Below, piece after piece: positions 1 through 64,000 of a DNA stretch of 64,000 bases. The stretch is taken from the NCBI RefSeq assembly GCF_009905615.1, contig NZ_JAAAKW010000004.1, positions 310,001 to 374,000 on the forward strand. The letters run 5' to 3'. Each line of letters begins with the position of its first letter. Positions within the stretch are counted from its first letter, which is position 1. The stretch is from Pseudomonas sp. SLFW (lineage in GTDB: Bacteria > Pseudomonadota > Gammaproteobacteria > Pseudomonadales > Pseudomonadaceae). The notes beneath the pieces were generated by a model. The model saw nothing but the letters and a program-made list of their open reading frames with translations. It did not search any database and was not told where the DNA came from. The position numbers and the translations under genes were made by a program.

Positions 1-412
1 CCTCGGTCACGAGGTTAGGGATTCGATTATTCATGCTCAGATTGAATGAGACGTCCGGATAGTGTTTCCGATATTTGGCAATGGCATCAATGATGTAGTG
101 CTGTCCAATTCCCGTCATGGAGTGGACATTTAGCTGGCCAGTCGGTCGACTGTGCGCATCGCCAATTTCACGCTCGGCCTCGTCAACCGATCGCAGTATT
201 TGTTCACACCTGAGCAGATATCGCTTTCCGGAATCGGTAAGCGAAGTGTGTCGTGTGGTGCGATTGAACAGTCGAGCTCTTAAATGAGTCTCAAGGTGCG
301 AAATGGCCCTCGATATACTGGTCGTGGTGGTATCGAGCCGCGTGGCGGCGCCCGTAAAACTGCCTGCTTCAGCAACGCATCTGAAAACGCGCATATTTTG
401 TAAAATGTCCAT
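1..412 (-). CDS. LysR-family transcriptional regulator, 5' part only
   Basis: The reverse strand reads from an ATG at 412 to the window edge, giving about 137 N-terminal residues with no stop; the rest lies outside the window. The protein opens with the classic LysR winged helix-turn-helix (roughly residues 5-62): an alanine-rich recognition segment, then IEXH-type 'SRAISHLETHL', then 'LFNRTTRHTSLTDSG'. The start of the effector domain follows. It is divergent from the efflux operon that begins at 567, with about 150 bp between them, the usual arrangement for a LysR activator of an aaeXAB-type exporter. The effector is unknown. Family assignment is certain, function inferred from position. 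Confidence 0.88.
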   Translation of the reverse strand, partial: MDILQNMRVFRCVAEAGSFTGAATRLDTTTTSISRAISHLETHLRARLFNRTTRHTSLTDSGKRYLLRCEQILRSVDEAEREIGDAHSRPTGQLNVHSMTGIGQHYIIDAIAKYRKHYPDVSFNLSMNNRIPNLVTE

Positions 413-566
413 CACCTTCCTCCACGATGGTCAGGCTGAAGTGTGACACAAAGTAACAATGCCCGACAATGACATTAATTATCACGCGTTAGGTAACAAA
501 TATTCACGGACTCAACGACTTAACAGAATGCCGACGGGTGTTTAGGGTGCCGCGTCCTCAGTCGCA

Positions 567-2114
567 ATGAAGCCGGGAGTTTTCACAGTGTTACGTTTTA
601 TCCCTCAGAAACGAAAATTCCACGGCTTACTGTGTGTTCTTATTCTGTTACATGGATGTGTCTCGACAGGCGGAATAGGGCCGCGCGAGCAGCTAATCAG
701 CAACGAAAAGGTGGCTGGCGGCCAAGACATTGCTCGGGCTGTGAAAGAGGCAGGGTGGCCCCGATCCCAATGGTGGCTGGCCTATGGCGATCCACAGCTT
801 GACCGCTGGATCAGGGCAGCCGTCGGGTCCAACCCGGATGTTGCGATGGCCGCGGGTCGACTGCGCGAAGCAAAAGCCATCGCAGGCTTGGCGGAGTCGA
901 AAGAGTCCCTGCAAATCACCGGTGAAGGGGCGATCAGACGCCGCAATTGGCCTGACGACCCTTTCTATGGACCTGGCGGGCTGTCGGGTACGCAAACCTG
1001 GGATAACACGGCCTCCCTGGTTTTGAGCTACCCGCTGGATCTCTGGAACAGACACGAGAATGCCGCTGCCAGGTTTCTTGATTTGGCCCATATGAGCGCC
1101 GCGCAGGAGCGTATGGTTCGGCTGGATCTGCAGGGCGCGATCGTCCGGGTCTACGTTGAGTTTTCGTTGCACTACGCCGAACGCGACGTGATGCAGGCAA
1201 CGCTCAGCCAGCAAATGCAGATGCAACAGCTGGCCGAACAGCGGCTAAAGGGAGGTCTGGGGACGTATTTGGAGGTGTCTCAGACCGAGACGCCTATCGC
1301 CGAGACCAAGCGGCAAATCGAAGCCTTGGATGAGGCCATCGCTTTGAGCACGAACCAGCTGGCTGCGCTGAGTGGCCGCGGGCCGGGTGCGGCGGCGGAC
1401 CTAGTGCGGCCACACCTTTCGTTGGATCAACGCTTGGTCGTGCCGTCTGCACTGACGGCCGATCTGGTAGGACGACGACCCGACGTCGTTGCGAGTCGCT
1501 GGAATGTGGCCGCGCAGGCAAGAGGCATCGACGTCGCCCATGCCAATTTCTACCCTAACATCGACCTTGTGGGCAGCTTGGGCTACATCGCCAGCGGCGG
1601 TGACGTGCTCTCGTTCCTGGCGAACAGCAAGCGTAACTACAGTGTAGGCCCGGCCCTGTCCTTGCCGATTTTTGACGGTGGGCGTTTGCGATCGGAACTG
1701 GGTCAAGCGTCTGCGGAATACGACGTCGCCGTGGCCGGCTACAACCAGACACTGATTCAGGCCCTACGCCAGATCAGCGAGCAACTCATACGAAGCCACT
1801 CAGTGGACAGGCAGAAGGTGTTTATCGAGGAGGGGCTGGTTTCAGCTCAACGGTCTTTCGACATCGCAATGACCGCCTATCAACGAGGGCTGACAGGTTA
1901 CCTCGAGGTATTGAACGCTCAAACTCGCCTCCTTCATGAGCGGCGTATACAACAGCGCAACCAGGCTGCGCATCTCGCTACTTACGCTGGACTGATGGTG
2001 GCGCTGGGGGGGGACGTTTCCGCTCAGACGGATGATGTAGGCAAAGACCGGCTGCTGCCTTCCGAGCCACCCGTCGTGATGAAGGCGGTGAATCGTCTCA
2101 TGGGGCAAGAATGA
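567..2114 (+). CDS. NodT-family outer membrane efflux lipoprotein
   Basis: Outer-membrane channel of a tripartite efflux system. The N-terminus has a basic stretch, a hydrophobic segment and a lipobox LLHGC with the lipidated Cys at about residue 31, so it should be anchored in the outer membrane. The rest (515 aa, normal for the family) shows two OEP repeats, with typical phrases 'PDVAMAAGRLREAKA' early and 'RRPDVVASRWNVAAQARGIDVAHANFYPN' type sequence split across the middle. It overlaps the next gene, a FUSC pump, by 4 bp (ATGA), so the two are translationally coupled. Together with the DUF1656 and HlyD genes it forms a complete envelope-spanning exporter, probably for aromatic acids or similar organic anions. 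Confidence 0.9.
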   Translation: MKPGVFTVLRFIPQKRKFHGLLCVLILLHGCVSTGGIGPREQLISNEKVAGGQDIARAVKEAGWPRSQWWLAYGDPQLDRWIRAAVGSNPDVAMAAGRLREAKAIAGLAESKESLQITGEGAIRRRNWPDDPFYGPGGLSGTQTWDNTASLVLSYPLDLWNRHENAAARFLDLAHMSAAQERMVRLDLQGAIVRVYVEFSLHYAERDVMQATLSQQMQMQQLAEQRLKGGLGTYLEVSQTETPIAETKRQIEALDEAIALSTNQLAALSGRGPGAAADLVRPHLSLDQRLVVPSALTADLVGRRPDVVASRWNVAAQARGIDVAHANFYPNIDLVGSLGYIASGGDVLSFLANSKRNYSVGPALSLPIFDGGRLRSELGQASAEYDVAVAGYNQTLIQALRQISEQLIRSHSVDRQKVFIEEGLVSAQRSFDIAMTAYQRGLTGYLEVLNAQTRLLHERRIQQRNQAAHLATYAGLMVALGGDVSAQTDDVGKDRLLPSEPPVVMKAVNRLMGQE

Positions 2115-4306
2115 TCCGCACAGGCGGGGCTGCCCGCACCGGCATTGGCTCTTCATTGAAGCATGCGCTCAAGGATTGGGCGCAGACGGATGCCGTTACC
2201 TGGATTTACCTTTTCAAGGCATTGATTGCCTCCTGCCTCACCCTATGGCTCTCGATGCGCTTCGAATTGCCACAGCCGGCCACGGCGATCACCACCGTGT
2301 TTATCGTGATGCAACCCCTGAGCGGTCACGTGCTCGCCAAAAGCATTTATCGGTTCATCGGTACGTTGGCCGGGTCGGCATTCAGCGTACTGCTCATGGC
2401 TGTCTTTCCTCAAAACAACGAGCTGTTTTTGGGGGGGTTGGCACTTTGGGTATTCGTGTGTTCGACGGGAGCGGCAAGACAACGAAACTTCCGGGCGTAT
2501 GGCTTCGTCCTGGCTGGTTACACCGCAGTGATGATCGCCTTGCCGGTGGTGGATCATCCCAACAGGGTATTTATGGCCGCAGTATGGCGAGTACTGGAAA
2601 TTTCACTCGGCATTGGCTGTGCCTCCTTGATCAGTGCGACGGTTTTTCCGCTCACCACAAGCTCGGCGCTGCTCAAGTCAGTCAACGTACGCTTTGGTAG
2701 CTTTGCTGATTTCGCGGTCACCGGTCTGCGCAAAACCGGGAAAAACGATGAGTTCGAGCGTGTCAATCTGCGCTTCTTCTCAGAAGCGGTCGGGCTTGAG
2801 GTGCTGCGCAGTATCACCACGTTCGAAGATCCCGAAATGCGTCGTCGCTCCGGGCGTTTGAACAGGTTGAACAGTGAGTTCATGGCCGTTACCACACGCT
2901 TCAACGCCCTGCATCAGCTGTTGGAACGAAGAGGGGATGTGGGGGCGGGCGCTCATGCCTCGGGTACGAATGCTGAATGGGTCGCGCTGGCCGCGTTGAT
3001 CGAGCCCTATGCTGGCCGGTCTCTTTTAGAAGACGACGCCAACCGTCTGGCCGCCCAGCTCGAAACTTTCAAGGAAAGGCTCCCTGCTGCGATCCGGATC
3101 AAACGATCGATTTTTGAACGTGGCAAACCCTCCAGAGACGAGTTGCTGGATTTCAATACCGCCTACGAATTGCTGTATCGCTTTGTCGAGGAATTGCGCG
3201 AATACGCCCTGACGCATGCTTCCCTGGCTGATCATTCGCACGCTCGCGAAGATTGGAGCGAGCCCTTCGTCGCGCAGACGAACTGGTGGGCGTCTATCGC
3301 CGCAGGATTGCGTTCAGCCTGCGTTCTGCTGGTGCTCAGTTGGTTGTGGATCGTCACCACGTGGCCAAGTGGTGCGGCGATGACGCTGGTCTCCGCGTTA
3401 ACGGTGGGGCTTTCGGCGTTCTCCACCAACCCCAAGCGCATGTCATTTCAGATTGCATGCGGGACAGCGGCGACGGCTGCGATCGGCGTGTTCGAAGTGT
3501 TTTTCGTGTACCCGCTCATTGATGGCTTCCCATTGCTCTGCCTGGTCATTGCGCCGGTCATCATGCTCGGTACTTATCTGCTGGCTCGTCCACAATGGGC
3601 CGGTTACGGGCTAGGGATGCTGGTGTTCTTCGGGACCAACTCCGTGCCGGCGAACCTCACGATTTATAACCCCTACGGCCTTATCAACGACTATTTGGCC
3701 ATGGTGTTTGGAATGCTGGTTTGCGCCGTTGCGGGGGCGGTCATTCTGCCACCTAACAGTCCATGGCTATGGCGGCGGCTTGAGCGGGACCTGAGGCGCC
3801 AGGTCGTGTTTGCAATACGTGCACCGTTGCAGGCGTTGGCGTCTGGATTCGATAGTGGCACCCGGGATTTGATGCATCAGGCGAACGGTTTCGCCACGGG
3901 CCATCCCGATGTGCAGCGGTCGCTGTTGAGATGGACGTTGGTTGTACTCGATGTAGGGCACGCAATCATCGAATTGCGTCGCGAAGAGGCAAAGCTTCCC
4001 GATTTTCCCTGCTATCGGGAATCCGAGCCATGGCGCCAGTCATTGCGCCTGATGAGCCGCGCTCTGATGAGGCTTTTCGTCAAACCAGGTGCCGGAAATC
4101 TACGGCGGTGCCTGGCGGCAGTGGAGCGCTCGATCAACTGCGTTCAAGAAACCACCGAACCCTTCGCTTCACATTTCCAAACGTCGCCCCTGCGCAGAGT
4201 TGAAAGCTATCTGCACTTTATCCGGACCTCATTGCTTGCGCCGAACACTCCGCTTTCGATCCATCTTCCAGCTCACCCATCGCAAGGAGACCATTATGTT
4301 TCATGA
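2111..4306 (+). CDS. FUSC-family inner membrane efflux pump (AaeB-like)
   Basis: Inner-membrane permease of the p-hydroxybenzoate exporter type. The 731-residue protein has the two-half FUSC layout: about six hydrophobic segments near residues 30-185, a charged cytoplasmic stretch, a second set of about six near 395-550, then a C-terminal soluble tail. Length and layout match AaeB-like pumps. The start ATG overlaps the stop of the upstream NodT gene, and its own stop lies inside the start of the DUF1656 gene. In known systems AaeA (HlyD) and AaeB export hydroxylated aromatic acids as a metabolic relief valve. pcaHG and a porin nearby fit an aromatic substrate, but that is inference. Confidence 0.88.
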   Translation: MIRTGGAARTGIGSSLKHALKDWAQTDAVTWIYLFKALIASCLTLWLSMRFELPQPATAITTVFIVMQPLSGHVLAKSIYRFIGTLAGSAFSVLLMAVFPQNNELFLGGLALWVFVCSTGAARQRNFRAYGFVLAGYTAVMIALPVVDHPNRVFMAAVWRVLEISLGIGCASLISATVFPLTTSSALLKSVNVRFGSFADFAVTGLRKTGKNDEFERVNLRFFSEAVGLEVLRSITTFEDPEMRRRSGRLNRLNSEFMAVTTRFNALHQLLERRGDVGAGAHASGTNAEWVALAALIEPYAGRSLLEDDANRLAAQLETFKERLPAAIRIKRSIFERGKPSRDELLDFNTAYELLYRFVEELREYALTHASLADHSHAREDWSEPFVAQTNWWASIAAGLRSACVLLVLSWLWIVTTWPSGAAMTLVSALTVGLSAFSTNPKRMSFQIACGTAATAAIGVFEVFFVYPLIDGFPLLCLVIAPVIMLGTYLLARPQWAGYGLGMLVFFGTNSVPANLTIYNPYGLINDYLAMVFGMLVCAVAGAVILPPNSPWLWRRLERDLRRQVVFAIRAPLQALASGFDSGTRDLMHQANGFATGHPDVQRSLLRWTLVVLDVGHAIIELRREEAKLPDFPCYRESEPWRQSLRLMSRALMRLFVKPGAGNLRRCLAAVERSINCVQETTEPFASHFQTSPLRRVESYLHFIRTSLLAPNTPLSIHLPAHPSQGDHYVS

Positions 4307-4496
4307 ACTGGCTATCGGTGGCGTCTACGTCCCGACCTTGACGCTGACCTTTTTCATCGCGGTGGCGATTGCATGGGCGCTGGGAGCAATGGTTGCCCGA
4401 AGCAACGTGTACAGATTGTTTTGGCATCCCGCGCTCATGCGGGTGTGTGTATTTACCTGCATTTTCGGCGCTTTGGCGCTCGGCATTTATCGTTGA
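4296..4496 (+). CDS. DUF1656 small inner membrane protein (AaeX-like)
   Basis: A 66-residue protein with two hydrophobic segments (about residues 10-32 and 46-63) and the DUF1656 opening 'MFHELAIGGVYVP'. The ATG at 4296 is chosen because AAGGAGA sits 7-12 bases upstream and because the family starts exactly here; longer upstream readings run inside the FUSC gene. It overlaps the FUSC gene end by 11 bp. DUF1656 (AaeX) proteins sit between FUSC and HlyD genes in this class of exporter; their exact role is not established. Membership is clear from length, sequence and neighbours. Confidence 0.88.
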   Translation: MFHELAIGGVYVPTLTLTFFIAVAIAWALGAMVARSNVYRLFWHPALMRVCVFTCIFGALALGIYR

Positions 4497-4505
4497 GATT
4501 TTCGC

Positions 4506-5396
4506 ATGAAAAAAATCGTTAGTCTGATCGCAACGCTCATCGTCGTTGCGTTAGCGTTCTGTTTTGGGCGCGTGGTGTGGGTTCACTATATGGACTCTCC
4601 ATGGACACGCGACGGGCGTGTCCGGGCGGACGTCATCAGCGTCGCGGCCGATGTGTCTGGTGTGGTCGTGGATGTTCCGGTGCGAGACAACCAACTCGTT
4701 CACAAGGGCGATTTGTTGATGCAAATCGACACTGAGCATTACCAGATGACGGTCAGGCAGGCTCAGGCATTGGTGTCATCGCGCAAGGCGACATGGGAGA
4801 TGCGCAAGCTCAACGCCAAGCGCCGCGCTGACATGGACAATCTGGTGATATCGAGCGAAAACCGCGAGGACGCGGGGAGTATTGCGAGTGCGGCAGAGGC
4901 GGAATATCGACAGGCCCTGGCCGAGTTGGACGCCGCGCAACTCAATTTGAGCCGCACCAAGGTGGTGGCCGCCGTCGACGGGTATGTGACCAACCTGAAT
5001 GTGCATCGGGGTGACTACGCAAAAATCGGGGAGGCCAAGATGGCTGTCGTCGATATGAACTCCTTTTGGGTTTACGGTTTTTTTGAGGAAACCAAACTTC
5101 CCTACATTCGGGTGGGAGACCCTACCGATATGCAGCTTATGAGCGGAGAGATCATCAAGGGGCATGTGGAAGGTATCGCGCGTGGAATATTTGATCGGGA
5201 TAACCCACAGAGCCGCGAACTGATCGCGGATGTGAACCCCACGTTCAACTGGGTCCGCCTCGCGCAACGTGTGCCCGTGCGCATTCATCTGGATGACGTT
5301 CCCGAGGGTTTGATACTCGCTGCGGGCCTGACCTGTACCGTCATCGTCAACCCAGACGAGACCCGGGGAAGGTGGCGGGATTGGAATAGTTTTTGA
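4506..5396 (+). CDS. HlyD-family periplasmic adaptor (AaeA-like)
   Basis: Membrane-fusion protein linking the FUSC pump to the NodT channel. One N-terminal signal anchor (about residues 4-25) is followed by the AaeA-type lead-in 'DSPWTRDGRVRADVISVA', a biotinyl-lipoyl-like hairpin domain ('VPVRDNQLVHKGDLLMQID'), a short alpha hairpin, the second lipoyl half, and a beta-barrel. At 296 aa it is the normal length for AaeA-like adaptors. It follows DUF1656 by 9 bp, so the four genes form one operon (567-5396). No terminator was recognised downstream and a nitroreductase gene follows after about 110 bp. Confidence 0.9.
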   Translation: MKKIVSLIATLIVVALAFCFGRVVWVHYMDSPWTRDGRVRADVISVAADVSGVVVDVPVRDNQLVHKGDLLMQIDTEHYQMTVRQAQALVSSRKATWEMRKLNAKRRADMDNLVISSENREDAGSIASAAEAEYRQALAELDAAQLNLSRTKVVAAVDGYVTNLNVHRGDYAKIGEAKMAVVDMNSFWVYGFFEETKLPYIRVGDPTDMQLMSGEIIKGHVEGIARGIFDRDNPQSRELIADVNPTFNWVRLAQRVPVRIHLDDVPEGLILAAGLTCTVIVNPDETRGRWRDWNSF

Positions 5397-5507
5397 CCCA
5401 ATCCAGAGAGTGTTCTTGAGAATGAGTCTACATACTATCGGCAAGAGATGGCCTGACGTGTTTGCCATCCTGATGCCTATGGATACTCAAGTTTCGGGAG
5501 TCACCCT

Positions 5508-6101
5508 ATGAGCGTTTTCCAATATAACCTGGCCAAAACAGAACTCCTGACCCAACTCTTGAGTCGCCGATCGTACTGGCCTCTTGTGGGACCTGTCCCC
5601 ACAGAAGACGAGTTGCATCAGGTATTTGAGGCGACGATGCGCGCGCCGGACCACAGCAACCTCAAGCCTTGGCGTTTTTTCACGATTCAGGGAGAGGCGC
5701 TGTCGGCGCTGGGCGATATTTTCGCAGCGGCAGCGGTCAAGCGTGGCGATGACGACAATGGTGACCGTTCGCGGCGTCAGGCTGTCGCTGCACCGATGAT
5801 CATCGCAGTGGGGGCACGGATTTATGATGATGAGCGAGTGCCCGAGGTGGAGCAGATCCTCTCGGTAGGCGCTGCGGCGATGAATCTGCTTAACGCGCTG
5901 CATCTTTTCGGCTATGGCGCTTATTGGGCGACGGGACCCAATGCCTATGACCCTGATGTGCGCAACGCCTTGGGGTTGAAAGAAGCGTCTGACCAGTTGC
6001 TGGGCTTCATTTATGTGGGTTCTCCTTCCAAGCAACGAGCACCGAAGGTTCGTCCTTCATCCGAGACGCTTGTGACGCCATGGAGCCACTCATTGGCATG
6101 A
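5508..6101 (+). CDS. Nitroreductase-family FMN oxidoreductase (YdjA-like)
   Basis: A 197-residue flavoprotein of the compact YdjA-type nitroreductase branch. Visible landmarks are the FMN-phosphate binding segment near residues 40-55 ('APDHSNLKPWRFF'), a central helix 'EQILSVGAAAMNLLNALHLFGYG', and the glycine-containing 'GFIYVGSP' near the end. These enzymes reduce nitro or quinone compounds, or act on unknown substrates, using NAD(P)H. It lies about 110 bp downstream of the efflux operon in the same direction and may be co-transcribed. Family is firm, substrate is not. Confidence 0.85.
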   Translation: MSVFQYNLAKTELLTQLLSRRSYWPLVGPVPTEDELHQVFEATMRAPDHSNLKPWRFFTIQGEALSALGDIFAAAAVKRGDDDNGDRSRRQAVAAPMIIAVGARIYDDERVPEVEQILSVGAAAMNLLNALHLFGYGAYWATGPNAYDPDVRNALGLKEASDQLLGFIYVGSPSKQRAPKVRPSSETLVTPWSHSLA

Positions 6102-6153
6102 ATCGCATGCCACGGTGGCAAAAAACACTGCGTGCACCCGGAGGGTTGCCGAG

Positions 6154-6627
6154 ATGATGTCCGATGAAGGTATAACAATAAGATCTACACTTCGCGATTA
6201 CCTTGAAGTGCATTTTCTTCTAGAGGTCCAGACAGCACGTCTGGCTGCTCGTCGGCGAACGATGAGCGATATCCGGGACTTGTGGTTCGCTTTGGCGAGA
6301 CGAGGTGAGTACAGCGAAAGCGATGATCTCGCCTGTTTCTCGGATCGTGACCAGGCGGTGCATGAAGCCGTGGCCGCGGCTTCTCACAATGACGTGTTAT
6401 GGTCCGTGTACAGATCGCTGAATGCAGCATTCCACCGGCCGTATCTTTCTATATATGCAGCTCATGCGTTATTTGAGCCGAGCCTTGCTGCACACGCGAA
6501 GATCATCGAGGCAATCATTTATGGAGACGAGGAGGCGGCCGTGGGAGCAGTGCGAGCGATGTTCACCCCACTGCTCGAGCGAGTGGCCTTGTTGCCGGAA
6601 GTGATACCGACGAAGTTCATTAACTGA
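6154..6627 (+). CDS. FCD ligand-binding domain without DNA-binding domain (GntR/FadR type)
   Basis: The 157-residue protein corresponds to the C-terminal FCD helical bundle of FadR-type GntR regulators. Metal-ligand positions look intact: Asp and His in 'DRDQAVHEAVAAASHND', and a later His in 'HAKIIEAIIYGDEEAA'. The roughly 70-residue winged helix that should precede it is absent: only 52 bp separate this start from the nitroreductase stop. ATG 6154 was chosen because GGAGGG lies about 9 bases upstream; a GTG at 6115 would add only 13 residues. It is either a decayed regulator or a free sensor domain. A gene of unknown function follows 24 bp later. Confidence 0.7.
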   Translation: MMSDEGITIRSTLRDYLEVHFLLEVQTARLAARRRTMSDIRDLWFALARRGEYSESDDLACFSDRDQAVHEAVAAASHNDVLWSVYRSLNAAFHRPYLSIYAAHALFEPSLAAHAKIIEAIIYGDEEAAVGAVRAMFTPLLERVALLPEVIPTKFIN

Positions 6628-6651
6628 GACCGCTATTAGAGGGAGACGACG

Positions 6652-7074
6652 ATGTCTCGCATTTTGCATTGTGCCCGGCATTGCTCCCCTGCGGAGCAAT
6701 GTCTGCTGAAAGGGATGCGCGCAGTCTGCGATGCCACCGAAGGGCTCAACGTTGCAGCGGCGAACTTTTTCAAGCTGGGTTTGAATGCCGAGCTTGCGGA
6801 GAGTTTTATTCGGCTCATTCAGCAAATTCGACAGGATCGCCCCCGTTTCGAATTACTCCAATCTTCCTCCCCGTTCATCAGCCCTGATGAGCTTAGCTTG
6901 TTGGCGGTTCTGGCACTGGAGTCGAAATCCATACCACGGCGAGCGGATGAGGGGCCCGATTTTCAACCGGACATCGCACGTCATTTAGAAAAGTGCGGAA
7001 AGATTATTGCTGTCAGCAATATAGTGCTGAAGGCACGCCCGTTGCGTAAGCGTCTCCTCCTCAAGGTCTCCTGA
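6652..7074 (+). CDS. Hypothetical protein, 140 aa
   Basis: I do not recognise this protein. It begins at ATG 6652 behind a good ribosome site (AGAGGGAG), 24 bp after the FCD protein, so the two are probably co-transcribed. The sequence is mixed alpha-helical, with three Cys near the N-terminus (residues 7, 11 and 17, spacing C-x3-H-C-x5-C), a basic C-terminal tail ('KARPLRKRLLLKV') and no membrane segment or signal peptide. The early 'CARHCSPAEQC' could bind metal, but the pattern is not a known motif to me. Real coding is supported by the ribosome site and lack of a better frame. Confidence 0.6.
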   Translation: MSRILHCARHCSPAEQCLLKGMRAVCDATEGLNVAAANFFKLGLNAELAESFIRLIQQIRQDRPRFELLQSSSPFISPDELSLLAVLALESKSIPRRADEGPDFQPDIARHLEKCGKIIAVSNIVLKARPLRKRLLLKVS

Positions 7075-7307
7075 GCGTCGGCCAGGTTTCCATGCCCACC
7101 CCGGTCTCTAGACAGCAAATTGTTGCGGTTTTTGTCATAGATAATATCAGTCCGTTTACTGTTTGAAGTGTGCCGAACTCGTTATCTTTAGTTCGGACTC
7201 GTCTGCGTTGACGAACAGGTATTCGTTTTTTACGAACCGCACAGTCCTCCCTATAAAAATTATTTGCCAATGCCTTGGGCGAAGGTGTTCGCCTTTCTGG
7301 AGCACAT

Positions 7308-8624
7308 ATGAAAAATTCATCGCGGGTGGCGTTGGTGGTCACACTCGGCTGTATTCAACACAGCTATGCATCGGGTTTTATCGAGGACAGTAAAGCGAGC
7401 CTTGATCTTCGAAATTTTTACTTTAATCAGGACACCCGGAATCAGAAGGCGCCTACAGACCAAGAGTGGGGGCAAGCGTTTATGCTCAACTACCAGTCCG
7501 GCTTTACTGAGGGGTTGGTCGGCGTGGGGCTTGATCTGCAAATGCTGTATGGGGTTCGGCTTGATGCGTCTGGGCGTGCGGGTAAAGCGGGTGAAAGTAA
7601 TACGCCCGGTAGTGTATTTCCCTTGGACGACGGTAAGGCCGCTAACGACTTCAGCAAACCGGGAGCTACCGCCAAGTTTCGCATTTCGCAGACCCAACTG
7701 AAGGTCGGCACGTTAACACCGAAAATTCCCGTCCTGGTTTACGAGGATGGGCGATTGCTGCCCGAGACCTTCCGCGGCTGGCAGGTCGACTCGAAGGAAC
7801 TGGATAAATTCAACTTCATGGCGGGGCGCATCGAACAAGTGCTGGACCGGAACTCCACAAACGGTCAAGGCATGTCGATTGCGGGTGCCAACGACCCTGT
7901 AAAAGGAAAATTCAGTAACCAGTTTTATTACACCGGCGTCGACTACAACCCCACTAAAAACCTACAGCTCCAGTACTACTACGGCAGCCTGGAAGATTTT
8001 TATCAGCAGCACTTTTTGGGGCTGATCCATAACTGGCAGCTTCCCGTGGGGACGCTCAAGACCGATCTCCGGTATTTCTACAGTACGTCTGACGGAAAGA
8101 ATGGCAGCCAGTCGGGACGAAACGAGGGTTACGTCAGCGCGGGCTACTACGGTAATGGGGTCAACGTCGGAAAAGTTGACAACAAACTATGGAGTGGTCT
8201 GTTTACCTATAGCCTTCAAGGCCATTCGTTGAGCCTCGGGTATCAGAAAACCACTGGCGAAAGTGACTTTCCCCATATCAACCAGGGGCAAGGTCGTTCT
8301 GTGTATTTGATTACCAACTCTCAGTCGCTGAAGTTTGTCAATGCTGGGGAGGAGGCGACGGTCGGCACGTACGCCTATGATTTTTCGGCGATTGGTCTGA
8401 CGGGGCTGAAGTCGAGTGTGACCTACATCAGCGGTCGGCATATCGATACGCCCACTCAAAGTAACAAAGAGTGGGAACGAGATATGAGGATCGATTACGT
8501 CGTGCCTTCGGGGACGTTCAAGGGGCTTGGCCTGATGTGGAGAGGGGCGGTGTTCCGGGGTAACGACAGCGCTGACAAGGATGAAACACGTCTGATGGTG
8601 AGCTACAGCATCCCGCTCATGTGA
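7308..8624 (+). CDS. OprD-family outer membrane porin
   Basis: Substrate-selective 18-strand porin typical of Pseudomonas. A signal peptide occupies about residues 1-22 (cleavage after 'SYAS'), then the mature protein starts with the family phrase 'GFIEDSKASLDLRNFYFN'. The 438-residue length is normal. Later landmarks are 'RISQTQLKVGTLTPKIPVL', 'GWQVDSKEL' and 'NQFYYTGVDY'. The ATG at 7308 is preceded by CTGGAG; a further upstream in-frame start would put eleven non-signal residues in front. The chain ends in Met rather than the usual terminal aromatic residue. OprD relatives import amino acids or aromatic acids; the neighbouring aromatic genes make the latter plausible but unproven. Confidence 0.92.
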   Translation: MKNSSRVALVVTLGCIQHSYASGFIEDSKASLDLRNFYFNQDTRNQKAPTDQEWGQAFMLNYQSGFTEGLVGVGLDLQMLYGVRLDASGRAGKAGESNTPGSVFPLDDGKAANDFSKPGATAKFRISQTQLKVGTLTPKIPVLVYEDGRLLPETFRGWQVDSKELDKFNFMAGRIEQVLDRNSTNGQGMSIAGANDPVKGKFSNQFYYTGVDYNPTKNLQLQYYYGSLEDFYQQHFLGLIHNWQLPVGTLKTDLRYFYSTSDGKNGSQSGRNEGYVSAGYYGNGVNVGKVDNKLWSGLFTYSLQGHSLSLGYQKTTGESDFPHINQGQGRSVYLITNSQSLKFVNAGEEATVGTYAYDFSAIGLTGLKSSVTYISGRHIDTPTQSNKEWERDMRIDYVVPSGTFKGLGLMWRGAVFRGNDSADKDETRLMVSYSIPLM

Positions 8625-8642
8625 GGTCAGTGTTCGATCCAG

Positions 8643-8666
8643 AAAGACCCCGTTCGGGGTCTTTTT
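8643..8666. terminator. Rho-independent terminator, bidirectional
   Basis: AAAGACCCC, loop GTTC, GGGGTCTTT, then a T tract. It lies 18 bp after the porin stop and 6 bp before the end of the opposing AraC gene, so it can serve both convergent genes. Confidence 0.9.
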
Positions 8667-8671
8667 GTGTT

Positions 8672-9439
8672 TCAGGTCCTGGCGAAATATTTTGTAGGGC
8701 TACAGCCAAACACCGATCGAAATACCGCAATGAAACTGCTGGAGCTTTCATACCCGATCGCTGCGGCTGTACTGGTTACGGACTCACCGGCCGCCAGATT
8801 TTCCAGCGCTACCATCAAGCGCAGCCGCAAGCGCCACGCACCAAAACCCATGCCCGTTTCAGTTGAAAACAGTCGCTCCAAGGTTCGCGGGCTGGCGCCG
8901 ACGTGACGGGCGATATCTTTCAGAGGTCTCGTGTCGTTCGGGTTTTTCTTGATCAGATTAGCGGCCTTGACCGCTCGCTTGTCGACAGGCTCAGGAAGAA
9001 AAAACGCTTCCTGTTCGAGAAGCGCCAAATGATCAAGCAACACAGTGCCCAATCTAAACTCTCGGGTGTCGCCTTCGTACGATGCCGGTAATTGAGCGCA
9101 CGCCAGTATCAACTCGCGGACCAGGTTTGAGATGTTTAAAACGGAACACCGTTTCCAGTCGGGTATCCCAGGAGTGTCCTCTCGAACATAGACAGCCCTT
9201 AAAGAGATCGGGCGGGAGTGTTTGAACGTGTGTGAGATGCCTGCCGGAATCCAGAGCGCGCGGTGCGGCGGCAATACCCAGATGCCTTGGGGCGTCTCGA
9301 CGGTCATGGAACCGTTGACGGCATACATGACCTGCGCGTGATGATCGTGCCTGTGTTCGGCTTCGAATCCTGGGGGGTATTCGCGTTCGACCCCTTGCAC
9401 GGGAGCATCGCCGAAGACGGGCAGCGGAAATATGGACAT
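8672..9439 (-). CDS. AraC-family regulator with N-terminal cupin sensor
   Basis: 255-residue regulator. The N-terminal half is a cupin (AraC_binding) with the metal/ligand motif 'HRHDHHAQVMYAVNG' around residues 29-43 and 'LWIPAGISHTF'. The C-terminal 85 residues hold two HTH motifs: 'PLKDIARHVGASPRTLERLF' region and 'SVTSTAAAIGYESSSSFIAVFR' region, ending with 'GCSPTKY'. It is convergent with the porin gene and divergent from panB. Its target is unknown. It is a useful contrast to the two sensor-only relatives at 11655 and 14002, which have the same N-terminal type but no HTH part. Confidence 0.9.
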   Translation of the reverse strand: MSIFPLPVFGDAPVQGVEREYPPGFEAEHRHDHHAQVMYAVNGSMTVETPQGIWVLPPHRALWIPAGISHTFKHSRPISLRAVYVREDTPGIPDWKRCSVLNISNLVRELILACAQLPASYEGDTREFRLGTVLLDHLALLEQEAFFLPEPVDKRAVKAANLIKKNPNDTRPLKDIARHVGASPRTLERLFSTETGMGFGAWRLRLRLMVALENLAAGESVTSTAAAIGYESSSSFIAVFRSVFGCSPTKYFART

Positions 9440-9827
9440 GGCGCGATCGCACTATTCAGGATCTTCCTGTCAGTATCGTGCCATCCATTTGCAGTGTAAA
9501 TCCGGCGCTGCGCTTTTTGTTGCAGCGCGAACGAAGTGAATGTCTGGACAGCACGGCCGATCAGAGCCGGGAGCCGCTACCTCGTGGGACGTGGCGGGAT
9601 CGGACAAGTATTTGACTTGATTCCGAGAGTCTCGCCGAGGCTGGATCGCCATACTCCTGCCACCTGTTGGCGAAAACCGAAACGCTCCAGAAGGGTTTGA
9701 TTTCGGGTGTACGTCAGCCAAAAGCCCGCGCCACACATCAGGCCCACGTCATAGGCGCGGGTAGCCCCGACGCACACCGTCGCTTGCCTTGTAGCGACGC
9801 TCCCACTTCCAGGATGCTCGACCTTAT
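9440..9827. other. 388-bp gap, repeat-like, no gene seen
   Basis: Between the AraC gene and panB. Short readings on the reverse strand are rich in Arg, Pro, Trp and Cys and resemble no protein I know. A strong hairpin with arms GCGCTGC and GCAGCGC lies at 9505-9528, and a REP-like hairpin at 9778-9806. The segment reads like a dispersed intergenic repeat rather than a coding region. Confidence 0.45.
9778..9806 (-). repeat. Single REP-like hairpin
   Basis: Arms CGTCGCT (9778-9784) and AGCGACG (9793-9799) followed on the reverse reading by the REP tail GTGGGAGCG. It shares the tail of the REP doublets found after 32 kb, but is single and divergent. Confidence 0.45.
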
Positions 9828-10652
9828 ATGTCCGCCCAACGAGAGTTTAAAAGAATAACGGTGCCCGATATCGTCCGGCGCAAAGGTCAGGAAAAGATTG
9901 TCTGCCTGACCGCTTACACAGCACCGATCGCTGAATTACTCGACCCCATGGTTGATTTGCTGTTGGTGGGTGATTCGGTCGGGATGGTCATTCATGGGTT
10001 GCCCAGCACGTTGGGTGTCTCCGTGGAGATGATGATCATGCATGGCCAAGCCGTGATGAGGGGGGCGTCGCGGGCTTTGGTGGTCGTCGATTTGCCGTTC
10101 GGAAGCTACGAGCGGAACACCGAGCAGGCTTATGACACCGCTGTTCGCATCATGCAGGAGACCGGTTGTCAGGCGGTCAAGCTGGAGTCCAATCCCGGTT
10201 GTGCCCGTACCGTGGAATTTCTGACTGGCAGGGGCATCCCGGTCATGGGGCATGTCGGCCTGACGCCGCAGTCTGTCAACCTTGATGGGGGCTTCAAGAC
10301 CAAAGGGCGCTCAGCAGTTGAGCGAGCGCGAATTGTGAAAGAGGCAGAGGAGATAGCCAATGCCGGTGCTTTCGCGGTAGTCGTTGAAGGCGTTTTTGAA
10401 GACGTTGCCGAGGAGGTGACGCGGACGTTATCAATCCCCACGATTGGCATCGGCGCGTCCTCCTCCTGTGATGGGCAAATCCTGGTCGTCGACGACATGC
10501 TTGGCTTATTCGAAAGAGTACCGAGGTTTGTTCGTCGCTACGGTGCTATACGGGAACACATCGAAGCGGCGGTAAAACGGTATTCACAAGACGTTAAGGA
10601 CAGCGTGTTTCCAAGCGGCAATGAATGTTACCAGTGTGAGAGCCAAGGTTGA
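9828..10652 (+). CDS. panB: 3-methyl-2-oxobutanoate hydroxymethyltransferase (ketopantoate hydroxymethyltransferase)
   Basis: Cytosolic enzyme that adds a hydroxymethyl group from methylene-THF to 2-oxoisovalerate, giving ketopantoate on the way to pantothenate and CoA. At 274 aa it is of normal length. The Mg-binding 'LLVGDSVGMV' (Asp at about 49), 'VVVDLPFGSYE' (second Asp near 88), 'AVKLESN', the catalytic Glu in 'VVEGVFEDV', and 'TIGIGASSSCDGQILVVDDMLGL' are all present. It stands alone, without panC. Pseudomonads normally carry panB with panC elsewhere, so this is likely a second copy attached to an accessory region. A start closer to TTG/GTG codons is possible but ATG 9828 fits the family start. 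Confidence 0.9.
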   Translation: MSAQREFKRITVPDIVRRKGQEKIVCLTAYTAPIAELLDPMVDLLLVGDSVGMVIHGLPSTLGVSVEMMIMHGQAVMRGASRALVVVDLPFGSYERNTEQAYDTAVRIMQETGCQAVKLESNPGCARTVEFLTGRGIPVMGHVGLTPQSVNLDGGFKTKGRSAVERARIVKEAEEIANAGAFAVVVEGVFEDVAEEVTRTLSIPTIGIGASSSCDGQILVVDDMLGLFERVPRFVRRYGAIREHIEAAVKRYSQDVKDSVFPSGNECYQCESQG

Positions 10653-10696
10653 GTTGCCGGGTGCGCTGTGCTGCTGGTGTCCTTTGAGGCGCAGTC

Positions 10697-11443
10697 TTGA
10701 ATAACTGTCTGATCACAACAGGTTCTGCGTCGTTCCTGTTCGAAGTTCCGGATTTCACTACGTCCCGGCAGGCCAGCTCCACAAGGGCAAAGCGGGATAT
10801 CAACGACGTTTACGAAGAGCTGGACCGTCGAGGGTGGGCGACACTTCCGGGCGTTATGGCCGAGCCGGAAATTGACCAGCTTTTATCAGCCTTTCAGGGG
10901 GGCGCCAAGAGGGGGAGCGAGGAGCAACTGCGCGCGCTGAGCCCTTGCGAGCAATGTCTGACTGGCCCGCTTCCTGAACCTTTGGAAAGCTGGGGGCGAG
11001 CGCTGCGTTCAGCTTTAACCCCGATTGCACACCGCTGGAAATCCGATGTTGGCCATTCACGCCTGTTCTCATCGAGCGCCAGTGTGAAGAGTGTTTGCGA
11101 CCCCCCGGCGTTGCACGCGCGATTAACGTATTTATTCGCCGATCAAATGCAGGCGCTCGGACATGACGCTGCGCGGGGTGAAGCCTTTCCCATCCAAATG
11201 GTGGTCCTGCTTTCTGAACCAGACCGAGATTTTGTTGGAGGTGAGTTCGTGATCGCAGACCAACGCCCTCGCATGCATTCGAGGCCGATGGTGATTCCTC
11301 TCAACAAAGGGGACGCTGCCCTGATTGCGGCATCCCAGAGGCCAGTGAAGGGACGGAGCGGTGTTTGCCACATGACGCTGCGACACGGCGTGAGCCGAGT
11401 ACGATCAGGCAGCCGTATAGGGTTGGAACTGTTTCTTGGATAA
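10697..11443 (+). CDS. 2OG-Fe(II) oxygenase-like protein with altered metal site
   Basis: 248 residues of the proline-hydroxylase-like group common in Pseudomonas. The C-terminal half has the typical core 'FPIQMVVLLSEPDRDFVGGEFV' region, 'RPRMHSRPMVIPLNKGDAAL' and the distal His-plus-Arg motif 'LRHGVSRVRSG'. Relatives I remember carry HQD before FP(L/I)Q; here the aligned residues read G-H-D ('LGHDAARGEAFPIQ'), so the first His of the 2-His-1-Asp iron triad appears displaced. The best start is a TTG at 10697 behind TTGAGG. It follows panB by 44 bp in the same direction. Family likely, catalytic competence doubtful. Confidence 0.65.
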   Translation: MNNCLITTGSASFLFEVPDFTTSRQASSTRAKRDINDVYEELDRRGWATLPGVMAEPEIDQLLSAFQGGAKRGSEEQLRALSPCEQCLTGPLPEPLESWGRALRSALTPIAHRWKSDVGHSRLFSSSASVKSVCDPPALHARLTYLFADQMQALGHDAARGEAFPIQMVVLLSEPDRDFVGGEFVIADQRPRMHSRPMVIPLNKGDAALIAASQRPVKGRSGVCHMTLRHGVSRVRSGSRIGLELFLG

Positions 11444-11654
11444 GCGCTTGTGTCCTGGCTAGCGCCCCTGAATCGAAGGCGGTGTGGGCATCTGCTCATT
11501 GAGCACATTCGCTGTAGATGTTGGCGGTTTTGCGATGCCAGCCTTGGTGGGCCTTGGCTGATGATCTGTTCCAGTGTGGAACGCTGGCGTTCGCCTTCCT
11601 GCAAGAGATTGCCCCATTCATCCCTGTCGAAGTCATGAGTGATCTGACGCCATC

Positions 11655-12182
11655 ATGCACAAACCTCACAAAACGCTTCGGCTCGTCGCTGATCATTTCA
11701 AACAAGTCGGTGTTTCTATAGCGTCCAGCCCCTCTCGGGTTTGGGATGAGCTGGAACAGGTGTCAGCGTCGGGCGATCTGCCTGCCTTCGGCCATCAAGG
11801 CTACTGTGATCAGCAAAAACGCTTTGGCGCGGTCCGGCACTACCACGGCCGACTGATTTATGTGGTTTCCGGTGAGTTGCATGCAGAACTGGCCGCAGAG
11901 GTCATCCGTGTGAGATCGAAATCCGCGTTTTGGATACCGCCTTTGGTTCGGCATGAACTAAGCGTCAGCGCTGGAACGAAGTTTTACACGGTGTACGTTC
12001 ATGTGTTGCTTGTGTCTCATCTGCCTCCGAGGTGTTGGCGTTTCGGGGCGTCTCGTTTATTGGAGCAGGTCGCGCACACACTTTCCAATACGCCGCTGGG
12101 CTCCAGCGTGACCAAACAAAATAAGCTGCTCGCTGCGGTGTTGATCGACGAAATCAATAACGGTCGGCTCACCGGTATCTAG
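11655..12182 (+). CDS. AraC-type cupin sensor domain lacking HTH (copy A)
   Basis: 175-residue protein matching only the N-terminal ligand-binding cupin and linker of AraC regulators. The cupin signature 'RHYHGRLIYVVSGEL' (about residues 61-75) and 'AFWIPPLVRHEL' are intact, followed by 'VYVHVLL' and the linker 'WRFGASRLLEQVAHTL', 'NKLLAAVLIDEI'. The protein then stops; no HTH-like sequence follows in any frame before pcaH. A close paralogue of the same length lies at 14002, just beyond pcaG. I infer a free sensor or dimerisation partner, possibly modulating a full-length AraC protein. The ATG has only a weak ribosome site. Confidence 0.72.
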   Translation: MHKPHKTLRLVADHFKQVGVSIASSPSRVWDELEQVSASGDLPAFGHQGYCDQQKRFGAVRHYHGRLIYVVSGELHAELAAEVIRVRSKSAFWIPPLVRHELSVSAGTKFYTVYVHVLLVSHLPPRCWRFGASRLLEQVAHTLSNTPLGSSVTKQNKLLAAVLIDEINNGRLTGI

Positions 12183-12468
12183 TCCGCGGGTATTCGAAAG
12201 GTTTCGATTGGCCCCCGTTCAAGCTGTTCCTCCCACTTATAACTTCGTCACTGTGCGCAGATAAAGAGTGTGGCTGTTTTCAATTTAAAGGAACGTCCTG
12301 GTCCCATTGAATAAGCGATCGTTATGACGGCGCGGTTTCATAATCATTTGGTTATGAATATCGTCGTTAATTTCAGTTTTAGCAGGGGGGAGGGCGGAGG
12401 AAACTGAATCATCGCCTGCTGATGCATGAAACAGGCGCGACCTCCAATAATGACAGCAGGAGACTGGC
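12183..12468. other. Gap upstream of pcaH
   Basis: 286 bp with an AT-rich middle (about 12290-12380) that probably carries the pcaHG promoter. No clear operator palindrome or terminator was recognised. Confidence 0.4.
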
Positions 12469-13188
12469 ATGTCTGACGCATCCAACAGTCGTTTCGCCAT
12501 TCGCGATCGTAATTGGCACCCTAAAGCGCTGAACCCCAACTATAAGACCTCGATCCTGCGTTCGCCGCGCCAGGCGTTGGTCGGCATCCCTCAATCGGTA
12601 TCTGAAACCACCGGTCCGGACTTTTCCCACCTGCAAATGGGTCGTCACGACAGTGATCTGCTACTGAATTTCAACAACGGTGGCCTCCCCATCGGCGAGC
12701 GCATCATCCTTGCCGGGCGGGTCACTGATCAGTATGGCAAGCCCGTTGCACATACCTTGGTGGAGATGTGGCAGGCCAATGCGGGCGGACGCTACCGCCA
12801 CTACAAAGACACCTATTTTGCGCCACTGGACCCGAACTTCGGCGGCGTTGGTCGCTGCCTCACTGACCGAGACGGCAATTACATCTTCCGGACCATCAAG
12901 CCCGGCCCGTATCCCTGGCGAAACGGCCCTAATGACTGGCGCCCTGCGCATATTCATTTTTCCATCAGCGGTCCGTCGATCTCCGCCAAGCTGATCACCC
13001 AGATGTATTTCGAGGGCGACCCGCTGATCCCGATGTGCCCGGTCGTCAAGTCCATCGCTGACCCGGACGCCGTGCAGAGCCTGATCGCTCGATTCGACCT
13101 GAGCATGGCCAATCCAATGGATTGCCTGGCTTACCGCTTTGATATCGTCCTGCGCGGTCAGCGCAAGACTCACTTCGAAAACGCTTGA
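12469..13188 (+). CDS. pcaH: Protocatechuate 3,4-dioxygenase beta subunit
   Basis: Fe(III) intradiol dioxygenase subunit that, with PcaG, opens protocatechuate to 3-carboxy-cis,cis-muconate in the beta-ketoadipate pathway. 239 aa, full length. The four iron ligands are visible: Tyr109 in '[10 protein letters not shown]', Tyr148 in '[10 protein letters not shown]', His161 and His163 in '[12 protein letters not shown]'. The C-terminus '[18 protein letters not shown]' is near-identical to P. putida PcaH as I remember it. It overlaps no gene; pcaG starts 11 bp later. No pcaQ-type LysR sits next to it; instead sensor-only AraC-type proteins flank the pair. Confidence 0.96.
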
Positions 13189-13199
13189 GGAAGGCTGTC

Positions 13200-13802
13200 A
13201 TGCCCGTTCAACTTCTGCCGGAAACTCCGTCCCAGACCGCTGGTCCTTACGTGCACATTGGCCTCGCGCTGGAAGCCGCAGGTAACCCGGCCCGAGAGCA
13301 GGAAATCTGGAATGAAATGGCCAAACCCGGCGCCCCCGGTGAACACATCCTGCTGCTTGGACACGTCTATGACGGCAACGGCCACCTGATTCGCGATTCG
13401 TTTCTGGAGTTCTGGCAGGCCAATGCCGACGGGGAATACGACACCGACTACGACCTCGATAAGTCCTTTAACAGCTTTGGCCGCAGTGCCACGGCTGACG
13501 AGGGCGAATGGGTGATCAAGACCGTCAAACCAGGCGTGGTACGCAACGCTGCGGGCGTCCCGATGGCGCCCCACGTCAACGTGTCGCTCTTCGCCCGTGG
13601 CATCAACATTCATTTACAGACACGCCTCTATTTCAACGATGAAGATCAAAGCAATGCGGTTGACCCCGTACTGAACCTGATTGAGCAACCTGCTCGCAGG
13701 CAAACGCTGGTGGCCCAACGTTGCATGGTGGAGGGCAACGTTGCCTATCGTTTCGACATCCGGGTGCAGGGCGCAGACGAAACCGTCTTCTTCGACTTTT
13801 GA
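13200..13802 (+). CDS. pcaG: Protocatechuate 3,4-dioxygenase alpha subunit
   Basis: Partner of PcaH; the alpha chain shares the intradiol fold but does not hold the catalytic iron. 200 aa. The start at ATG 13200 gives 'MPVQLLPETPSQTAGPYVHI', the known N-terminus of the subunit, with GAGGAAGG about 6-13 bases upstream; an in-frame start at 13185 would only add five residues and overlap pcaH. Other landmarks are 'GEHILLLGHVYDGNGH', 'KPGVVRNAAGVPMAPHVNVSLFARG' split region and the C-terminal 'ETVFFDF'. Operon with pcaH. Confidence 0.95.
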   Translation: MPVQLLPETPSQTAGPYVHIGLALEAAGNPAREQEIWNEMAKPGAPGEHILLLGHVYDGNGHLIRDSFLEFWQANADGEYDTDYDLDKSFNSFGRSATADEGEWVIKTVKPGVVRNAAGVPMAPHVNVSLFARGINIHLQTRLYFNDEDQSNAVDPVLNLIEQPARRQTLVAQRCMVEGNVAYRFDIRVQGADETVFFDF

Positions 13803-14001
13803 CCTGACATTTTGCCCCGCAGGCCATGCTGCAAATCTGACTCAGACACGGAACTGCCGAAGCGTTATCTGGGCACGTTTGCAGGATATTTTGGCGGATT
13901 AGCGATGCCCGGGTTTAACCCAATTAGCTGATGATCCGAATCGGTAATCCGTCATGCCTCGGTCGATAACCCTGCGCGGTTAATAAACGAAGAAATACAC
14001 T

Positions 14002-14526
14002 ATGAGCGAAAAGTATCAGGCCTTGAGGCTTGTCAGTAATAACGGCCAGTCCCCAGGCGTGCCGAGTAGCCCGTTGTGGAATCGCATGGAAGATATGTCC
14101 GCTGCTGGGCATTTACCGGCGTTTGGGCATCAGTACTATTGCGATGACCCTAAACGTTTCGCAAAAACCCGGCATTACCACGGCCGGCTCATTTATGTCC
14201 TGTCAGGTGAGCTGAACGTTGATTTGAACCTGGAGTCGTTATGTGTGGAAGCAAAGTCAGCGATATGGATCCCTGCTTGGCTGTCTCATGGGCTGCGCGT
14301 CAGTGAAAAGACCATGTTCAATGCTGTCTATGTGCATACGCTACTCATGGGTTACCTGCCCGTTTCGGCCCGCAGGTTTGGGGCATCTCCCTTGCTCGAG
14401 CAGATCACAAACGCATTGGCAGAGGTTCCGATGGGGGCAAAGATCACAAAACGTTCACGACTCCTGGCCGCCGTTATGATCGATGAAATACATGCGTCAG
14501 AGATAACGGTGGGTGGGTCCGTCTAG
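14002..14526 (+). CDS. AraC-type cupin sensor domain lacking HTH (copy B)
   Basis: 174-residue paralogue of the protein at 11655; about half of the aligned residues look identical by eye. Shared blocks include 'LPAFGHQ', 'RHYHGRLIYVLSGEL', 'WIPAWLSHGL', 'VYVHTLL', 'RRFGAS.LLEQ' and 'LLAAVMIDEI'. Like copy A it ends where the two HTH motifs of an AraC regulator should begin, and no HTH remnant follows. Equal truncation of both copies argues that the sensor-only form was already fixed before duplication. It stands 200 bp after pcaG in the same direction. Ligand unknown; a protocatechuate-related compound is a guess. Confidence 0.72.
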   Translation: MSEKYQALRLVSNNGQSPGVPSSPLWNRMEDMSAAGHLPAFGHQYYCDDPKRFAKTRHYHGRLIYVLSGELNVDLNLESLCVEAKSAIWIPAWLSHGLRVSEKTMFNAVYVHTLLMGYLPVSARRFGASPLLEQITNALAEVPMGAKITKRSRLLAAVMIDEIHASEITVGGSV

Positions 14527-14681
14527 CTGTCAGGGCTTGCCGACTCTTTTTGTTTTTTGGAGATGACTTATTCATTGAGTGTTTAACCTGCCAAGGGGTA
14601 CCATCTCGACACTTCTTATGCTGCGCAGCACATTCAGGCGCTGCCCCCCGCGTCGACCCCTTCGTACAACAATAACCACAC

Positions 14682-15617
14682 GTGAAAAGCCTGATGAAAC
14701 TGCACCCGTTGCCCCCTCTCAATAGCCTTGTCGCGTTTGAGGCCTCCGCGCGGCACCTGAGCTTCACCCTTGCTGCCCGTGAACTGAATGTCACCCAGGG
14801 AGCGGTAAGCCGCCAGATTCGCCTGCTTGAGGAGTATCTCGGTAAGCCGCTTTTTAGCCGGACGACCCGGGAGATCGTGCTGACGACGACAGGGCGAGAC
14901 TATTGTGAGGTCGTGCGCGAGTCGCTTCAAAAGGTTGCACATGCGACCGCAGGTGTTCGTCACTGGCAGGGGACCGAACAGGTCACCGTTGTCACCAGTA
15001 CCGCCATGGCGTCACTCTGGTTGCTGCCGAGAGTGTCTGTTTTCAAGAACCTGAACGACGAAATCGACTTGCGCATCATTGCGACCGACGCCATGCATGA
15101 GTTTTCCCGGCTTGACTGTGATCTGGCCCTCTATTACTGCCGCTCTCAGCCCAGCAATGCCAAGGTTACCCCGTTGTTTGCTGAAGAGATCTTTCCTGTC
15201 TGCAGTCCTGCTTACCTGGCTCGTCATCCCCAATTGGCCAATCCGCAGCAGCTTGGAGAAGCCACTTGGTTGTGGCTGGAGGATCCTCAGAGTGACTGGA
15301 TTGGATGGCACGAGTGGTTTCACAAGAGTGGCCTAAAGGCGACTGAACCTCGCAACCGGATCAACATCAACAGTTACTCCATGCTGATCCAGTCGGCGTT
15401 GGCCGGCCAGGGCGTGGCGCTGGCCTGGTCTAATCTCGTGGATGATCATTTGTCGAACGGCACACTGGTGCGCCCCGTTGACATGGTGCTGCGTACCGAT
15501 GCTCGTTTCTGTCTGTTGGAACCGGCTGGACGCTCGGCCAATCGCCAGAGCGTCAACCGTTTCAGGCAGTGGCTGCTTACCCAGATCAGCGATTCTCAAC
15601 TCGCTGCTGTCAGCTAG
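14682..15617 (+). CDS. LysR-family regulator (GcvA-like)
   Basis: 311 aa. The N-terminal HTH spans about residues 12-65 with the GcvA-group phrase 'LPPLNSLVAFEASARHLSFTLAARELNVTQGAVSRQ' (read in parts) and 'LFSRTTREIVLTTTG'. The C-terminal part is a LysR substrate-binding domain. Its last bases overlap the end of the convergent cupin gene by 4 bp. It sits beside the BCCT/Rieske locus and GcvA-like regulators commonly control glycine-betaine-type and amine catabolic genes, so it is the natural candidate regulator of that locus. ATG 14697 ('MKLHPLPPL') is an alternative start. Confidence 0.88.
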   Translation: MKSLMKLHPLPPLNSLVAFEASARHLSFTLAARELNVTQGAVSRQIRLLEEYLGKPLFSRTTREIVLTTTGRDYCEVVRESLQKVAHATAGVRHWQGTEQVTVVTSTAMASLWLLPRVSVFKNLNDEIDLRIIATDAMHEFSRLDCDLALYYCRSQPSNAKVTPLFAEEIFPVCSPAYLARHPQLANPQQLGEATWLWLEDPQSDWIGWHEWFHKSGLKATEPRNRININSYSMLIQSALAGQGVALAWSNLVDDHLSNGTLVRPVDMVLRTDARFCLLEPAGRSANRQSVNRFRQWLLTQISDSQLAAVS

Positions 15618-15976
15618 GACAGTAGCTCAGCCGCAGCGGATTCGATGACGAGCATCACGCACCCCGAAGGGGAGTGGAGGTGGTGCTCCGAGTCCGACGC
15701 ATAGACCAGGCTTGAGCCTGCCTTGAAGCAACTCCCATCGCTGTCCTGAACCTCCCCCTCCCAGATGACAATCAGCTCCTCGCCTCTGTGGCGATGGGGT
15801 GGCGACTGGCTTCCGGGTGCCATCTTCATCCAGTATCCATGCCAGGTGTGAGCGTTCGCCAACTCGGCATATTCCAATCCTGGCAGCGGCATGTCCCCTA
15901 TGATCAGCGGCTGCCAGACCAGGCTGGACAGGTCAGCCTGGTCTCGATCACTCGAAAGGGGAAACCTGGAGCTCAC
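15614..15976 (-). CDS. Small cupin-domain protein
   Basis: 120-residue single-domain cupin. Motif 1 is 'SPPHRHRGEELIVIWEGE' (about residues 58-75) and motif 2 includes 'GSSLVYASDSEHHLHS'. Its ATG overlaps the stop of the BCCT transporter gene (ATGA), so the two are co-translated. A cupin this small may be a metal-dependent enzyme or a small-molecule binding helper. Co-transcription with the transporter suggests a part in handling the imported compound. Confidence 0.8.
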   Translation of the reverse strand: MSSRFPLSSDRDQADLSSLVWQPLIIGDMPLPGLEYAELANAHTWHGYWMKMAPGSQSPPHRHRGEELIVIWEGEVQDSDGSCFKAGSSLVYASDSEHHLHSPSGCVMLVIESAAAELLS

Positions 15977-17640
15977 GCCATTTCCCGGTGGGTGGGTTGA
16001 GTCAACAGCTGTCCGGTTTCAGGTCGAAGCGATACGTCGTTGATCGCGGGTCGCATCATCAGGGTCTGGACCGGCCAGACCGTATCCTCTCGTAAGCTAC
16101 GCAACAGGCTGTAGGCCGTCACGAGCAGGAAGAGGGCGATGGGAAGCCCGATCACGATGCTCGCCAATTGAATAGCCGCCAGTCCCCCAGCTAACAAAAG
16201 ACCGCCAGCAATCGCCCCTTCAAGGAAACACCAGAGCACGCGTATCCAGTTAGGCGGGTTGATGCTGCCCACCGAATTGAGCATACACAGCACTTGAGTG
16301 CCCGCATCCGCGGTCGTCACAAAGTGCACCGCCAAAAGAAGGCAAACCAGCACACACAACATTCCGCCTATCGTCGGCCCGTCAAGGCGCTCAAGCAGCG
16401 TGAACATGGCTGACGTTGTTTCTTTCTGCGTGGCTTGCAGAATGACACCGCCTTGAAACGGTGCGGTTGCGTTGTCCTGCGAGCTGACCTGCTGAGCGCT
16501 GGCGATACGGGCGTTCTGCTCATCCTTCAGCGCAGAACCACCGAACACTGACATCCACAGGATGGTGACCAGTGTTGGTACCAGCAGCGCGCCAATGATC
16601 AGTTCCCGGATTGTGCGGCCGCGGGAAATGCGCGCGATGAACAGTCCTACGAACGGGCCCCAGGTCATCCACCACGGCCAGTAGAAGGCCGTCCAGCTTT
16701 TTTGCCAGGACGAGTTAGCCTGTGTATCCGTCCAGAAGCTCAAGCCGACCAAATGCTGGAGATAGTCGCCAGTAGATTCGAACAGGAAATTCATGACATA
16801 GCGGGTTGGGCCCAGTGCCAGAACCACCAGCATCAAACCGAACGACATCCACATGTTCAAGATCGACAAACGCTTCATCCCTCGTGAAACACCCGCCACG
16901 AGAGACACTGCGGCGATGAGGCTCACCAGCGCGATGATGCCCAGTTGCAGGCCCATGCTGACGGGAATTTGAAACACCTGATTGAGGCCGGTGTTGATTT
17001 GTACCACGCCCAACCCCAGCGATTGAGACACGCCAAACGCCGTGATGCAGACACCCATGATGTCCACTGCGTGTCCAATCGGCCCGTAGATTCGCTGACC
17101 GATCAGTGGGTAGAGAACCGAGCGAAGCGCCAGTGGCAGGCCTTTGCAGTAGGCGAAATAAGCAAGCCCGAGCCCAATGGTCGTGAAGATAGCCCACGGA
17201 TGCAGGCCCCAATGGAACAGCGTCAGGCGCATGGCAGTGGTGGCGGACTCATCCGTCAGCCCTTTGCTAAACGGGTTTGACGAGTAGTGCAGCACGGGTT
17301 CGGCCACGGACCAGAAGATCAGGCCGATCCCCATCCCTGCACTGAAGAGCATCGAGATCCAGGCAGGGAAGCTGAATTCGGGTTTGTCTCCTTCACGCCC
17401 GAGCTTGAGCGTGCCGTAGCGGCTGACAGCGATGAGGATCAATGCGCCCAACAGGCCGCTTACTAACGCAAGATAAAACCATTTGAAGTTGTCGAGGATT
17501 GCATCCGATGCAATTTTGAAAGCGTGAGCGGCCTGATCTCCAAGCGTCGCGCACAGCACGACGAACGCAAGAACAATAGCCACGGAAACGATCGTTACGG
17601 TTGGATTGAGGCCTTTGAACAGGCCACTTTTGGCACGCAT
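15973..17640 (-). CDS. BCCT-family betaine/carnitine/choline transporter
   Basis: Inner-membrane secondary transporter for quaternary ammonium compounds, 555 aa, with about 12 membrane segments. Family marks are 'GMGIGLIFWSVAEPVLHY' near residues 98-116, and the Trp-rich segment 'FYWPWWMTWGPFVGLF' with 'ISRGRTIRE' near residues 317-345. The C-terminal tail is short, unlike osmoregulated BetT forms, which suggests a nutrient-uptake rather than osmosensing role. Divergently arranged from the Rieske operon with a 296-bp shared promoter region, so it probably imports that operon's substrate. Confidence 0.93.
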   Translation of the reverse strand: MRAKSGLFKGLNPTVTIVSVAIVLAFVVLCATLGDQAAHAFKIASDAILDNFKWFYLALVSGLLGALILIAVSRYGTLKLGREGDKPEFSFPAWISMLFSAGMGIGLIFWSVAEPVLHYSSNPFSKGLTDESATTAMRLTLFHWGLHPWAIFTTIGLGLAYFAYCKGLPLALRSVLYPLIGQRIYGPIGHAVDIMGVCITAFGVSQSLGLGVVQINTGLNQVFQIPVSMGLQLGIIALVSLIAAVSLVAGVSRGMKRLSILNMWMSFGLMLVVLALGPTRYVMNFLFESTGDYLQHLVGLSFWTDTQANSSWQKSWTAFYWPWWMTWGPFVGLFIARISRGRTIRELIIGALLVPTLVTILWMSVFGGSALKDEQNARIASAQQVSSQDNATAPFQGGVILQATQKETTSAMFTLLERLDGPTIGGMLCVLVCLLLAVHFVTTADAGTQVLCMLNSVGSINPPNWIRVLWCFLEGAIAGGLLLAGGLAAIQLASIVIGLPIALFLLVTAYSLLRSLREDTVWPVQTLMMRPAINDVSLRPETGQLLTQPTHREMA

Positions 17641-17936
17641 TGGGATTCTCCCCTTTTTGTTTTAGTACGCCATCGTATGACGCCGATACGCGACTGGGAT
17701 TGATAGCGCCGCCAATTTGCGCGAGGCCGAAGCGCTCAACAAACTATTTAAACTCATCGACTTATGAGATTTACGCATGCGAGAGAGGGCAGATAAGACA
17801 AAAAATAATTAATGATAATTTCTCATTAATAGCGTTGAAAAAATCGTTTGTGACGCGGGGCGTGAAATCGGAAGAATTCGCCGGGCCAAGGCCTGACCCT
17901 GACGGCCTCGAACAAGCGATTTTGGAGATAACAATA
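17641..17936. promoter_or_regulatory. Divergent promoter region of BCCT and Rieske operons
   Basis: 296 bp between the two start codons. It contains GGGGAGAATCCC as ribosome site for the BCCT gene and TTGGAGATAAC for the Rieske gene, with an AT-rich core around 17740-17830. The reading frame upstream of the Rieske start is open but looks non-coding (no family similarity). Confidence 0.55.
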
Positions 17937-19118
17937 ATGGGCACCGCGAATCTCATCCCCGTGCAAAGTCTGGAAACCGTGCTTTCTCCTATCGAGCAAG
18001 CTCATGGTTTGACCAACCCTTTCTATACCGATCAACGTTACTTCGAGCTTGATCGTGACCATGTGCTGGGCCGCAACTGGGCATGCATAGGCTTTGCATC
18101 CGACCTGCCGAGGAACGCCTACGTGAAGCCGGTTGATTTCATGGGCCTGCCTTTGCTCATGATGCGTAACCGCGAAGGGACAGTTCAGGTCTTCCACAAC
18201 GTGTGCAGTCACCGCGGGGTCAAGTTGGTGCAGGCTGCAGGCGAAGTGCAGGGCGTTATCCGATGCCCGTACCACTCCTGGACGTACGACCTGAACGGCG
18301 CTCTGCGAGGCACCCCGCATGTGGGGGGTATTAACCAGCACAAAGATGACCGCTTCGCTTGCGAGAAGCACGGCCTGAAGGCACTGCGCAGCGAAATCTG
18401 GATGGACATGGTCTTCGTCAACCTGTCGGGTGATGCACCGGATTTGCAGGAGTCCCTGGCACCGCTGACAGAACGCTGGGCTCAATTCCTGGGTGCTGAC
18501 GGGATGGGGCTGATGCGCCGCGAATCGAACAGCGGCGCCATGGCCATCGAGGTCAAGTGCAACTGGAAACTGGCAGTGGAGAACTACTGTGAGGCGTACC
18601 ATCTGCCGTGGGTACATCCGAGCCTGAACACGTATTCTCGCCTCGAAGACCATTACAACATCATGTTTGATCAGTTCGCCGGACAAGGCAGCTATGCCTA
18701 CAACCTGTCCGATGTTGCGGGCACCCATCTTCCGACATTCCCGTCGTGGCCTGCGGATCGCATGCGCAACGCCGAGTACGTCGCGTTCTTCCCCAACGTC
18801 CTGCTGGGCATCCAGGCCGACCACGCGTTCGCCATGATGCTGGAACCTATCGAGCCAGGAAAAACCGTTGAGCATCTGCGCCTGTTCTACGTCGGCGATC
18901 AAGCGCTCGATGCGAAATACGAAGCTGCCCGCAAGGCGGTCATGGACTCGTGGCGTGTGGTGTTTGCTGAAGACATTGCTTCGGTTGAAGGCATGCAGAT
19001 GGGGCGCAGCTCGCCAGGTTACAACGGCGGCGCTTTCTCCCCTGAAATGGATCTTCCAACCCATTACTTTCACAAGTGGACGGCTCGGCAATTGCTCGAT
19101 ACCGCCAAGCAAGGTTGA
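17937..19118 (+). CDS. Rieske non-heme iron oxygenase, alpha subunit (quaternary-amine type)
   Basis: 393 aa. The Rieske [2Fe-2S] site is Cys90-x-His92 and Cys110-x2-His113. The mononuclear iron site is 'NYCEAYHLPWVH': His222, His227 and probably Asp346. The residue three before the first His, which bridges electron flow between subunits, is Glu219; most ring-hydroxylating enzymes have Asp here, while carnitine oxygenase CntA has Glu (recalled). With a BCCT transporter opposite and an aldehyde dehydrogenase 11 bp downstream, I read it as cleaving or demethylating a quaternary amine. ATG 17937 follows TTGGAGA and fits the family start; a longer frame reaching 17640 lacks support. Confidence 0.88.
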   Translation: MGTANLIPVQSLETVLSPIEQAHGLTNPFYTDQRYFELDRDHVLGRNWACIGFASDLPRNAYVKPVDFMGLPLLMMRNREGTVQVFHNVCSHRGVKLVQAAGEVQGVIRCPYHSWTYDLNGALRGTPHVGGINQHKDDRFACEKHGLKALRSEIWMDMVFVNLSGDAPDLQESLAPLTERWAQFLGADGMGLMRRESNSGAMAIEVKCNWKLAVENYCEAYHLPWVHPSLNTYSRLEDHYNIMFDQFAGQGSYAYNLSDVAGTHLPTFPSWPADRMRNAEYVAFFPNVLLGIQADHAFAMMLEPIEPGKTVEHLRLFYVGDQALDAKYEAARKAVMDSWRVVFAEDIASVEGMQMGRSSPGYNGGAFSPEMDLPTHYFHKWTARQLLDTAKQG

Positions 19119-19129
19119 GCCAGGAGAAC

Positions 19130-20572
19130 ATGATGAATTCCAGACACTGGCTTAATTACATTGATGGGCAATGGGTCGACAGCGAGCAACGATTGACCAT
19201 CCTTGCACCTGCGACCAACCAGCCCGTTGCGACCATCGCCCAAGCCAGCGAGGCCGATGCCGAGCGAGCCCTAAATGCTGCTCGCCGCTGTGCCGACAGC
19301 GGCGAACTCACCCATGCGCGTCCGGCGCATCGCGTGGCGTGGTTGCTCAGGATTGCGGAAGAAATCCGCGCCATCGCCGATGAGGGTGCTCGTATCTTGT
19401 GCGCGGAAAATGGCAAGACGCTGCGCGATGCAAAAGGCGAGTTCGATGAAGCGGCCCGCTATTTCGAATATTACGCGGGCATGGCCGACAAGATCGAAGG
19501 CACGTCGATCCCGTTGGGCAACGGGTACATGGACTTCACTCTGTACGACCCAATGGGTGTCTCGCTGCAGATCGTGCCGTGGAATTTTCCTGTCTCGATT
19601 TGTGCGCGCTCGCTGGCTCCGGCACTCGCCGCCGGCAACGCCGTAATCGTCAAATCCCCAGAGCTTTCGCCCCTCGGGTTGTGCGTGCTGGTAGAAGCCA
19701 TCGAACGTGCGGGCACGCCGCCAGGGGCTGTGAATCTCCTGTGTGGACGTGGTCGAGAAGTCGGGGCGTATATGGCGTCCAGTAACAAAGTCGATCAGAT
19801 CGTGTTCACGGGATCGGTACCCACAGGCCAAACCATCCTGCGATCGGCCGCCGAGAACGCCGTGCCGTGCGTGATGGAGTTGGGGGGCAAGTCAGCGGCT
19901 TTGGTATTCCCGGATGCTGACCGCGAGCAACTCCTGACCAGCGTTCGCGATGGCATTTTCTTCAACGCCGGGCAGGTCTGCTCTGCCTTGTCGCGAGTCC
20001 TCATCCATCGCTCGATCTACGATGAAATCGTGAATTCGATCGTTGAAATGGTGGACGGCTTCAGCATCGGTGCCGGGGAAGAGAACCCCGTCATCACTCC
20101 CGTGATCTCTGCGGGGCAGCTCACCGGGATCGACGTGCTTTGCCACTCGGCTCAGGAGGAGGGCGCAGTGGTCGCCACTGGAGGCGAGCGCCTGTCAGGC
20201 ATGGCAGGGAACTTCATGGCGCCCACCGTTTTTCGGGACGTTACTCCCGAGATGAGCATCGCTCAAATTGAGGTGTTCGGCCCAGTGCTGGCAGCCATTG
20301 CTTTTGACACGGAAGAAGAAGCCATCGCCATTGCCAACGGCACAGAGTTTGGACTGGTGGCAGGCGTCTTCACTCAGGATCTCAACCGAGCCTTGCGTTG
20401 TTCCCGGCGTCTGCGTGCTGGCCAGGTCTTCGTGAACGAGTGGTACGCCGGCGGGATCGAGACGCCTTTTGGGGGGGTTGGGCTTTCCGGTTACGGACGC
20501 GAAAAAGGGCAAGAAGCGTTGTACAGCTACGTGCGCACCAAGAACCTCGCTATTCGCATCAAGGGGGAGTGA
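19130..20572 (+). CDS. NAD(P)-dependent aldehyde dehydrogenase
   Basis: 480 aa, full-length ALDH. The active-site Glu250 lies in '[13 protein letters not shown]' and the nucleophile Cys284 in '[13 protein letters not shown]'; the cofactor loop '[11 protein letters not shown]' is at about 224-234. The start has two tandem ATGs (19130, 19133) after AGGAGA. It sits 11 bp behind the Rieske gene, and its stop overlaps the next start (TGATG). In carnitine breakdown by CntAB the oxygenase yields trimethylamine and an aldehyde that a dehydrogenase oxidises; the same division of labour is likely here, with an unidentified aldehyde. Confidence 0.92.
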
Positions 20573-21966
20573 TGAGCGTCGCACTGAAAAAGTGGCTCTG
20601 CATCGTGTGTGGATGGATCTACGACGAAGCACTGGGCTGGCCGGACGATGGGATCGCCCCCGGTACGCGTTGGGAGGACATCCCGGATGATTGGCTGTGC
20701 CCTGAATGCAAAGTCGGGAAAGCTGATTTTGAAATGATCGAAATCAGCGAGGTGGTCATAGCGGTCGCTCAAACGACACTCCTCAAAACGCCGGAAACAC
20801 CCGTCCCACCTGCGCAACCCGTCGTCATCATTGGCAGCGGCTACGCCGGTTATGGCTTGGCTCAGGCACTTCGCAAAGCCGATCCAGCCATCGAGATCAG
20901 GGTTCTGACTCAAGAGGACGGGCACAATTACTCTAAGCCGGCACTCTCTATCGCCCTTGCGCAAGGGCGGGAGCCCTCATCGCTGGCCACGGAGAGTCCG
21001 ATAGCCATCGAAGAGCGGCTAGGCATACGTGTCTACCCGCACTGTCGTGTTGAGCGCATCGATACCGACTCCCGCCGACTGTTCACCAACCTGGGTGAAA
21101 TGGTTTACGGGCAACTCATTCTGGCCAGTGGCGCGTCGCCGGTGAGGGTGCCAGTCGAAGGCGCGAGTGAGGCCCTGATCAGCGTCAACAACCTGCATGA
21201 CTACCATGGGTTTCGGGCGCGTCTTGCCGGGGTGAAGCGGGTCGCCATTCTGGGAGACGGGCTTATCGGTTGTGAGTTCGCCAACGACCTGGCCGCCAGC
21301 GGATATGAAGTTCAGGTGATCGGATTGGGCGCCTGGCCAATGGAGCGCTTGCTGCCCAGGCCAGTCGGCGTCCAGCTTCAGGATGCTCTGTCCAACCTGG
21401 GTGTTCGGTGGCACTTGGGTACGACACTGCAACGTGTCGCGCCCCGTGCATCCGGTTTCGAGCTGACCCTCGCGAATGGCGAAAACCTTGAAACGGATAT
21501 CGTGTTGTCAGCTATCGGCCTGCGCCCGAATCTGGAGCTCGCTCGTGCGGCAGGAATCAAATGCGACAGAGGCATCCTGACCGACGCCTACCTGCAAACG
21601 TCCCAGCCGGGCGTGTATGCGTTGGGCGATTGCATTGAAGTCAACGGGCAGTTGCTGCCGTACCTCGCTCCGATCAATCAAGGTATCCAGGCGCTCGTGA
21701 AGACAATCACAGGCACCCCGACAACCGTGAGCTACCCCTTGATGCCCGTCATGGTGAAAACGCCCGCTGCGCCGCTCAGCCTGCTGATTCCATCTCCGGG
21801 GACTGCGGGCCAATGGCGCTGTGATGCAACCGAGGATGGGTTGAGTGCGGCGTTTCACGATGAGGCGGGGGCCGTACGAGGGTTCGTCCTCCTGGGGCGT
21901 CAGGCGCAGGGTCACCGATCCACTTGGCTGCAACGTTGCCAAGACACACAACAGAGCGTGGCTTGA
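20572..21966 (+). CDS. Rubredoxin-NAD(P)H reductase fusion flavoprotein
   Basis: 464 aa. Residues 5-55 form a complete rubredoxin: Cys10-x2-Cys13 and Cys43-x2-Cys46 with '[17 protein letters not shown]' between them. From about residue 82 a two-dinucleotide-domain reductase follows: FAD site '[12 protein letters not shown]', NAD site '[14 protein letters not shown]' and the closing FAD motif 'GVYALGDC'. In effect it is a one-piece electron supply, NAD(P)H to FAD to rubredoxin. Its place between the ALDH (1-bp overlap) and the FAD oxidase strongly suggests it feeds the Rieske oxygenase, which usually draws on a [2Fe-2S] ferredoxin instead. Confidence 0.9.
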
Positions 21967-21976
21967 GGGCCGACAA

Positions 21977-23305
21977 ATGAACAGTATTGTCAAACTGCCG
22001 CACGACGACAGCACCTGCGGTTGGTACGAAGCCTTGCCTCCACCGGCTGCGAGCCATCGCCTCCAGGGCCAACAATCCGCAGATCATGTTGTCATCGGTG
22101 CAGGCTTCGCAGGGCTCAGCGCGGCACGGCGGTTAGCCGAACATCTGCCTGACGCACGGATCCTGTTGGTGGATGCTCAGCGTGTGGGCTATGGCGCGTC
22201 TGGGCGCAACTCCGGTTTCGTGATCGACCTGCCTCATAAATTCGCGCTGGAACATCCGGACCCCCAGCATAAACAACGGCTGCTCGGCCTTAATCGCTCT
22301 GCAATCGCCCAGCTTGAGTCTTTGATCAATCAGCACGGGATTCAGTGCCAGTGGTCCCATGCCGGGAAGTATCAAGGCGCGGTAGGTGACCGGGGCTTGG
22401 CTTACCTTGATCACTTCCAGGGTTTGCTCGACAACCTGGGCGAAACCTACAACGTGGTGGAACGCCGAGAGCTTGCTTCAGTACTGGGGACCGAGCACTA
22501 CAGTCGAGCGATCTTCACACCTGGCTGCTATCTCATGCAGCCTGCCGCCTTGGTTCGTGGCCTTAGATATTCGCTTCCGGCAAACGTCGAGGTGCTTGAG
22601 GAGTCACCGATCAGAGGGCTTGAGCGTGACGCTTCCGGTCTGTGGGTTCTGAACGGTGATAACGGGGCGATTCGGACGCCGAGCGTTCTGTTGAGCACGA
22701 GCATTTTCACCCAAGAGTTTGGGTACCTGCGTAACCGGTTGTTGCCCGTCATGACATTTGCCAGCTGGACGCGACCGTTGACCGATGAGGAAATGGCCTC
22801 TGTGGGTATCCAGCCGGACTGGGGCCTGACGCCCGCCGATCATGCAGGTACCACGGTGCGCATGACTCAAGACCGGCGGTTGATCATCCGCAACACGTAC
22901 AAACATGTGCCTCGGTACGGGCGCAGCGTGAGCGGGGGCACGCGGGACAAGATTCGTGAAGACCACCGCAAGGCGTTCCTTGACCGTTACCCGACATTGT
23001 CGCGTGTCCCGTTCACCCATACGTGGGGAGGCACCTACGCGATCTCTCGGAACTTCACGAACTTTTTCGGCAAAGTGAACGAGGGGGTTCACGTCACCGC
23101 CTGCGACAACGGCGTGGGTGCCGCATGGGGAACCGTGTCTGGCCGATTGCTGGCAGACAAGGTGCTGGGTGCCGACTCCCAGCAGCTCCAGGACATTCAG
23201 GCCGTTACCGGAATGCCGTCGCTGAACCCTCCGGAGCCGTTTCTGGGGTTGGGGGTGCGGACGCGCATTCGCTGGGCCGCCTGGAACAGCAGGAGTGAGT
23301 TGTGA
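21977..23305 (+). CDS. FAD-dependent amine oxidoreductase (DAO/PuuB-like)
   Basis: 442 aa of the DAO superfamily. The FAD site is 'HVVIGAGFAGLSAARRLAE' (about residues 37-55), followed by 'VGYGASGRNSGFV', which resembles gamma-glutamylputrescine oxidase and glycine/sarcosine oxidase relatives. The C-terminal flavin-binding 'GVGAAWGTVSGRLLADKVLG' is intact. It starts 10 bp after the reductase and its stop overlaps a GTG start of the next gene. It probably oxidises a secondary or tertiary amine product, releasing an aldehyde or formaldehyde. Substrate unknown. Confidence 0.87.
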   Translation: MNSIVKLPHDDSTCGWYEALPPPAASHRLQGQQSADHVVIGAGFAGLSAARRLAEHLPDARILLVDAQRVGYGASGRNSGFVIDLPHKFALEHPDPQHKQRLLGLNRSAIAQLESLINQHGIQCQWSHAGKYQGAVGDRGLAYLDHFQGLLDNLGETYNVVERRELASVLGTEHYSRAIFTPGCYLMQPAALVRGLRYSLPANVEVLEESPIRGLERDASGLWVLNGDNGAIRTPSVLLSTSIFTQEFGYLRNRLLPVMTFASWTRPLTDEEMASVGIQPDWGLTPADHAGTTVRMTQDRRLIIRNTYKHVPRYGRSVSGGTRDKIREDHRKAFLDRYPTLSRVPFTHTWGGTYAISRNFTNFFGKVNEGVHVTACDNGVGAAWGTVSGRLLADKVLGADSQQLQDIQAVTGMPSLNPPEPFLGLGVRTRIRWAAWNSRSEL

Positions 23306-23676
23306 CGAGCCAACGTTGTACCGGCAAAGGCCCGGTCGTTCTGGTCGACCACCGTGACCTGACGTTTAGTCATCGCGGTGGCCCACCGGGAGGTGCCAGC
23401 GTCGCACGGGCTCTCACTAACGAGGTCTCACCGAACATGGGGGTTGGCTTCGCACGGTGGGAGGGCGCAGAGGTGTCGTGGACACTTTTGTACGACGAAG
23501 TCATCTTTGTGATTGAGGGCCGTTTCGAGCTGTCCGCAAACGGGGTGGCGTACTCAGTCGAGCCGGGTCAGGTGCTCTGGATTCCGGATGGCACCGAGGT
23601 GACCTACGCAGGTCATGCGTTGTTCGGTTACGTGGTGTATCCCGGGAACTGGAAAGAGCGGCAGCTCGGAAACTAG
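23302..23676 (+). CDS. EutQ-like cupin protein
   Basis: 124 aa, GTG start overlapping the preceding TGA (GTGA), so translationally coupled as the last gene of the Rieske operon. The body matches the EutQ-type cupin: 'LLYDEVIFVIEGRFEL', 'YSVEPGQVLWIPDGTEVTY' and 'YVVYPGNW'. EutQ-like cupins are found in ethanolamine and choline-related loci; one member is reported as an acetate kinase but the small single-cupin forms have no agreed role. Together with the cupin at 15614 the locus has one cupin in each transcription unit. Confidence 0.8.
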   Translation: MTSQRCTGKGPVVLVDHRDLTFSHRGGPPGGASVARALTNEVSPNMGVGFARWEGAEVSWTLLYDEVIFVIEGRFELSANGVAYSVEPGQVLWIPDGTEVTYAGHALFGYVVYPGNWKERQLGN

Positions 23677-23783
23677 AGAGTCATTGCGCTGAGATGTCGT
23701 GATCGGCTCGCGGCATTTCAGCTCACTGAATACGTAGTTTTCTCATTGGCCTTGAACCCGAGGCAGTGATACCTTTCGCCGCC

Positions 23784-24197
23784 ATGGACGGGACCCGCTC
23801 TTATCTCAGATATCTAGCTCCAGCCTTGCTGATCCTCGTGCTGCTTAACGGCATGGCATGCAGCATCGGGCACGGGCAGATGTTGCAGAAGATGTTTGCG
23901 CCGAGTGTGCCGTCCCCCTCAAGCCAGGCAATGGTGACCGGGCACGCCATGGGGATGGATCACTCCCATCACCACATGGACAAGCCAGCTGCCAATCAGG
24001 ACATGCCGCCAATGCCAGGCATGGACTCTCCCTTCAGCGACTGCTTTTTTGCCGCGTCACTGCCGCTGGGCCTTATTCTGTTCGCGGTGTTAGGGTGGCT
24101 ACTTCGGCGCCGGCCTATGCGGCCAATTGCGCGTCGCCTGACGCTACACACCCATCCCGCAGCGTTATTACTGAGCCTACAGCCCCGCGCACCTTGA
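23784..24197 (+). CDS. DUF2946-like His/Met-rich membrane protein
   Basis: About 137 aa. A hydrophobic N-terminal segment ('YLRYLAPALLILVLLNGMA') is followed by a His/Met-rich stretch ('GHAMGMDHSHHHMD', then 'MPPMPGMD'), a second hydrophobic segment near residues 85-105 and a basic tail. Short proteins of this kind precede TonB-dependent receptors linked to copper in many proteobacteria, and the His/Met content fits a soft metal such as Cu(I). An in-frame GTG at 23766 would add six residues; neither start has a strong ribosome site. Function inferred only. Confidence 0.68.
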   Translation: MDGTRSYLRYLAPALLILVLLNGMACSIGHGQMLQKMFAPSVPSPSSQAMVTGHAMGMDHSHHHMDKPAANQDMPPMPGMDSPFSDCFFAASLPLGLILFAVLGWLLRRRPMRPIARRLTLHTHPAALLLSLQPRAP

Positions 24198-24358
24198 GTG
24201 CAGCCTGTTCTCTTTAGCCCCATCACGTTTGAACGCTTGGCCTTGAACAGAGCCGAGTGCGCTTCTGTGCATGGTGCGTAGGGAAACTGCCGAGATCCTG
24301 AAGTGCTGGCCTAAGGGACCAGCGCCATTCGTTGCTGCCTACTCGAAAGAAATTGATC

Positions 24359-26575
24359 ATGAACCGTACCCCCATTCGCAGGCCTCTGCGCCCGCTTCCT
24401 TGTGCCTTTTACCTGACGGCAATCTGCGCGCCAGGGCTTGCCTTGGCTTCAAATGCCCACGTAGAAAACGGGTCCGAGCTGACTCCGCTCACCCAGGCGA
24501 GAGAAGAACAAACCACGCCCCCCCATGCTCCAGCGGCGCCGAACTCGGCCTTGGCATCCCGGACGGTCGATCTCCCAAGTACCACCGTGTCTGATACGTC
24601 CATTTCGGGCTACGTCACTCCAACGTCAACCAACACCACCCGAACCGATACCCCTCTCAAGGAGTATCCGGCCTCCATTCAGGTCGTGCCCAATGAGCTG
24701 CTGAAGGACCGGGGCGTCACCCGCATCGACCAAGTGGCTGAAACAGTCAGCGGCGTGCATGCCGAGGCGAACTACGGCGGGAACGGCGCCACCTTCTTCA
24801 ACATCCGAGGCTTTAGTGAAAGCAACGGCCTGCGCGATGGCTTTCGTAACTACGGCTATTACGCATTCCGCGACGTGCAGAACATCGATCAAGTCGAAAT
24901 ATTCAAAGGCCCCGCGGGTGCGTTGTACGGGGGGATCGGTGCGATTGGTGGCTACCTCAACACCGTCTCGAAAAAGCCGGAGTGGAATGATTTTGGTGAG
25001 GTGAGCGGCACTGCAGGTAGCCACGACCTGGCGCGATCCACCCTAGATGTGAACCGCGTGCTGAACGAAGACCTGAGCGTGCGTCTCAATGCGTCCGCCG
25101 AACATGATTCGACTTTCCGGGACGACACCCGCGACCACTCATGGTCCTTCGCGCCCGCGATCACCTGGGACAATCACGACGGCACGTCCTTGACGCTGCT
25201 GGGTGAGTACAACCACCTCAACAGAGACGGATTCGACTTCGGCGTTCCTGCAGTGGCCAACTATCGCGAATTGTCCAAAACCCGATATTACGGACTCAGC
25301 AGGAGGGCGTACGCGGGCATTGATGGCGACTACGGGAAGAACGATACCCTCTCTGAAACCCTGCTGTTCGAGCACTCACTATCCGACAACTGGAAGCTGC
25401 GGCTGGCAGGCCAATATGCTTATGCACGGCAGCGTTCGACCCAGTCATTCCCTAACAGCACCGCGACTGTGGGTAATCTGCTCGACTACTCCGTTTACAG
25501 CGATGCGGATGAGTCTTCTCGACAGTTCGGGACGCGTGCGGAGCTGGTGGGGGAGGTTTTTACAGGCGACATCAAACACCAATTGCTGATCGGTACCGAC
25601 TACAGCGTCCAGAAGATCTCAAGCGCTGGCTCACAGATCTCCACGATGACGTTGGATCTGAGCAATCCGGATTACCTTTCAGGTTTGACACCCGCCGGTT
25701 CGCTGGATGGCCACGAATCGCAAGGGAAGGATTACGGTGCGTATGTACAAGACCTTATCGAGCTGACACCGACCATCAAACTCCAGGCCGCGTTACGTGC
25801 CGACCGATTCGTCAACCGCGCCAAGGAGTCAGGTGGTGACTCAGCCCAGGGACAGCAATCGACGCTGTCTCCGCGTTTGGGCATCGTTTGGCAGGCCACT
25901 GACAGCACGTCGTACTTCGCGGATTGGAGCCTCAGCCATTCACCGAATGTCGGTCACAGCGGCAGTAACGTCACCTATGAAGCTGAGGTTGTGGAGCAGT
26001 TTGAGGTGGGTCTCAAGCACGAGCTGATAAAAGACCGTCTCGACGCCAATCTGGCGGTGTTCAGTCTCGATCGTAACCATATCTTGACCACGGATCCGGA
26101 TGATCCGTTGCTCCAAGTGCTGACGGGAAAACAGCGAAGTCAGGGCGTAGAGCTGGATATCACGGGCAACATCACTCCTCAATGGAAGACTGCTGCGAGT
26201 TACACCTACACCGTCGCGAAGGTGCGCAGCGATAGCAACTACCCAACGGGGGATGTCTTGAGCAATGCACCTCGCCACAGTGCCAGCCTGTGGACGGCCT
26301 ACCGAATGAAGTCAGTGGAAGGCTTGCAGATTGGTGGCGGTGTTTATTATGTGGGCTCACGCGAAGCAACGCTGCCTAACACCTTCAAGCTCTCCAGTTA
26401 CGTTCGAACTGATGCGATGGCCTCCTACAAGGTCGGCGCATGGACGACTCAAATGAACGTCTTCAACGTGTTCGACCGCAGGTACTACACCGGAGGTACT
26501 GCTGCGACGTTTGACTACACGCTGATGCCAAGTCCGCCAAGAACGATTCAGCTTTCTGAGACCTATCTGTTCTGA
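24359..26575 (+). CDS. TonB-dependent outer membrane receptor
   Basis: 738 aa. A signal peptide (about residues 1-30) is followed by a roughly 50-residue spacer, a TonB-box-like stretch 'TVSDTSI', the plug domain ('YPASIQVVPNELLKDRGVTRI', 'FNIRGFS', 'IFKGPAGALYGG') and a 22-strand barrel ending 'PRTIQLSETYLF' with the required terminal Phe. It resembles FhuE/FpvA/Fiu-type siderophore receptors but lacks the extra signalling domain. The DUF2946 gene 161 bp upstream raises the alternative of a copper-linked ligand. ATG 24359 gives a typical signal peptide; an in-frame start at 24332 adds nine residues. Confidence 0.92.
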   Translation: MNRTPIRRPLRPLPCAFYLTAICAPGLALASNAHVENGSELTPLTQAREEQTTPPHAPAAPNSALASRTVDLPSTTVSDTSISGYVTPTSTNTTRTDTPLKEYPASIQVVPNELLKDRGVTRIDQVAETVSGVHAEANYGGNGATFFNIRGFSESNGLRDGFRNYGYYAFRDVQNIDQVEIFKGPAGALYGGIGAIGGYLNTVSKKPEWNDFGEVSGTAGSHDLARSTLDVNRVLNEDLSVRLNASAEHDSTFRDDTRDHSWSFAPAITWDNHDGTSLTLLGEYNHLNRDGFDFGVPAVANYRELSKTRYYGLSRRAYAGIDGDYGKNDTLSETLLFEHSLSDNWKLRLAGQYAYARQRSTQSFPNSTATVGNLLDYSVYSDADESSRQFGTRAELVGEVFTGDIKHQLLIGTDYSVQKISSAGSQISTMTLDLSNPDYLSGLTPAGSLDGHESQGKDYGAYVQDLIELTPTIKLQAALRADRFVNRAKESGGDSAQGQQSTLSPRLGIVWQATDSTSYFADWSLSHSPNVGHSGSNVTYEAEVVEQFEVGLKHELIKDRLDANLAVFSLDRNHILTTDPDDPLLQVLTGKQRSQGVELDITGNITPQWKTAASYTYTVAKVRSDSNYPTGDVLSNAPRHSASLWTAYRMKSVEGLQIGGGVYYVGSREATLPNTFKLSSYVRTDAMASYKVGAWTTQMNVFNVFDRRYYTGGTAATFDYTLMPSPPRTIQLSETYLF

Positions 26576-26907
26576 TCGTCACGTGACATCGTCCAGCCCC
26601 CGTAGCCGATACCTTGCAGTCTGTTGCAACGAGGGCTGGCAATGGCTATGACAGAAGCTCCAACTCGTCGGCGAGTCGATATCGATGCATGTGTGTGGCA
26701 GCGATGGCGATGTGGTTGGTGAATATCGTTTTGCTGTATTGCCTGAAGGGAGATGCACTGCCAATCCCTGCTTCAGCCCACAGGTTATAGGGGGCCGTCA
26801 TAGCAGCACCCGTGCAAACTCCTCTGAATCATCCAATCGCAAACGATTGCGACCACCGGCTGTCTGAATCCATCAGCAGCCTCAACCTCTCTAAATCCGG
26901 GCTTTCA
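26576..26907. other. Gap after TonB receptor, no gene seen
   Basis: About 330 bp between the receptor stop and a strong terminator. Short frames show no protein similarity. Since a terminator sits at its far end, it may be a long 3' leader or the remains of a lost gene. Confidence 0.4.
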
Positions 26908-26940
26908 ACGGGTCAGGCAGCGATGCCTGGCCCGTTTTTG
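26908..26940 (+). terminator. Strong Rho-independent terminator
   Basis: Twelve-bp uninterrupted stem, arms 26908-26919 and 26924-26935 (one G-T pair), loop GCGA, then TTTTT. It separates the TonB receptor side from the deoxyribose locus. Confidence 0.9.
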
Positions 26941-26991
26941 CGTGTGGTCGGTGAAAGCCCCACAAAATAGAGGTTGAATAGTCACAAAAAA

Positions 26992-27007
26992 TGTTATTTA
27001 AATAACA
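26992..27007. promoter_or_regulatory. DeoR-type operator upstream of deoK
   Basis: Perfect 16-bp palindrome TGTTATTTAAATAACA, fitting the TGTTA-N6-TAACA layout of the E. coli DeoR operator (recalled). It sits 65 bp before the deoK start, in an AT-rich promoter segment, so the DeoR-type protein at 30486 is the likely binder. Confidence 0.75.
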
Positions 27008-27071
27008 AAAATAATATCGCGTCGGCGGTTCGGTTTTGCGATCCCTGCGCGTACACAAGGTAATGACACAC

Positions 27072-28010
27072 ATGAACAAGATCGCGGTCATCGGCAGCAA
27101 CATGGTGGATTTGATCACCTACATCGACCGGATGCCGGCTCAGGGCGAAACCCTGGAAGCCCCGAATTTCGCCATGGGGTGCGGCGGCAAGGGTGCCAAT
27201 CAAGCCGTCGCGGCCGCCAAGCTCGGCGCTGAGGTGCTGATGCTGACCAAGGTCGGCGACGACATGTTCGCCGACAACACCCTCGCCAATTTCCAGCGCC
27301 ACGGTATCGACACCCAGTTCGTGCAGCGGGTGCCCGGCGTCTCCAGTGGCGTCGCGCCGATCTTCGTGCAGAGCGATTCCCACAACAGCATCCTCATCGT
27401 CAAAGGCGCCAATGCGCACCTCAAACCCGCTGACATCGACGCCGCTCAAGCTGCTTTGCGCGACTGCACGCTGATCGTCCTGCAGCTGGAAATCGAACTG
27501 GAAACGGTCTACCACGCCATCGATTTCGCCAAGGCCAACGGCATTCCTGTACTGCTCAACCCGGCGCCTGCGGTCAAGGGTCTGAGTCGTGAACACCTGC
27601 TGAAACTCGACTTTTTCATCCCCAACGAAAGCGAACTGGCCCTGATCACCGGGCAGGTCGTCGACTCCCTCGAATCCGCCCGCTCCGCTGCCTTGAAGCT
27701 GGTGCAGGACGGCATTCGCCACGTGATCGTGACCCTCGGCGAACAGGGCGCGCTGTACGTGGGCGAGGAGGGCGAGTTCCGTGTCGAGGGCCTGAAAGTC
27801 GACGCCCGCGACACCACTGGCGCAGGCGATGCCTTCATCGGCTGCTTCGCCCGGCACTGGAGCGAAGACGGCGACATGCGCCGGGCGATGACCCAGGCGG
27901 TGGCGTATTCCGCCTGCTCGGTCACGGGCCTCGGCACCCAGAGTTCTTACCCGGACGCTGCCACGTTCGGGCGTTTTCTCGACACCTGCTCTTCACAACA
28001 TTCGCAGTAA
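27072..28010 (+). CDS. deoK: Deoxyribokinase, PfkB family
   Basis: 312 aa sugar kinase that should phosphorylate 2-deoxy-D-ribose to its 5-phosphate in the cytoplasm. The PfkB marks are 'GCGGKGANQAVAAAKLG' (about residues 36-52) and 'DTTGAGDAFIG' with catalytic Asp253. The N-terminal 'IAVIGSNMVDLITY' matches my memory of Salmonella DeoK rather than ribokinase, whose motif is GSINADH. deoP, deoX, a DeoR repressor and deoC follow, which fixes the role better than similarity to RbsK. ATG 27072 has AAGG at a good distance; ATG 27063 lies too close to it. Confidence 0.88.
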   Translation: MNKIAVIGSNMVDLITYIDRMPAQGETLEAPNFAMGCGGKGANQAVAAAKLGAEVLMLTKVGDDMFADNTLANFQRHGIDTQFVQRVPGVSSGVAPIFVQSDSHNSILIVKGANAHLKPADIDAAQAALRDCTLIVLQLEIELETVYHAIDFAKANGIPVLLNPAPAVKGLSREHLLKLDFFIPNESELALITGQVVDSLESARSAALKLVQDGIRHVIVTLGEQGALYVGEEGEFRVEGLKVDARDTTGAGDAFIGCFARHWSEDGDMRRAMTQAVAYSACSVTGLGTQSSYPDAATFGRFLDTCSSQHSQ

Positions 28011-28088
28011 GTCACTCATGAGCCGCCGCGCTTTGGCCGGTCACGCTGACGGCCCGGCGCGGCATCCCGCACTTCACGGAGAACAACA

Positions 28089-29420
28089 ATGACAAAGCCC
28101 GCGCTCCAACAATCACCGGACGGGTTCTACCTGAACCGCACGCCCTGGTTCGCCTTTATCCTGCTGTGCTGCTGCTTCGCGCTCTGGGCCGCAGCGGCGA
28201 GCATGAACGACGTGCTGATCGCGCACTTCAAGAAGGCCTTTCTGCTCAGTGATTTCCAGACCGCTTTCGTGCAGTCGGCGTTCTACCTGGGCTACTTCTT
28301 CGTGGCGATTCCGGCGGCGATGGTCGTCCGGCATTTCAGCTACAAGACCACCATCCTGATCGGCCTGTTGCTGTACATGGTGGGCTGCTCGCTGTTCTTC
28401 CCGGCCGCCTCGATGGCCACTTACGGCATGTTCCTGCTGGCGCTGTTTGTCATCGCGGCGGGCCTGTCGTTCCTGGAGACGGCCTGTAACACCTACTCCA
28501 CGCTGATGGGCCCTCGCGAAACCGGCACCCGTCGCCTGAATATCTCCCAGACCTTCCACCCGTTCGGCGCCATGGCCGGGGTGTACGTCGGCAGTTTCGT
28601 GATGTTCAAGGACACCGACGCCACCCGCGAACAACTGACCCAGATGAGCGCGTCCGACGCGGCGATTCAGCAGCTGCAAATGATCCAGTCCACGTTGCTG
28701 CCGTACAAATGGATGATCGCGGTGCTGATCCTGATGTTCGTGCTCATCGCTTTCACCAAATTCCCGGCGTGCAAGGGCAACGTCAAAGAGAACGTTAAAA
28801 AGAGCAGCATCGGCCAGAGCCTGTCCCGCCTGTGGCGCAACCCGCGTTTCACGTTTGGCGTGGTCGCGCAGTTTCTTTACGTTGGCGCGCAAGTGGGCGT
28901 GTGGAGCTTCACCATTCGCCTGGCCATGCAGATGGGCGGGATGAACGAGCGCAGCGCCTCGTGGTTCCTGCTGACCACCTTTGCGGCGTACTTCGTCGGC
29001 AAGATGATCGCCAACCTGCTGATGCGCAAACTGCACCCGGCCAAAGTCCTCGCGATCTACGGCGTGTTGACCATCGTCCTGCTGGCCTACACCATTCTGG
29101 TGCCGAACATCAGCGCCGTGTACGCGGCGGTGGGCGTGAGCATTTTCCTCGGCCCCTGCTGGCCGACCATTTACGGCCTGACCATTGATGGCCTGGGCGA
29201 AGACACCGGTGTCGGCGGTTCGCTGCTGGTGATGAGCATCGTCGGCGGCGGTGTGATGCCGATCTTCCAGGGCCTGCTGTCCGACGCGACGCACGGCAAC
29301 ATGCAGATCGCCTACAGCGTGCCGCTGCTGTGCTTCGTGGTCATCGTCGCGTACGCCATCAAATGCCTGCGTGACCCGAGCAGCGAAACGGCGCCGGTCG
29401 GTGCGGTGACCGCCTCATGA
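28089..29420 (+). CDS. deoP: Deoxyribose permease, FucP-type MFS transporter
   Basis: 443 aa, about 12 membrane segments, of the L-fucose:H+ symporter branch: 'FALWAAAASMNDVLIAHFKKAFLLS' region early, 'GLSFLETACNTYSTLMGP' and 'LNISQTFHPFGAMAGVYVG' in the N-terminal half. The family takes up sugars with a proton. Position between deoK and deoX matches the Salmonella deoKPX operon, so 2-deoxyribose is the expected substrate. Start follows GGAGAACAAC; the deoX start overlaps its stop by 4 bp. Confidence 0.87.
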   Translation: MTKPALQQSPDGFYLNRTPWFAFILLCCCFALWAAAASMNDVLIAHFKKAFLLSDFQTAFVQSAFYLGYFFVAIPAAMVVRHFSYKTTILIGLLLYMVGCSLFFPAASMATYGMFLLALFVIAAGLSFLETACNTYSTLMGPRETGTRRLNISQTFHPFGAMAGVYVGSFVMFKDTDATREQLTQMSASDAAIQQLQMIQSTLLPYKWMIAVLILMFVLIAFTKFPACKGNVKENVKKSSIGQSLSRLWRNPRFTFGVVAQFLYVGAQVGVWSFTIRLAMQMGGMNERSASWFLLTTFAAYFVGKMIANLLMRKLHPAKVLAIYGVLTIVLLAYTILVPNISAVYAAVGVSIFLGPCWPTIYGLTIDGLGEDTGVGGSLLVMSIVGGGVMPIFQGLLSDATHGNMQIAYSVPLLCFVVIVAYAIKCLRDPSSETAPVGAVTAS

Positions 29421-30556
29421 ACACGACTGTCGCGCTGTTTCCCGAGCTGTTTACAGGGGATGAGAAGACCCTGCTGGAGTCCGCCGACTTCCGCGTGCTG
29501 GCCTGGACCTACCCCAGCGGCGTGAAGGCGCTGGCGCTGGAGAACAGCCGAGGCCGCGTCGTGGTGCTGCCGTATCAGGGGCAGATGATCTGGTCGGCGG
29601 TGTTCGACGGCTGTGATCTGACCATGCGCAACATGTTCGACCAGCCACGCCCGAGCCCGACGGTGATCGGCACTTATGGCTGCTTCATGTTTCACAGTGG
29701 CATGTTGCGCAACGGCTGCCCGACGCCACAGGACGACCATCCGCTGCACGGCGAAATGCCCTGCGCGCCGATGGACCGCGCCTGGCTGGAAGTGGGCACG
29801 GATGCGGCGGGCGCCTTTTTGCGCCTCGGCGGGGAGTACGAATACGTGATGGGCTTCGGCGATCACTACCGCGCCCGGCCCAGCGTGACCTTGCGTCCGG
29901 GCTCGGCGCTGTTCGACATCGGCATGGACGTGCAGAACCTCGCCGGCAAGGCGATGGAGCTGATGTACATGGCGCACATGAACTACGCGTATGTGGCGGA
30001 CGGGCAGTTCGTCGAGCCGCTGGGTGTCGAGCGCACGCGGGTGCGCAGCAGCGTGCCCGCTCATGTGAAGCCGACCCCGGCGTGGACTTCGTACATGGCC
30101 GAACTGACCGACGAACCCTCGCGCTTGAACACGTTGAACACGCCTGAGCTCTACGACCCGGAGATTGTGTGTTTCTTCGATGGCGTGCAGACGGACGCAA
30201 AGGGCGACGCGCATTTCCTGCTCAAGCACCCGGACGGTCCGGCGTTCTACACCCGCTATCAACCGGCGCAGTTCGGCCGTGCGGCGCGCTGGATTTTGCA
30301 CAACGCCGATCAGCAGGTGGCCGCGTTCGTGCTGCCTGCGACGTGCGAGCCGGAGGGGTATCTGGCGGAAAAGGCCAAGGGCAATGTGCGGGAATTGGGG
30401 GCGGGAGAGAGGGCGTCGTTCAGCGTGACGACGGGATATCTGGCGGCTGGGGAAGTGCGGCAGTTGGATCAATCTCGAGGACTGATCACACCACCAGTTG
30501 CGCCCCATATCCCTGAATCAGATCGCGATACAGCTTGGGCAGTTTCTTGTCGCTGA
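29417..30556 (+). CDS. deoX: DeoX-like aldose 1-epimerase family protein (DUF4432)
   Basis: 379 aa. The sequence is of the DUF4432 branch of galactose-mutarotase-like proteins: 'VVVLPYQGQMIWSAVFDG', 'GCFMFHSGMLRNG', 'HPLHGEMPCAPMDRAWLE' and 'HMNYAYVADG'. It probably interconverts anomers of deoxyribose to speed its phosphorylation. ATGA overlap with deoP. The last 71 bp run antisense into the 3' end of the DeoR gene; the final ~25 residues ('LITPPVAPHIPESDRD' onward) look unlike the family and may be an extension caused by loss of the original stop. Confidence 0.82.
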   Translation: MNTTVALFPELFTGDEKTLLESADFRVLAWTYPSGVKALALENSRGRVVVLPYQGQMIWSAVFDGCDLTMRNMFDQPRPSPTVIGTYGCFMFHSGMLRNGCPTPQDDHPLHGEMPCAPMDRAWLEVGTDAAGAFLRLGGEYEYVMGFGDHYRARPSVTLRPGSALFDIGMDVQNLAGKAMELMYMAHMNYAYVADGQFVEPLGVERTRVRSSVPAHVKPTPAWTSYMAELTDEPSRLNTLNTPELYDPEIVCFFDGVQTDAKGDAHFLLKHPDGPAFYTRYQPAQFGRAARWILHNADQQVAAFVLPATCEPEGYLAEKAKGNVRELGAGERASFSVTTGYLAAGEVRQLDQSRGLITPPVAPHIPESDRDTAWAVSCR

Positions 30557-31250
30557 CCACCACCTGGAAATGCTCCAGCGTGGCGAAATGCGCGGTGCGC
30601 ACGGCGTCGAATTTGGAGTGGTCGGCCAGCAGCATGCAATGCCGCGCCTGGCGCAAGACCTTCTGCTTGACTTCAACCTCATTGAAGTTGAAGCAGGTCA
30701 CGCCGAACTCGTCGCTGACCCCGGCAGCCGAAACGAACGCCCAGGTCAGGCGAATGCCGTCGAGGATGCTGGCTTCGCTGTGGTGCTCGAAGACCTGGTT
30801 CTTGCGGTGGAAACTGCCGCCGCACAGGACGATGTGGCAGTTGGGTTTTTGTTGCAGTTTGAGCAGTACGTTGAGGGAGTTGCACACGGCGGTGAACTCC
30901 AGCTCTTCGGGGATGAAGTCGATGACGAAGGGAATCGTCGTCCCGCAATCGAAAAACACCGTGTCGCCCGGTTTGATGAATGCGGCGGCCAGTTTGCCGA
31001 TGCGGCGCTTTTCCTCGACGTGGCGTGTGCCTTGCTCGGTGACTTTGTAATCGCTGGCTTCCGATGGATCGAACGCCAGCGTGATGTGCCCGCCCAGCAG
31101 GTGGAATTTCTCCGGATGACGGCCCAGGTCGCGACGCAGGGTCATCTCCGAGACGTCCAGCAGCGCGGCCATTTCACGCAAGTGAATGGCCTTTTGGTCC
31201 TGCAGGGCTTGCTGAATCAGTTTGATACGGTCGGATTTCTTGTTGTCCAC
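30486..31250 (-). CDS. DeoR-family repressor of the deoxyribose genes
   Basis: 254 aa. N-terminal DeoR HTH at about residues 5-58 ('IHLREMAALLDVSEMTLRRDL'), then a DeoR-type sugar-phosphate sensor with 'DTVFFDCGTTIPFVID' and 'LADHSKFD' motifs. Counterpart of Salmonella DeoQ by position, hence likely to answer to deoxyribose-5-phosphate. Convergent with deoX (71-bp overlap of 3' ends) and divergent from deoC. Two DeoR-like boxes in the locus (26992 and 31296) are probable targets, the second also allowing autoregulation. Confidence 0.87.
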   Translation of the reverse strand: MDNKKSDRIKLIQQALQDQKAIHLREMAALLDVSEMTLRRDLGRHPEKFHLLGGHITLAFDPSEASDYKVTEQGTRHVEEKRRIGKLAAAFIKPGDTVFFDCGTTIPFVIDFIPEELEFTAVCNSLNVLLKLQQKPNCHIVLCGGSFHRKNQVFEHHSEASILDGIRLTWAFVSAAGVSDEFGVTCFNFNEVEVKQKVLRQARHCMLLADHSKFDAVRTAHFATLEHFQVVVSDKKLPKLYRDLIQGYGAQLVV

Positions 31251-31285
31251 GGTGGTTCCGGCTGTCGATTATCGTGATATAAAAG

Positions 31286-31311
31286 TAACATAGTCTGTTA
31301 TATTTCAAACA
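31286..31311. promoter_or_regulatory. DeoR-type operator between repressor and deoC
   Basis: TGTTATATTTCAAACA at 31296-31311 is TGTTA-N6-AAACA, one base from the perfect box upstream of deoK. An extra inverted TAACA half-site precedes it at 31286-31290. It lies in the shared promoter region of the repressor gene and deoC. Confidence 0.65.
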
Positions 31312-31387
31312 TTGTGACGAGCAGGCAAACACTCCTCGCTTGCCGCTTTAAGCTTACCGCTAACCACTGCTTCTGAAGGAAGAGTCA

Positions 31388-32068
31388 ATGAAGATCGAAC
31401 CCGCCGCGCTCGCGCAGTATATCGACCACACCTTGCTGGCCGCCGATGCTTCCCGCGCGCAGATCGCCACCTTGTGCCGTGAAGCGCAGGAACATGGATT
31501 CTATTCGGTGTGCGTCAACTCTGGACAGGTGCCGTACGCGGCGTCGTTGCTGACCGGGCAGAAGGTCAAGGTCTGCGCCGTGGTCGGCTTTCCGCTGGGC
31601 GCTGGTTTGAGCGACACCAAGGCGTTCGAAGCGAAGCAGGCGATTGCTGCCGGTGCGGGCGAAATCGACATGGTGCTGAACGTCGGCGCGCTGAAGGACG
31701 GCTTGCTGGATGTCGTGCGGGATGACATCGCAGCGGTTAAAAATGCCTGCGGCGCGGTGCCGTTGAAAGTGATTCTGGAAACCTGCCTGCTGGACGACGC
31801 GCAAAAGACCGCCGCGTGCGAGATCTGCCGAGAGCTGGACGTGGCGTTCGTCAAAACCTCCACCGGCTTCAGCCGCAGCGGGGCGACGCTGGAAGACGTG
31901 GCCCTGATGCGCAAGGTGGTCGGTGCAGGCGTGGGCGTCAAAGCCTCCGGTGGCGTGCGGGATTATGCGACAGCGGTGGCGATGATCGAAGCGGGCGCGA
32001 CGCGGCTGGGCACCAGTTCCGGCATTGCGATTGTCAGCGGCGCGCCTGCGTCGGGTTCGGGTTACTGA
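31388..32068 (+). CDS. deoC: Deoxyribose-phosphate aldolase
   Basis: 226 aa class I aldolase that splits 2-deoxyribose-5-phosphate into glyceraldehyde-3-phosphate and acetaldehyde. The active-site residues are visible: Asp94 in '[13 protein letters not shown]', Schiff-base Lys156 in '[10 protein letters not shown]' and Lys185 in '[12 protein letters not shown]'. It starts at ATG 31388 after GGAAGAG. It completes the pathway started by deoP, deoX and deoK. No terminator hairpin was recognised before the REP repeats that follow. Confidence 0.95.
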
Positions 32069-32091
32069 TCGTTTAGTCAAACACCTATGCC

Positions 32092-32235
32092 TGTGGGAGC
32101 GAATGCCTGTGGGAGCGAATTCATTCGCGATGCGATGTTCGATGCGATACCTCTCTAGCGGATGCACGGCGTCTCGGCGGAATGCCGCCCAGAATGAATT
32201 CGCTCCCACCGTAGGCTCCCAAGGCTCCCACAGGG
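32092..32235. repeat. REP cluster with inverted arms (REPIN-like, composite)
   Basis: Two direct copies of TGTGGGAGCGAAT (32092 and 32108), the second extended by TCATTCGCGA, then an inverted arm GAATGAATTCGCTCCCAC (about 32192-32209) and further GGCTCCCA copies. Folded as a long hairpin of the GTGGGAGCGAATTC type. Confidence 0.85.
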
Positions 32236-32355
32236 GAATGCCGGTGACCGAATGGGCGTTTTCTGCCCACCCCTTTCGGCAGAAGGCACTGACCCTTTGC
32301 CGCAATGAATGGCAAACTGCCGGAGGTCTCACTCGATCTCCGGAATCCATCGCTC

Positions 32356-33309
32356 ATGCCGCAATTCTCCCTGGCGCATTTCAAGGCTCGCTGGTTCTTC
32401 TGGCTGTGCATGCTGTTGATTGTCGTCGGCCTGCCGGTCGGCTGCGCGGCGTTGCAGCACAAGGAGCGGGAGCTGGTGTTCATGATCGAACCCGGCACCG
32501 CCAGCTGGTATCACGGCATTCCTGCCGATGTGCAGGAGCTGGAACTCAAGGCGCCGTCGTTCGGCGTGTCGCAGAACATTCACGCGTGGTGGTGGCTGGC
32601 GGAGAAAAAAGACGCGCCTGCGATCCTTTATCTCCACGGCTCGCGCTGGAACCTCACCGGGCAATTTTTCCGCATCGAGCAACTGCACGCGCTGGGCTTT
32701 TCGGTGTTGGCCATCGACTATCGAGGCTTCGGCGAAAGCAAAGGGCAACTGCCGTCCGAAGCCTCAGTGTATGAAGACGCACGCATCGCGTGGGCGCGGT
32801 TGAAACAGCTGCAACCCGACCCCCGCAAACGCCTGATCTATGGGCACTCTCTCGGTGGTGCGGTGGCCGTGGACCTGGCCTCGGAGCTGGGGCGCGATGC
32901 GCAGAAGGGCGACGAACCGATTCAGGCGCGGGGGCTCATCATCGAGTCCACCTTCACCAACCTCGCGGACGTCGCGGCGTCTGTCGCGAGCACCCGCACG
33001 TCATTGCCGGTGCGCTGGCTGGTGTCGCAGAAATTCGATTCCATCGACAAAATCGCCGAGATCCACATGCCCCTGCTGATCGTGCACGGCGCGGCGGATC
33101 AGTTCGTCTCGCCGCGTTTCAGCGAGCAGTTGTTTCAGGCGGCACAGGAGCCGAAGAACCTGCTGATGGTGCCGGGCGGCAATCACAACAACAGCATGAA
33201 CCTCGGGCGGCAGGCCTATGGTCAGGCGATTCAGACGCTGCTTAACGAACAAGCGCCGCCGGTGCATGCGTCCAACGATTCCGCAGCGCCAGCTAAACAG
33301 GCGGGGTGA
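32356..33309 (+). CDS. Alpha/beta hydrolase, membrane-anchored
   Basis: About 317 aa. One N-terminal hydrophobic segment ('FFWLCMLLIVVGLPVGCAAL') acts as signal anchor or a weak lipobox. The hydrolase core has the oxyanion strand 'AILYLHGSRWN', nucleophile elbow 'YGHSLGGAVAVDLA' (Ser), acid 'VHGAADQFVSP' (Asp) and His in 'GGNHNNS'. The family includes bem46-like and other serine hydrolases with unknown substrates. Start at ATG 32356 places the anchor 13 residues in; an in-frame ATG at 32305 is possible. Not clearly linked to the deo genes. Confidence 0.83.
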   Translation: MPQFSLAHFKARWFFWLCMLLIVVGLPVGCAALQHKERELVFMIEPGTASWYHGIPADVQELELKAPSFGVSQNIHAWWWLAEKKDAPAILYLHGSRWNLTGQFFRIEQLHALGFSVLAIDYRGFGESKGQLPSEASVYEDARIAWARLKQLQPDPRKRLIYGHSLGGAVAVDLASELGRDAQKGDEPIQARGLIIESTFTNLADVAASVASTRTSLPVRWLVSQKFDSIDKIAEIHMPLLIVHGAADQFVSPRFSEQLFQAAQEPKNLLMVPGGNHNNSMNLGRQAYGQAIQTLLNEQAPPVHASNDSAAPAKQAG

Positions 33310-33388
33310 GGGTGAAGGGGTGTATGCGGTTTAAACCAGTACAAGGGAACCCATGCCACGCCTCAGTTTTCGCAGCGCCACGGGGCAT

Positions 33389-33480
33389 CAGTGGGAGCGA
33401 ATTTATTCGCGAATAGGTGTTTCAGGCGACGGAGATGTATCGTCAGTGCCGATGTCTCGCGAATGAATTCGCTCCCACAG
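33389..33480. repeat. REP doublet (REPIN), GAATTCATTCGCGA type
   Basis: Left arm CAGTGGGAGCGAATTTATTCGCGA, right arm its inverted copy TCGCGAATGAATTCGCTCCCAC, about 40 bp apart. Lies between convergent genes. Confidence 0.88.
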
Positions 33481-33501
33481 ATCGATCTCAACATGGCTGA
33501 A

Positions 33502-34230
33502 TCACTGAGCCGCCTGGTGGCTCACCGAGAACGGTTTGTTGCGCACCACGACCTTGCCGGGATGGCTGTCCGGCACCGCAAAACCCTTCAATGCTTCCAG
33601 CAGTTTTTCCGGGTCTTCGATGGGCAGTTCGGCCAGTTGGTGCGGCGTCAGGTTCCACCACTGGCTCGCCAGCAACCCTTCGATGATGTGCGGCTCGAAG
33701 CGATAACGCTGCACTTTGGCCGGGGAGCCGACGACGATGGCGTACGGTGGTACGTCCTTGGTGATCAAGGATTGCGCGCCGATCACTGCGCCGGTGCCGA
33801 TGGTGATGCCTTCCAGAATCAACACGTCCATGCCGATCCACACGTCGTGGCCGATCACGGTCTGTTTGACCTCTTCGTGATGTGCCATACCCGCCTGCTG
33901 CTGACGCAACCCGCCCAGCGCGCTGTGGGTGCTGAGCCATTCCAGCGGGTGGGATTTGCGGTTCTGGCCGATGGTCACGTCGCGGGCGATGGAGCAATAG
34001 CGGCCAATGCTCGCGACATTTTGCAGCTCGGTGCCGCTGACGATGTCGGTGTAGGCGCCGATGCTCAGGCGCTCCGCGTTGATTTTTACCTGATGCAATT
34101 TCACGCCGTGTTCCAGCGTCAGCTCCATGTCCCGCCGCAGGCCCCGGATGCCACTGTCCAGACGGCATTTGTTCTGGGCCAGCCCCTGTTTGAGTTGACG
34201 ATCGAGGAGTACGCGGCGCAGGAAATTCAT
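33502..34230 (-). CDS. Hexapeptide-repeat O-acetyltransferase (CatB/Vat-like)
   Basis: 242 aa. Left-handed beta-helix repeats are visible: 'RLSIGAYTDIVSGTELQNVASIGRYCSIARDVTIG' (in parts), 'SHPLEWLSTHSAL', 'TVIGHDVWIGMDVLILEGITIGTGAVIGAQSLITKDVPPYAIVVGSPAKVQ' (in parts). The 'HPLEWLSTH' and 'VWIG' segments match CatB-related acetyltransferases of surface sugars or xenobiotics. The acceptor is unknown. ATG 34230 is preferred over an in-frame GTG at 34239. Stands alone, divergent from an AraC regulator. Confidence 0.82.
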   Translation of the reverse strand: MNFLRRVLLDRQLKQGLAQNKCRLDSGIRGLRRDMELTLEHGVKLHQVKINAERLSIGAYTDIVSGTELQNVASIGRYCSIARDVTIGQNRKSHPLEWLSTHSALGGLRQQQAGMAHHEEVKQTVIGHDVWIGMDVLILEGITIGTGAVIGAQSLITKDVPPYAIVVGSPAKVQRYRFEPHIIEGLLASQWWNLTPHQLAELPIEDPEKLLEALKGFAVPDSHPGKVVVRNKPFSVSHQAAQ

Positions 34231-34454
34231 GAAAGGCACGTCCGTTTGAAGGCAATGAGAGGGGCGCTTTTGCAGATCATTGGCGAGGCTGCGTTACCGA
34301 TGCGCGGCTCTTTTTGAGAAAGACTGGTGTAGGAAAGTCGGGAATAGTCGCATATCTCGCCCTTCATCGACAGTCGGGCTGCCTGCCATTCCCAAGCACC
34401 TCGCCAAGTGGTATCTGTGTTCGCCTGTGTCAGTTGTCGATCACGAGCCGCGCC

Positions 34455-35294
34455 ATGGACAAGTATTCAAACGGAGAAGCCCACCTCGCGCATTCCGAGC
34501 GGGATTGGGTCGTGCGCGCCCAGCCGTTGCCGAACCTGGAGCGCATCGAAGCGTATTTCCACGGCCACGGTTTCGAGATGCACCGCCACGACACCTACGC
34601 CATTGGCCATACGCTGTCGGGGGTGCAGAGTTTTCAGTACGGCAAGGACAAGGTGAATAACCTGCCGGGGCAGACCATCGTGCTGCACCCCGATGAACCC
34701 CACGACGGCCACGCAGGCACCGAAGACGGTTTTCGCTACCGGATGTTTTACCTGGAACCGGCGATGATCCAGCAGGTGTTGGGCGGCAAGCCGCTGCCCT
34801 TCATCAAGGGCGGGGTGTCCCGTGACCCTCGGTTGTTCAGGGCGAGCCAGACATTGTTGAAAGACCTGCACAACCCGTTCGAACCGCTGGAACTGGACGA
34901 CGCAGTGTTTGATTTGACCGTCGCCTTGCAAGACGCTGCAGGCGTGAGAAGAGGGCGGCAATCCAGCGACTACGCCGCCGCCGAGCGTGCCCGCGAACTG
35001 CTGATGGCCAGCCTTGAACAGGGCGTAAGCCTGGAAGCGCTGGAACAGGCCAGCGACACCGACCGCTGGCGCCTGTCCCGGGATTTTCGCGCGCTGTTCG
35101 GCACCAGCCCCCACCGCTATTTGACCCTGAGACGCCTCGATCTCGTGCGCCATTCGATTTCGTGCGGCGTGTCGTTGAGCGATGCATCGTTGATGGCGGG
35201 GTTTGCCGATCAGAGCCACATGACCCGACATTTCGTGAAGACGTTTGGGTATCCGCCGGGGAAGTGGCTGAAAATGCTGGACGTCCGCCGATAG
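34455..35294 (+). CDS. AraC-family regulator with cupin sensor
   Basis: 279 aa. N-terminal AraC_binding cupin with 'FEMHRHDTYAIGHTLSGVQSF' region and 'LHPDEPHDGHAG'; C-terminal double HTH 'SLEALEQASDTDRWRLSRDFRALFGTSPHRYL' (in parts) and 'SLSDASLMAGFADQSHMTRHFVKTFGYPPGKW' (in parts). ATG 34455 gives the standard start for this group. It is divergent from the acetyltransferase; in many genomes such proteins control neighbouring LysE-type or efflux genes, but here no obvious target is adjacent. Confidence 0.85.
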   Translation: MDKYSNGEAHLAHSERDWVVRAQPLPNLERIEAYFHGHGFEMHRHDTYAIGHTLSGVQSFQYGKDKVNNLPGQTIVLHPDEPHDGHAGTEDGFRYRMFYLEPAMIQQVLGGKPLPFIKGGVSRDPRLFRASQTLLKDLHNPFEPLELDDAVFDLTVALQDAAGVRRGRQSSDYAAAERARELLMASLEQGVSLEALEQASDTDRWRLSRDFRALFGTSPHRYLTLRRLDLVRHSISCGVSLSDASLMAGFADQSHMTRHFVKTFGYPPGKWLKMLDVRR

Positions 35295-35315
35295 ACGGTT
35301 CGCGTGTACACGACC

Positions 35316-35407
35316 CCTGTAGGAGCCGGCTTGCTGGCGAAAGCGGTGTGGCATTCACTCCGATGTTCTCAGAACTGACGCATTCGCCAGCAAGCCGGCT
35401 CCCACAG
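35316..35407. repeat. REP doublet, GGCTTGCTGGCGA type
   Basis: Left arm CCTGTAGGAGCCGGCTTGCTGGCGA, right arm inverted TCGCCAGCAAGCCGGCTCCCACAG. A different core from the GAATTCATTCGCGA doublets. Confidence 0.88.
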
Positions 35408-35452
35408 ATCGTATTCCTGCAGATCGTGTCTGGGTCGACGGGTGAATCGCGA

Positions 35453-36352
35453 TTAGACGGCAGTCTGCCCACCCGGCATCAACACCGCAATCAACGCCCT
35501 GACCACCCCTGGCAGGGCGTCCAGTTCCCTCACGAGAATGCTGCGCTCGCGCACCGCCCACGGCTCGTCCAGTTGAACAGTGACCAGCTTCATTGTCCGG
35601 CTATGCCGCAACGCGGCGGACTCGGGAATGACGCCGATCCCGACCCCCGCTTCGACCATCCGGCAGATCGCTTCGAAGCTCGACACCTGAATCCGCAATG
35701 ACAGGTTCAACCCCAGTCGCTCCACGTGATCGCGCAGAAAACTCAACAACGTGCTGCCTTCGTGCAGGCCTATGTGCTGAAACGCCAGGGTTTGCTTCAA
35801 CGTGACTGTTTTCTGCGTCGCCAGTTCGTGACCTTCCGGAACGGTCAGGACGAGGCGGTCGGTGCTGAAGTGGATCACCTGCAATCCGGCTGCTTCCACA
35901 GGCCCGGCAATGATGCCCATGTCCGAGCTGCCGTCCAGCACGCCGCGCACGATGTCCCGCGACAAACGCTCTTGCAGGTCCACCGTCACGCCGGGACGCT
36001 GGGCGAGAAAGCCTGCCAGAACTTCGGGCAGAAATTCGGTCACCGCCGTGGTGTTGGCGAAGATGCGGATGTGCCCGGCGGAATCGGTGCCGTAGGTGGT
36101 GAATTCGCTTTTCAGGTAATCGACCTGACTCATGATCAGGCGTGCGTGTTTGAGCAGGCGCTGACCGGCGGGGGTCAGTTCGACGCCACGGCTGTCGCGG
36201 TACAGCAGGCGCGTGTCGAGCTGGCTTTCCAGTGCCTTGATCCGGGCGCTGGCGGCGGCTGGGGAGAGGAAGGCGCGGCGGGCGCCCTGGGTCAGGCTTG
36301 GGGATTCGCCAATGTGGATGAAGAGGCGCAGGTCAGCCAGGTCGAAGTGCAT
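35453..36352 (-). CDS. LysR-family regulator of the itaconate cluster
   Basis: 299 aa. HTH at about residues 4-60 ('DLADLRLFIHIGESPSLTQGARRAFLSPAAASARIK' in parts), then a LysR effector domain. Start taken at 36352, where the family normally begins; a start at 36385 would add eleven residues. It is divergent from the hydratase gene at 36480, matching the place of PA0877 (itcR/ripR) next to the P. aeruginosa itaconate genes as I recall. Expected to activate the operon in response to itaconate or itaconyl-CoA. Confidence 0.87.
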   Translation of the reverse strand: MHFDLADLRLFIHIGESPSLTQGARRAFLSPAAASARIKALESQLDTRLLYRDSRGVELTPAGQRLLKHARLIMSQVDYLKSEFTTYGTDSAGHIRIFANTTAVTEFLPEVLAGFLAQRPGVTVDLQERLSRDIVRGVLDGSSDMGIIAGPVEAAGLQVIHFSTDRLVLTVPEGHELATQKTVTLKQTLAFQHIGLHEGSTLLSFLRDHVERLGLNLSLRIQVSSFEAICRMVEAGVGIGVIPESAALRHSRTMKLVTVQLDEPWAVRERSILVRELDALPGVVRALIAVLMPGGQTAV

Positions 36353-36373
36353 GGGGATGTCCGGACAAGTGAA

Positions 36374-36396
36374 GGCGTTCAGCATAGATGAACGCC
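36374..36396. promoter_or_regulatory. Inverted repeat in the LysR/ich divergent region
   Basis: Perfect 7-bp arms GGCGTTC and GAACGCC separated by 9 bp, 22 bp from the LysR start and about 85 bp from the ich start. Good place for a LysR operator, though no T-N11-A test was possible beyond inspection. Confidence 0.45.
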
Positions 36397-36479
36397 GGTA
36401 TACGCAAATGCAAATTCACAGAATGCCGATAGGCTCTCATGATCCGCTCATAACAACAAATTGCAGAGGGTTCTCTCAC

Positions 36480-37319
36480 ATGAGTGCGTCAGAGTCGCCG
36501 GTGGATTTCAGCGCCTGGATCGGTCGGACCGAAGAGGCTCGGGATCACCTGAGCCACAACCTGATCAAGCGCATCGCCGCCACGTTCGGTGAGCCGGTGC
36601 CTGCCGATGGCGACGCGTTGCCGCCGCTGTGGCAATGGTGTTTCTTTCAGGACCCGGTGTTCGAATCGCAACTCGGCGCAGACGGCCATCCCGCTCGCGG
36701 CGGGTTTCTGCCTCCCGCTGACAATCGCAACCGCATGTGGGCCGGTGGCCGGGTCGAGTTCATCCGGCCGCTGACCGTCGGCGCCGATGCCCATCGTCTC
36801 TCGACCATCCTGCACATCGAAGAAAAGCATGGCCGCACCGGCTCGCTGCTGTTCGTCACCCTGCGTCATGACTATTCGCAAAACGGCGAACTGTGCGTGC
36901 GCGAAGAGCAGGACATCGTTTACCGCGAGCCCAATCCGCCGAAGCTCAACAGCGGTGAAGCGCCGGAGCAGGGCCACTGGAGCGAGACCATCGAGCCGAC
37001 GCCGACCCTCTTGTTCCGCTATTCCGCTGTGACCTTCAACGGCCACCGCATCCATTACGACTACCCGTACGTCACCGAAACCGAGGGCTATCCGGGGCTG
37101 GTGGTGCACGGTCCGATGATCGCCACCTTCAACCTGCGGGCGTTCATCCGCGCCAACCCCGAGGCGCGCGTGCGCCATTTCGCTTATCGCGGTGTGCGCC
37201 CGCTGAACGTGCCGACGCCGTTCCGCGTGGGTGGCCGCATCAGTGAGCCGGGCAAGGCGCAGCTGTGGGCCGGTAACGAATCGGGCGTGGCCCAGAGCGC
37301 CGAAGTGGTGTTTGACTGA
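36480..37319 (+). CDS. ich: Itaconyl-CoA hydratase, MaoC-like double hot-dog
   Basis: 279 aa of the HTD2/mesaconyl-CoA hydratase group. N-terminal FAS1-type hot-dog ('WQWCFFQDPVFESQLG', 'HPARGGFLPP'), C-terminal MaoC hot-dog with 'RYSAVTFNGHRIHYDYPYVTETEGYPGLVVHGPM' (in parts), where the Asp/His hydratase residues lie. In the itaconate route it hydrates itaconyl-CoA to citramalyl-CoA. First gene of the cluster, divergent from the LysR regulator, in the same place as PA0878. ATG 36480 is the only start with family-like N-terminus. Confidence 0.88.
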   Translation: MSASESPVDFSAWIGRTEEARDHLSHNLIKRIAATFGEPVPADGDALPPLWQWCFFQDPVFESQLGADGHPARGGFLPPADNRNRMWAGGRVEFIRPLTVGADAHRLSTILHIEEKHGRTGSLLFVTLRHDYSQNGELCVREEQDIVYREPNPPKLNSGEAPEQGHWSETIEPTPTLLFRYSAVTFNGHRIHYDYPYVTETEGYPGLVVHGPMIATFNLRAFIRANPEARVRHFAYRGVRPLNVPTPFRVGGRISEPGKAQLWAGNESGVAQSAEVVFD

Positions 37320-37389
37320 GCCGCCTTCGATTGAATCTCTTCCTTTATAGAGCGGGCCGTCGCGCCGCCGCCAGATGTGAGCACAGACC

Positions 37390-38553
37390 ATGAGTCCATA
37401 CGATAACGAAGACCTCAATGCCATCCGTGAAGGTGTGCGCGCCCTGTGCGCCGAGTTCCCGGCTGAATACTGGCGCAAGATCGACGAGGAGAAGGGCTTC
37501 CCGGAAGCCTTCGTCAAGGCGTTGACCGACGCGGGCTGGCTGTCGGCGATGATCCCGACCGAATACGGCGGTTCGGGCCTCGGTCTGGCGGAAGCCTCGG
37601 TGATTCTCGAAGAAGTGAACGCCTGCGGCGGCAACTCCGGCACCGTGCATGGCCAGATGTACAACATGTTCACCCTGCTGCGTCACGGCAGCGACGCGCA
37701 GAAAAGCTACTACCTGCCAAAACTTGCCAGCGGCGAACTGCGCCTGCAATCGATGGGCGTGACCGAGCCGACCACCGGCACCGACACCACCAAGATCAAG
37801 ACCACCGCCGTGAAGCAGGGCGACAAATACGTGATCAACGGCCAGAAGGTCTGGATCTCGCGCATTCAGCATTCGGACCTGATGATCCTGCTCGCCCGCA
37901 CCACGCCGCTGGCCGAGGTGAAAAAGAAATCCGAAGGCATGTCGATCTTCCTCGTCGACCTGCGCGAAGCCATCGGCAACGGCCTGACCGTCCAGCCGAT
38001 TGCCAACATGGTCAATCACGAAACCAACGAGCTGTTCTTCGACAACCTCGAACTGCCCGCTGACAGCCTGATCGGCGAAGAGGGCAAGGGCTTCAAATAC
38101 ATCCTCGACGGCCTCAACGCCGAGCGCACCCTGATCGCCGCCGAGTGCATTGGCGACGGCCGCTGGTTCACCGAAAAGTCCGCCGCCTATGCCCGCGACC
38201 GCGTAGTGTTTGGCCGCCCGATCGGACAGAACCAGGGCGTGCAATTCCCGATTGCCGAAGCCCACATCGAAATCGAAGCCGCCGACCTGATGCGCTGGCG
38301 CGCTTGCGAAGAATACGACAGCGGCAAGAACGCGGGCGCAGCGGCGAACATGGCCAAGTACCTTGCGGCCAAGGCGTCGTGGGAAGCGGCCAACGCCTGC
38401 CTGCAAACCCACGGCGGCTTCGGTTTCGCCAACGAATACGACGTCGAACGCAAATTCCGCGAGACCCGTCTGTACCAGGTCGCGCCGATCTCAACCAACC
38501 TGATTCTTTCCTACGTTGCCGAGCACCTGCTCGAACTGCCACGCAGCTTCTGA
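37390..38553 (+). CDS. Acyl-CoA dehydrogenase in the itaconate cluster
   Basis: 387 aa, complete acyl-CoA dehydrogenase: N-terminal helices, 'GVTEPTTGTDTTKIKTTA' and 'YVINGQKVWISRIQHSDLMIL' for FAD binding, C-terminal 'QTHGGFGFANEYDVERKFRETRLYQVAPISTNL' (in parts). Corresponds to PA0879 by order. Its reaction in itaconate breakdown is not settled; oxidation of a methylsuccinyl-CoA-like side product is one suggestion. It follows ich by 70 bp and precedes the MmgE/PrpD gene by 10 bp. Confidence 0.9.
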   Translation: MSPYDNEDLNAIREGVRALCAEFPAEYWRKIDEEKGFPEAFVKALTDAGWLSAMIPTEYGGSGLGLAEASVILEEVNACGGNSGTVHGQMYNMFTLLRHGSDAQKSYYLPKLASGELRLQSMGVTEPTTGTDTTKIKTTAVKQGDKYVINGQKVWISRIQHSDLMILLARTTPLAEVKKKSEGMSIFLVDLREAIGNGLTVQPIANMVNHETNELFFDNLELPADSLIGEEGKGFKYILDGLNAERTLIAAECIGDGRWFTEKSAAYARDRVVFGRPIGQNQGVQFPIAEAHIEIEAADLMRWRACEEYDSGKNAGAAANMAKYLAAKASWEAANACLQTHGGFGFANEYDVERKFRETRLYQVAPISTNLILSYVAEHLLELPRSF

Positions 38554-38563
38554 GGACACCGAG

Positions 38564-39928
38564 ATGAGTCATACCCAGGCAAGCCACACTCAGGTACTGG
38601 CGGGCTTCCTCGCCGAGCTGAAATACGAGCAGATCCCTGGCCACGTGCTGGATCGCACCGAAGACCTGTTCCTCGACTGGATCGGTTCGGCGCTGGCCAG
38701 CAAAGGCGCCCGCCCGATTCCCGTTTTCGAGCGTTACGCCGAACGGGTCGGCCCGGCGAGCGGCAAGGCGAAAATTCTGGTGAACGGTCGCGGTACGTCG
38801 GCGTATTTCGCGGCGCTGGTCAATGGCGCGGCGTCGCACCTGGTCGAACAGGATGACCTGCACAACAGCTCGGTATTGCACCCGGCGACCGTGGTGTTTT
38901 CGGCGGTGTTGGCGGTGGCGCAGGACCTGGACAAATCCGGGCAAGACCTGCTGCTGGCGTCGGTGGCGGGTTACGAGGCGGGGATTCGCATCGGCGAGTT
39001 CATGGGCCGTTCGCACTACCGCATCTTCCACACCACGGCCACTGTCGGCACCCTCGCCGCCGCCGTGGCGGTGGGCAAGCTGCTGAACTTCAATCAGGAG
39101 CAGTTCATCAACCTGCTCGGCACCGCAGGCACACAAGCGGCGGGCCTGTGGGAATTCCTGCGTGACGCGGCGGATTCGAAACAGCTGCACACCGCCAAGG
39201 CAGCGGCTGACGGTGTGCTGTCGGCATACCTGACCGAAGACGGCCTGACCGGCGCGCGCAATATTCTGGAAGGTGATCAAGGCATGGCGGCGGGGATGTC
39301 CACGGACAGCGATCCGTCGAAGTTGTCGGATCGTCTGGGCTCCCGTTGGGCGCTGGTCGAGACTTCGTTCAAGTTCCACGCCTCTTGCCGCCATACCCAT
39401 CCGGCCGCCGATGCGCTGTTGCACCTGATGCAGCGCGAAGGCCTGCGCCATGACCAGATCGCCAAGGTCGTGACCCGGGTTCACCAAGGCGCGATTGACG
39501 TGCTGGGCCGGGTCGATGTGCCGCAGACCGTGCACCAGGCGAAGTTTTCCATGGGCGCGGTGTTGGGGCTGATTGCCGTGCATGGAAGCGCGCAGTTGAT
39601 CGAATTCCGCGATCTGGCGCTGGTGGATGCCGACGTCGCGGCCTTCCGCGAGAAGGTGACGATGGAGCTGGACCCTGAAGTCGACGGCGCTTACCCGGCA
39701 CGCTGGCTGGGGCGCGTGATCGTCACCACCACCGACGGCCGCACCCTGACCGCCGCCATCGACGAACCGAAGGGCGACCCGGGCAACACCCTGTCGCGGC
39801 CTGAGCTGGAAGACAAGGTGCAGCGTCTGCTGGCGTTCTCCGGCGCCCGCTCGGTGGAGCAGGGCAAGGCGTTGATCGAGCGGGTCTGGCAGCTGCGCGA
39901 TGCGCAGTCGTTGAGCGATCTGATTTAA
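38564..39928 (+). CDS. MmgE/PrpD-family protein
   Basis: 454 aa. Family phrases are 'DLFLDWIGSALASKGARP', 'AALVNGAASHLVEQDDLHN', 'ASVAGYEAGIRIGEF', 'FHTTATVGTLAAAVAVGKLL' and 'SFKFHASCRHTHPAADALL'. The superfamily includes 2-methylcitrate dehydratase and cis-aconitate decarboxylase, the itaconate-forming enzyme, so an itaconate-related isomerase, lyase or decarboxylase activity is reasonable. Matches PA0881 in order. ATG 38564 follows GAGGACACCGAG; the frame extends upstream into the dehydrogenase gene without support. A REP doublet follows directly. Confidence 0.88.
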   Translation: MSHTQASHTQVLAGFLAELKYEQIPGHVLDRTEDLFLDWIGSALASKGARPIPVFERYAERVGPASGKAKILVNGRGTSAYFAALVNGAASHLVEQDDLHNSSVLHPATVVFSAVLAVAQDLDKSGQDLLLASVAGYEAGIRIGEFMGRSHYRIFHTTATVGTLAAAVAVGKLLNFNQEQFINLLGTAGTQAAGLWEFLRDAADSKQLHTAKAAADGVLSAYLTEDGLTGARNILEGDQGMAAGMSTDSDPSKLSDRLGSRWALVETSFKFHASCRHTHPAADALLHLMQREGLRHDQIAKVVTRVHQGAIDVLGRVDVPQTVHQAKFSMGAVLGLIAVHGSAQLIEFRDLALVDADVAAFREKVTMELDPEVDGAYPARWLGRVIVTTTDGRTLTAAIDEPKGDPGNTLSRPELEDKVQRLLAFSGARSVEQGKALIERVWQLRDAQSLSDLI

Positions 39929-39941
39929 GGCATGCGCCGAA

Positions 39942-40034
39942 CCTGTAGGAGTGAGCTTGCTCGCGATAGCGGTGTGTCAGTTTGAGTATTCGGCACAGGC
40001 AGATCGCAATCGCGAGCAAGCTCACTCCTACAGG
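39942..40034. repeat. REP doublet, GTGAGCTTGCTCGCGA type
   Basis: Left arm CCTGTAGGAGTGAGCTTGCTCGCGA and exact inverted right arm. Inserted between the MmgE/PrpD and CoA-transferase genes of one operon. Confidence 0.9.
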
Positions 40035-40055
40035 GATGCGTGAGAGGTGGAAAAC

Positions 40056-41255
40056 ATGACTCAAAACAACCCCCGTCCTCTGGACGGCATCACCGTCGTC
40101 AGCCTGGAGCACGCCATCGCGGCGCCGTTCTGCACGCGCCAGCTCGCTGATCTCGGTGCCCGCGTGATCAAGGTCGAGCGCCCTGGCGTCGGCGACTTTG
40201 CCCGTGGCTATGACCAGCGCGTCGACGGCCTGGCCTCGCACTTCGTCTGGACCAACCGCTCCAAGGAAAGCCTGACCCTCGACCTGAAACAGGGCGAGGC
40301 GGGCGACATTCTCGAATCGCTGCTGGGCCAGGCCGATGTGCTGGTGCAGAACCTTGCGCCCGGCGCCGCCGCACGCATGGGCCTGTCGTTCGAGGCGTTG
40401 CACGAACGCTTTCCCCGCCTGATCGTCTGCGACATTTCCGGCTACGGCGAAGGCGGCCCGTATGAAAAGAAGAAGGCCTACGACCTGCTGATCCAGAGCG
40501 AAGGTGGCTTCCTGTCGGTGACCGGCGGCCCCGGTGAAAACGACATGGCCAAGGCCGGTTGCTCCATCGCCGACATCGCTGCGGGCATGTACGCCTACAC
40601 CGGCATCCTCTCGGCACTGATGCTGCGGGACAAGACGGGCGAAGGCAGCCGCATCGACGTCAGCATGCTGGAAAGCCTGGTGGAGTGGATGGGCTACCCG
40701 ATGTACTACGCCTACAACGGCGCGCCGCAACCGCCTCGGGCCGGAGCATCGCACTCGACGATCTACCCGTATGGCCCGTTCCCGACCGGGGGCGGTGGCA
40801 CGATCATGCTCGGGCTGCAAAACGAGCGGGAGTGGGCGCTGTTCTGCGAGAAGGTGCTGCTGGACAAGGCGCTGGCCACCGACGAGCGTTTCTCGGCCAA
40901 CTTCAAGCGTTCGGAAAACCGCGAGGTGCTGCGGCAGATCATCGTCGAAGGCTTTGCCACGCTGAGTGTGGATGAAGTGGTCGCGCGGCTTGAAGACGCG
41001 CAGATCGCCAACGCCCGAGTCAACGACATGCAAGGCGTGTGGGATCACCCGCAACTCAAGGCCCGCGACAGCTGGCGCGAAGTGGACAGCCCGTCCGGCC
41101 CGTTGCCCTCGTTGCTGCCACCGGGTCGCAACGGCGCCTTCACCCCGCGCATGGACGGCGTGCCGGGGCTGGGGCAGCACACGGCGAGCATTCTGGGCGA
41201 GCTGGGTTTCAGCGCCGACGACCAAGCGCGGATGGCGAAGGCCGGGGTGGTTTAG
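40056..41255 (+). CDS. ict: Itaconate CoA-transferase, CaiB/BaiF family
   Basis: 399 aa class III CoA transferase. Landmarks are 'PLDGITVVSLEHAIAAPFCTRQLADLGARVIKVE' (in parts), 'LDLKQGEAGDILESLL', 'DISGYGEGGPY' and the catalytic Asp in 'CSIADIAAGMYAYTGIL'. It activates itaconate with CoA from succinyl-CoA, the first step. Corresponds to PA0882. Start ATG 40056 is chosen for GAGAGG 8 bases upstream; an in-frame GTG at 40047 overlaps that site. Confidence 0.9.
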   Translation: MTQNNPRPLDGITVVSLEHAIAAPFCTRQLADLGARVIKVERPGVGDFARGYDQRVDGLASHFVWTNRSKESLTLDLKQGEAGDILESLLGQADVLVQNLAPGAAARMGLSFEALHERFPRLIVCDISGYGEGGPYEKKKAYDLLIQSEGGFLSVTGGPGENDMAKAGCSIADIAAGMYAYTGILSALMLRDKTGEGSRIDVSMLESLVEWMGYPMYYAYNGAPQPPRAGASHSTIYPYGPFPTGGGGTIMLGLQNEREWALFCEKVLLDKALATDERFSANFKRSENREVLRQIIVEGFATLSVDEVVARLEDAQIANARVNDMQGVWDHPQLKARDSWREVDSPSGPLPSLLPPGRNGAFTPRMDGVPGLGQHTASILGELGFSADDQARMAKAGVV

Positions 41256-41295
41256 GTCGCCGTCTGGCCGCGATTTTATGGCGGACCCGGTTTCA

Positions 41296-41387
41296 CTGTG
41301 GGAGCGAATTCATTCGCGATTGGCCGGTACATCCGACGCATTTCCATCGGTCTCAACGACGTCTCGCGAATGAATTCGCTCTCACAG
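41296..41387. repeat. REP doublet, GAATTCATTCGCGA type
   Basis: Left arm CTGTGGGAGCGAATTCATTCGCGA, right arm TCGCGAATGAATTCGCTCTCACAG, one base off perfect. Sits between ict and ccl. Confidence 0.9.
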
Positions 41388-41412
41388 AACACATTTCACA
41401 AGGATATAGACC

Positions 41413-42237
41413 ATGCCCCCATCCATCATCCGCTCCGCGCTGTTCGTGCCCGGCAGCCGACCCGAGCGCTTCGCCAAGGCGTTGGCCGCCGGGGCCGACG
41501 CGGTGATCGTCGATTTCGAAGACGCCGTGGAAGAGCCGCTCAAGCGTGAGGCCCGGGACAACCTCGGCGCGTTTCTTCGGGTTAATCCAGAAGCGGCAGT
41601 CTGGGTCCGGGTCAATGCGCCGGATCATGCCGAACACAGTGCGGACCTGACGTTCTGCAAACAGCACGCTGGCGTCGCTGGCGTGCTGTTGCCGAAGGTG
41701 GAAAGCGCCGCCCACGTGGCCGCTGTTCACGCTATAGGCAAGCCGGTGCTGCCGATCATCGAAAGCGCCAAGGGGCTGTTGGCCCTCGCGGAAATCGCCC
41801 GTGCGCCGGGGGTCGAGCGCCTCTCGTTCGGCGGGCTGGACCTGGCGCTAGACCTGAATCTCAACACCGGCACCGAGGCCGCCCAGCTGTTTCTCGATCA
41901 GGCGCGCATGTCGGTGCAATTGCATTCCCGAGGTGCTGATCTGCTGCCTCCGCTGGACGGCGTGCACCCCGCCATCGGCGACCCCGACGGTCTGCACCGT
42001 GTGATTCGTCACGCCTATGACATGGGCTATGGCGGCGCCCTGTGCATTCACCCCAAACAAGTGCCGGTGATCCACGCCGCCCTCGCGCCCAGTGCCGATG
42101 ACCTGGCCTGGGCCGGGCGCGTGGTGGAAGCCAGCACAGCGGCGGGTGGGGCAGGGGCGTTTCAGCTGGACGGGCAGATGGTCGATGCGCCGGTGCTGCA
42201 ACGGGCGCAACGGTTGTTGGCGTTGGCCGCTGGCTGA
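41413..42237 (+). CDS. ccl: Citramalyl-CoA lyase, CitE/HpcH family
   Basis: 274 aa TIM-barrel lyase. Visible marks are 'RSALFVPGSRPERFAKAL' at the N-terminus, the metal-binding 'ADAVIVDFEDAVEE', 'VRVNAPDH', 'PIIESAKGLLALAEIA', 'LSFGGLDLALDLN' and 'YGGALCIHPKQVPVI'. It cleaves citramalyl-CoA to acetyl-CoA and pyruvate, the last step of itaconate degradation, and matches PA0883 in order. Both flanks carry REP doublets, so it is physically isolated inside the cluster but in the same direction. Confidence 0.88.
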   Translation: MPPSIIRSALFVPGSRPERFAKALAAGADAVIVDFEDAVEEPLKREARDNLGAFLRVNPEAAVWVRVNAPDHAEHSADLTFCKQHAGVAGVLLPKVESAAHVAAVHAIGKPVLPIIESAKGLLALAEIARAPGVERLSFGGLDLALDLNLNTGTEAAQLFLDQARMSVQLHSRGADLLPPLDGVHPAIGDPDGLHRVIRHAYDMGYGGALCIHPKQVPVIHAALAPSADDLAWAGRVVEASTAAGGAGAFQLDGQMVDAPVLQRAQRLLALAAG

Positions 42238-42249
42238 CACGCAAGACCT

Positions 42250-42339
42250 CTGTAGGAGCGAATTCATTCGCGAAAATGTTCCAGGCAACAGAGATATGTC
42301 GGATGTGCTGGCCGCTCGCGAATGAATTCGCTCCCACAG
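42250..42339. repeat. REP doublet, GAATTCATTCGCGA type
   Basis: Left arm CTGTAGGAGCGAATTCATTCGCGA, right arm TCGCGAATGAATTCGCTCCCACAG. Confidence 0.9.
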
Positions 42340-43663
<1,324 letters not shown>

Positions 43664-43707
43664 TCGCCCGCATGACGGTTTGATCGATACAGGTCCCCGA
43701 GACCTGC

Positions 43708-43743
43708 GTGGCCACCCGCTTCTTTGAAGAGGGGGGTGGCCGC
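43708..43743 (+). promoter_or_regulatory. Intercistronic hairpin between dctP and dctQ
   Basis: GGCCACCC at 43710-43717 pairs with GGGTGGCC at 43734-43741, with partial pairing inside. No T tract follows. Such hairpins often stabilise the abundant binding-protein mRNA relative to the membrane genes. Confidence 0.6.
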
Positions 43744-43767
43744 TCTCTCTATGTGCGGAGATTTCTT

Positions 43768-44400
43768 ATGCAATCGCTGACGCGACTCTGGGAGCATCTG
43801 GAGGAGGGCATGATTGCCTTTCTGCTGGCTGCCATGACGCTCGTGACGTTCGTCTACGTGGCGCTCAACAACATCTACACCTTGTTTTACACGCTGAGTG
43901 ACAAATGGACCGTCACCAGCGATTTCTTCTCGTTCCTTGGCGACCACACCATGGGGTATGCCCAGGAAATGACCTGGAGCGTGGCGCTGACCAAAGCCCT
44001 GTTCGGCTGGCTGATCTTCTTCGGCGTGTCCTACGGCGTGCGCACGGCGGGTCACCTGGGCGTCGACGCGCTGGTGAAAAAAACCAGCAAACCGGTGCAG
44101 CGCCTTCTTGCGATGCTCGCGTGCGCCTGCTGCCTGGCCTATGCCGGCCTGTTCCTCATTGCCAGCTACAAATGGGTGTCGGCGCTGTTCGTGGCGGGCA
44201 TCGGGGCCGAAGACCTCGACCGCTACGGCGTCAAGGTCGCCTACATCACGGTCATCGTGCCCATCGGCTTCGCGCTCGTGATCGCCCGGTATCTGGAAAT
44301 CCTCTACCGCATCTGGACCCATCGTCAGACCGGCCTGGGCCTGGCCGATGAAGCGGCAGAAGCCAGCAAACTGGCCAACCCTAACGAGGAGCAACACTGA
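43768..44400 (+). CDS. TRAP transporter small permease (DctQ)
   Basis: 210 aa, four membrane segments (about residues 16-38, 72-90, 115-135 and 158-178). Typical small TRAP subunit between DctP and DctM; the loop 'SYGVRTAGHLGVDALV' carries the DctQ-type signature. ATG 43768 is chosen because a longer frame from 43708 runs through the intercistronic hairpin. Its stop overlaps the start of DctM by one base. Confidence 0.9.
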   Translation: MQSLTRLWEHLEEGMIAFLLAAMTLVTFVYVALNNIYTLFYTLSDKWTVTSDFFSFLGDHTMGYAQEMTWSVALTKALFGWLIFFGVSYGVRTAGHLGVDALVKKTSKPVQRLLAMLACACCLAYAGLFLIASYKWVSALFVAGIGAEDLDRYGVKVAYITVIVPIGFALVIARYLEILYRIWTHRQTGLGLADEAAEASKLANPNEEQH

Positions 44401-45683
44401 TGACGGTTATCTGTTTGTTCCTGTTGCTGTTCGTGTTCATGTTCCTGGGCGTGCCGATCGCGATCTCCCTGGGGCTCGCCGGTGCCACCTCGATCCTGCT
44501 GTTCAGCCCGGACTCATTGAGCTCGTTGGCGATCAAGCTGTTCGAGACGTCCGACAGCTACACCTTTCTGGCGATTCCGTTCTTCCTGCTGTCCGGCGCG
44601 TTCATGACCACCGGCGGTGTGGCGCAACGTCTGATCGACTTCGCCAACGCCTGCGTCGGCCACATTCGCGGCGGTCTGGCGATTGCGGCGGTGCTGGCGT
44701 GCATGCTGTTCGCCGCGCTGTCGGGCTCTTCGCCCGCGACGGTGGCAGCGGTGGGGTCGATTGCCGTGGCGGGGATGGTGCGCTCGGGCTATCCGAAGGA
44801 GTTTGGCGCCGGGATCATCTGTAACGCCGGTACGCTGGGGATTCTGATTCCGCCGTCCATCGTGATGGTGGTGTACTCGGCGGCGACCGAAACCTCGGTG
44901 GGCAAACTGTTCATCGCCGGTGTCGTGCCGGGGATTCTGCTGGGCGTGATCCTGATGGTGGTGATTTACATCGTCGCCCGGGTCAAGAAACTGCCTGCGC
45001 AACCGCGCGTGTCGTTCCGTCAGTGGCTGGCCACGGCACGCCGGGCGTTCTGGGGGCTGTTGTTGCTGGTGATCATCCTCGGCGGGATCTACAGCGGCAT
45101 GTTCACCCCGACCGAAGCCGCGGCCGTGGCGGCGGTGTACTCAGCCTTCATCGCGCTGTTCGTCTACAAGGACATGCGCATCAGCGATTGCCCGAAAGTG
45201 CTGCTGGAGTCAGGTCGGTTGTCGATCATGCTGATGTTCATCATCGCCAACGCGATGCTGTTCGCCCACGTGCTGACCACCGAGCAGATCCCGCAGCAGA
45301 TCACCAACTGGGTGATCTCCGAAGGGCTGACGCCGATTGGTTTCCTGATCATGGTCAACGTGGTGTTGTTGGTGGCCGGGAGCTTCATGGAGCCTTCGGC
45401 GATCGTGCTGATCCTGGCGCCGATCTTCTTCCCGATCGCCACGAAGCTTGGGATCGATCCGATTCACCTCGGCATCGTGATGGTGGTGAACATGGAGATC
45501 GGTCTGGTGCATCCACCGGTGGGTCTGAACCTGTTCGTGACCTCGGCGGTGACGGGCCTGACTTTGGGACAAACGATCCGCGCAGCCTTGCCGTGGTTGT
45601 CTATCCTGTTGTTGTTCCTGATTCTGGTGACGTACGTGCCGTTCATTTCGCTGGCGTTGCCGAACTGGCTGGGGATGCCGTAA
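44400..45683 (+). CDS. TRAP transporter large permease (DctM)
   Basis: 427 aa, about 12 membrane segments. Family marks are 'LGVPIAISLGLAGA', 'LLSGAFMTTGGVAQRLIDFANACVGHIRGGLA' (in parts), 'ALSGSSPATVAAVGSI' and 'LVHPPVGLNLFVTSAV'. Last gene of the itaconate cluster, followed by a terminator at 45724. With DctP and DctQ it forms a sodium-driven high-affinity uptake system. Confidence 0.93.
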   Translation: MTVICLFLLLFVFMFLGVPIAISLGLAGATSILLFSPDSLSSLAIKLFETSDSYTFLAIPFFLLSGAFMTTGGVAQRLIDFANACVGHIRGGLAIAAVLACMLFAALSGSSPATVAAVGSIAVAGMVRSGYPKEFGAGIICNAGTLGILIPPSIVMVVYSAATETSVGKLFIAGVVPGILLGVILMVVIYIVARVKKLPAQPRVSFRQWLATARRAFWGLLLLVIILGGIYSGMFTPTEAAAVAAVYSAFIALFVYKDMRISDCPKVLLESGRLSIMLMFIIANAMLFAHVLTTEQIPQQITNWVISEGLTPIGFLIMVNVVLLVAGSFMEPSAIVLILAPIFFPIATKLGIDPIHLGIVMVVNMEIGLVHPPVGLNLFVTSAVTGLTLGQTIRAALPWLSILLLFLILVTYVPFISLALPNWLGMP

Positions 45684-45723
45684 CGACGTGCTGACCCTGT
45701 AACCGAACTGTGAGCGCAGTGCC

Positions 45724-45763
45724 TTGGCCCTCGTCGATTCCTTGAATCTTCGGGGGCCTTTTT
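45724..45763 (+). terminator. Rho-independent terminator after dctM
   Basis: GGCCCTCG (45726-45733) pairs with CGGGGGCC (45751-45758), with a long loop, then TTTTT. Ends the TRAP operon just before the convergent aldolase gene. Confidence 0.8.
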
Positions 45764-45769
45764 CGTCGC

Positions 45770-46555
45770 TCAATCCGAAAAATCCGGCTCATGCCGCGCC
45801 AGTACGCGCTTCACGCTCTCCAGATGCGCCCGCGCGCTTTCGGGGTCTTCCTCGCTCATCTGCCGGGCCGTGCGCAGCAACACTTCGGGCTCGATCGGCT
45901 TGAGCGGTCGCCCGCTGCTCATCGCCTTGAGCTGCACCTCCGCCGCGCGTTCCAGGTAGTACAGGTCGTCCCACGCCTGGGCGATGCTCGGCGCGGTGAC
46001 CATCACCCCGTGATTCTTCAGAAACACGATGTCGGCCTGGCCCATCGACGCTGCGATCCGGTCGCCTTCCCGGTTGTCCAGCGCCAGACCGTTGTAATCC
46101 TCGTCCACCGCCACTCGCCCGTAGAACTTCAGCGCGGTCTGCCCGGCCCACGCCAACGGTTCGCCTTCAAGCATTGCCAGCGCCGTCGCGTTGGGCATGT
46201 GCGTGTGAAAGGCCGCCATCGCACGGGGCTTGTGCAGGTGCAGGCGGGCGTGGATGTAGAACGCCGTCGCTTCGGGTTTGCCGTCGCCCATGACCACGTT
46301 GCCGTCGAAGTCGCAGATCAACAGATTCGACGCCGTGATCTCCTCGAATGACAGGCCATACGCGTTGACCAGAAACAGCTCCGGATGCCCCGGCACCAAC
46401 GCCGAGAAATGATTGCAAATGCCCTCGCTCAACCCCAGACGCGCCGCCATGCGCAGGCTTGCGGCCAGATCGACGCGGGCTGCCTTGACGGCAGGGGCAT
46501 CGAGGTCGTGGTAGTGCTGTTCGTTGAACTGACTGATACGCAAGTCGTGCGCCAT
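45770..46555 (-). CDS. Class II aldolase/adducin-family protein
   Basis: 261 aa. Zn-binding His residues are in 'AAFHTHMPNATALA' and 'LKNHGVMVTAPS', with 'EGICNHFSALVPG' near the N-terminus. The family covers fuculose-phosphate aldolase, ribulose epimerase and sugar-acid phosphate decarboxylases; the exact reaction is not visible. ATG 46555 is the family start. It lies 11 bp after the HAD gene in one unit that is divergent from a LysR regulator, and is convergent with the TRAP operon. Confidence 0.85.
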   Translation of the reverse strand: MAHDLRISQFNEQHYHDLDAPAVKAARVDLAASLRMAARLGLSEGICNHFSALVPGHPELFLVNAYGLSFEEITASNLLICDFDGNVVMGDGKPEATAFYIHARLHLHKPRAMAAFHTHMPNATALAMLEGEPLAWAGQTALKFYGRVAVDEDYNGLALDNREGDRIAASMGQADIVFLKNHGVMVTAPSIAQAWDDLYYLERAAEVQLKAMSSGRPLKPIEPEVLLRTARQMSEEDPESARAHLESVKRVLARHEPDFSD

Positions 46556-46566
46556 GCCTCGTCTCC

Positions 46567-47280
46567 TTATTCGTTGGCCCAGCCCTTGCCGCGCAGATAG
46601 TCCGGCACACGGGACAGGTCCGGCAGCGTCGCGTCTGGAGTGTAGTCCGTCAACGGTTTGCGTTTCGTCCCGCGGTCGATCCACACGCAACGAAAGCCCA
46701 TGCTCTTGGCCGCTTCGAGGTCCAGGTGAGGGCTGGCGCAGATGTGCAACACCTCGTCGATGCCGACGCCCAATTGCTGATGCGCGTGCAGGAACAACTG
46801 ATGGTTCGGTTTATAGGCCTGCGCCTGTTGTGCGGTGATAACCCGGTCGATGTGGCCGTCCAGTTGCGCAACGTTGCCCGCGATGATGTCGTCGTCGGTG
46901 TTGGAGACAATGCACAGCTGAAAGCCCTGATCCTTCAGCCATTTCAGCGCGGCCAGCACTTCCGGGAACGGCGGCATCTGGCCGATGCGACGGATCAGCC
47001 CCTCGGCGTCTTCGGGCTCACACGGCAGGCCCAGCTCATCCAGCGTGAGCGCCATCGACTGCCGCGAGATGTCGGCGAACGATTGGTGCGGTGGGGGCTG
47101 CTCCAGACGGTGTTCGTGACGGTCATAAATCGTGATAAACGCGTCGGTGTCCAGCGTCGCGCTGCCTTTGCGTTCCAGCAGTTCGCGGACGTAGCTCAGC
47201 AAGCCTTCGTCCCATTGAATCAACGTGCCGTAGCAGTCGAAGGTGATCCAGCGCGGGCGAGTGTAAGTGGAAAGGATCAT
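46567..47280 (-). CDS. HAD-family hydrolase (haloacid dehalogenase-like)
   Basis: 237 aa. Motif I 'WITFDCYGTLIQWDEG' with nucleophile Asp, motif II 'CIVSNTDDDII', Lys in 'QAQAYKPNHQLF', and motif IV 'ICASPHLDLEAAKSMG', where the usual SxxxD pair region is slightly altered. It resembles type II L-2-haloacid dehalogenases, but many such proteins are phosphatases. First gene of a two-gene unit with the class II aldolase, under the divergent LysR regulator; the pairing hints at a sugar-acid or phosphoester route. Confidence 0.82.
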   Translation of the reverse strand: MILSTYTRPRWITFDCYGTLIQWDEGLLSYVRELLERKGSATLDTDAFITIYDRHEHRLEQPPPHQSFADISRQSMALTLDELGLPCEPEDAEGLIRRIGQMPPFPEVLAALKWLKDQGFQLCIVSNTDDDIIAGNVAQLDGHIDRVITAQQAQAYKPNHQLFLHAHQQLGVGIDEVLHICASPHLDLEAAKSMGFRCVWIDRGTKRKPLTDYTPDATLPDLSRVPDYLRGKGWANE

Positions 47281-47356
47281 GGTCGGCTCCGTGAACGGGT
47301 GTGTACGTCCACCTTAAAAGCCATGGTGCTCATCGTAAAATTAAATTAAATTGTCA

Positions 47357-47372
47357 GATTAATTCGCTAATC
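47357..47372. promoter_or_regulatory. Inverted repeat upstream of LysR and HAD genes
   Basis: GATTA, six bases, TAATC, set in an AT-rich divergent promoter. Contains ATTA-N6-TAAT, which fits a LysR-type recognition site. It lies 19 bp from the LysR start. Confidence 0.5.
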
Positions 47373-47390
47373 AAATGTTAGAGGCCTGCC

Positions 47391-48248
47391 ATGTTCGACC
47401 TCGAATTGCTGCGCACCTTTGTCTCAGTGGTCGATTCCGGCGGCTTCACCAAAGCAGGCGAGCGGGTCAATCGCACGCAGTCCACGGTCAGCCAGCAGAT
47501 TCGCAAACTCGAAGAGCATCTGGGGCGGCCGTTGCTGCTGCGCCAGCGCGCCAGTAAGCACATCGAACTCACCGAAGACGGCGAGCGCCTGATTGGCTAT
47601 GCGCGGCGTCTGGTGTCGCTGGCGCTCGAAGCCCATAGCGTGCTGTGCGGCGGCGACGACTCCGGGGTGGTCAAGCTTGGGGTGCCGGAGGATTTTGACG
47701 TGCAACGGCTGATGACGTTGCTGTCCGGCTTCGCGCGGGCTTTTCCGCGCGTTCGTCTCGACACCGTCAACGGCCTGAGCGTCGATCTGCACGCCCGGCT
47801 GGAGAGCAGGGACATCGATCTGGCGCTGGTCAAGCGTGATCGCTCGCCGAAACAGGAGCCCGCATTGGCGAGTTGGCCGGAGCAGGTGAATTGGGTGGCG
47901 GGGCGTGGTGTGCAGGTCATCGAGGACCCGGTGCCGTTGGTGGTCTATCCGCAGGGCTGCATCTACCGCAACCGCATCGTGCACGCGCTGGAGTCGTCCG
48001 GGCGGCGTTGGCGAGTGGCGTTCGCCAGTCAGAGTCTGGTGGGTATTCAGGCGGCCGTGTCGGCGGGCTTAGGCATCAGCCTGCTGCCATCGTCGGCCAT
48101 GCTCGACGATCATCGGCTGTTGAGCGTGGAGGAGGGGTTTGCGCCCGTGCCACCGAGCGAGCTGGCGCTGGTGAGTGGCAACCGGTTGTTGACCAGTGTG
48201 CAGCGAACGCTGGTGGATTACATGAAGGCGCAGATGTCCGGCAACTGA
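47391..48248 (+). CDS. LysR-family regulator
   Basis: 285 aa. HTH near residues 2-58 ('LELLRTFVSVVDSGGFTKAGERVNRTQSTVSQQIRKLEEHLG' in parts) followed by a LysR effector domain ('DDSGVVKLGVPEDFDVQRL'). Divergent from the HAD/aldolase pair and therefore the likely regulator of these two genes, through the inverted repeat at 47357. It belongs to the subgroup that recognises amino-acid or sugar-acid signals, but the effector is unknown. Confidence 0.88.
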   Translation: MFDLELLRTFVSVVDSGGFTKAGERVNRTQSTVSQQIRKLEEHLGRPLLLRQRASKHIELTEDGERLIGYARRLVSLALEAHSVLCGGDDSGVVKLGVPEDFDVQRLMTLLSGFARAFPRVRLDTVNGLSVDLHARLESRDIDLALVKRDRSPKQEPALASWPEQVNWVAGRGVQVIEDPVPLVVYPQGCIYRNRIVHALESSGRRWRVAFASQSLVGIQAAVSAGLGISLLPSSAMLDDHRLLSVEEGFAPVPPSELALVSGNRLLTSVQRTLVDYMKAQMSGN

Positions 48249-48271
48249 CACGGGATCGCTTTTCGCCAGAC

Positions 48272-48319
48272 GAAAAAAATCCGCGCAGGCCCTGTGTTGC
48301 GAAGGGCGCCGCGCGGATT
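48272..48319 (-). terminator. Terminator for the minus-strand membrane-protein unit
   Basis: Arms AATCCGCGC (48278-48286) and GCGCGGATT (48311-48319), read on the minus strand and followed by seven T. Positioned after the 24-residue peptide gene. Confidence 0.8.
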
Positions 48320-48346
48320 GTCTACGACTCTGTCAGTGCATCAGTG

Positions 48347-48421
48347 TCAGTGCATGAACAGTGCGATCAGAATGATCACCGGAATAGGCACACCCAGGAA
48401 CCACAGAAGTAATGAGCGCAT
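48347..48421 (-). CDS. 24-residue hydrophobic membrane peptide
   Basis: Reads MRSLLLWFLGVPIPVIILIA then LFMH and a stop. It is almost entirely one membrane helix with a Pro-Ile-Pro kink. A near-ideal ribosome site, AAGGAGATCCATC, stands before the ATG. It starts 15 bp after the stop of the membrane protein gene at 48437 and lies before a terminator, so it is the second gene of that unit. Peptides of this kind are present in many Pseudomonas genomes but are easily missed; function unknown. Confidence 0.78.
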   Translation of the reverse strand: MRSLLLWFLGVPIPVIILIALFMH

Positions 48422-48436
48422 GATGGATCTCCTTGA

Positions 48437-49357
48437 TCAGCGAATGTTGGCAGTGTTGGTATAGGCACGGGTTTCAACGTAGGTCACGGCGTCACGACGA
48501 CGGCCACCCCAGATCGCGGCGAGGCTCGCAACGAAGGCACCGCACAGCAGCGCGACGAAGGTCCACAGGGCGCTGGCAGCCGCGACTTTCGCAGCGGTTT
48601 CAGCAGCCTGCTGGGTTTTCAGCTTGGCATCGGCAACGGCCTGTTTGGCCTGACCGTACACTTGGTCAACGCGAGCCTGGGCATCGGCCTGGCTCAGGTT
48701 GGTGCGCTGAGCGACCAGTTGCGCGAGGTAGGTACGGTCTTCGGGTGCCAGCTGGCCGTCGTTGGCCAGGGTCTTAGTGAAGATGCGCACCACGACGCCA
48801 CGGGCTGCGTCGTCGCTGACGGCGGCAGGGCGGTCATCACGGAACAGGCTGTCGACAAAGTAGCCGTACTGGTCGCTGCTGGTGTTACCCGCTGCAACCG
48901 CTGCAGTACCGGCCACACCGGCTACCGCGCTGGCACCAGCCTTTACACCGCTGCCGACCAGACCGCTGACGGAACCGACAATCAATACCGCCGCCACCAG
49001 GGTCGCAATGGCCCAAGACAGGAAACCATGAGCGGTGTCGCGGAAATACACTTCGTCGCCGTGCATGTTCGACCACTTCACGCGCAAACGGCCCGCGATG
49101 TAGCCGCCGAGGCCCGAGGCGACGATCTGGGTGAAGGCCAGCCAGACCACGGTGGAAATACCGAGGGTCTTGGCGCTGGCGCCTTCGTTGGCCCACGGCG
49201 ACATGGCCGAGAAGCCCAGGCCCGAGCCCAGCAAGACGAGAATCAGTGATAACGCAGCGGCGCCAGCGGCACCGGCAAGGATGGCGCCCCAGGACACACC
49301 TGAGACGGAGGAGGGTTCTTCTACGGCGGCAGGATAAGAATCAGGCGTGACGTTCAT
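48437..49357 (-). CDS. Conserved membrane protein of unknown function
   Basis: 306 aa. Membrane segments are near residues 20-50 ('WGAILAGAAGAAALSLILVLLGSGLG' in parts), 70-90, 110-140 and 265-290. Between the last two is a long soluble section with a coiled-coil-like Ala/Gln/Lys-rich helix ('AQARVDQVYGQAKQAVADAK'). ATG 49357 was chosen because GGAG lies 8 bases before it; ATG 49372 would add five residues. This protein type is common in Pseudomonas with no assigned role. It is followed by the 24-residue membrane peptide. Confidence 0.78.
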   Translation of the reverse strand: MNVTPDSYPAAVEEPSSVSGVSWGAILAGAAGAAALSLILVLLGSGLGFSAMSPWANEGASAKTLGISTVVWLAFTQIVASGLGGYIAGRLRVKWSNMHGDEVYFRDTAHGFLSWAIATLVAAVLIVGSVSGLVGSGVKAGASAVAGVAGTAAVAAGNTSSDQYGYFVDSLFRDDRPAAVSDDAARGVVVRIFTKTLANDGQLAPEDRTYLAQLVAQRTNLSQADAQARVDQVYGQAKQAVADAKLKTQQAAETAAKVAAASALWTFVALLCGAFVASLAAIWGGRRRDAVTYVETRAYTNTANIR

Positions 49358-49769
49358 GTTGTGCTGCTCCATGCGAATAATGTGGTACTTCGCTGGGGAT
49401 CATTGCAGCGGTTGTGCCAGTCGGCCTTGTATGAATAATTCCTTATTTATCAATGGTTTGAAAATGTTTAAGTATCCGACGTTCATGCAAATTGCATGAA
49501 AGGGCGGTACAGCGCGGGCGTTCTGCCCGGTTGCAATAAGTTCAGTCGGATCAGGGGGTTGCAGCGGGTTGTTCGCGTGTTCGGGCAATTCATCGAAACA
49601 CTCGGGCACATTTTTCCGGAAAAAGTGTCCTATGGAGTCAGGCTTGCGCGGGTCGGCATCATCGGAATGACATCTATATGTGCGCTTACGACCTTTCGGT
49701 GATGTCTTGATGCCAGTGTTTGGCCTATAGTTTCCGCTCAGCTCCTGTTTCTTCAAGAGGTTAACCGTC
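49358..49769. other. Gap with divergent promoters
   Basis: About 410 bp between a minus-strand membrane gene and the plus-strand GNAT gene. AT-rich around 49430-49500. No gene or clear repeat recognised. Confidence 0.4.
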
Positions 49770-50246
49770 ATGTTCATACATCGCCCCCTGGAAGAAAAAG
49801 ACATCCCGGCTATCTGTGACATGCCCCAGAGTGTCGACGAGCTCTTCTACATGTTTCCCAAGGCGGTGTTTCCGCTGACCCCTGCACAACTGAGCGACGC
49901 CATCGAGCAGCGTTCGGACAACACCGTCATCGAGCTCAACGGCGAGGTGGTCGGGTTTGCCAATTTCTCCAAATACGATTTTCGTGGCCGCTGCTCCATG
50001 GGCAACGTCATCATCGCGCCTCACGCTCGCTCGAAGGGCGTGGGCCGCTACATGATCGGCTGCATGATGGAGCTGGCGTTCGGCAAACACGAAGCCAAAG
50101 AGCTGACTGCGTCCTGTTTCAACCATAACGTGCCTGGCCTGCTGTTTTACCCCAAGCTCGGTTTCAAGCCATTCGCCATCGAAGAACGGTTGGACAAGCG
50201 CGGCAATCGCGTGGCGCTGATTCATCTGCGCCTGCCTCACGCGTGA
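49770..50246 (+). CDS. GNAT-family N-acetyltransferase
   Basis: 158 aa. Motif A region 'GNVIIAPHARSKGVGRYMIGCMMELAF' (in parts) supplies the acetyl-CoA loop R-S-K-G-V-G. 'IRPLEEKDIPAICDM'-like opening is here 'FIHRPLEEKDIPAICDM'. Substrate unknown. ATG 49770 follows AAGAGGTTAACC. Monocistronic by position. Confidence 0.85.
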   Translation: MFIHRPLEEKDIPAICDMPQSVDELFYMFPKAVFPLTPAQLSDAIEQRSDNTVIELNGEVVGFANFSKYDFRGRCSMGNVIIAPHARSKGVGRYMIGCMMELAFGKHEAKELTASCFNHNVPGLLFYPKLGFKPFAIEERLDKRGNRVALIHLRLPHA

Positions 50247-50612
50247 TCGCGATCAGCGTCATTCGTCGGTACGCTTTCGGGCGACCGACGAATGGCCGGT
50301 CCAAAAATCCACCATGACAGCACTCACTTCGATCGCACGCCGCGCGTGTTCGATGTAAACCTCGTCAGTATTCCGCTTGTTCGCACGGGTGAAACGTTTT
50401 TTCTTTTTCCGCCCTATGCAGTTCCCCAATAGCGTGCACTTTTTCGGCCGGTTGCTTCACTTTTGGGCGAGGCGTATAACTGGGTTGTTCGCCAAAAACC
50501 CTGAGGTTTAAATGACGAATTGGAGGAAGTAAGCCTCGGCAGACTTTCGACCGTTAGTTAGGCGGACCACTGTTCATGTGGTAACAGGGAGCGCCTCTGG
50601 AGGATATCGCCA
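50247..50612. other. Gap upstream of DUF1652 gene
   Basis: About 366 bp. Contains a very short frame (ATG 50512, MTNWRK) ending in GGAGGAAG, which could be a leader peptide, but the evidence is weak. Ribosome site CTGGAGG precedes the next gene. Confidence 0.4.
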
Positions 50613-50876
50613 ATGATTGCATGCACCCTCTCGAATCTTGAATTGCGTAGCATCATAGAAAGTGCGTTTCTGCCCAAGCGTTGCAATTGCACCGTCCTGG
50701 ACGACACCATGACCGTTGAAGTCATTGACCCCCTCACAGAGCGGGTTGAGCTGCTGGCCAGCGGTATCAAGCTGGACAAGCTGGATACGAGTCGTGCGCT
50801 CTGCGAGCTGATTTCTGAATTGCGGGCCGACTTGATCAATACGCAACACCTGCAAAGGCACGCCTTGGCCAGTTGA
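50613..50876 (+). CDS. DUF1652 protein
   Basis: 87 aa, a small protein family largely confined to Pseudomonas. The opening 'LSNLELRSIIESAFLPKRCNCTV' (in parts), 'MTVEVIDP' and 'SRALCELISELRADL' fit. Two Cys lie close together at 'RCNC'. Often induced late or in stress and in RpoS- or Gac-dependent gene lists, but no biochemical function known to me. Preceded by CTGGAGGATATCGCC and followed by a terminator. Confidence 0.85.
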   Translation: MIACTLSNLELRSIIESAFLPKRCNCTVLDDTMTVEVIDPLTERVELLASGIKLDKLDTSRALCELISELRADLINTQHLQRHALAS

Positions 50877-50900
50877 ACGATCTCCGGTTTTTATTGATAG

Positions 50901-50936
50901 GACGCCCATGACGAGTTCATAGTCTTGGGCGTTTTG
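50901..50936 (+). terminator. Rho-independent terminator after DUF1652
   Basis: ACGCCCA (50902-50908) pairs with TGGGCGT (50926-50932), followed by a short T tract. Confidence 0.75.
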
Positions 50937-51269
50937 CTGTTCAGGGTTGCTCGGCGTTCGACGTAAAGCTTCTCCAATCTTTACTACTTTCTATCTATGT
51001 CTTCGGCATCAATAACGGGATGTTTTCATACGTGCGCAAATGAACGTTATATTCACGCTGGCGCATTCGAATGAAGAGAAAATATGAGCGTTTATCGTGT
51101 TGAATCTTTGGCCCTGCCTCAGCCATGACCGCTGGTGGTGCGACGTGCCGCGCCCGCCGAGGAGTGGCATTGCAAAAGCCAGTGGCAAAGCGTTGATTTA
51201 CCTTTTATCTTAGGTCGCCATCGGCGGCGGCATGCCGATCACGATCTGAATTGAGGCCAAGGGGAATGC
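50937..51269. other. Gap, no gene seen
   Basis: About 330 bp after the terminator. AT-rich around 50980-51080. Likely promoter region of the 51270 gene; nothing else recognised. Confidence 0.4.
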
Positions 51270-51704
51270 ATGGCGGAGTCTCGGCCCGGAACCACCCAAG
51301 CGTTTGCAGAGGGTGAATCCTTCACAAAGATGCTTCGCCGACGCAAGGTGATGATAGGCGTTGGTGCGTTGCTGGGCATTGTGCTGGTGTGTGTGGCGGC
51401 GATTCTGATCATGCTGCAACGCCTGGAAGCCAGAAATGCCTCGTTTCAACCTCCGATGACGGAGCTTGAGCGTCAGCGCCTGTTGCCGCCCGACCCGATT
51501 CTCGACGCCGCGCCCAAGCTCGATGGCTTGCGCTATGGCCGGCAAGACGAGCCCGGTTCGGGCGCAGGAGCCGGCGGATATTCGCCGGTGGAAAACGATA
51601 CGTCTCAAGAGGGTGGGGCGCTGACCCGCGCCTTGATGCAGCGCACTGACGAATTACACGCTGAGACCGGCGTGCGTGCCTCGGCCCAACGCCCTCGACA
51701 TTGA
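51270..51704 (+). CDS. Single-pass membrane protein, unknown function
   Basis: 144 aa. A basic stretch 'MLRRRKV' precedes one membrane helix (about residues 27-50, 'MIGVGALLGIVLVCVAAILIML' in parts), then a periplasmic Pro/Gly-rich tail with 'RLLPPDPILDAAPKLDGLRYG'. The 'PP.P.L...P..DL..' pattern resembles short cytochrome-oxidase-associated or copper-linked membrane proteins, but the match is too short to name it. No clear operon partner. Confidence 0.62.
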   Translation: MAESRPGTTQAFAEGESFTKMLRRRKVMIGVGALLGIVLVCVAAILIMLQRLEARNASFQPPMTELERQRLLPPDPILDAAPKLDGLRYGRQDEPGSGAGAGGYSPVENDTSQEGGALTRALMQRTDELHAETGVRASAQRPRH

Positions 51705-51745
51705 TCGTCCAAAAGAATCTCGCCTCCGATCTCAGGCTGACGCCC

Positions 51746-52060
51746 TCAGTGCGTGCGTCGCCGATGCTCATTCTCGAACAGCAGCCTGAATTGCGCCTCA
51801 CCGCTGTCTTGCGTCGCGTAATGGTCACGCACAGGACCTGCCTCTATCCGGCCGTCCATCGCGACCCGAATGATCGCTGATTTGGACAGGTAGTCCGGAA
51901 CGTCGCCGATGATGGTCAGCTCGCGCAAGGTGTGGCCGTCGTGTTCGATCGTCGCCAATCGGACTCTGCACGTCGCCTGCATGGGGATCGGGCCGAACAA
52001 GGTGTCCCGTGAGTAATCGATTTCGGCAATGCTGGACCGAAGGTTTTTCTCAGCATTCAT
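51746..52060 (-). CDS. Hypothetical protein, 104 aa
   Basis: Soluble, mixed beta-rich protein with no membrane segment. ATG 52060 is preferred because AGAGG lies about 6 bases upstream; a start at 52081 adds seven residues. Segments such as 'TCRVRLATIEHDGHTLRELTIIGD' (in parts) and 'AIIRVAMDGRIEAGP' suggest a small beta-sandwich or PilZ-like fold, but I cannot assign a family. Confidence 0.6.
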   Translation of the reverse strand: MNAEKNLRSSIAEIDYSRDTLFGPIPMQATCRVRLATIEHDGHTLRELTIIGDVPDYLSKSAIIRVAMDGRIEAGPVRDHYATQDSGEAQFRLLFENEHRRRTH

Positions 52061-52980
52061 GGCGGCGACCTCTATATCCATTCAAAAGTGAGCGTAAGCC
52101 TGACAATGGAGCAGGATCTGCTTGAAATAGTTCTGTTTTTTTGACTGGAAAGGGCGCCATTCATCGGCTGTCAAATTTGGCGTCGGGGTTGAGCGCGATG
52201 TCACACCTCAGTAAAACCGGCGTCATTAAATTGCCTGGCATTGGCTGCTGATCATTTAATGCGTGTCTTTTGCATCGGCCGCATCATTACTTGTTATTGG
52301 CGGCAGAAAGTCGACTGTTTAGTGGGAAATAAGCGTCCAACTTTTAAAGCACAGCCTCTGGCATTGAGGAGCAACATACTGTTTTTCTATTTTAAAAATC
52401 GATGGGTCCGCCGTGGGTTGCCAGTATTTTGTCGTCAAAATATAAAACCTATTTAAATCAGCATGTTGAAACGTGTAAACACCGATTTCTTCATTTTCTC
52501 GAAAATTTGACACTTCTCAGGTTTTTTGAAACTATCGCTTTACAGTTTTGATAGTAACGGGCCTCTGGATAGCCAACTACCTATTGAACTTGGCACCTCA
52601 GATGCTGCACCAAGGACGTCCGGCGACAGGGCGGTAGCGTCTCTGAAAATTCATCGCTCGTTTTTTCAACTCATTGACAAACATGCCATTTATGGTGTGC
52701 CGATCAGTGGTATCCGACATTTGAGTAAGTGTCTGTAAACGCCTAAAAGTACCACGGAGTACTGCCCGGGCCGGGTGAGATACGTTTGTTTCAAGCATTG
52801 GCGCACACGGCCACTTGTGACAGTAGTCGCACCCCGAGTTTGTTATCAACTTATTAGTTGTCAGTATCCAGTTTGACATAAATGGAAGTCACGTCAGCGC
52901 GGGCAGCGGGTTGTGCCTGTCCTTCAGGGTTCAGTCTTCGGGCTGCACTCAAAGCATCGACTAAGTTCGGAGTCAAGATT
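52061..52980. other. 920-bp AT-rich gap
   Basis: The longest unassigned stretch in the right half of the window and clearly more AT-rich than its neighbours, especially 52240-52560. Only short unconvincing frames occur. It carries an inverted repeat at 52847 near the downstream gene, and could be a promoter plus non-coding RNA region or the scar of a lost gene. Confidence 0.5.
52847..52860. promoter_or_regulatory. Inverted repeat upstream of FAD protein gene
   Basis: CAACT-TATT-AGTTG, 14-bp, about 120 bp before the start at 52981. Candidate operator; no family match claimed. Confidence 0.4.
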
Positions 52981-54411
52981 ATGTATGGAGATCATCTGGA
53001 AACCGTTTGCGGTTGTGTTGTAGGGGGTGCCGGGCCTGCAGGCATGGGATTGCTTTTCAATGCATTGAAAAGCGGTGCAATGCCGGAGCTTGCCAAGGAA
53101 GGCCTGATCATTGTCGACGCGAGCCCCACACCGGGTACGGGTCGCCTTGGGGATTACCGGATTACCGCGAACTCCGTGGGTGACGTGTTCCTCGACTGTC
53201 TTCGCGATCCTGCGCTGCGTGACGTATTCGAGCCGCTTGAGCATTCGCCTGCCTACTGGCGTATCCGCCGACAGGCGCAGAGCGCCCCGCAACTGGCAGA
53301 TGTCGCCGAACTGCTGGCGGAAGCCTCGACCCTGGTGCTGAATTTCATCGTCGAACATTACGGCGTCAAGCTGTGGACCAGTACGACGATCACCGAAGTG
53401 GTGAGCCACGACGACGAGTATCAGGTGTGGGTCGAGTCCGAGGGGCGTTCCCGGCGTATTCGCTGCCGCGCTGTCGTGCTGAACCTCGGTGGGCGTCAAG
53501 ACCCCCAGCATTTGCTTGACAGCCTCGCGGATCAAGGCCTCGCCGTTCCGCCGTCATCGCGGGTGCTGAGCGCTGATCTGCTGTTGCGCATGAATGGCGT
53601 GCAACTGCGGGATTATTTTGCGCCCACCTTGGCGGGCAAGGGCCGGATAAGCGTAGTCGGCGGTTCGCACAGCGCGTTTTCAGTGCTGGAAAATCTGGCG
53701 GACGCGCTGGAGTTCGCAGGCCTGGCCGAAGTGACGCTGGTGCACCGTTCTCCCATCCGGCTGTTCTACGAGACCGCGCAGGCGGCAACCGATGCCGGTT
53801 ATGCCTTCGACCCGCTGAGAGACGTGTGCCCGGTGTCCGGTCGCGTCAATCGTTCGGGCGGCTTGCGCTATCGAGCGCTGGACGTCGGACGCGAGGCGCT
53901 GGCCAACGGGCACATCGGCAAGACGGGCGTGCGGGTGCAACTGCTGCAAACTCAGAACGGTCCGCAAGGCCAATACGAAGGTGCGCGCCAGGCGTTGCTG
54001 GAGTCCGACGTGGTGGTCCAGTGCACCGGTTATCAGCCCTTGCTGCCTGCGCTGAGTTACGCGGGCGGTGGTGCTATCAACCTGATGGCCGTCAAAGGCG
54101 GCGTGGATTCCGACCCGTCGGGTTGCCCGCTCGACAGCCATGGACAGCGGCTCTACGGTCTTCACTTGTTCGGCTTGGGTGCAGGGCTGGGCGTAGACCC
54201 TCGACTGGGCAGCGAAGCCTCATTTGACGGGCGCATTTATGGCGTCTGGCAGTTCCACCACGATGCCAGCGGAGCCGTCATCGACGCTGTCATTCAGCGC
54301 TTGCAGCAGCCTGTGCTGCAACCGGTCAGCCTCAGCCGCAAACAGGTCGTCAGCCGCGAAGAGCAGCGCCATCCGTTCCTCTGGCCAGTCTTGGCCAACG
54401 CTCAATCCTGA
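52981..54411 (+). CDS. FAD/NAD(P)-binding oxidoreductase, unknown substrate
   Basis: 476 aa. The N-terminal nucleotide loop reads 'CVVGGAGPAGMGLLFNAL', so the expected GxGxxG is GGAGPAG. A second dinucleotide-like segment is 'GRISVVGGSHSAFSVLENLADALE' (in parts), followed by 'VQCTGYQPLLPAL' and C-terminal 'LFGLGAGLGVDPRLG' and 'YGVWQFHHDASG'. It is reminiscent of flavoprotein monooxygenases of the SidA/PvdA or lysine-N-oxygenase side, but not close enough to name. ATG 52981 has GGAG upstream; a longer frame to 52882 is not supported. Stands alone behind an AT-rich gap and has its own terminator. Confidence 0.75.
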   Translation: MYGDHLETVCGCVVGGAGPAGMGLLFNALKSGAMPELAKEGLIIVDASPTPGTGRLGDYRITANSVGDVFLDCLRDPALRDVFEPLEHSPAYWRIRRQAQSAPQLADVAELLAEASTLVLNFIVEHYGVKLWTSTTITEVVSHDDEYQVWVESEGRSRRIRCRAVVLNLGGRQDPQHLLDSLADQGLAVPPSSRVLSADLLLRMNGVQLRDYFAPTLAGKGRISVVGGSHSAFSVLENLADALEFAGLAEVTLVHRSPIRLFYETAQAATDAGYAFDPLRDVCPVSGRVNRSGGLRYRALDVGREALANGHIGKTGVRVQLLQTQNGPQGQYEGARQALLESDVVVQCTGYQPLLPALSYAGGGAINLMAVKGGVDSDPSGCPLDSHGQRLYGLHLFGLGAGLGVDPRLGSEASFDGRIYGVWQFHHDASGAVIDAVIQRLQQPVLQPVSLSRKQVVSREEQRHPFLWPVLANAQS

Positions 54412-54430
54412 CCCGGCCTTGCTGCATCGA

Positions 54431-54465
54431 CATCCCGGACCGCCTGCGCGGGCCGGGATTTTTTT
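54431..54465 (+). terminator. Rho-independent terminator
   Basis: Outer arms ATCCCGG (54431-54437) and CCGGGAT (54452-54458), inner CCGC/GCGG pairing, then eight T. Confidence 0.9.
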
Positions 54466-54540
54466 TGCCTGCAATATGTTGGTCATCATGAAACTTTTGG
54501 GTAGAGTCGGCGCCATCATCTGTTCCGGGCATCTATTCTG

Positions 54541-54556
54541 GAGTGTCCGAACACTC
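54541..54556. promoter_or_regulatory. Inverted repeat upstream of panE-like gene
   Basis: GAGTGT-CCGA-ACACTC, 29 bp before the start of the reductase. Possible operator. Confidence 0.4.
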
Positions 54557-54585
54557 TGACCGTCTCGACGAGGAATCGACAGAAC

Positions 54586-55518
54586 ATGCGTATTTTGATC
54601 GTGGGTGCAGGTGCGATTGGGGGCTACTTCGGTGGCCGGTTGCTGGAAGCCGGGCGTGACGTGACCTTTCTGGTACGACAGGGACGAGCAGAAGAGCTGG
54701 ACCAGAACGGTCTGATTGTTCGCAGTCCGGCGGGTGATATCGATTACCCATCGCCCCCTCATGTCATGACGTCCATGTTGAACACGACGTTCGACCTGAT
54801 CCTGCTCAGTTGCAAGGCCTACGACCTCGATGCGGCCATGGAGTCTTTCGCGGCTGCGGTGGGGCCTGACACGCTGATTCTGCCGATGCTCAACGGCATG
54901 TCTCATCTGGATCGACTGAGCAAGCGCTTCAGCCCGGACAACGTGCTCGGCGGTCTGGCGTTCATCTCGGTGGACCGCGACGCGTCGGGCAAGATTCTGC
55001 ACTTGAACGAGCTTCATCAGATCACCTTCGGCGAGTTGGAGGGTGCGCGGACGCCGAGAATTCTCAAGGTGGAAGAAGCCCTCTCCGATGCAGGATTCGT
55101 CGCCACGCTGAGTGAGCAGATCGTTCAGGAAATGTGGGAAAAGTGGTGTTTCATTGCCACGCTCGCCGGCGTGACGGGATCGCTGCGCGCAAGCATCGGG
55201 GATGTGATCGCCAGCGGAGGGGAGTCGTTTGTTCTTGAGCTCCTTGCAGAATGCGCAGCCGTCGCCGCGCAAGCCAGTCACGGCGTTCGGGAGGAAGTCC
55301 GCCAACGTTTCCAGACCATGCTGACCGCGCAAGGCTCCAAAATGACGGCGTCGATGCTGCGAGATGTGGAGCGGGGCGCGACCATCGAAGTCGAGCATCT
55401 GATTGGTGACATGGTTGCCCGGCGGGGTAGCCGGAAACAGGACGGCCTTTCGCCCCTTGATGTCGTCTACCTGAACCTCAAGTCCTACGAAGCCCGTCGA
55501 GTGCGTGAACAGGGTTGA
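54586..55518 (+). CDS. panE: 2-dehydropantoate 2-reductase (ketopantoate reductase family)
   Basis: 310 aa. The NADP loop 'MRILIVGAGAIGGYFGGRLLEAG' (in parts) opens the protein, followed by the catalytic Lys in 'LLSCKAYDLDAAME' and 'EKWCFIATLAGVTGSLRA' and Glu in the C-terminal helical domain near 'IEVEHLIGDMVAR'. It reduces ketopantoate to pantoate with NADPH in the family's main role; pseudomonads often have more than one family member, so a side role on another 2-oxo acid is possible. Not adjacent to the orphan panB at 9828. Confidence 0.85.
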   Translation: MRILIVGAGAIGGYFGGRLLEAGRDVTFLVRQGRAEELDQNGLIVRSPAGDIDYPSPPHVMTSMLNTTFDLILLSCKAYDLDAAMESFAAAVGPDTLILPMLNGMSHLDRLSKRFSPDNVLGGLAFISVDRDASGKILHLNELHQITFGELEGARTPRILKVEEALSDAGFVATLSEQIVQEMWEKWCFIATLAGVTGSLRASIGDVIASGGESFVLELLAECAAVAAQASHGVREEVRQRFQTMLTAQGSKMTASMLRDVERGATIEVEHLIGDMVARRGSRKQDGLSPLDVVYLNLKSYEARRVREQG

Positions 55519-55588
55519 CCGGCACTCTGTGGACCGCCTGAGCGTGTCCGTGCCTCACCGCGCGCGTTGAGGCGCGCACGGTCTCTAC

Positions 55589-55675
55589 GGTGGGAGCACA
55601 TTCATTCGCGAGACGGCGGCACATCCGACGCATATCCATCGTCTGCGCCTGTTCACGAACGGTCCGCTCTCACCC
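55589..55675. repeat. Degenerate REP doublet
   Basis: Left arm GGTGGGAGCACATTCATTCGCGA, decayed right arm TTCACGAACGGTCCGCTCTCACC. Between convergent genes. Confidence 0.75.
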
Positions 55676-55705
55676 TTGGTCATGCGTATCCAGCGTGGCG
55701 ATCAG

Positions 55706-56950
55706 TCACTTCGCCTTCGCCAGTTCCATGATCATCCGCGTCAGCAGGTAGATCCGTGGCGAGACGCTGTCCACTTCGGCGTATTCCTCCGGCGTGTGGA
55801 TATTGCCGCCGACGATGCCGAAGCCGTCCAGCGTCGGCACGCCAACCCCTGCCGACAGGCTGGCGTCCGCCGCGCCGCCGCTGCCTTCGATGGTCAATTT
55901 GCGGCCGATTTCGCCGTAAATGCCTTGCGCCATGTCCACCAGTCTGTCCGACTCCGCGGTCTGCGGCATCGGTGGCAGGCCACGGTCCAGGTGGGTGGTC
56001 ACTTCGGTTTCCGGAATCAGCTTGTTGGCCGAGACCCGCGCCAGGTCTTTTTCGATGCGGTCGAATTCCTCCGGCACCGCTGCGCGTACGTCCGCCTTGG
56101 CCGTTGCCTGATCCGGGATCACGTTCACCCGATCCCCGGCATTGAGCACGGTGAAGTTGATGGTGGTTTTCTTCTCGGCGTCGCCCAACTGACCCAGTTG
56201 CAGGATCTGGTGCGCAGCCTCCATCGCCGCATTACGGCCCAATTCCGGCGCGACCCCGGCATGGGAGGCCTTGCCTTTCACTTCGACCACCGCCGTCGCG
56301 CTGCCTTTGCGCCACACCACCAAACCATCGGCAGGACGACCCGGTTCAAGGTTCAGCGTCACATCGTGCTGCTTCGCCACTTTCTGGATCAGCTCGGTCG
56401 CGCCCTTGGAGCCTGTTTCCTCACTGGCGTCGAGCAGGAAGGTGATCTGCGCGTAGTCCTTGAAGTCCAGGTTCTTCAGAATCTTCAGCGCATAAAGTCC
56501 GGCGACGATCCCGCCCTTGTCGTCCATCACCCCCGGCCCATACGCGCGGCCGTCTTTGATGTGGAAAGGGCGGGCGGCGGCCGAGCCTTCCTTGAACACA
56601 GTGTCCATGTGCGCCATCAGCAGGATTTTCGCCTTGCCGGTGCCTTTGAGGGTGGCGACTACATGGCTGCTTTTGTCAGGCGCGGTATTGGGAATGGTCT
56701 CGATGGTGGCGCCGAGTTTTTTCAGTTCCTCGACAGTGATTTCCCGTACCTGCGTCAGACCGGGCTCATAGCCGGAGCCCGTGTCGATATTGACGAGACG
56801 TTCCAGCAGTTTCAGCGCTTCGTCCTTGTACTGCTCGGCATCGGCTTGCACTTGTTTATGGGGTTCTGCGAGGGCAGCGGGAACGGCCAGAAAGGCGAGG
56901 CTCAGCGCGAGGGTACTGGCGAGAAAGGAGCGGGCGAAAGGCAGCGTCAT
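55706..56950 (-). CDS. Periplasmic glutamate carboxypeptidase (M20 family, CPG2-like)
   Basis: 414 aa with a signal peptide (about residues 1-28, cleavage after 'AALA'). Zn ligands: His in 'LMAHMDTVF', Asp in 'GPGVMDDKGG', catalytic/ligand Glu pair in 'DASEETGSKG', His in the C-terminal 'GGNIHTPEEYAEV'. The dimerisation domain carries 'GKASHAGVAPELGRNA'. Homologous to Pseudomonas carboxypeptidase G2, which releases C-terminal Glu from folates and N-acyl glutamates. Single gene convergent with panE over a REP. Confidence 0.9.
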   Translation of the reverse strand: MTLPFARSFLASTLALSLAFLAVPAALAEPHKQVQADAEQYKDEALKLLERLVNIDTGSGYEPGLTQVREITVEELKKLGATIETIPNTAPDKSSHVVATLKGTGKAKILLMAHMDTVFKEGSAAARPFHIKDGRAYGPGVMDDKGGIVAGLYALKILKNLDFKDYAQITFLLDASEETGSKGATELIQKVAKQHDVTLNLEPGRPADGLVVWRKGSATAVVEVKGKASHAGVAPELGRNAAMEAAHQILQLGQLGDAEKKTTINFTVLNAGDRVNVIPDQATAKADVRAAVPEEFDRIEKDLARVSANKLIPETEVTTHLDRGLPPMPQTAESDRLVDMAQGIYGEIGRKLTIEGSGGAADASLSAGVGVPTLDGFGIVGGNIHTPEEYAEVDSVSPRIYLLTRMIMELAKAK

Positions 56951-57128
56951 GGGTCGATCCTTGATGTTGTTATGGAAGGTTTCGGTTCATACCCTAGCGG
57001 CTTGTACAGGATTGTGCATGTCGAAATGCGACATGGCGAGCGGTCCGGCGGCTCGGCAAAAAACGTCGAACCTTTGCCGTGAGCTACCCTCAATACTTCA
57101 ACATCCGCAGTCAGAGGAGCAGCGCACC

Positions 57129-57371
57129 ATGCCCGTCAAGCACGATTTGTACGCCGATTTGAACATCACCCGGGACGAACTGGGCAAGCATCGGAGCAAA
57201 GATGCCAAGCTCAATCAGTTGGTGGATGACTATGAAACGCTGGATGCCGATATCGTCAAGGCAGAGGCGGGGTCTGCGGGGGATGTCTCGGACGACCAGC
57301 TAAAGAAACTCAAGGAAAAACGTTTGCTGGCCAAGGACAAGATCGTCCAGCAGGTCACGTCACTTCACTGA
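57129..57371 (+). CDS. DUF465/YdcH-like small protein
   Basis: 80 aa, highly charged, all-helical, with a heptad-like pattern ('KLNQLVDDYETLDADIVKAE', 'DDQLKKLKEKRLLAKDKI'), typical of YdcH/DUF465 proteins. Function unknown; a short coiled coil is likely. ATG 57129 follows AGAGGAGCAGC and gives the family N-terminus 'MPVKHDLYADL'. Single gene. Confidence 0.82.
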   Translation: MPVKHDLYADLNITRDELGKHRSKDAKLNQLVDDYETLDADIVKAEAGSAGDVSDDQLKKLKEKRLLAKDKIVQQVTSLH

Positions 57372-57486
57372 TTGGCTTGGGTTCCGGTGATCAATACGGC
57401 GGGCACTCTCTGGAGTGGTCGCCGTTTTAGTCTGAGCTTCGCGTCTTGAGCGTGAACGTCTCATGGATCCAAAACTTACGCGAAAA

Positions 57487-57520
57487 AAAACGGCGCCGGG
57501 GCATGCGCCGTTTCTTTTTT
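57487..57520. terminator. Rho-independent terminator after csrA
   Basis: AAACGGCGC (57488-57496) and GCGCCGTTT (57505-57513) with T/A tracts on both sides. Serves csrA on the minus strand (eight T) and may act in both directions. Confidence 0.88.
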
Positions 57521-57574
57521 GTCTGTCACCGGGCAGTGGCAGACGACGTACTTAAGAAGATGAACCGGGTTGGC

Positions 57575-57766
57575 TTACTGTTGTGGCTCTTGGTTTGGCG
57601 CGATCTCGGCTTGGATACGTTTGTAGATTTCTTCACGGTGCACTGAAACGTTCTTCGGCGCGTTGATGCCGAGTCTGACCTGAAGGCCCTGAACGCCCAG
57701 AATGGTGACAGTGATTTCGTCACCAATGTTTATGCTTTCGCCGACTTTGCGGGTGAGTATCAACAT
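57575..57766 (-). CDS. csrA: Carbon storage regulator, translational repressor
   Basis: 63 aa RNA-binding dimer that masks ribosome sites containing GGA and is titrated by Rsm small RNAs. The core '[23 protein letters not shown]' (in parts) with Arg6 and '[15 protein letters not shown]' with Arg44 are present, so RNA binding should be intact. '[11 protein letters not shown]' and the acidic tail match RsmA-type proteins. Start is ATG 57766; the frame continues upstream but the family begins here, after GGAAAAG. Upstream lies a gap of about 490 bp. Confidence 0.95.
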
Positions 57767-58259
57767 AATCTTTTCCTTGATGGCCTCTTGAAGCGCCTCT
57801 ACCAGGAGGCTGGCGTTAGCCTTTGGGTGGTGGTTATTGCCGAGTGCATCCAAATGCGTTCATCAGTATGACGCCGTTGGTACGTTTTTAATTCCCCAGG
57901 TTCATCTTCTTGTCATTGGCGGGGTTTCCCTGAGGCCAACTGGCACACGAATTTTTGCCTGCTTTGGTGCAGTAAGTCCCCTACAGATTGGCTATGACTT
58001 CCATAGCCAAATCCGGAGCGGCGCCTATTGCACACTCCTTTCGCATTTATTGCAAAGAACTCGTGCCGGGCGGCGATGAAATTTTTCGCGGAATTGCCTG
58101 TGCGCGATCTCCTAGAGCAGTGTAGGAGACTTCCGAATTGTGTGACGGCAAAGTGAGAACGCGAGGAAAGAAATAGTGTTATGTCCACCATTTGGGGGAA
58201 TAGCACGTATAGGACGGCCTATGGAGGGCGCTCAAGCATCGGGAGGGATTCAGAACTGA
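57767..58259. other. Gap upstream of csrA
   Basis: About 490 bp. It holds a perfect hairpin GGCTATG/CATAGCC (57990-58008) and TCTCCT...AGGAGA (about 58109-58130). No protein recognised. Possible long csrA leader with multiple promoters or an unrecognised RNA; neither shown. Confidence 0.4.
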
Positions 58260-58284
58260 CATGCCCACCGCGAGGGTGGGCATG
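58260..58284 (-). terminator. Terminator-like hairpin after gntT
   Basis: Perfect 10-bp stem CATGCCCACC / GGTGGGCATG with 5-base loop, 42 bp past the gntT stop. No T tract, so an attenuating or stabilising hairpin. Confidence 0.6.
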
Positions 58285-58325
58285 GGGTGTTGCGAAGCGT
58301 GTGCAGCGGTCAGCGGATCAGCGGA

Positions 58326-59678
58326 TCAGACCACCAACGACAACAGCATGATCAGGATGATGCCGACCACGGACAGGATGGTTTCCATCACGGTCCAGGT
58401 TTTCAGGGTCTCGACCACGGTCATGTTGAAGTACTGCTTCACCAGCCAGAAACCGGCGTCGTTCACGTGGGACAGGATCAGCGAGCCCGCGCCGGTGGCC
58501 AGCACCAGCAGCTCACGGTTGACGCCTGGCACCAGCGCCACGACCGGCGCAACGATACCGGCACCGGTGATGGTCGCCACGGTCGCGGAACCGGTGGCCA
58601 CACGAATCACCGCGGCTACCAGCCACGCCAGCAGGATCGGCGAGATCTGCGCCTGAACGGCCATGTGACCGATCAGGTTGCCGACGCCGCTGTCCACCAG
58701 CATTTGCTTGAAGCCACCGCCCGCACCGACGATCAGCACGATGGCCGCGACCGGGGCGAGGCTCTGGTCCAGCAGCTTGATGATCTGCTCGCGGCTGAAG
58801 CCACGGGCCGAACCGAAGGTGTAGAACGCCAGCAGCAGGGCGAAGAGCAGGGCGGCGATCGGGTGACCGATGAAGTCCATCCAGATGCGGAAGATGTGGC
58901 CGTTCGGCAGCGCCACGTCCGCGAAGGTCTTCAGCAGCATCAGGAACACGGGCAGCAGAATGGTCACCAGCGTAATGCCGAAGCTTGGCAGATTCTCGCT
59001 GGTGGATTCCTTGGCGATCTGGTCCATCAGCTCCTTGTTGGGGTTGCCGGGGATGCGGTTGGCGATCCACTTGCCGAAAATCGGACCGGCAATGATTGCC
59101 GTCGGGAACGCCACGATCAGGCCGTAGAAAATGGTCTTGCCGATGTCAGCGTTGAAGATGCCGATGGCTAGCAACGGACCCGGGTGCGGGGGCACCAGGC
59201 CGTGAACGGCGGACAGACCGGCCAGCAGCGGGATGCCGATCTTGACGATGGACACGCCGCTGCGACGGGCAACGATGAACACCAACGGGATCAACAGCAC
59301 GAAACCGATTTCGAAGAACAGCGGGATGCCGACGAGGAACGCCGAAAACATCATGGCCCAATGCACGCGATCCTTGCCGAAGCGGCGGATCAGCGTCTGG
59401 GCGATCTGGTCGGCACCGCCGGAATCGGCCATCAGCTTGCCGAGCATGGTGCCCAGGCCGAGGATGATACCGACGAAGCCCAGCACGCCGCCAAAACCGT
59501 CCTGGAACGATTTCATGACTTTGTCGACCGGCATCCCGGAGGTCAGACCGAGGAAACCGGCTGCAATGGTCAGTGCAATAAAAGGGTGGACTTTAAACTT
59601 GGTGATCAATAGCACGAGGCCAATGATGGTCACCAACGCATCGACGAGTAGATACGTCTCTTGAGTCATACCGAACAT
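58326..59678 (-). CDS. gntT: Gluconate:H+ symporter, GntP family
   Basis: 450 aa with about 12-14 membrane segments. The GntP pattern is clear: 'LVLLITKFKVHPFIALTIAAGFLGLTSGMPVDKV' (in parts), 'GTMLGKLMADSGGADQIAQTLIRRFG', 'MMFSAFLVGIPLFFEIGFVLLIPL' (in parts), 'GLVPPHPGPLLAIGIFNADIGKTI'. It imports gluconate. Downstream of gntK on the same strand but with its own GntR operator at 59755, so it can be driven separately. Confidence 0.93.
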   Translation of the reverse strand: MFGMTQETYLLVDALVTIIGLVLLITKFKVHPFIALTIAAGFLGLTSGMPVDKVMKSFQDGFGGVLGFVGIILGLGTMLGKLMADSGGADQIAQTLIRRFGKDRVHWAMMFSAFLVGIPLFFEIGFVLLIPLVFIVARRSGVSIVKIGIPLLAGLSAVHGLVPPHPGPLLAIGIFNADIGKTIFYGLIVAFPTAIIAGPIFGKWIANRIPGNPNKELMDQIAKESTSENLPSFGITLVTILLPVFLMLLKTFADVALPNGHIFRIWMDFIGHPIAALLFALLLAFYTFGSARGFSREQIIKLLDQSLAPVAAIVLIVGAGGGFKQMLVDSGVGNLIGHMAVQAQISPILLAWLVAAVIRVATGSATVATITGAGIVAPVVALVPGVNRELLVLATGAGSLILSHVNDAGFWLVKQYFNMTVVETLKTWTVMETILSVVGIILIMLLSLVV

Positions 59679-59754
59679 GGGGTGTCTCTCCGTTGTATTT
59701 TGTTTTTTTGGAGCTACTGCTCAACGCTGTTGTTCACTGCCGTGTGTACTTGAA

Positions 59755-59770
59755 AAGACAGCGCTATCTT
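59755..59770. promoter_or_regulatory. GntR operator upstream of gntT
   Basis: AAGACAGCGCTATCTT, near-palindrome matching the sites at 60364 and 60506; 76 bp before the gntT start. Confidence 0.75.
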
Positions 59771-59793
59771 TGTCGCTCACGCCTGATCCTGAA

Positions 59794-60348
59794 TCAGGAG
59801 CCGGTGAGAGCGTTGGCAGATGGGGTTTGCGAGGCTTTCCACCAGTCGGCGGCTTCCACGCCAATGGTTTCGATCGATTTCGTCGCGTCCACCACCAACG
59901 TGCGGTCTTCACCGTACGGCGGTTCGAGAGTAGCGAACTGGCTGTCCACCAGACTGGCAGGCATGAAATGGCCCGGACGGTGGGCGCAACGCTCGGTGGC
60001 GAGTTCTTTGGTCAGCTCAAGAAACACGAAGCCCAGGCCCGGCACGGCAGCGCGCAGGCGGTCTCGGTAAATCAGCTTGAGGGAGGAGCAGGTGAGAATC
60101 GGCTTTTCGCCGTTGCGCAGCGCGGCGGCGACTTCTTCACCCAGACGTGTGAGCCAGCCTGCGCGGTCTTCGTCATTGAGGGGATGGCCAGCGCTCATCT
60201 TCTCGATGTTCGCTTTGGGGTGAAAGGCGTCGCCTTCGATGAGGCGGCCACCGCTGTGTTTGGCGATTTCAGCACCCACGGCACTTTTGCCGCAGCCTGA
60301 AACGCCCATGATCACGAGGGCGGAGATAGCGTGTGGAGCAGTCGTCAT
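59794..60348 (-). CDS. gntK: Gluconokinase
   Basis: 184 aa. P-loop 'MGVSGCGKSAVG' at residues 14-25, then 'GDAFHPKANIEKMSAGHPLNDEDRAGWL' (in parts) and 'CSSLKLIYRDRLR', the standard gluconokinase landmarks. It converts gluconate to 6-phosphogluconate, feeding the Entner-Doudoroff pathway. ATG 60348 follows GGAAGAGG; a longer frame is unsupported. Divergent from gntR. Confidence 0.93.
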   Translation of the reverse strand: MTTAPHAISALVIMGVSGCGKSAVGAEIAKHSGGRLIEGDAFHPKANIEKMSAGHPLNDEDRAGWLTRLGEEVAAALRNGEKPILTCSSLKLIYRDRLRAAVPGLGFVFLELTKELATERCAHRPGHFMPASLVDSQFATLEPPYGEDRTLVVDATKSIETIGVEAADWWKASQTPSANALTGS

Positions 60349-60363
60349 AAAAACCTCTTCCCG

Positions 60364-60379
60364 AAGACAGCGCTGTCTT
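60364..60379. promoter_or_regulatory. GntR operator upstream of gntK
   Basis: Perfect 16-bp palindrome AAGACAGCGCTGTCTT, 15 bp from the gntK start. Confidence 0.8.
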
Positions 60380-60505
60380 TGTCGGATGGTGTGCAAGTCC
60401 GGCAAGACTGTTTCCGGGTGTAGTCATTGTTATGGGTATCTCGCTTATCCATGAGATGCATAGGCTCCATTCGACGCATGGGTCGAAGAAGTTGCGGGCC
60501 TCCGT

Positions 60506-60521
60506 GAGATAGCGCTACCTT
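60506..60521. promoter_or_regulatory. GntR operator upstream of gntR
   Basis: GAGATAGCGCTACCTT, same AGCGCT centre as the two gntK/gntT sites, 59 bp before the gntR start; suggests autoregulation. P. aeruginosa GntR is reported to use a TAGCGCT-containing operator (recalled). Confidence 0.7.
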
Positions 60522-60580
60522 AGAGCCCATCCGACACAATCGCAACCCCTTCGCTTTCACTTCCAATCAGTTGGCAACGC

Positions 60581-61597
60581 ATGACACGCATTGGTTCCCG
60601 CTCCACCGGTCGTCCTACCTTGAATGAAGTCGCAAAACTGGCCGCTGTCTCGCCCATTACGGCGTCCCGAGCCCTGCGCGGCGTGGCCACGGTCGCGCCA
60701 GAACTGGTGGAGAAGGTGCGGGCGGCTGCGCTGAGTCTAGGCTATGTCGCCAACCCTGCCGCCCGGGCTCTGGCGTCCTCGCAGAGTCAGTCGGTGGTGG
60801 TGCTGGTGCCGTCGCTGTCCAACCAGCTGTTCATCGAAACTCTCGAAGCGATTCAGACCGTATTGCGCCCTCGCGGGCTTGAGGTGGTGATCGGCAACTA
60901 TCACTACTCGCCGGTCGAAGAAGAGAACCTGCTGCGCAGTCATTTGGCGAATCGCCCAAGAGGCATTTTGCTGACCGGTTTTGACCGCAGCCAGGCGGCG
61001 CAGACTTTGTTGGCCACCAGCGGCGTGCCGTGCGTGCACATGATGGAACTCGACCCTGAGCGTGGCGAGCCCTGCGTGGGGTTTTCGCAGCAGCAGGCGG
61101 GGGCCGAAGCGGCGCGGCATCTGTTGAGTCGCGGGCGTCGGCGGCTGGCTTATGTGTCGGCGCAACTGGACCCGCGAGTGATCCAGCGTGGCACCGGGTT
61201 TCGCGGGGCGCTGGAAGCGGAAGGGCTGTATGACGAGGCGTTGCAGTTTTCCACGCCGATGCCGTCATCGATCGGGTTGGGCGGGGAGATGTTCGCGCAG
61301 TTGATGGAGGCGCACCCGGACGTTGACGGGATTTTCTTCTGTAACGACGATTTGGCTCAGGGCGCGACGCTGGAAGCGCTGCGTCGGGGCATTAAAATTC
61401 CTGAGCAAGTGTCGCTGATCGGCTTCAACGATTTGCCGGGTTCGGCGCACATGGTCCCGCGCCTGACCTCGATCCGCACCCCCCGCGAACAGGTCGGCCA
61501 GCGCGCCGCGCAATTGCTGCTCGGGTTGCTGGACGGCAATGTGCAGGAGGAACAGGTGGACCTGGGATTTGAGCTGGTGGTGCGGGAAAGTACCTGA
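60581..61597 (+). CDS. gntR: LacI-family gluconate repressor
   Basis: 338 aa. LacI HTH at about residues 9-32 ('PTLNEVAKLAAVSPITASRALRG'), hinge 'LGYVANPAARALAS', then a periplasmic-binding-protein-like effector domain ('LVPSLSNQLFIETLEAIQ', 'DVDGIFFCNDDLAQGA', 'LIGFNDLPGS'). Divergent from gntK. It should release its three operators in response to gluconate or 6-phosphogluconate. Confidence 0.92.
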   Translation: MTRIGSRSTGRPTLNEVAKLAAVSPITASRALRGVATVAPELVEKVRAAALSLGYVANPAARALASSQSQSVVVLVPSLSNQLFIETLEAIQTVLRPRGLEVVIGNYHYSPVEEENLLRSHLANRPRGILLTGFDRSQAAQTLLATSGVPCVHMMELDPERGEPCVGFSQQQAGAEAARHLLSRGRRRLAYVSAQLDPRVIQRGTGFRGALEAEGLYDEALQFSTPMPSSIGLGGEMFAQLMEAHPDVDGIFFCNDDLAQGATLEALRRGIKIPEQVSLIGFNDLPGSAHMVPRLTSIRTPREQVGQRAAQLLLGLLDGNVQEEQVDLGFELVVREST

Positions 61598-61618
61598 TCG
61601 CAGCCGGTCACTGAACGA

Positions 61619-61711
61619 TCTGGAGAAGCGAATTCATTCGCGAAACGGCGTTGCAGACGACACATGTGCATCGAATGTACTGGCCTTTCACGAATAAATT
61701 CGTCCTACAGT
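61619..61711. repeat. Partly decayed REP doublet
   Basis: Left arm TGGAGAAGCGAATTCATTCGCGA, right arm TTCACGAATAAATTCGTCCTACAG. Between convergent gntR and glcB. Confidence 0.8.
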
Positions 61712-61736
61712 AGAACCGCGTTTCAGCCGTTGAGAA

Positions 61737-63914
61737 TCACTCTTCCTTCTTGAACGCCAATCGGAATTCGTGCAACAGCGGTTCGGTGTACCCGCTCGGT
61801 TGCGCGCAGCCTTTGAACACCAGTGCGCACGCCGCCTGGAACGCGACTGATTTTTCGAAATTCTCGGTCATCGGTTTATAGGCCCGGTCCCCGGCGTTCT
61901 GTTTGTCCACGACCTTGGCCATGCGCTTGAGGGTTTCCATCGCCTCATGCTCATGAATCACGCCATGGCGCAGCCAGTTGGCAATGTGCTGGCTGGAAAT
62001 GCGCAACGTGGCGCGGTCTTCCATCAGGCCGACGTTGTGAATGTCCGGCACCTTCGAACAGCCCACCCCTTGCTCGACCCAACGCACCACGTAGCCTAGC
62101 AGGCCTTGGGCGTTGTTTTCGACTTCTTGCTGAATCTGCTCGGGTGTCCATTTCCGATCGGCAGCGACCGGGATGCTCAGCAAGTCCAGGAGGATCTGTT
62201 CGCTCTCGCTGTCCAGATCGATGTTCTCCAGCGTCTGCTGCACGGCCTTCACATCGATCTTGTGATAATGCAGCGCATGCAGCGTCGCCGCCGTCGGCGA
62301 AGGCACCCACGCAGTCGTCGCACCAGCTTGCGGATGGCCGATTTTCTGTTCCAGCATGTCGGCCATCAGGTCCGGCATCGCCCACATGCCCTTGCCGATC
62401 TGCGCCCGACCGCGCAAACCGCAGGCCAGTCCGACCAGCACGTTGTTGCGCTCGTAGGCCTTGATCCACGGGGTGGCTTTCATGTCGCCCTTGCGCAGCA
62501 TCGGCCCGGCTTCCATCGAGGTGTGCATCTCATCGCCGGTGCGGTCCAGAAAACCGGTGTTGATGAACGCGACCCGCGCCGAGGCCGCGTTGATGCAGGC
62601 CTTGAGGTTGACGCTGGTGCGCCGTTCCTCGTCCATGATCCCCATTTTCAGGGTGTTGCGCGGGACCTTCAGCACGTCTTCGATGCGACCGAACAACTGA
62701 TCGGCGAACGCCACTTCCGCCGGGCCGTGCATCTTCGGTTTGACGATGTACACACTGCCGGTCCGCGAGTTGGTGCGGTCGTGGAGGTCGTGCAGGGCGA
62801 TCAGGCTGGTGATCACGCCGTCGAGAATGCCTTCGGGAATTTCCTTGTTGCCGTCGTACAGGATCGCGGGGTTGGTCATCAGGTGGCCGACGTTGCGAAT
62901 GAACAGCAGCGAGCGACCGTGCAAGGTCAGCCGACCGCCGTCCGCGCCCACGTATTCGCGGTCAGGGTTCAGGCGGCGAATGATCGTCTTGCCGCCCTTG
63001 ACCAGTTCCTCGGTCAGGTCGCCTTTCATCAGGCCCAGCCAGTTGCGGTAGATCACCAGCTTGTCGTCGGCATCGACGGCGGCCACCGAGTCTTCGCAAT
63101 CGATGATGGTCGACAGCGCGGCTTCCAGCAGCAGGTCTTTGATGCCTGCCGGATCGGAGCTGCCGATAGGGCTGGTGGGGTCGAGCTGGATTTCGATGTG
63201 CAGGCCGTGGTTCTTCAGCAGAATCGCCGTGGGCTGTGCGAGATCACCCTGATAACCAACGTATTTTTCAGGCTGAGCGAGCGGCGACTGGCTGCCGTCG
63301 GTGAGGGTCACAATCAGCGCGCCGCTGTCCACGGCGTAGGCTTTGGCGTCGACGTGGGAACCGGAGGCGAGCGGGGCGGCCTCGTCGAGCAGCGCGCGGG
63401 CGAACGCGATCACCTTGGCGCCCCGCAACGGGTTGTAACCGGCCTTGATCTCGGCGCCATTGGCGCTGGAAATGGCGTCGGTGCCGTACAGCGCGTCGTA
63501 CAGCGAACCCCAGCGGGCGTTGGCGGCGTTAAGGGCGTAGCGCGCGTTGGCCGCAGGTACTACCAGTTGCGGACCGGCTTGTTCGCTGACTTCGATATCG
63601 ACCTTGCTGGTGGTCGCCTGGACGGTATCGGGCACCGGTTGCAGGTAGCCAATGGAATCGAGAAAGGCGATGTACGCGGGCATGTCGGTGACGGGGCCCG
63701 GGTTGGATTTGTGCCACTTGTCGAGCTGGGTCTGCAAGCGATCACGCTCGGCCAGCAGCTCGCGGTTGATCGGCGCCAGGTCGTGGACCAGCGAATCGAA
63801 ATCGGCCCAGAACACCTCCGGGCTCAACCCGGTTCCGGGAAGCACGTCCTCGTCGACAAAGCGTTTCAGATTGGCGGCCACCTTGAGGTTGTGGCTGTTG
63901 ACGAATTCGGTCAT
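61737..63914 (-). CDS. glcB: Malate synthase G
   Basis: 725 aa, the long monomeric G form. It condenses glyoxylate with acetyl-CoA to malate in the glyoxylate or glycolate route. Landmarks are '[15 protein letters not shown]', '[18 protein letters not shown]', '[13 protein letters not shown]' with the catalytic Arg/Glu region downstream, '[14 protein letters not shown]' and '[21 protein letters not shown]' (in parts). Full-length. ATG 63914 follows CGAGGACCCCGAG. Long shadow frames on the opposite strand are artefacts of its high GC. Confidence 0.95.
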
Positions 63915-64000
63915 CTCGGGGTCCTCGTTAAAAAATACTGAATGAAACTACGCAGTTTTGTCTCTGCCCGACGGACGTGATTCTGGCCGAAGACCGTGGG
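63915..64000. promoter_or_regulatory. Upstream region of glcB
   Basis: 86 bp to the window edge, with an AT-rich box near 63925-63945 and no gene. Probably the glcB promoter. Confidence 0.4.

Follow-up and report, generated by a model that had tools for sequence, protein, structure and literature searches.

The window discussed here is a stretch of 64,000 bases from one contig of Pseudomonas sp. SLFW. Two gene units within it point away from each other, separated by 296 bases (17641-17936). The minus strand carries a BCCT transporter (15973-17640) and a ChrR-like cupin (15614-15976; Pfam Cupin_7/Cupin_2), which overlap by 4 bases. The plus strand carries a Rieske oxygenase (17937-19118; Pfam Rieske and Ring_hydroxyl_A), then after 11 bases an aldehyde dehydrogenase or ALDH (19130-20572; Pfam Aldedh), which overlaps by a single base with a fusion of rubredoxin and NADH:rubredoxin reductase (20572-21966; Pfam Rubredoxin, Pyr_redox_2 and Rbx_binding). 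After another 10 bases follows a FAD oxidase of the DAO family (21977-23305; Pfam DAO), and overlapping it by 4 bases, a small EutQ-like cupin (23302-23676; Pfam EutQ, 68 bits against a cut-off of 21). Inspection of the frames confirms that all seven genes are present and intact; start codons were picked by the author among the in-frame starts. The original prediction for this DNA described seven genes in two divergent units, overlapping or a few bases apart. The spacings are as claimed, and Pfam upholds the gene families it assigned.

The five plus-strand genes are found in the same order in 57 of the 70 related loci that have enough sequence, Pseudomonas loci among them. This means that the five-gene order, which had been put forward as something to search for in other genomes, is more than chance. 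Its hosts are Pseudomonas (P. jessenii and P. umsongensis, for instance), Acinetobacter, Vibrio, Halomonas and some betaproteobacteria. E. coli genomes, searched at the DNA level, gave no match. Counted gene by gene, the ALDH is directly 3' of the oxygenase in 74 of 78 loci, the rubredoxin-reductase is present in 70 of 75, the DAO oxidase in 58 of 70 and the EutQ-like cupin in 57 of 70. Six loci (L088, L089, L094, L099, L100, L102) have oxygenase, ALDH and reductase, with neither DAO nor EutQ found, from which it follows that the ALDH belongs with the oxygenase.

Membership of the units needs some correction. The plus-strand set stands, but the cupin at 15614-15976 occurs in only 2 of 66 loci and is probably incidental rather than a conserved part. 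Conversely, a LysR-type regulator (14682-15617, plus strand; Pfam LysR) just outside the range first described was left out, although it is found in 65 of 66 loci and so belongs to the system. Some BCCT transporter is present in 58 of 66.

The LysR protein likely regulates the operon, judging by family and linkage. It scores 282.9 with the NCBIfam model for GcvA (cut-off 288) and 261 with that for a choline-sulfate regulator (cut-off 324.8), below the cut-off in both cases. The BCCT transporter likely takes up a betaine: it exceeds the cut-off of an NCBIfam BCCT subfamily model (472 bits against 407.55) and stays under that of the glycine betaine equivalog (537.6 against 650). Between the two units, an alignment of eight intergenic regions places the inverted repeat CTCAT-N6-ATGAG (17753-17768) within a block common to the window and its relatives, making it a candidate LysR site.

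For the oxygenase, Foldseek ranks 1 to 18 are all CntA, Stc2 and 3n0q; that a family is missing from such a ranking is not counted as evidence. CntA is the best match both by sequence and by fold, at an identity of about 21%. Grouping with aromatic hydroxylases had been named in advance as an outcome that would speak against an amine system. It did not occur: NdoB and BenA, the only aromatic references in the tree, are separated from the remaining sequences at 99/98, with long-branch warnings. Within group V, fold and tree set the oxygenase clade apart from CntA and from the GbcA/Stc2-type enzymes. The bridging Glu and the His-His-Asp iron ligands are present in all 41 aligned oxygenases, and there is an aromatic pocket. 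By these measures the enzyme is predicted to be of the group V quaternary-amine type and not an aromatic ring hydroxylase, which fold ranking, tree and signature residues rule out.

Within group V, PMC7948474 gives an aromatic residue at CntA position 203 as the criterion for group Va. The equivalent position is Tyr in 38 and Phe in 3 of the 41 sequences. The window's own oxygenase has Tyr, not the Asn of group Vb. Because of this signature, C-N cleavage appears favoured over N-demethylation; the original prediction had proposed both, and the second is now the less favoured. The benzalkonium oxygenase OxyBAC, set beside it by published description, likewise belongs to group Va in its chemistry and cleaves a C-N bond to give an amine (PMC7948474, PMC7225539), but has Phe at the signature position where the window has Tyr.

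Several observations count against the C-N-opening reading of the operon. The step is read from one residue, between enzymes that are about 21% identical. The Cys-X-X-Cys pair found near the iron in CntA and Stc2 is absent, with Ala/Ser and Leu in its place in 41 of 41 sequences; according to PMC10952381, only some group V members have this pair. Five loci (L077, L086, L087, L101, L103) are without reductase, ALDH or both, and oxygenase relatives outside the Gammaproteobacteria often come without an ALDH.

GbcA (glycine betaine) and Stc2 (proline betaine) are likewise group V Rieske enzymes that act on quaternary amines, but as members of group Vb they have Asn at the signature position. The window oxygenase reaches 134.6 bits with the NCBIfam GbcA equivalog, far below the cut-off of 670, and the genome has a separate GbcA elsewhere, at 791.6 bits. 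A glycine betaine route was rejected on these grounds. Conversion of choline to glycine betaine, of the choline monooxygenase type, is allowed by the signature, but is less likely, as it would leave the DAO oxidase and EutQ without a role.

A parallel in gene order is the carnitine cluster of Acinetobacter baumannii, which PMC11353897 gives as carR, mdh, bcct, hydrolase, cntA, msadh, cntB. Both systems have a LysR regulator, a BCCT transporter and a group V oxygenase with the Va signature, followed by an adjoining ALDH and then a reductase. The oxygenase-ALDH-reductase order parallels cntA-msadh-cntB, which supports C-N opening. The claim that the system is neither gbcAB nor cntAB holds for the proteins; in gene order, the likeness to the carnitine cluster is real. 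As to the differences, the window oxygenase is in a separate clade, the reductase comes fused to a rubredoxin, the operon has DAO and EutQ in addition and no mdh is seen in it, and the polar substrate residues of CntA are not retained.

This bears on whether the operon is a near functional copy of the carnitine pathway, cutting an acyclic substrate with a trimethylammonium group (such as gamma-butyrobetaine, beta-alanine betaine or trimethyllysine) into trimethylamine and a semialdehyde. Gene order fits, and CntA also accepts gamma-butyrobetaine (PMC7948474, PMC11353897). The pockets do not fit. Mapped via pairwise alignment, the carnitine contacts Tyr225, Asn270 and Tyr295 of CntA are His, Gly and Leu in 41 of 41 sequences. 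Of the two residues of malic semialdehyde dehydrogenase compared, Arg166 is kept in all 75 ALDH sequences, but Arg284 is Phe or Tyr in all 75 (Ser447 falls where the reference sequence is truncated). There is also no clear task left for DAO and EutQ, and an acyclic substrate looks very unlikely. The operon substrate is read as a betaine other than carnitine.

The ALDH itself has BADH as its best NCBIfam model, at 405.1 bits, below the cut-off of 668.6. The reductase fusion matches PDB 2v3a/2v3b, and all 73 reductase sequences have the N-terminal rubredoxin CxxC pairs. From domain content and linkage, the fusion likely supplies the oxygenase with electrons. The precedents for rubredoxin-driven Rieske enzymes described in PMC5209329 act on aromatic substrates. 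A literature search, with most subscription journals outside its scope, returned no description of the five-gene order or of a rubredoxin-fed quaternary-amine Rieske enzyme.

The DAO oxidase is nearest in fold to glycine oxidase, L-proline dehydrogenase and sarcosine oxidase, at 10-20% identity to the solved structures listed. It is predicted to act on an amine or an N-methylated amino acid. Its best NCBIfam model is the L-pipecolate oxidase AmaA. AmaA and the sarcosine and glycine oxidases share the DAO fold and oxidise glycine and secondary or N-methylated amines, but the window enzyme is far under the AmaA cut-off (124.4 bits against 600). In other loci, the oxygenase has a different flavin amine oxidase beside it: a DAO-GcvT protein in L107, L109, L110 and L118, and a SoxB-like DAO in L101 and L114. 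This supports a catabolic reading with C-N opening.

The same oxidase could also serve N-demethylation. Here the oxygenase would take a methyl group off a cyclic betaine such as that of proline or pipecolate. Oxidation of the ring amine by the DAO enzyme, in the manner of L-pipecolate oxidase, would follow, and the ring would open to a semialdehyde for the ALDH. The AmaA match and the second place of L-proline dehydrogenase in the fold ranking suit this. So does a DAO relative with 54% identity, whose neighbours in a cluster of an alfalfa-associated Agrobacterium include a Vb demethylase as well as formaldehyde genes; this relative also weighs against the C-N-opening reading. The Va signature, the low AmaA score and the loci that have oxygenase and ALDH with DAO not found all speak against it, and N-demethylation is judged rather unlikely.

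The EutQ-like cupin is the weakest link. That it stands in for RidA in imine hydrolysis was considered, given that RidA is 3' of the DAO homolog in Agrobacterium and Leisingera, and EutQ 5' of it in Tistrella and Paracoccus. Klebsiella locus L133 has neither, and locus L132 has a cupin and RidA. Among 17 DAO loci, the window's own counted, EutQ occurs in 3, and the remaining 14 lack both EutQ and RidA in the surrounding 1.5 kb or so. This wider survey does not support the idea, which is kept as a weak lead.

Fold, tree, signature and gene order thus bear out quaternary or N-methyl amine catabolism at the level of compound class. It is somewhat probable that the genes form an inducible operon for the breakdown of a betaine-type quaternary amine, which would be opened by a carnitine-style cut at the C-N bond. 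LysR would sense the compound and BCCT import it. NADH would feed electrons into the reductase part of the fusion, whose rubredoxin would hand them on to the oxygenase, which may grip the quaternary nitrogen by the pi-cation contact known from CntA; the residue itself is observed. Hydroxylation of the adjoining carbon would open the C-N bond and yield an aldehyde, as for carnitine, which the ALDH would turn into an acid. The nitrogen part would be an N-methylated amine, or an N-methylated amino acid if the substrate is cyclic, and would be oxidised by the DAO flavoenzyme. EutQ may handle the product of that step.

Plants and algae are rich in betaines, a kind of nitrogen compound. Proline-betaine types are the leading substrate candidates; in the leading guess, a cyclic betaine of this type would be converted by ring opening into an N-methylated dicarboxylic amino acid. 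In full, the clade would be a third, so far undescribed one of quaternary-amine Rieske oxygenases, in which a single rubredoxin-NADH reductase fusion replaces the [2Fe-2S] ferredoxin reductase. It would open a cyclic betaine (proline-betaine type or N-methylpyridinium) to such an amino acid, a route into glutamate metabolism that does not start with N-demethylation. This fuller proposal is speculative and on balance doubtful. If it is true, a widespread osmolyte is fed into glutamate metabolism without initial N-demethylation. If the operon is what it appears to be, a gene set spread over Proteobacteria of soil and sea becomes a marker for the use of a particular betaine; its present annotations include names like aromatic ring-hydroxylating dioxygenase and ethanolamine utilization protein EutQ. 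It would then also be an example of a Rieske enzyme that is driven by rubredoxin and acts on an aliphatic amine.

Homarine is a related candidate, since the operon might be all or part of a published one. That operon is reportedly named homABCDER, with N-methylglutamate as product, and is said to reach into the alphaproteobacteria. The name would fit five structural genes plus LysR, and N-methyl amino acid oxidase types adjoin the oxygenase. A second gene set, module 2, could suit homarine chemistry, and its marker is found in 17 of 22 sampled oxygenase genomes, but not in the window's genome. Module 2 fits the name as well or better, and the full five-gene unit is found in 0 of 19 loci of other classes, against the reported alphaproteobacterial reach. 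Identity with the homarine operon (Nat Microbiol 2026; referenced by PMC13390433) is therefore quite improbable; the compound class is possibly shared.

The protocatechuate dioxygenase genes adjacent to the locus (12469-13802) were rejected as members of the system, being present in 0 of 66 loci. As a side observation, an M24 enzyme related to the DMSP lyase DddP occurs in 16 of 66 loci; the one that was scored reached 440.5 against a cut-off of 600.

The seven genes of the original prediction are all present as described, and all are intact. Pfam recognises a cupin (15614-15976, minus strand), a BCCT transporter (15973-17640, minus strand), a Rieske domain with a ring-hydroxylase catalytic domain, an aldehyde dehydrogenase (Aldedh), a DAO-family FAD oxidoreductase and EutQ; the reductase protein combines rubredoxin, a pyridine nucleotide oxidoreductase and a rubredoxin-binding domain. 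The host genome measures 6.49 Mb. No description of the five-gene operon was found in the literature searched.

Conservation was examined with the oxygenase alone as query in one genome collection. At least 585 stretches were confirmed and the best 80 loci retained, which are therefore nearest relatives and a non-random sample. Neighbours were counted by searching the window's proteins within set distance windows, with the loci that hold enough sequence as denominators. Among these best 80 of at least 585, the aldehyde dehydrogenase directly follows the oxygenase in 74 of 78 loci, the rubredoxin-reductase fusion is found in 70/75, DAO in 58/70 and EutQ in 57/70. The five-gene order that was to be looked for in relatives is indeed conserved, with all five genes in the same order in 57 of 70. 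In the same selection a LysR gene (14682-15617 in the window) accompanies 65 of 66 loci and a BCCT of some kind 58 of 66; the minus-strand cupin recurs in just 2 of 66.

Some misses are rearrangements: in L091-L093, DAO-EutQ lies a few kb away, on the opposite strand, and L077 has DAO and lacks the reductase. L086, L087, L101 and L103 are real gaps, without an aldehyde dehydrogenase at the expected place. Within Pseudomonadaceae (298 genomes) the oxygenase is matched in 25 at E <= 1e-60, 23 of them with at least 77% identity, the window's genome among them, and 2 with 34-36%. Near relatives within Pseudomonas share the oxygenase, and the gene set is accessory and patchy in distribution.

The oxygenase belongs with the quaternary-amine Rieske enzymes. 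Among solved structures its best sequence match is the carnitine enzyme CntA (7e-33), then 3n0q and the stachydrine demethylase Stc2. Ranked by fold, its AlphaFold model (mean pLDDT 87) has CntA, Stc2 and 3n0q in places 1-18, with aromatic enzymes below. A grouping with aromatic hydroxylases, named beforehand as the outcome that would count against the idea, was not seen: a 37-sequence tree, midpoint-rooted, with very long branches to CntA, NdoB and BenA and a tool warning that long rows meet, splits off NdoB and BenA (99/98). On the opposite side are CntA, the GbcA/Stc2-type enzymes and the window's oxygenase family, the latter a single clade of 30 rows (99/99).

PMC7948474 distinguishes two subgroups by CntA position 203: group Va, with the carnitine, choline and benzalkonium enzymes, is aromatic there, and group Vb, with the demethylases of glycine betaine and proline betaine, has Asn. 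CntA positions were mapped by pairwise alignment onto 41 rows, the window and 40 of the best 80 loci. The family carries the Va signature, Tyr in 38/41 and Phe in 3/41, and its pocket is altered. The bridging Glu and the His-His-Asp ligands are there in all 41 rows. Phe258, Tyr315 and Phe319 of CntA correspond to Tyr, Trp and Phe in 41/41, while the polar carnitine contacts Tyr225, Asn270 and Tyr295 have become His, Gly and Leu in 41/41. Judged by these aligned residues, the putative cation cage is retained and the remainder of the carnitine site is not. The equivalents of the Cys206/Cys209 pair, discussed in PMC10952381, are Ala or Ser, and Leu.

The signature motif is NNRECYHC in the own genome's GbcA (G000:C1:271867-273084, above cut-off at 791.6 bits), in its second Vb-type oxygenase (G000:C52:152795-154048, 390 bits, accompanied by a LysR and a reductase of its own) and in the Agrobacterium and Cereibacter enzymes.

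The carnitine cluster of A. baumannii is ordered carR (LysR), mdh, bcct, hydrolase, cntA, msadh, cntB (PMC11353897). CntAB itself yields an aldehyde by C-N cleavage. The window likewise has LysR, BCCT, oxygenase, aldehyde dehydrogenase and reductase, but adds DAO and EutQ. Six loci (L088, L089, L094, L099, L100, L102) retain oxygenase, aldehyde dehydrogenase and reductase, with DAO and EutQ not found in the stretch examined. This supports an aldehyde from the oxygenase here too, which would then open a C-N bond.

That aldehyde is probably neither malic nor succinic semialdehyde. Aldehyde dehydrogenase rows were the window and 74 loci at E <= 1e-100 and at least 54% identity; others were dropped. 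The catalytic Cys and Glu are there in 75/75. Arg166 of malic semialdehyde dehydrogenase is retained, and Arg284 is replaced by Phe or Tyr in 75/75, on which this reading is based.

Electrons would come from the rubredoxin-reductase fusion; genes for a ferredoxin or an FNR-type reductase are absent from the operon. The fusion is similar to rubredoxin reductase 2v3a and to rubredoxin 2v3b, and its N-terminal rubredoxin has two CxxC pairs in all 73 reductase-encoding loci. A VanB-type reductase adjoins the oxygenase in three loci of other classes (L107, from Phaeobacter; L110; L114), where the fusion was not found. PMC5209329 records a rubredoxin alongside a Rhodococcus naphthalene dioxygenase and cites a need for rubredoxin in o-xylene oxidation.

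The DAO flavoenzyme presumably oxidises an N-methylated product. Glycine oxidase has the fold nearest to its model (mean pLDDT 78), at Z 34.1 over 355 residues and 2.6 A, followed by L-proline dehydrogenase (Z 32.5, 361 residues, 3.4 A), sarcosine oxidase (Z 31.4, 363 residues, 3.3 A), and NikD and DMGDH (Z about 28.6). Varied flavin amine oxidases recur beside the oxygenase: a DAO-GcvT protein of DMGDH/sarcosine-dehydrogenase type takes the DAO place in L107, L109, L110 and L118, and L114 and L101 have a different DAO-family protein with weak SoxB similarity, on the opposite strand in L101. Among plasmid-collection matches the nearest DAO outside the operon (54%) lies in an alfalfa-associated Agrobacterium cluster, probably of proline-betaine type, that also encodes an oxygenase of Vb type, an NADH:flavin oxidoreductase and electron-transfer flavoproteins and carries formaldehyde genes. 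Others stand beside TRAP transporters, or beside DHDPS-family and aldehyde dehydrogenase genes. These contexts point to cyclic or N-methylated amino acids, with no single substrate fixed. In the EutQ-like cupin, His is absent among positions conserved at 95% or more.

A further gene set, module 2, may be another betaine pathway. It holds a 573-residue protein without a Pfam match, DUF3726, BCCT, an M19 dipeptidase, RidA, LysR and a 2-oxoglutarate-semialdehyde-dehydrogenase-like aldehyde dehydrogenase. It accompanies the oxygenase set in L105 (2520-10655), L107 (18554-25043) and L110, partly in L101 (17928 onward), and about 11 kb apart in genome G313. Across 398 genomes sampled from the phylum, the oxygenase (E <= 1e-90) occurs in 22, the module 2 marker in 28 and both in 17, a hypergeometric 2e-18 that is inflated by shared ancestry within one family, f55. 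Outside f55 the marker is in 3 of 6 oxygenase genomes (p 5e-4, assuming 40 f55 members in the sample). It was not found in the window's genome.

Homarine catabolism is the rival reading of the window's operon that module 2 bears on. The homarine operon is reportedly named homABCDER, with N-methylglutamate as product. Five genes and a regulator would fit the window's operon or module 2 alike; we tentatively prefer module 2, whose chemistry and spread seem to suit it better. The homarine study (Nature Microbiology, 2026) is cited in PMC13390433; further background comes from PMC12093977, PMC8079746, PMC9162365, PMC12817926, PMC4744692 and PMC7225539.

The operon is presumably regulated. The divergent intergenic region (17641-17936) has blocks common to the window and seven relatives, including an inverted repeat (17753-17768) and a stretch near AAAATCGTTTGT.

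The genes at 12469-13802 encode the beta and alpha subunits of protocatechuate 3,4-dioxygenase, each scoring above its NCBIfam cut-off; pcaG/pcaH occur in 0/66 other loci among the best 80 of at least 585. Similar-looking small cupins lie on either side (11655-12182 and 14002-14526), and Pfam finds no DNA-binding domain in them.

The members of the oxygenase family may differ in function, since 9 of 21 loci in a separate set, mostly from other classes, have the relative near ilvBH-like genes (by eye) without an aldehyde dehydrogenase. A protein of about 80 residues without a Pfam match follows the oxygenase in 9/21 of this set (e.g. L107:14589-14828). In a Rhodospirillales assembly, an MTTB-family gene (trimethylamine methyltransferase superfamily; L086:11276-12832) adjoins the oxygenase. 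An M24 enzyme related to the DMSP lyase DddP, scoring under the DddP cut-off, is found in 16/66 loci among the best 80 of at least 585 (L046:12715-14007, L105:19210-20457 and L066:5332-6678, for example); in L046 alone it sits between aldehyde dehydrogenase and reductase. One replicon, NZ_CP077849.1 (L104), is titled a plasmid, yet at 3.66 Mb it is probably a chromosome.
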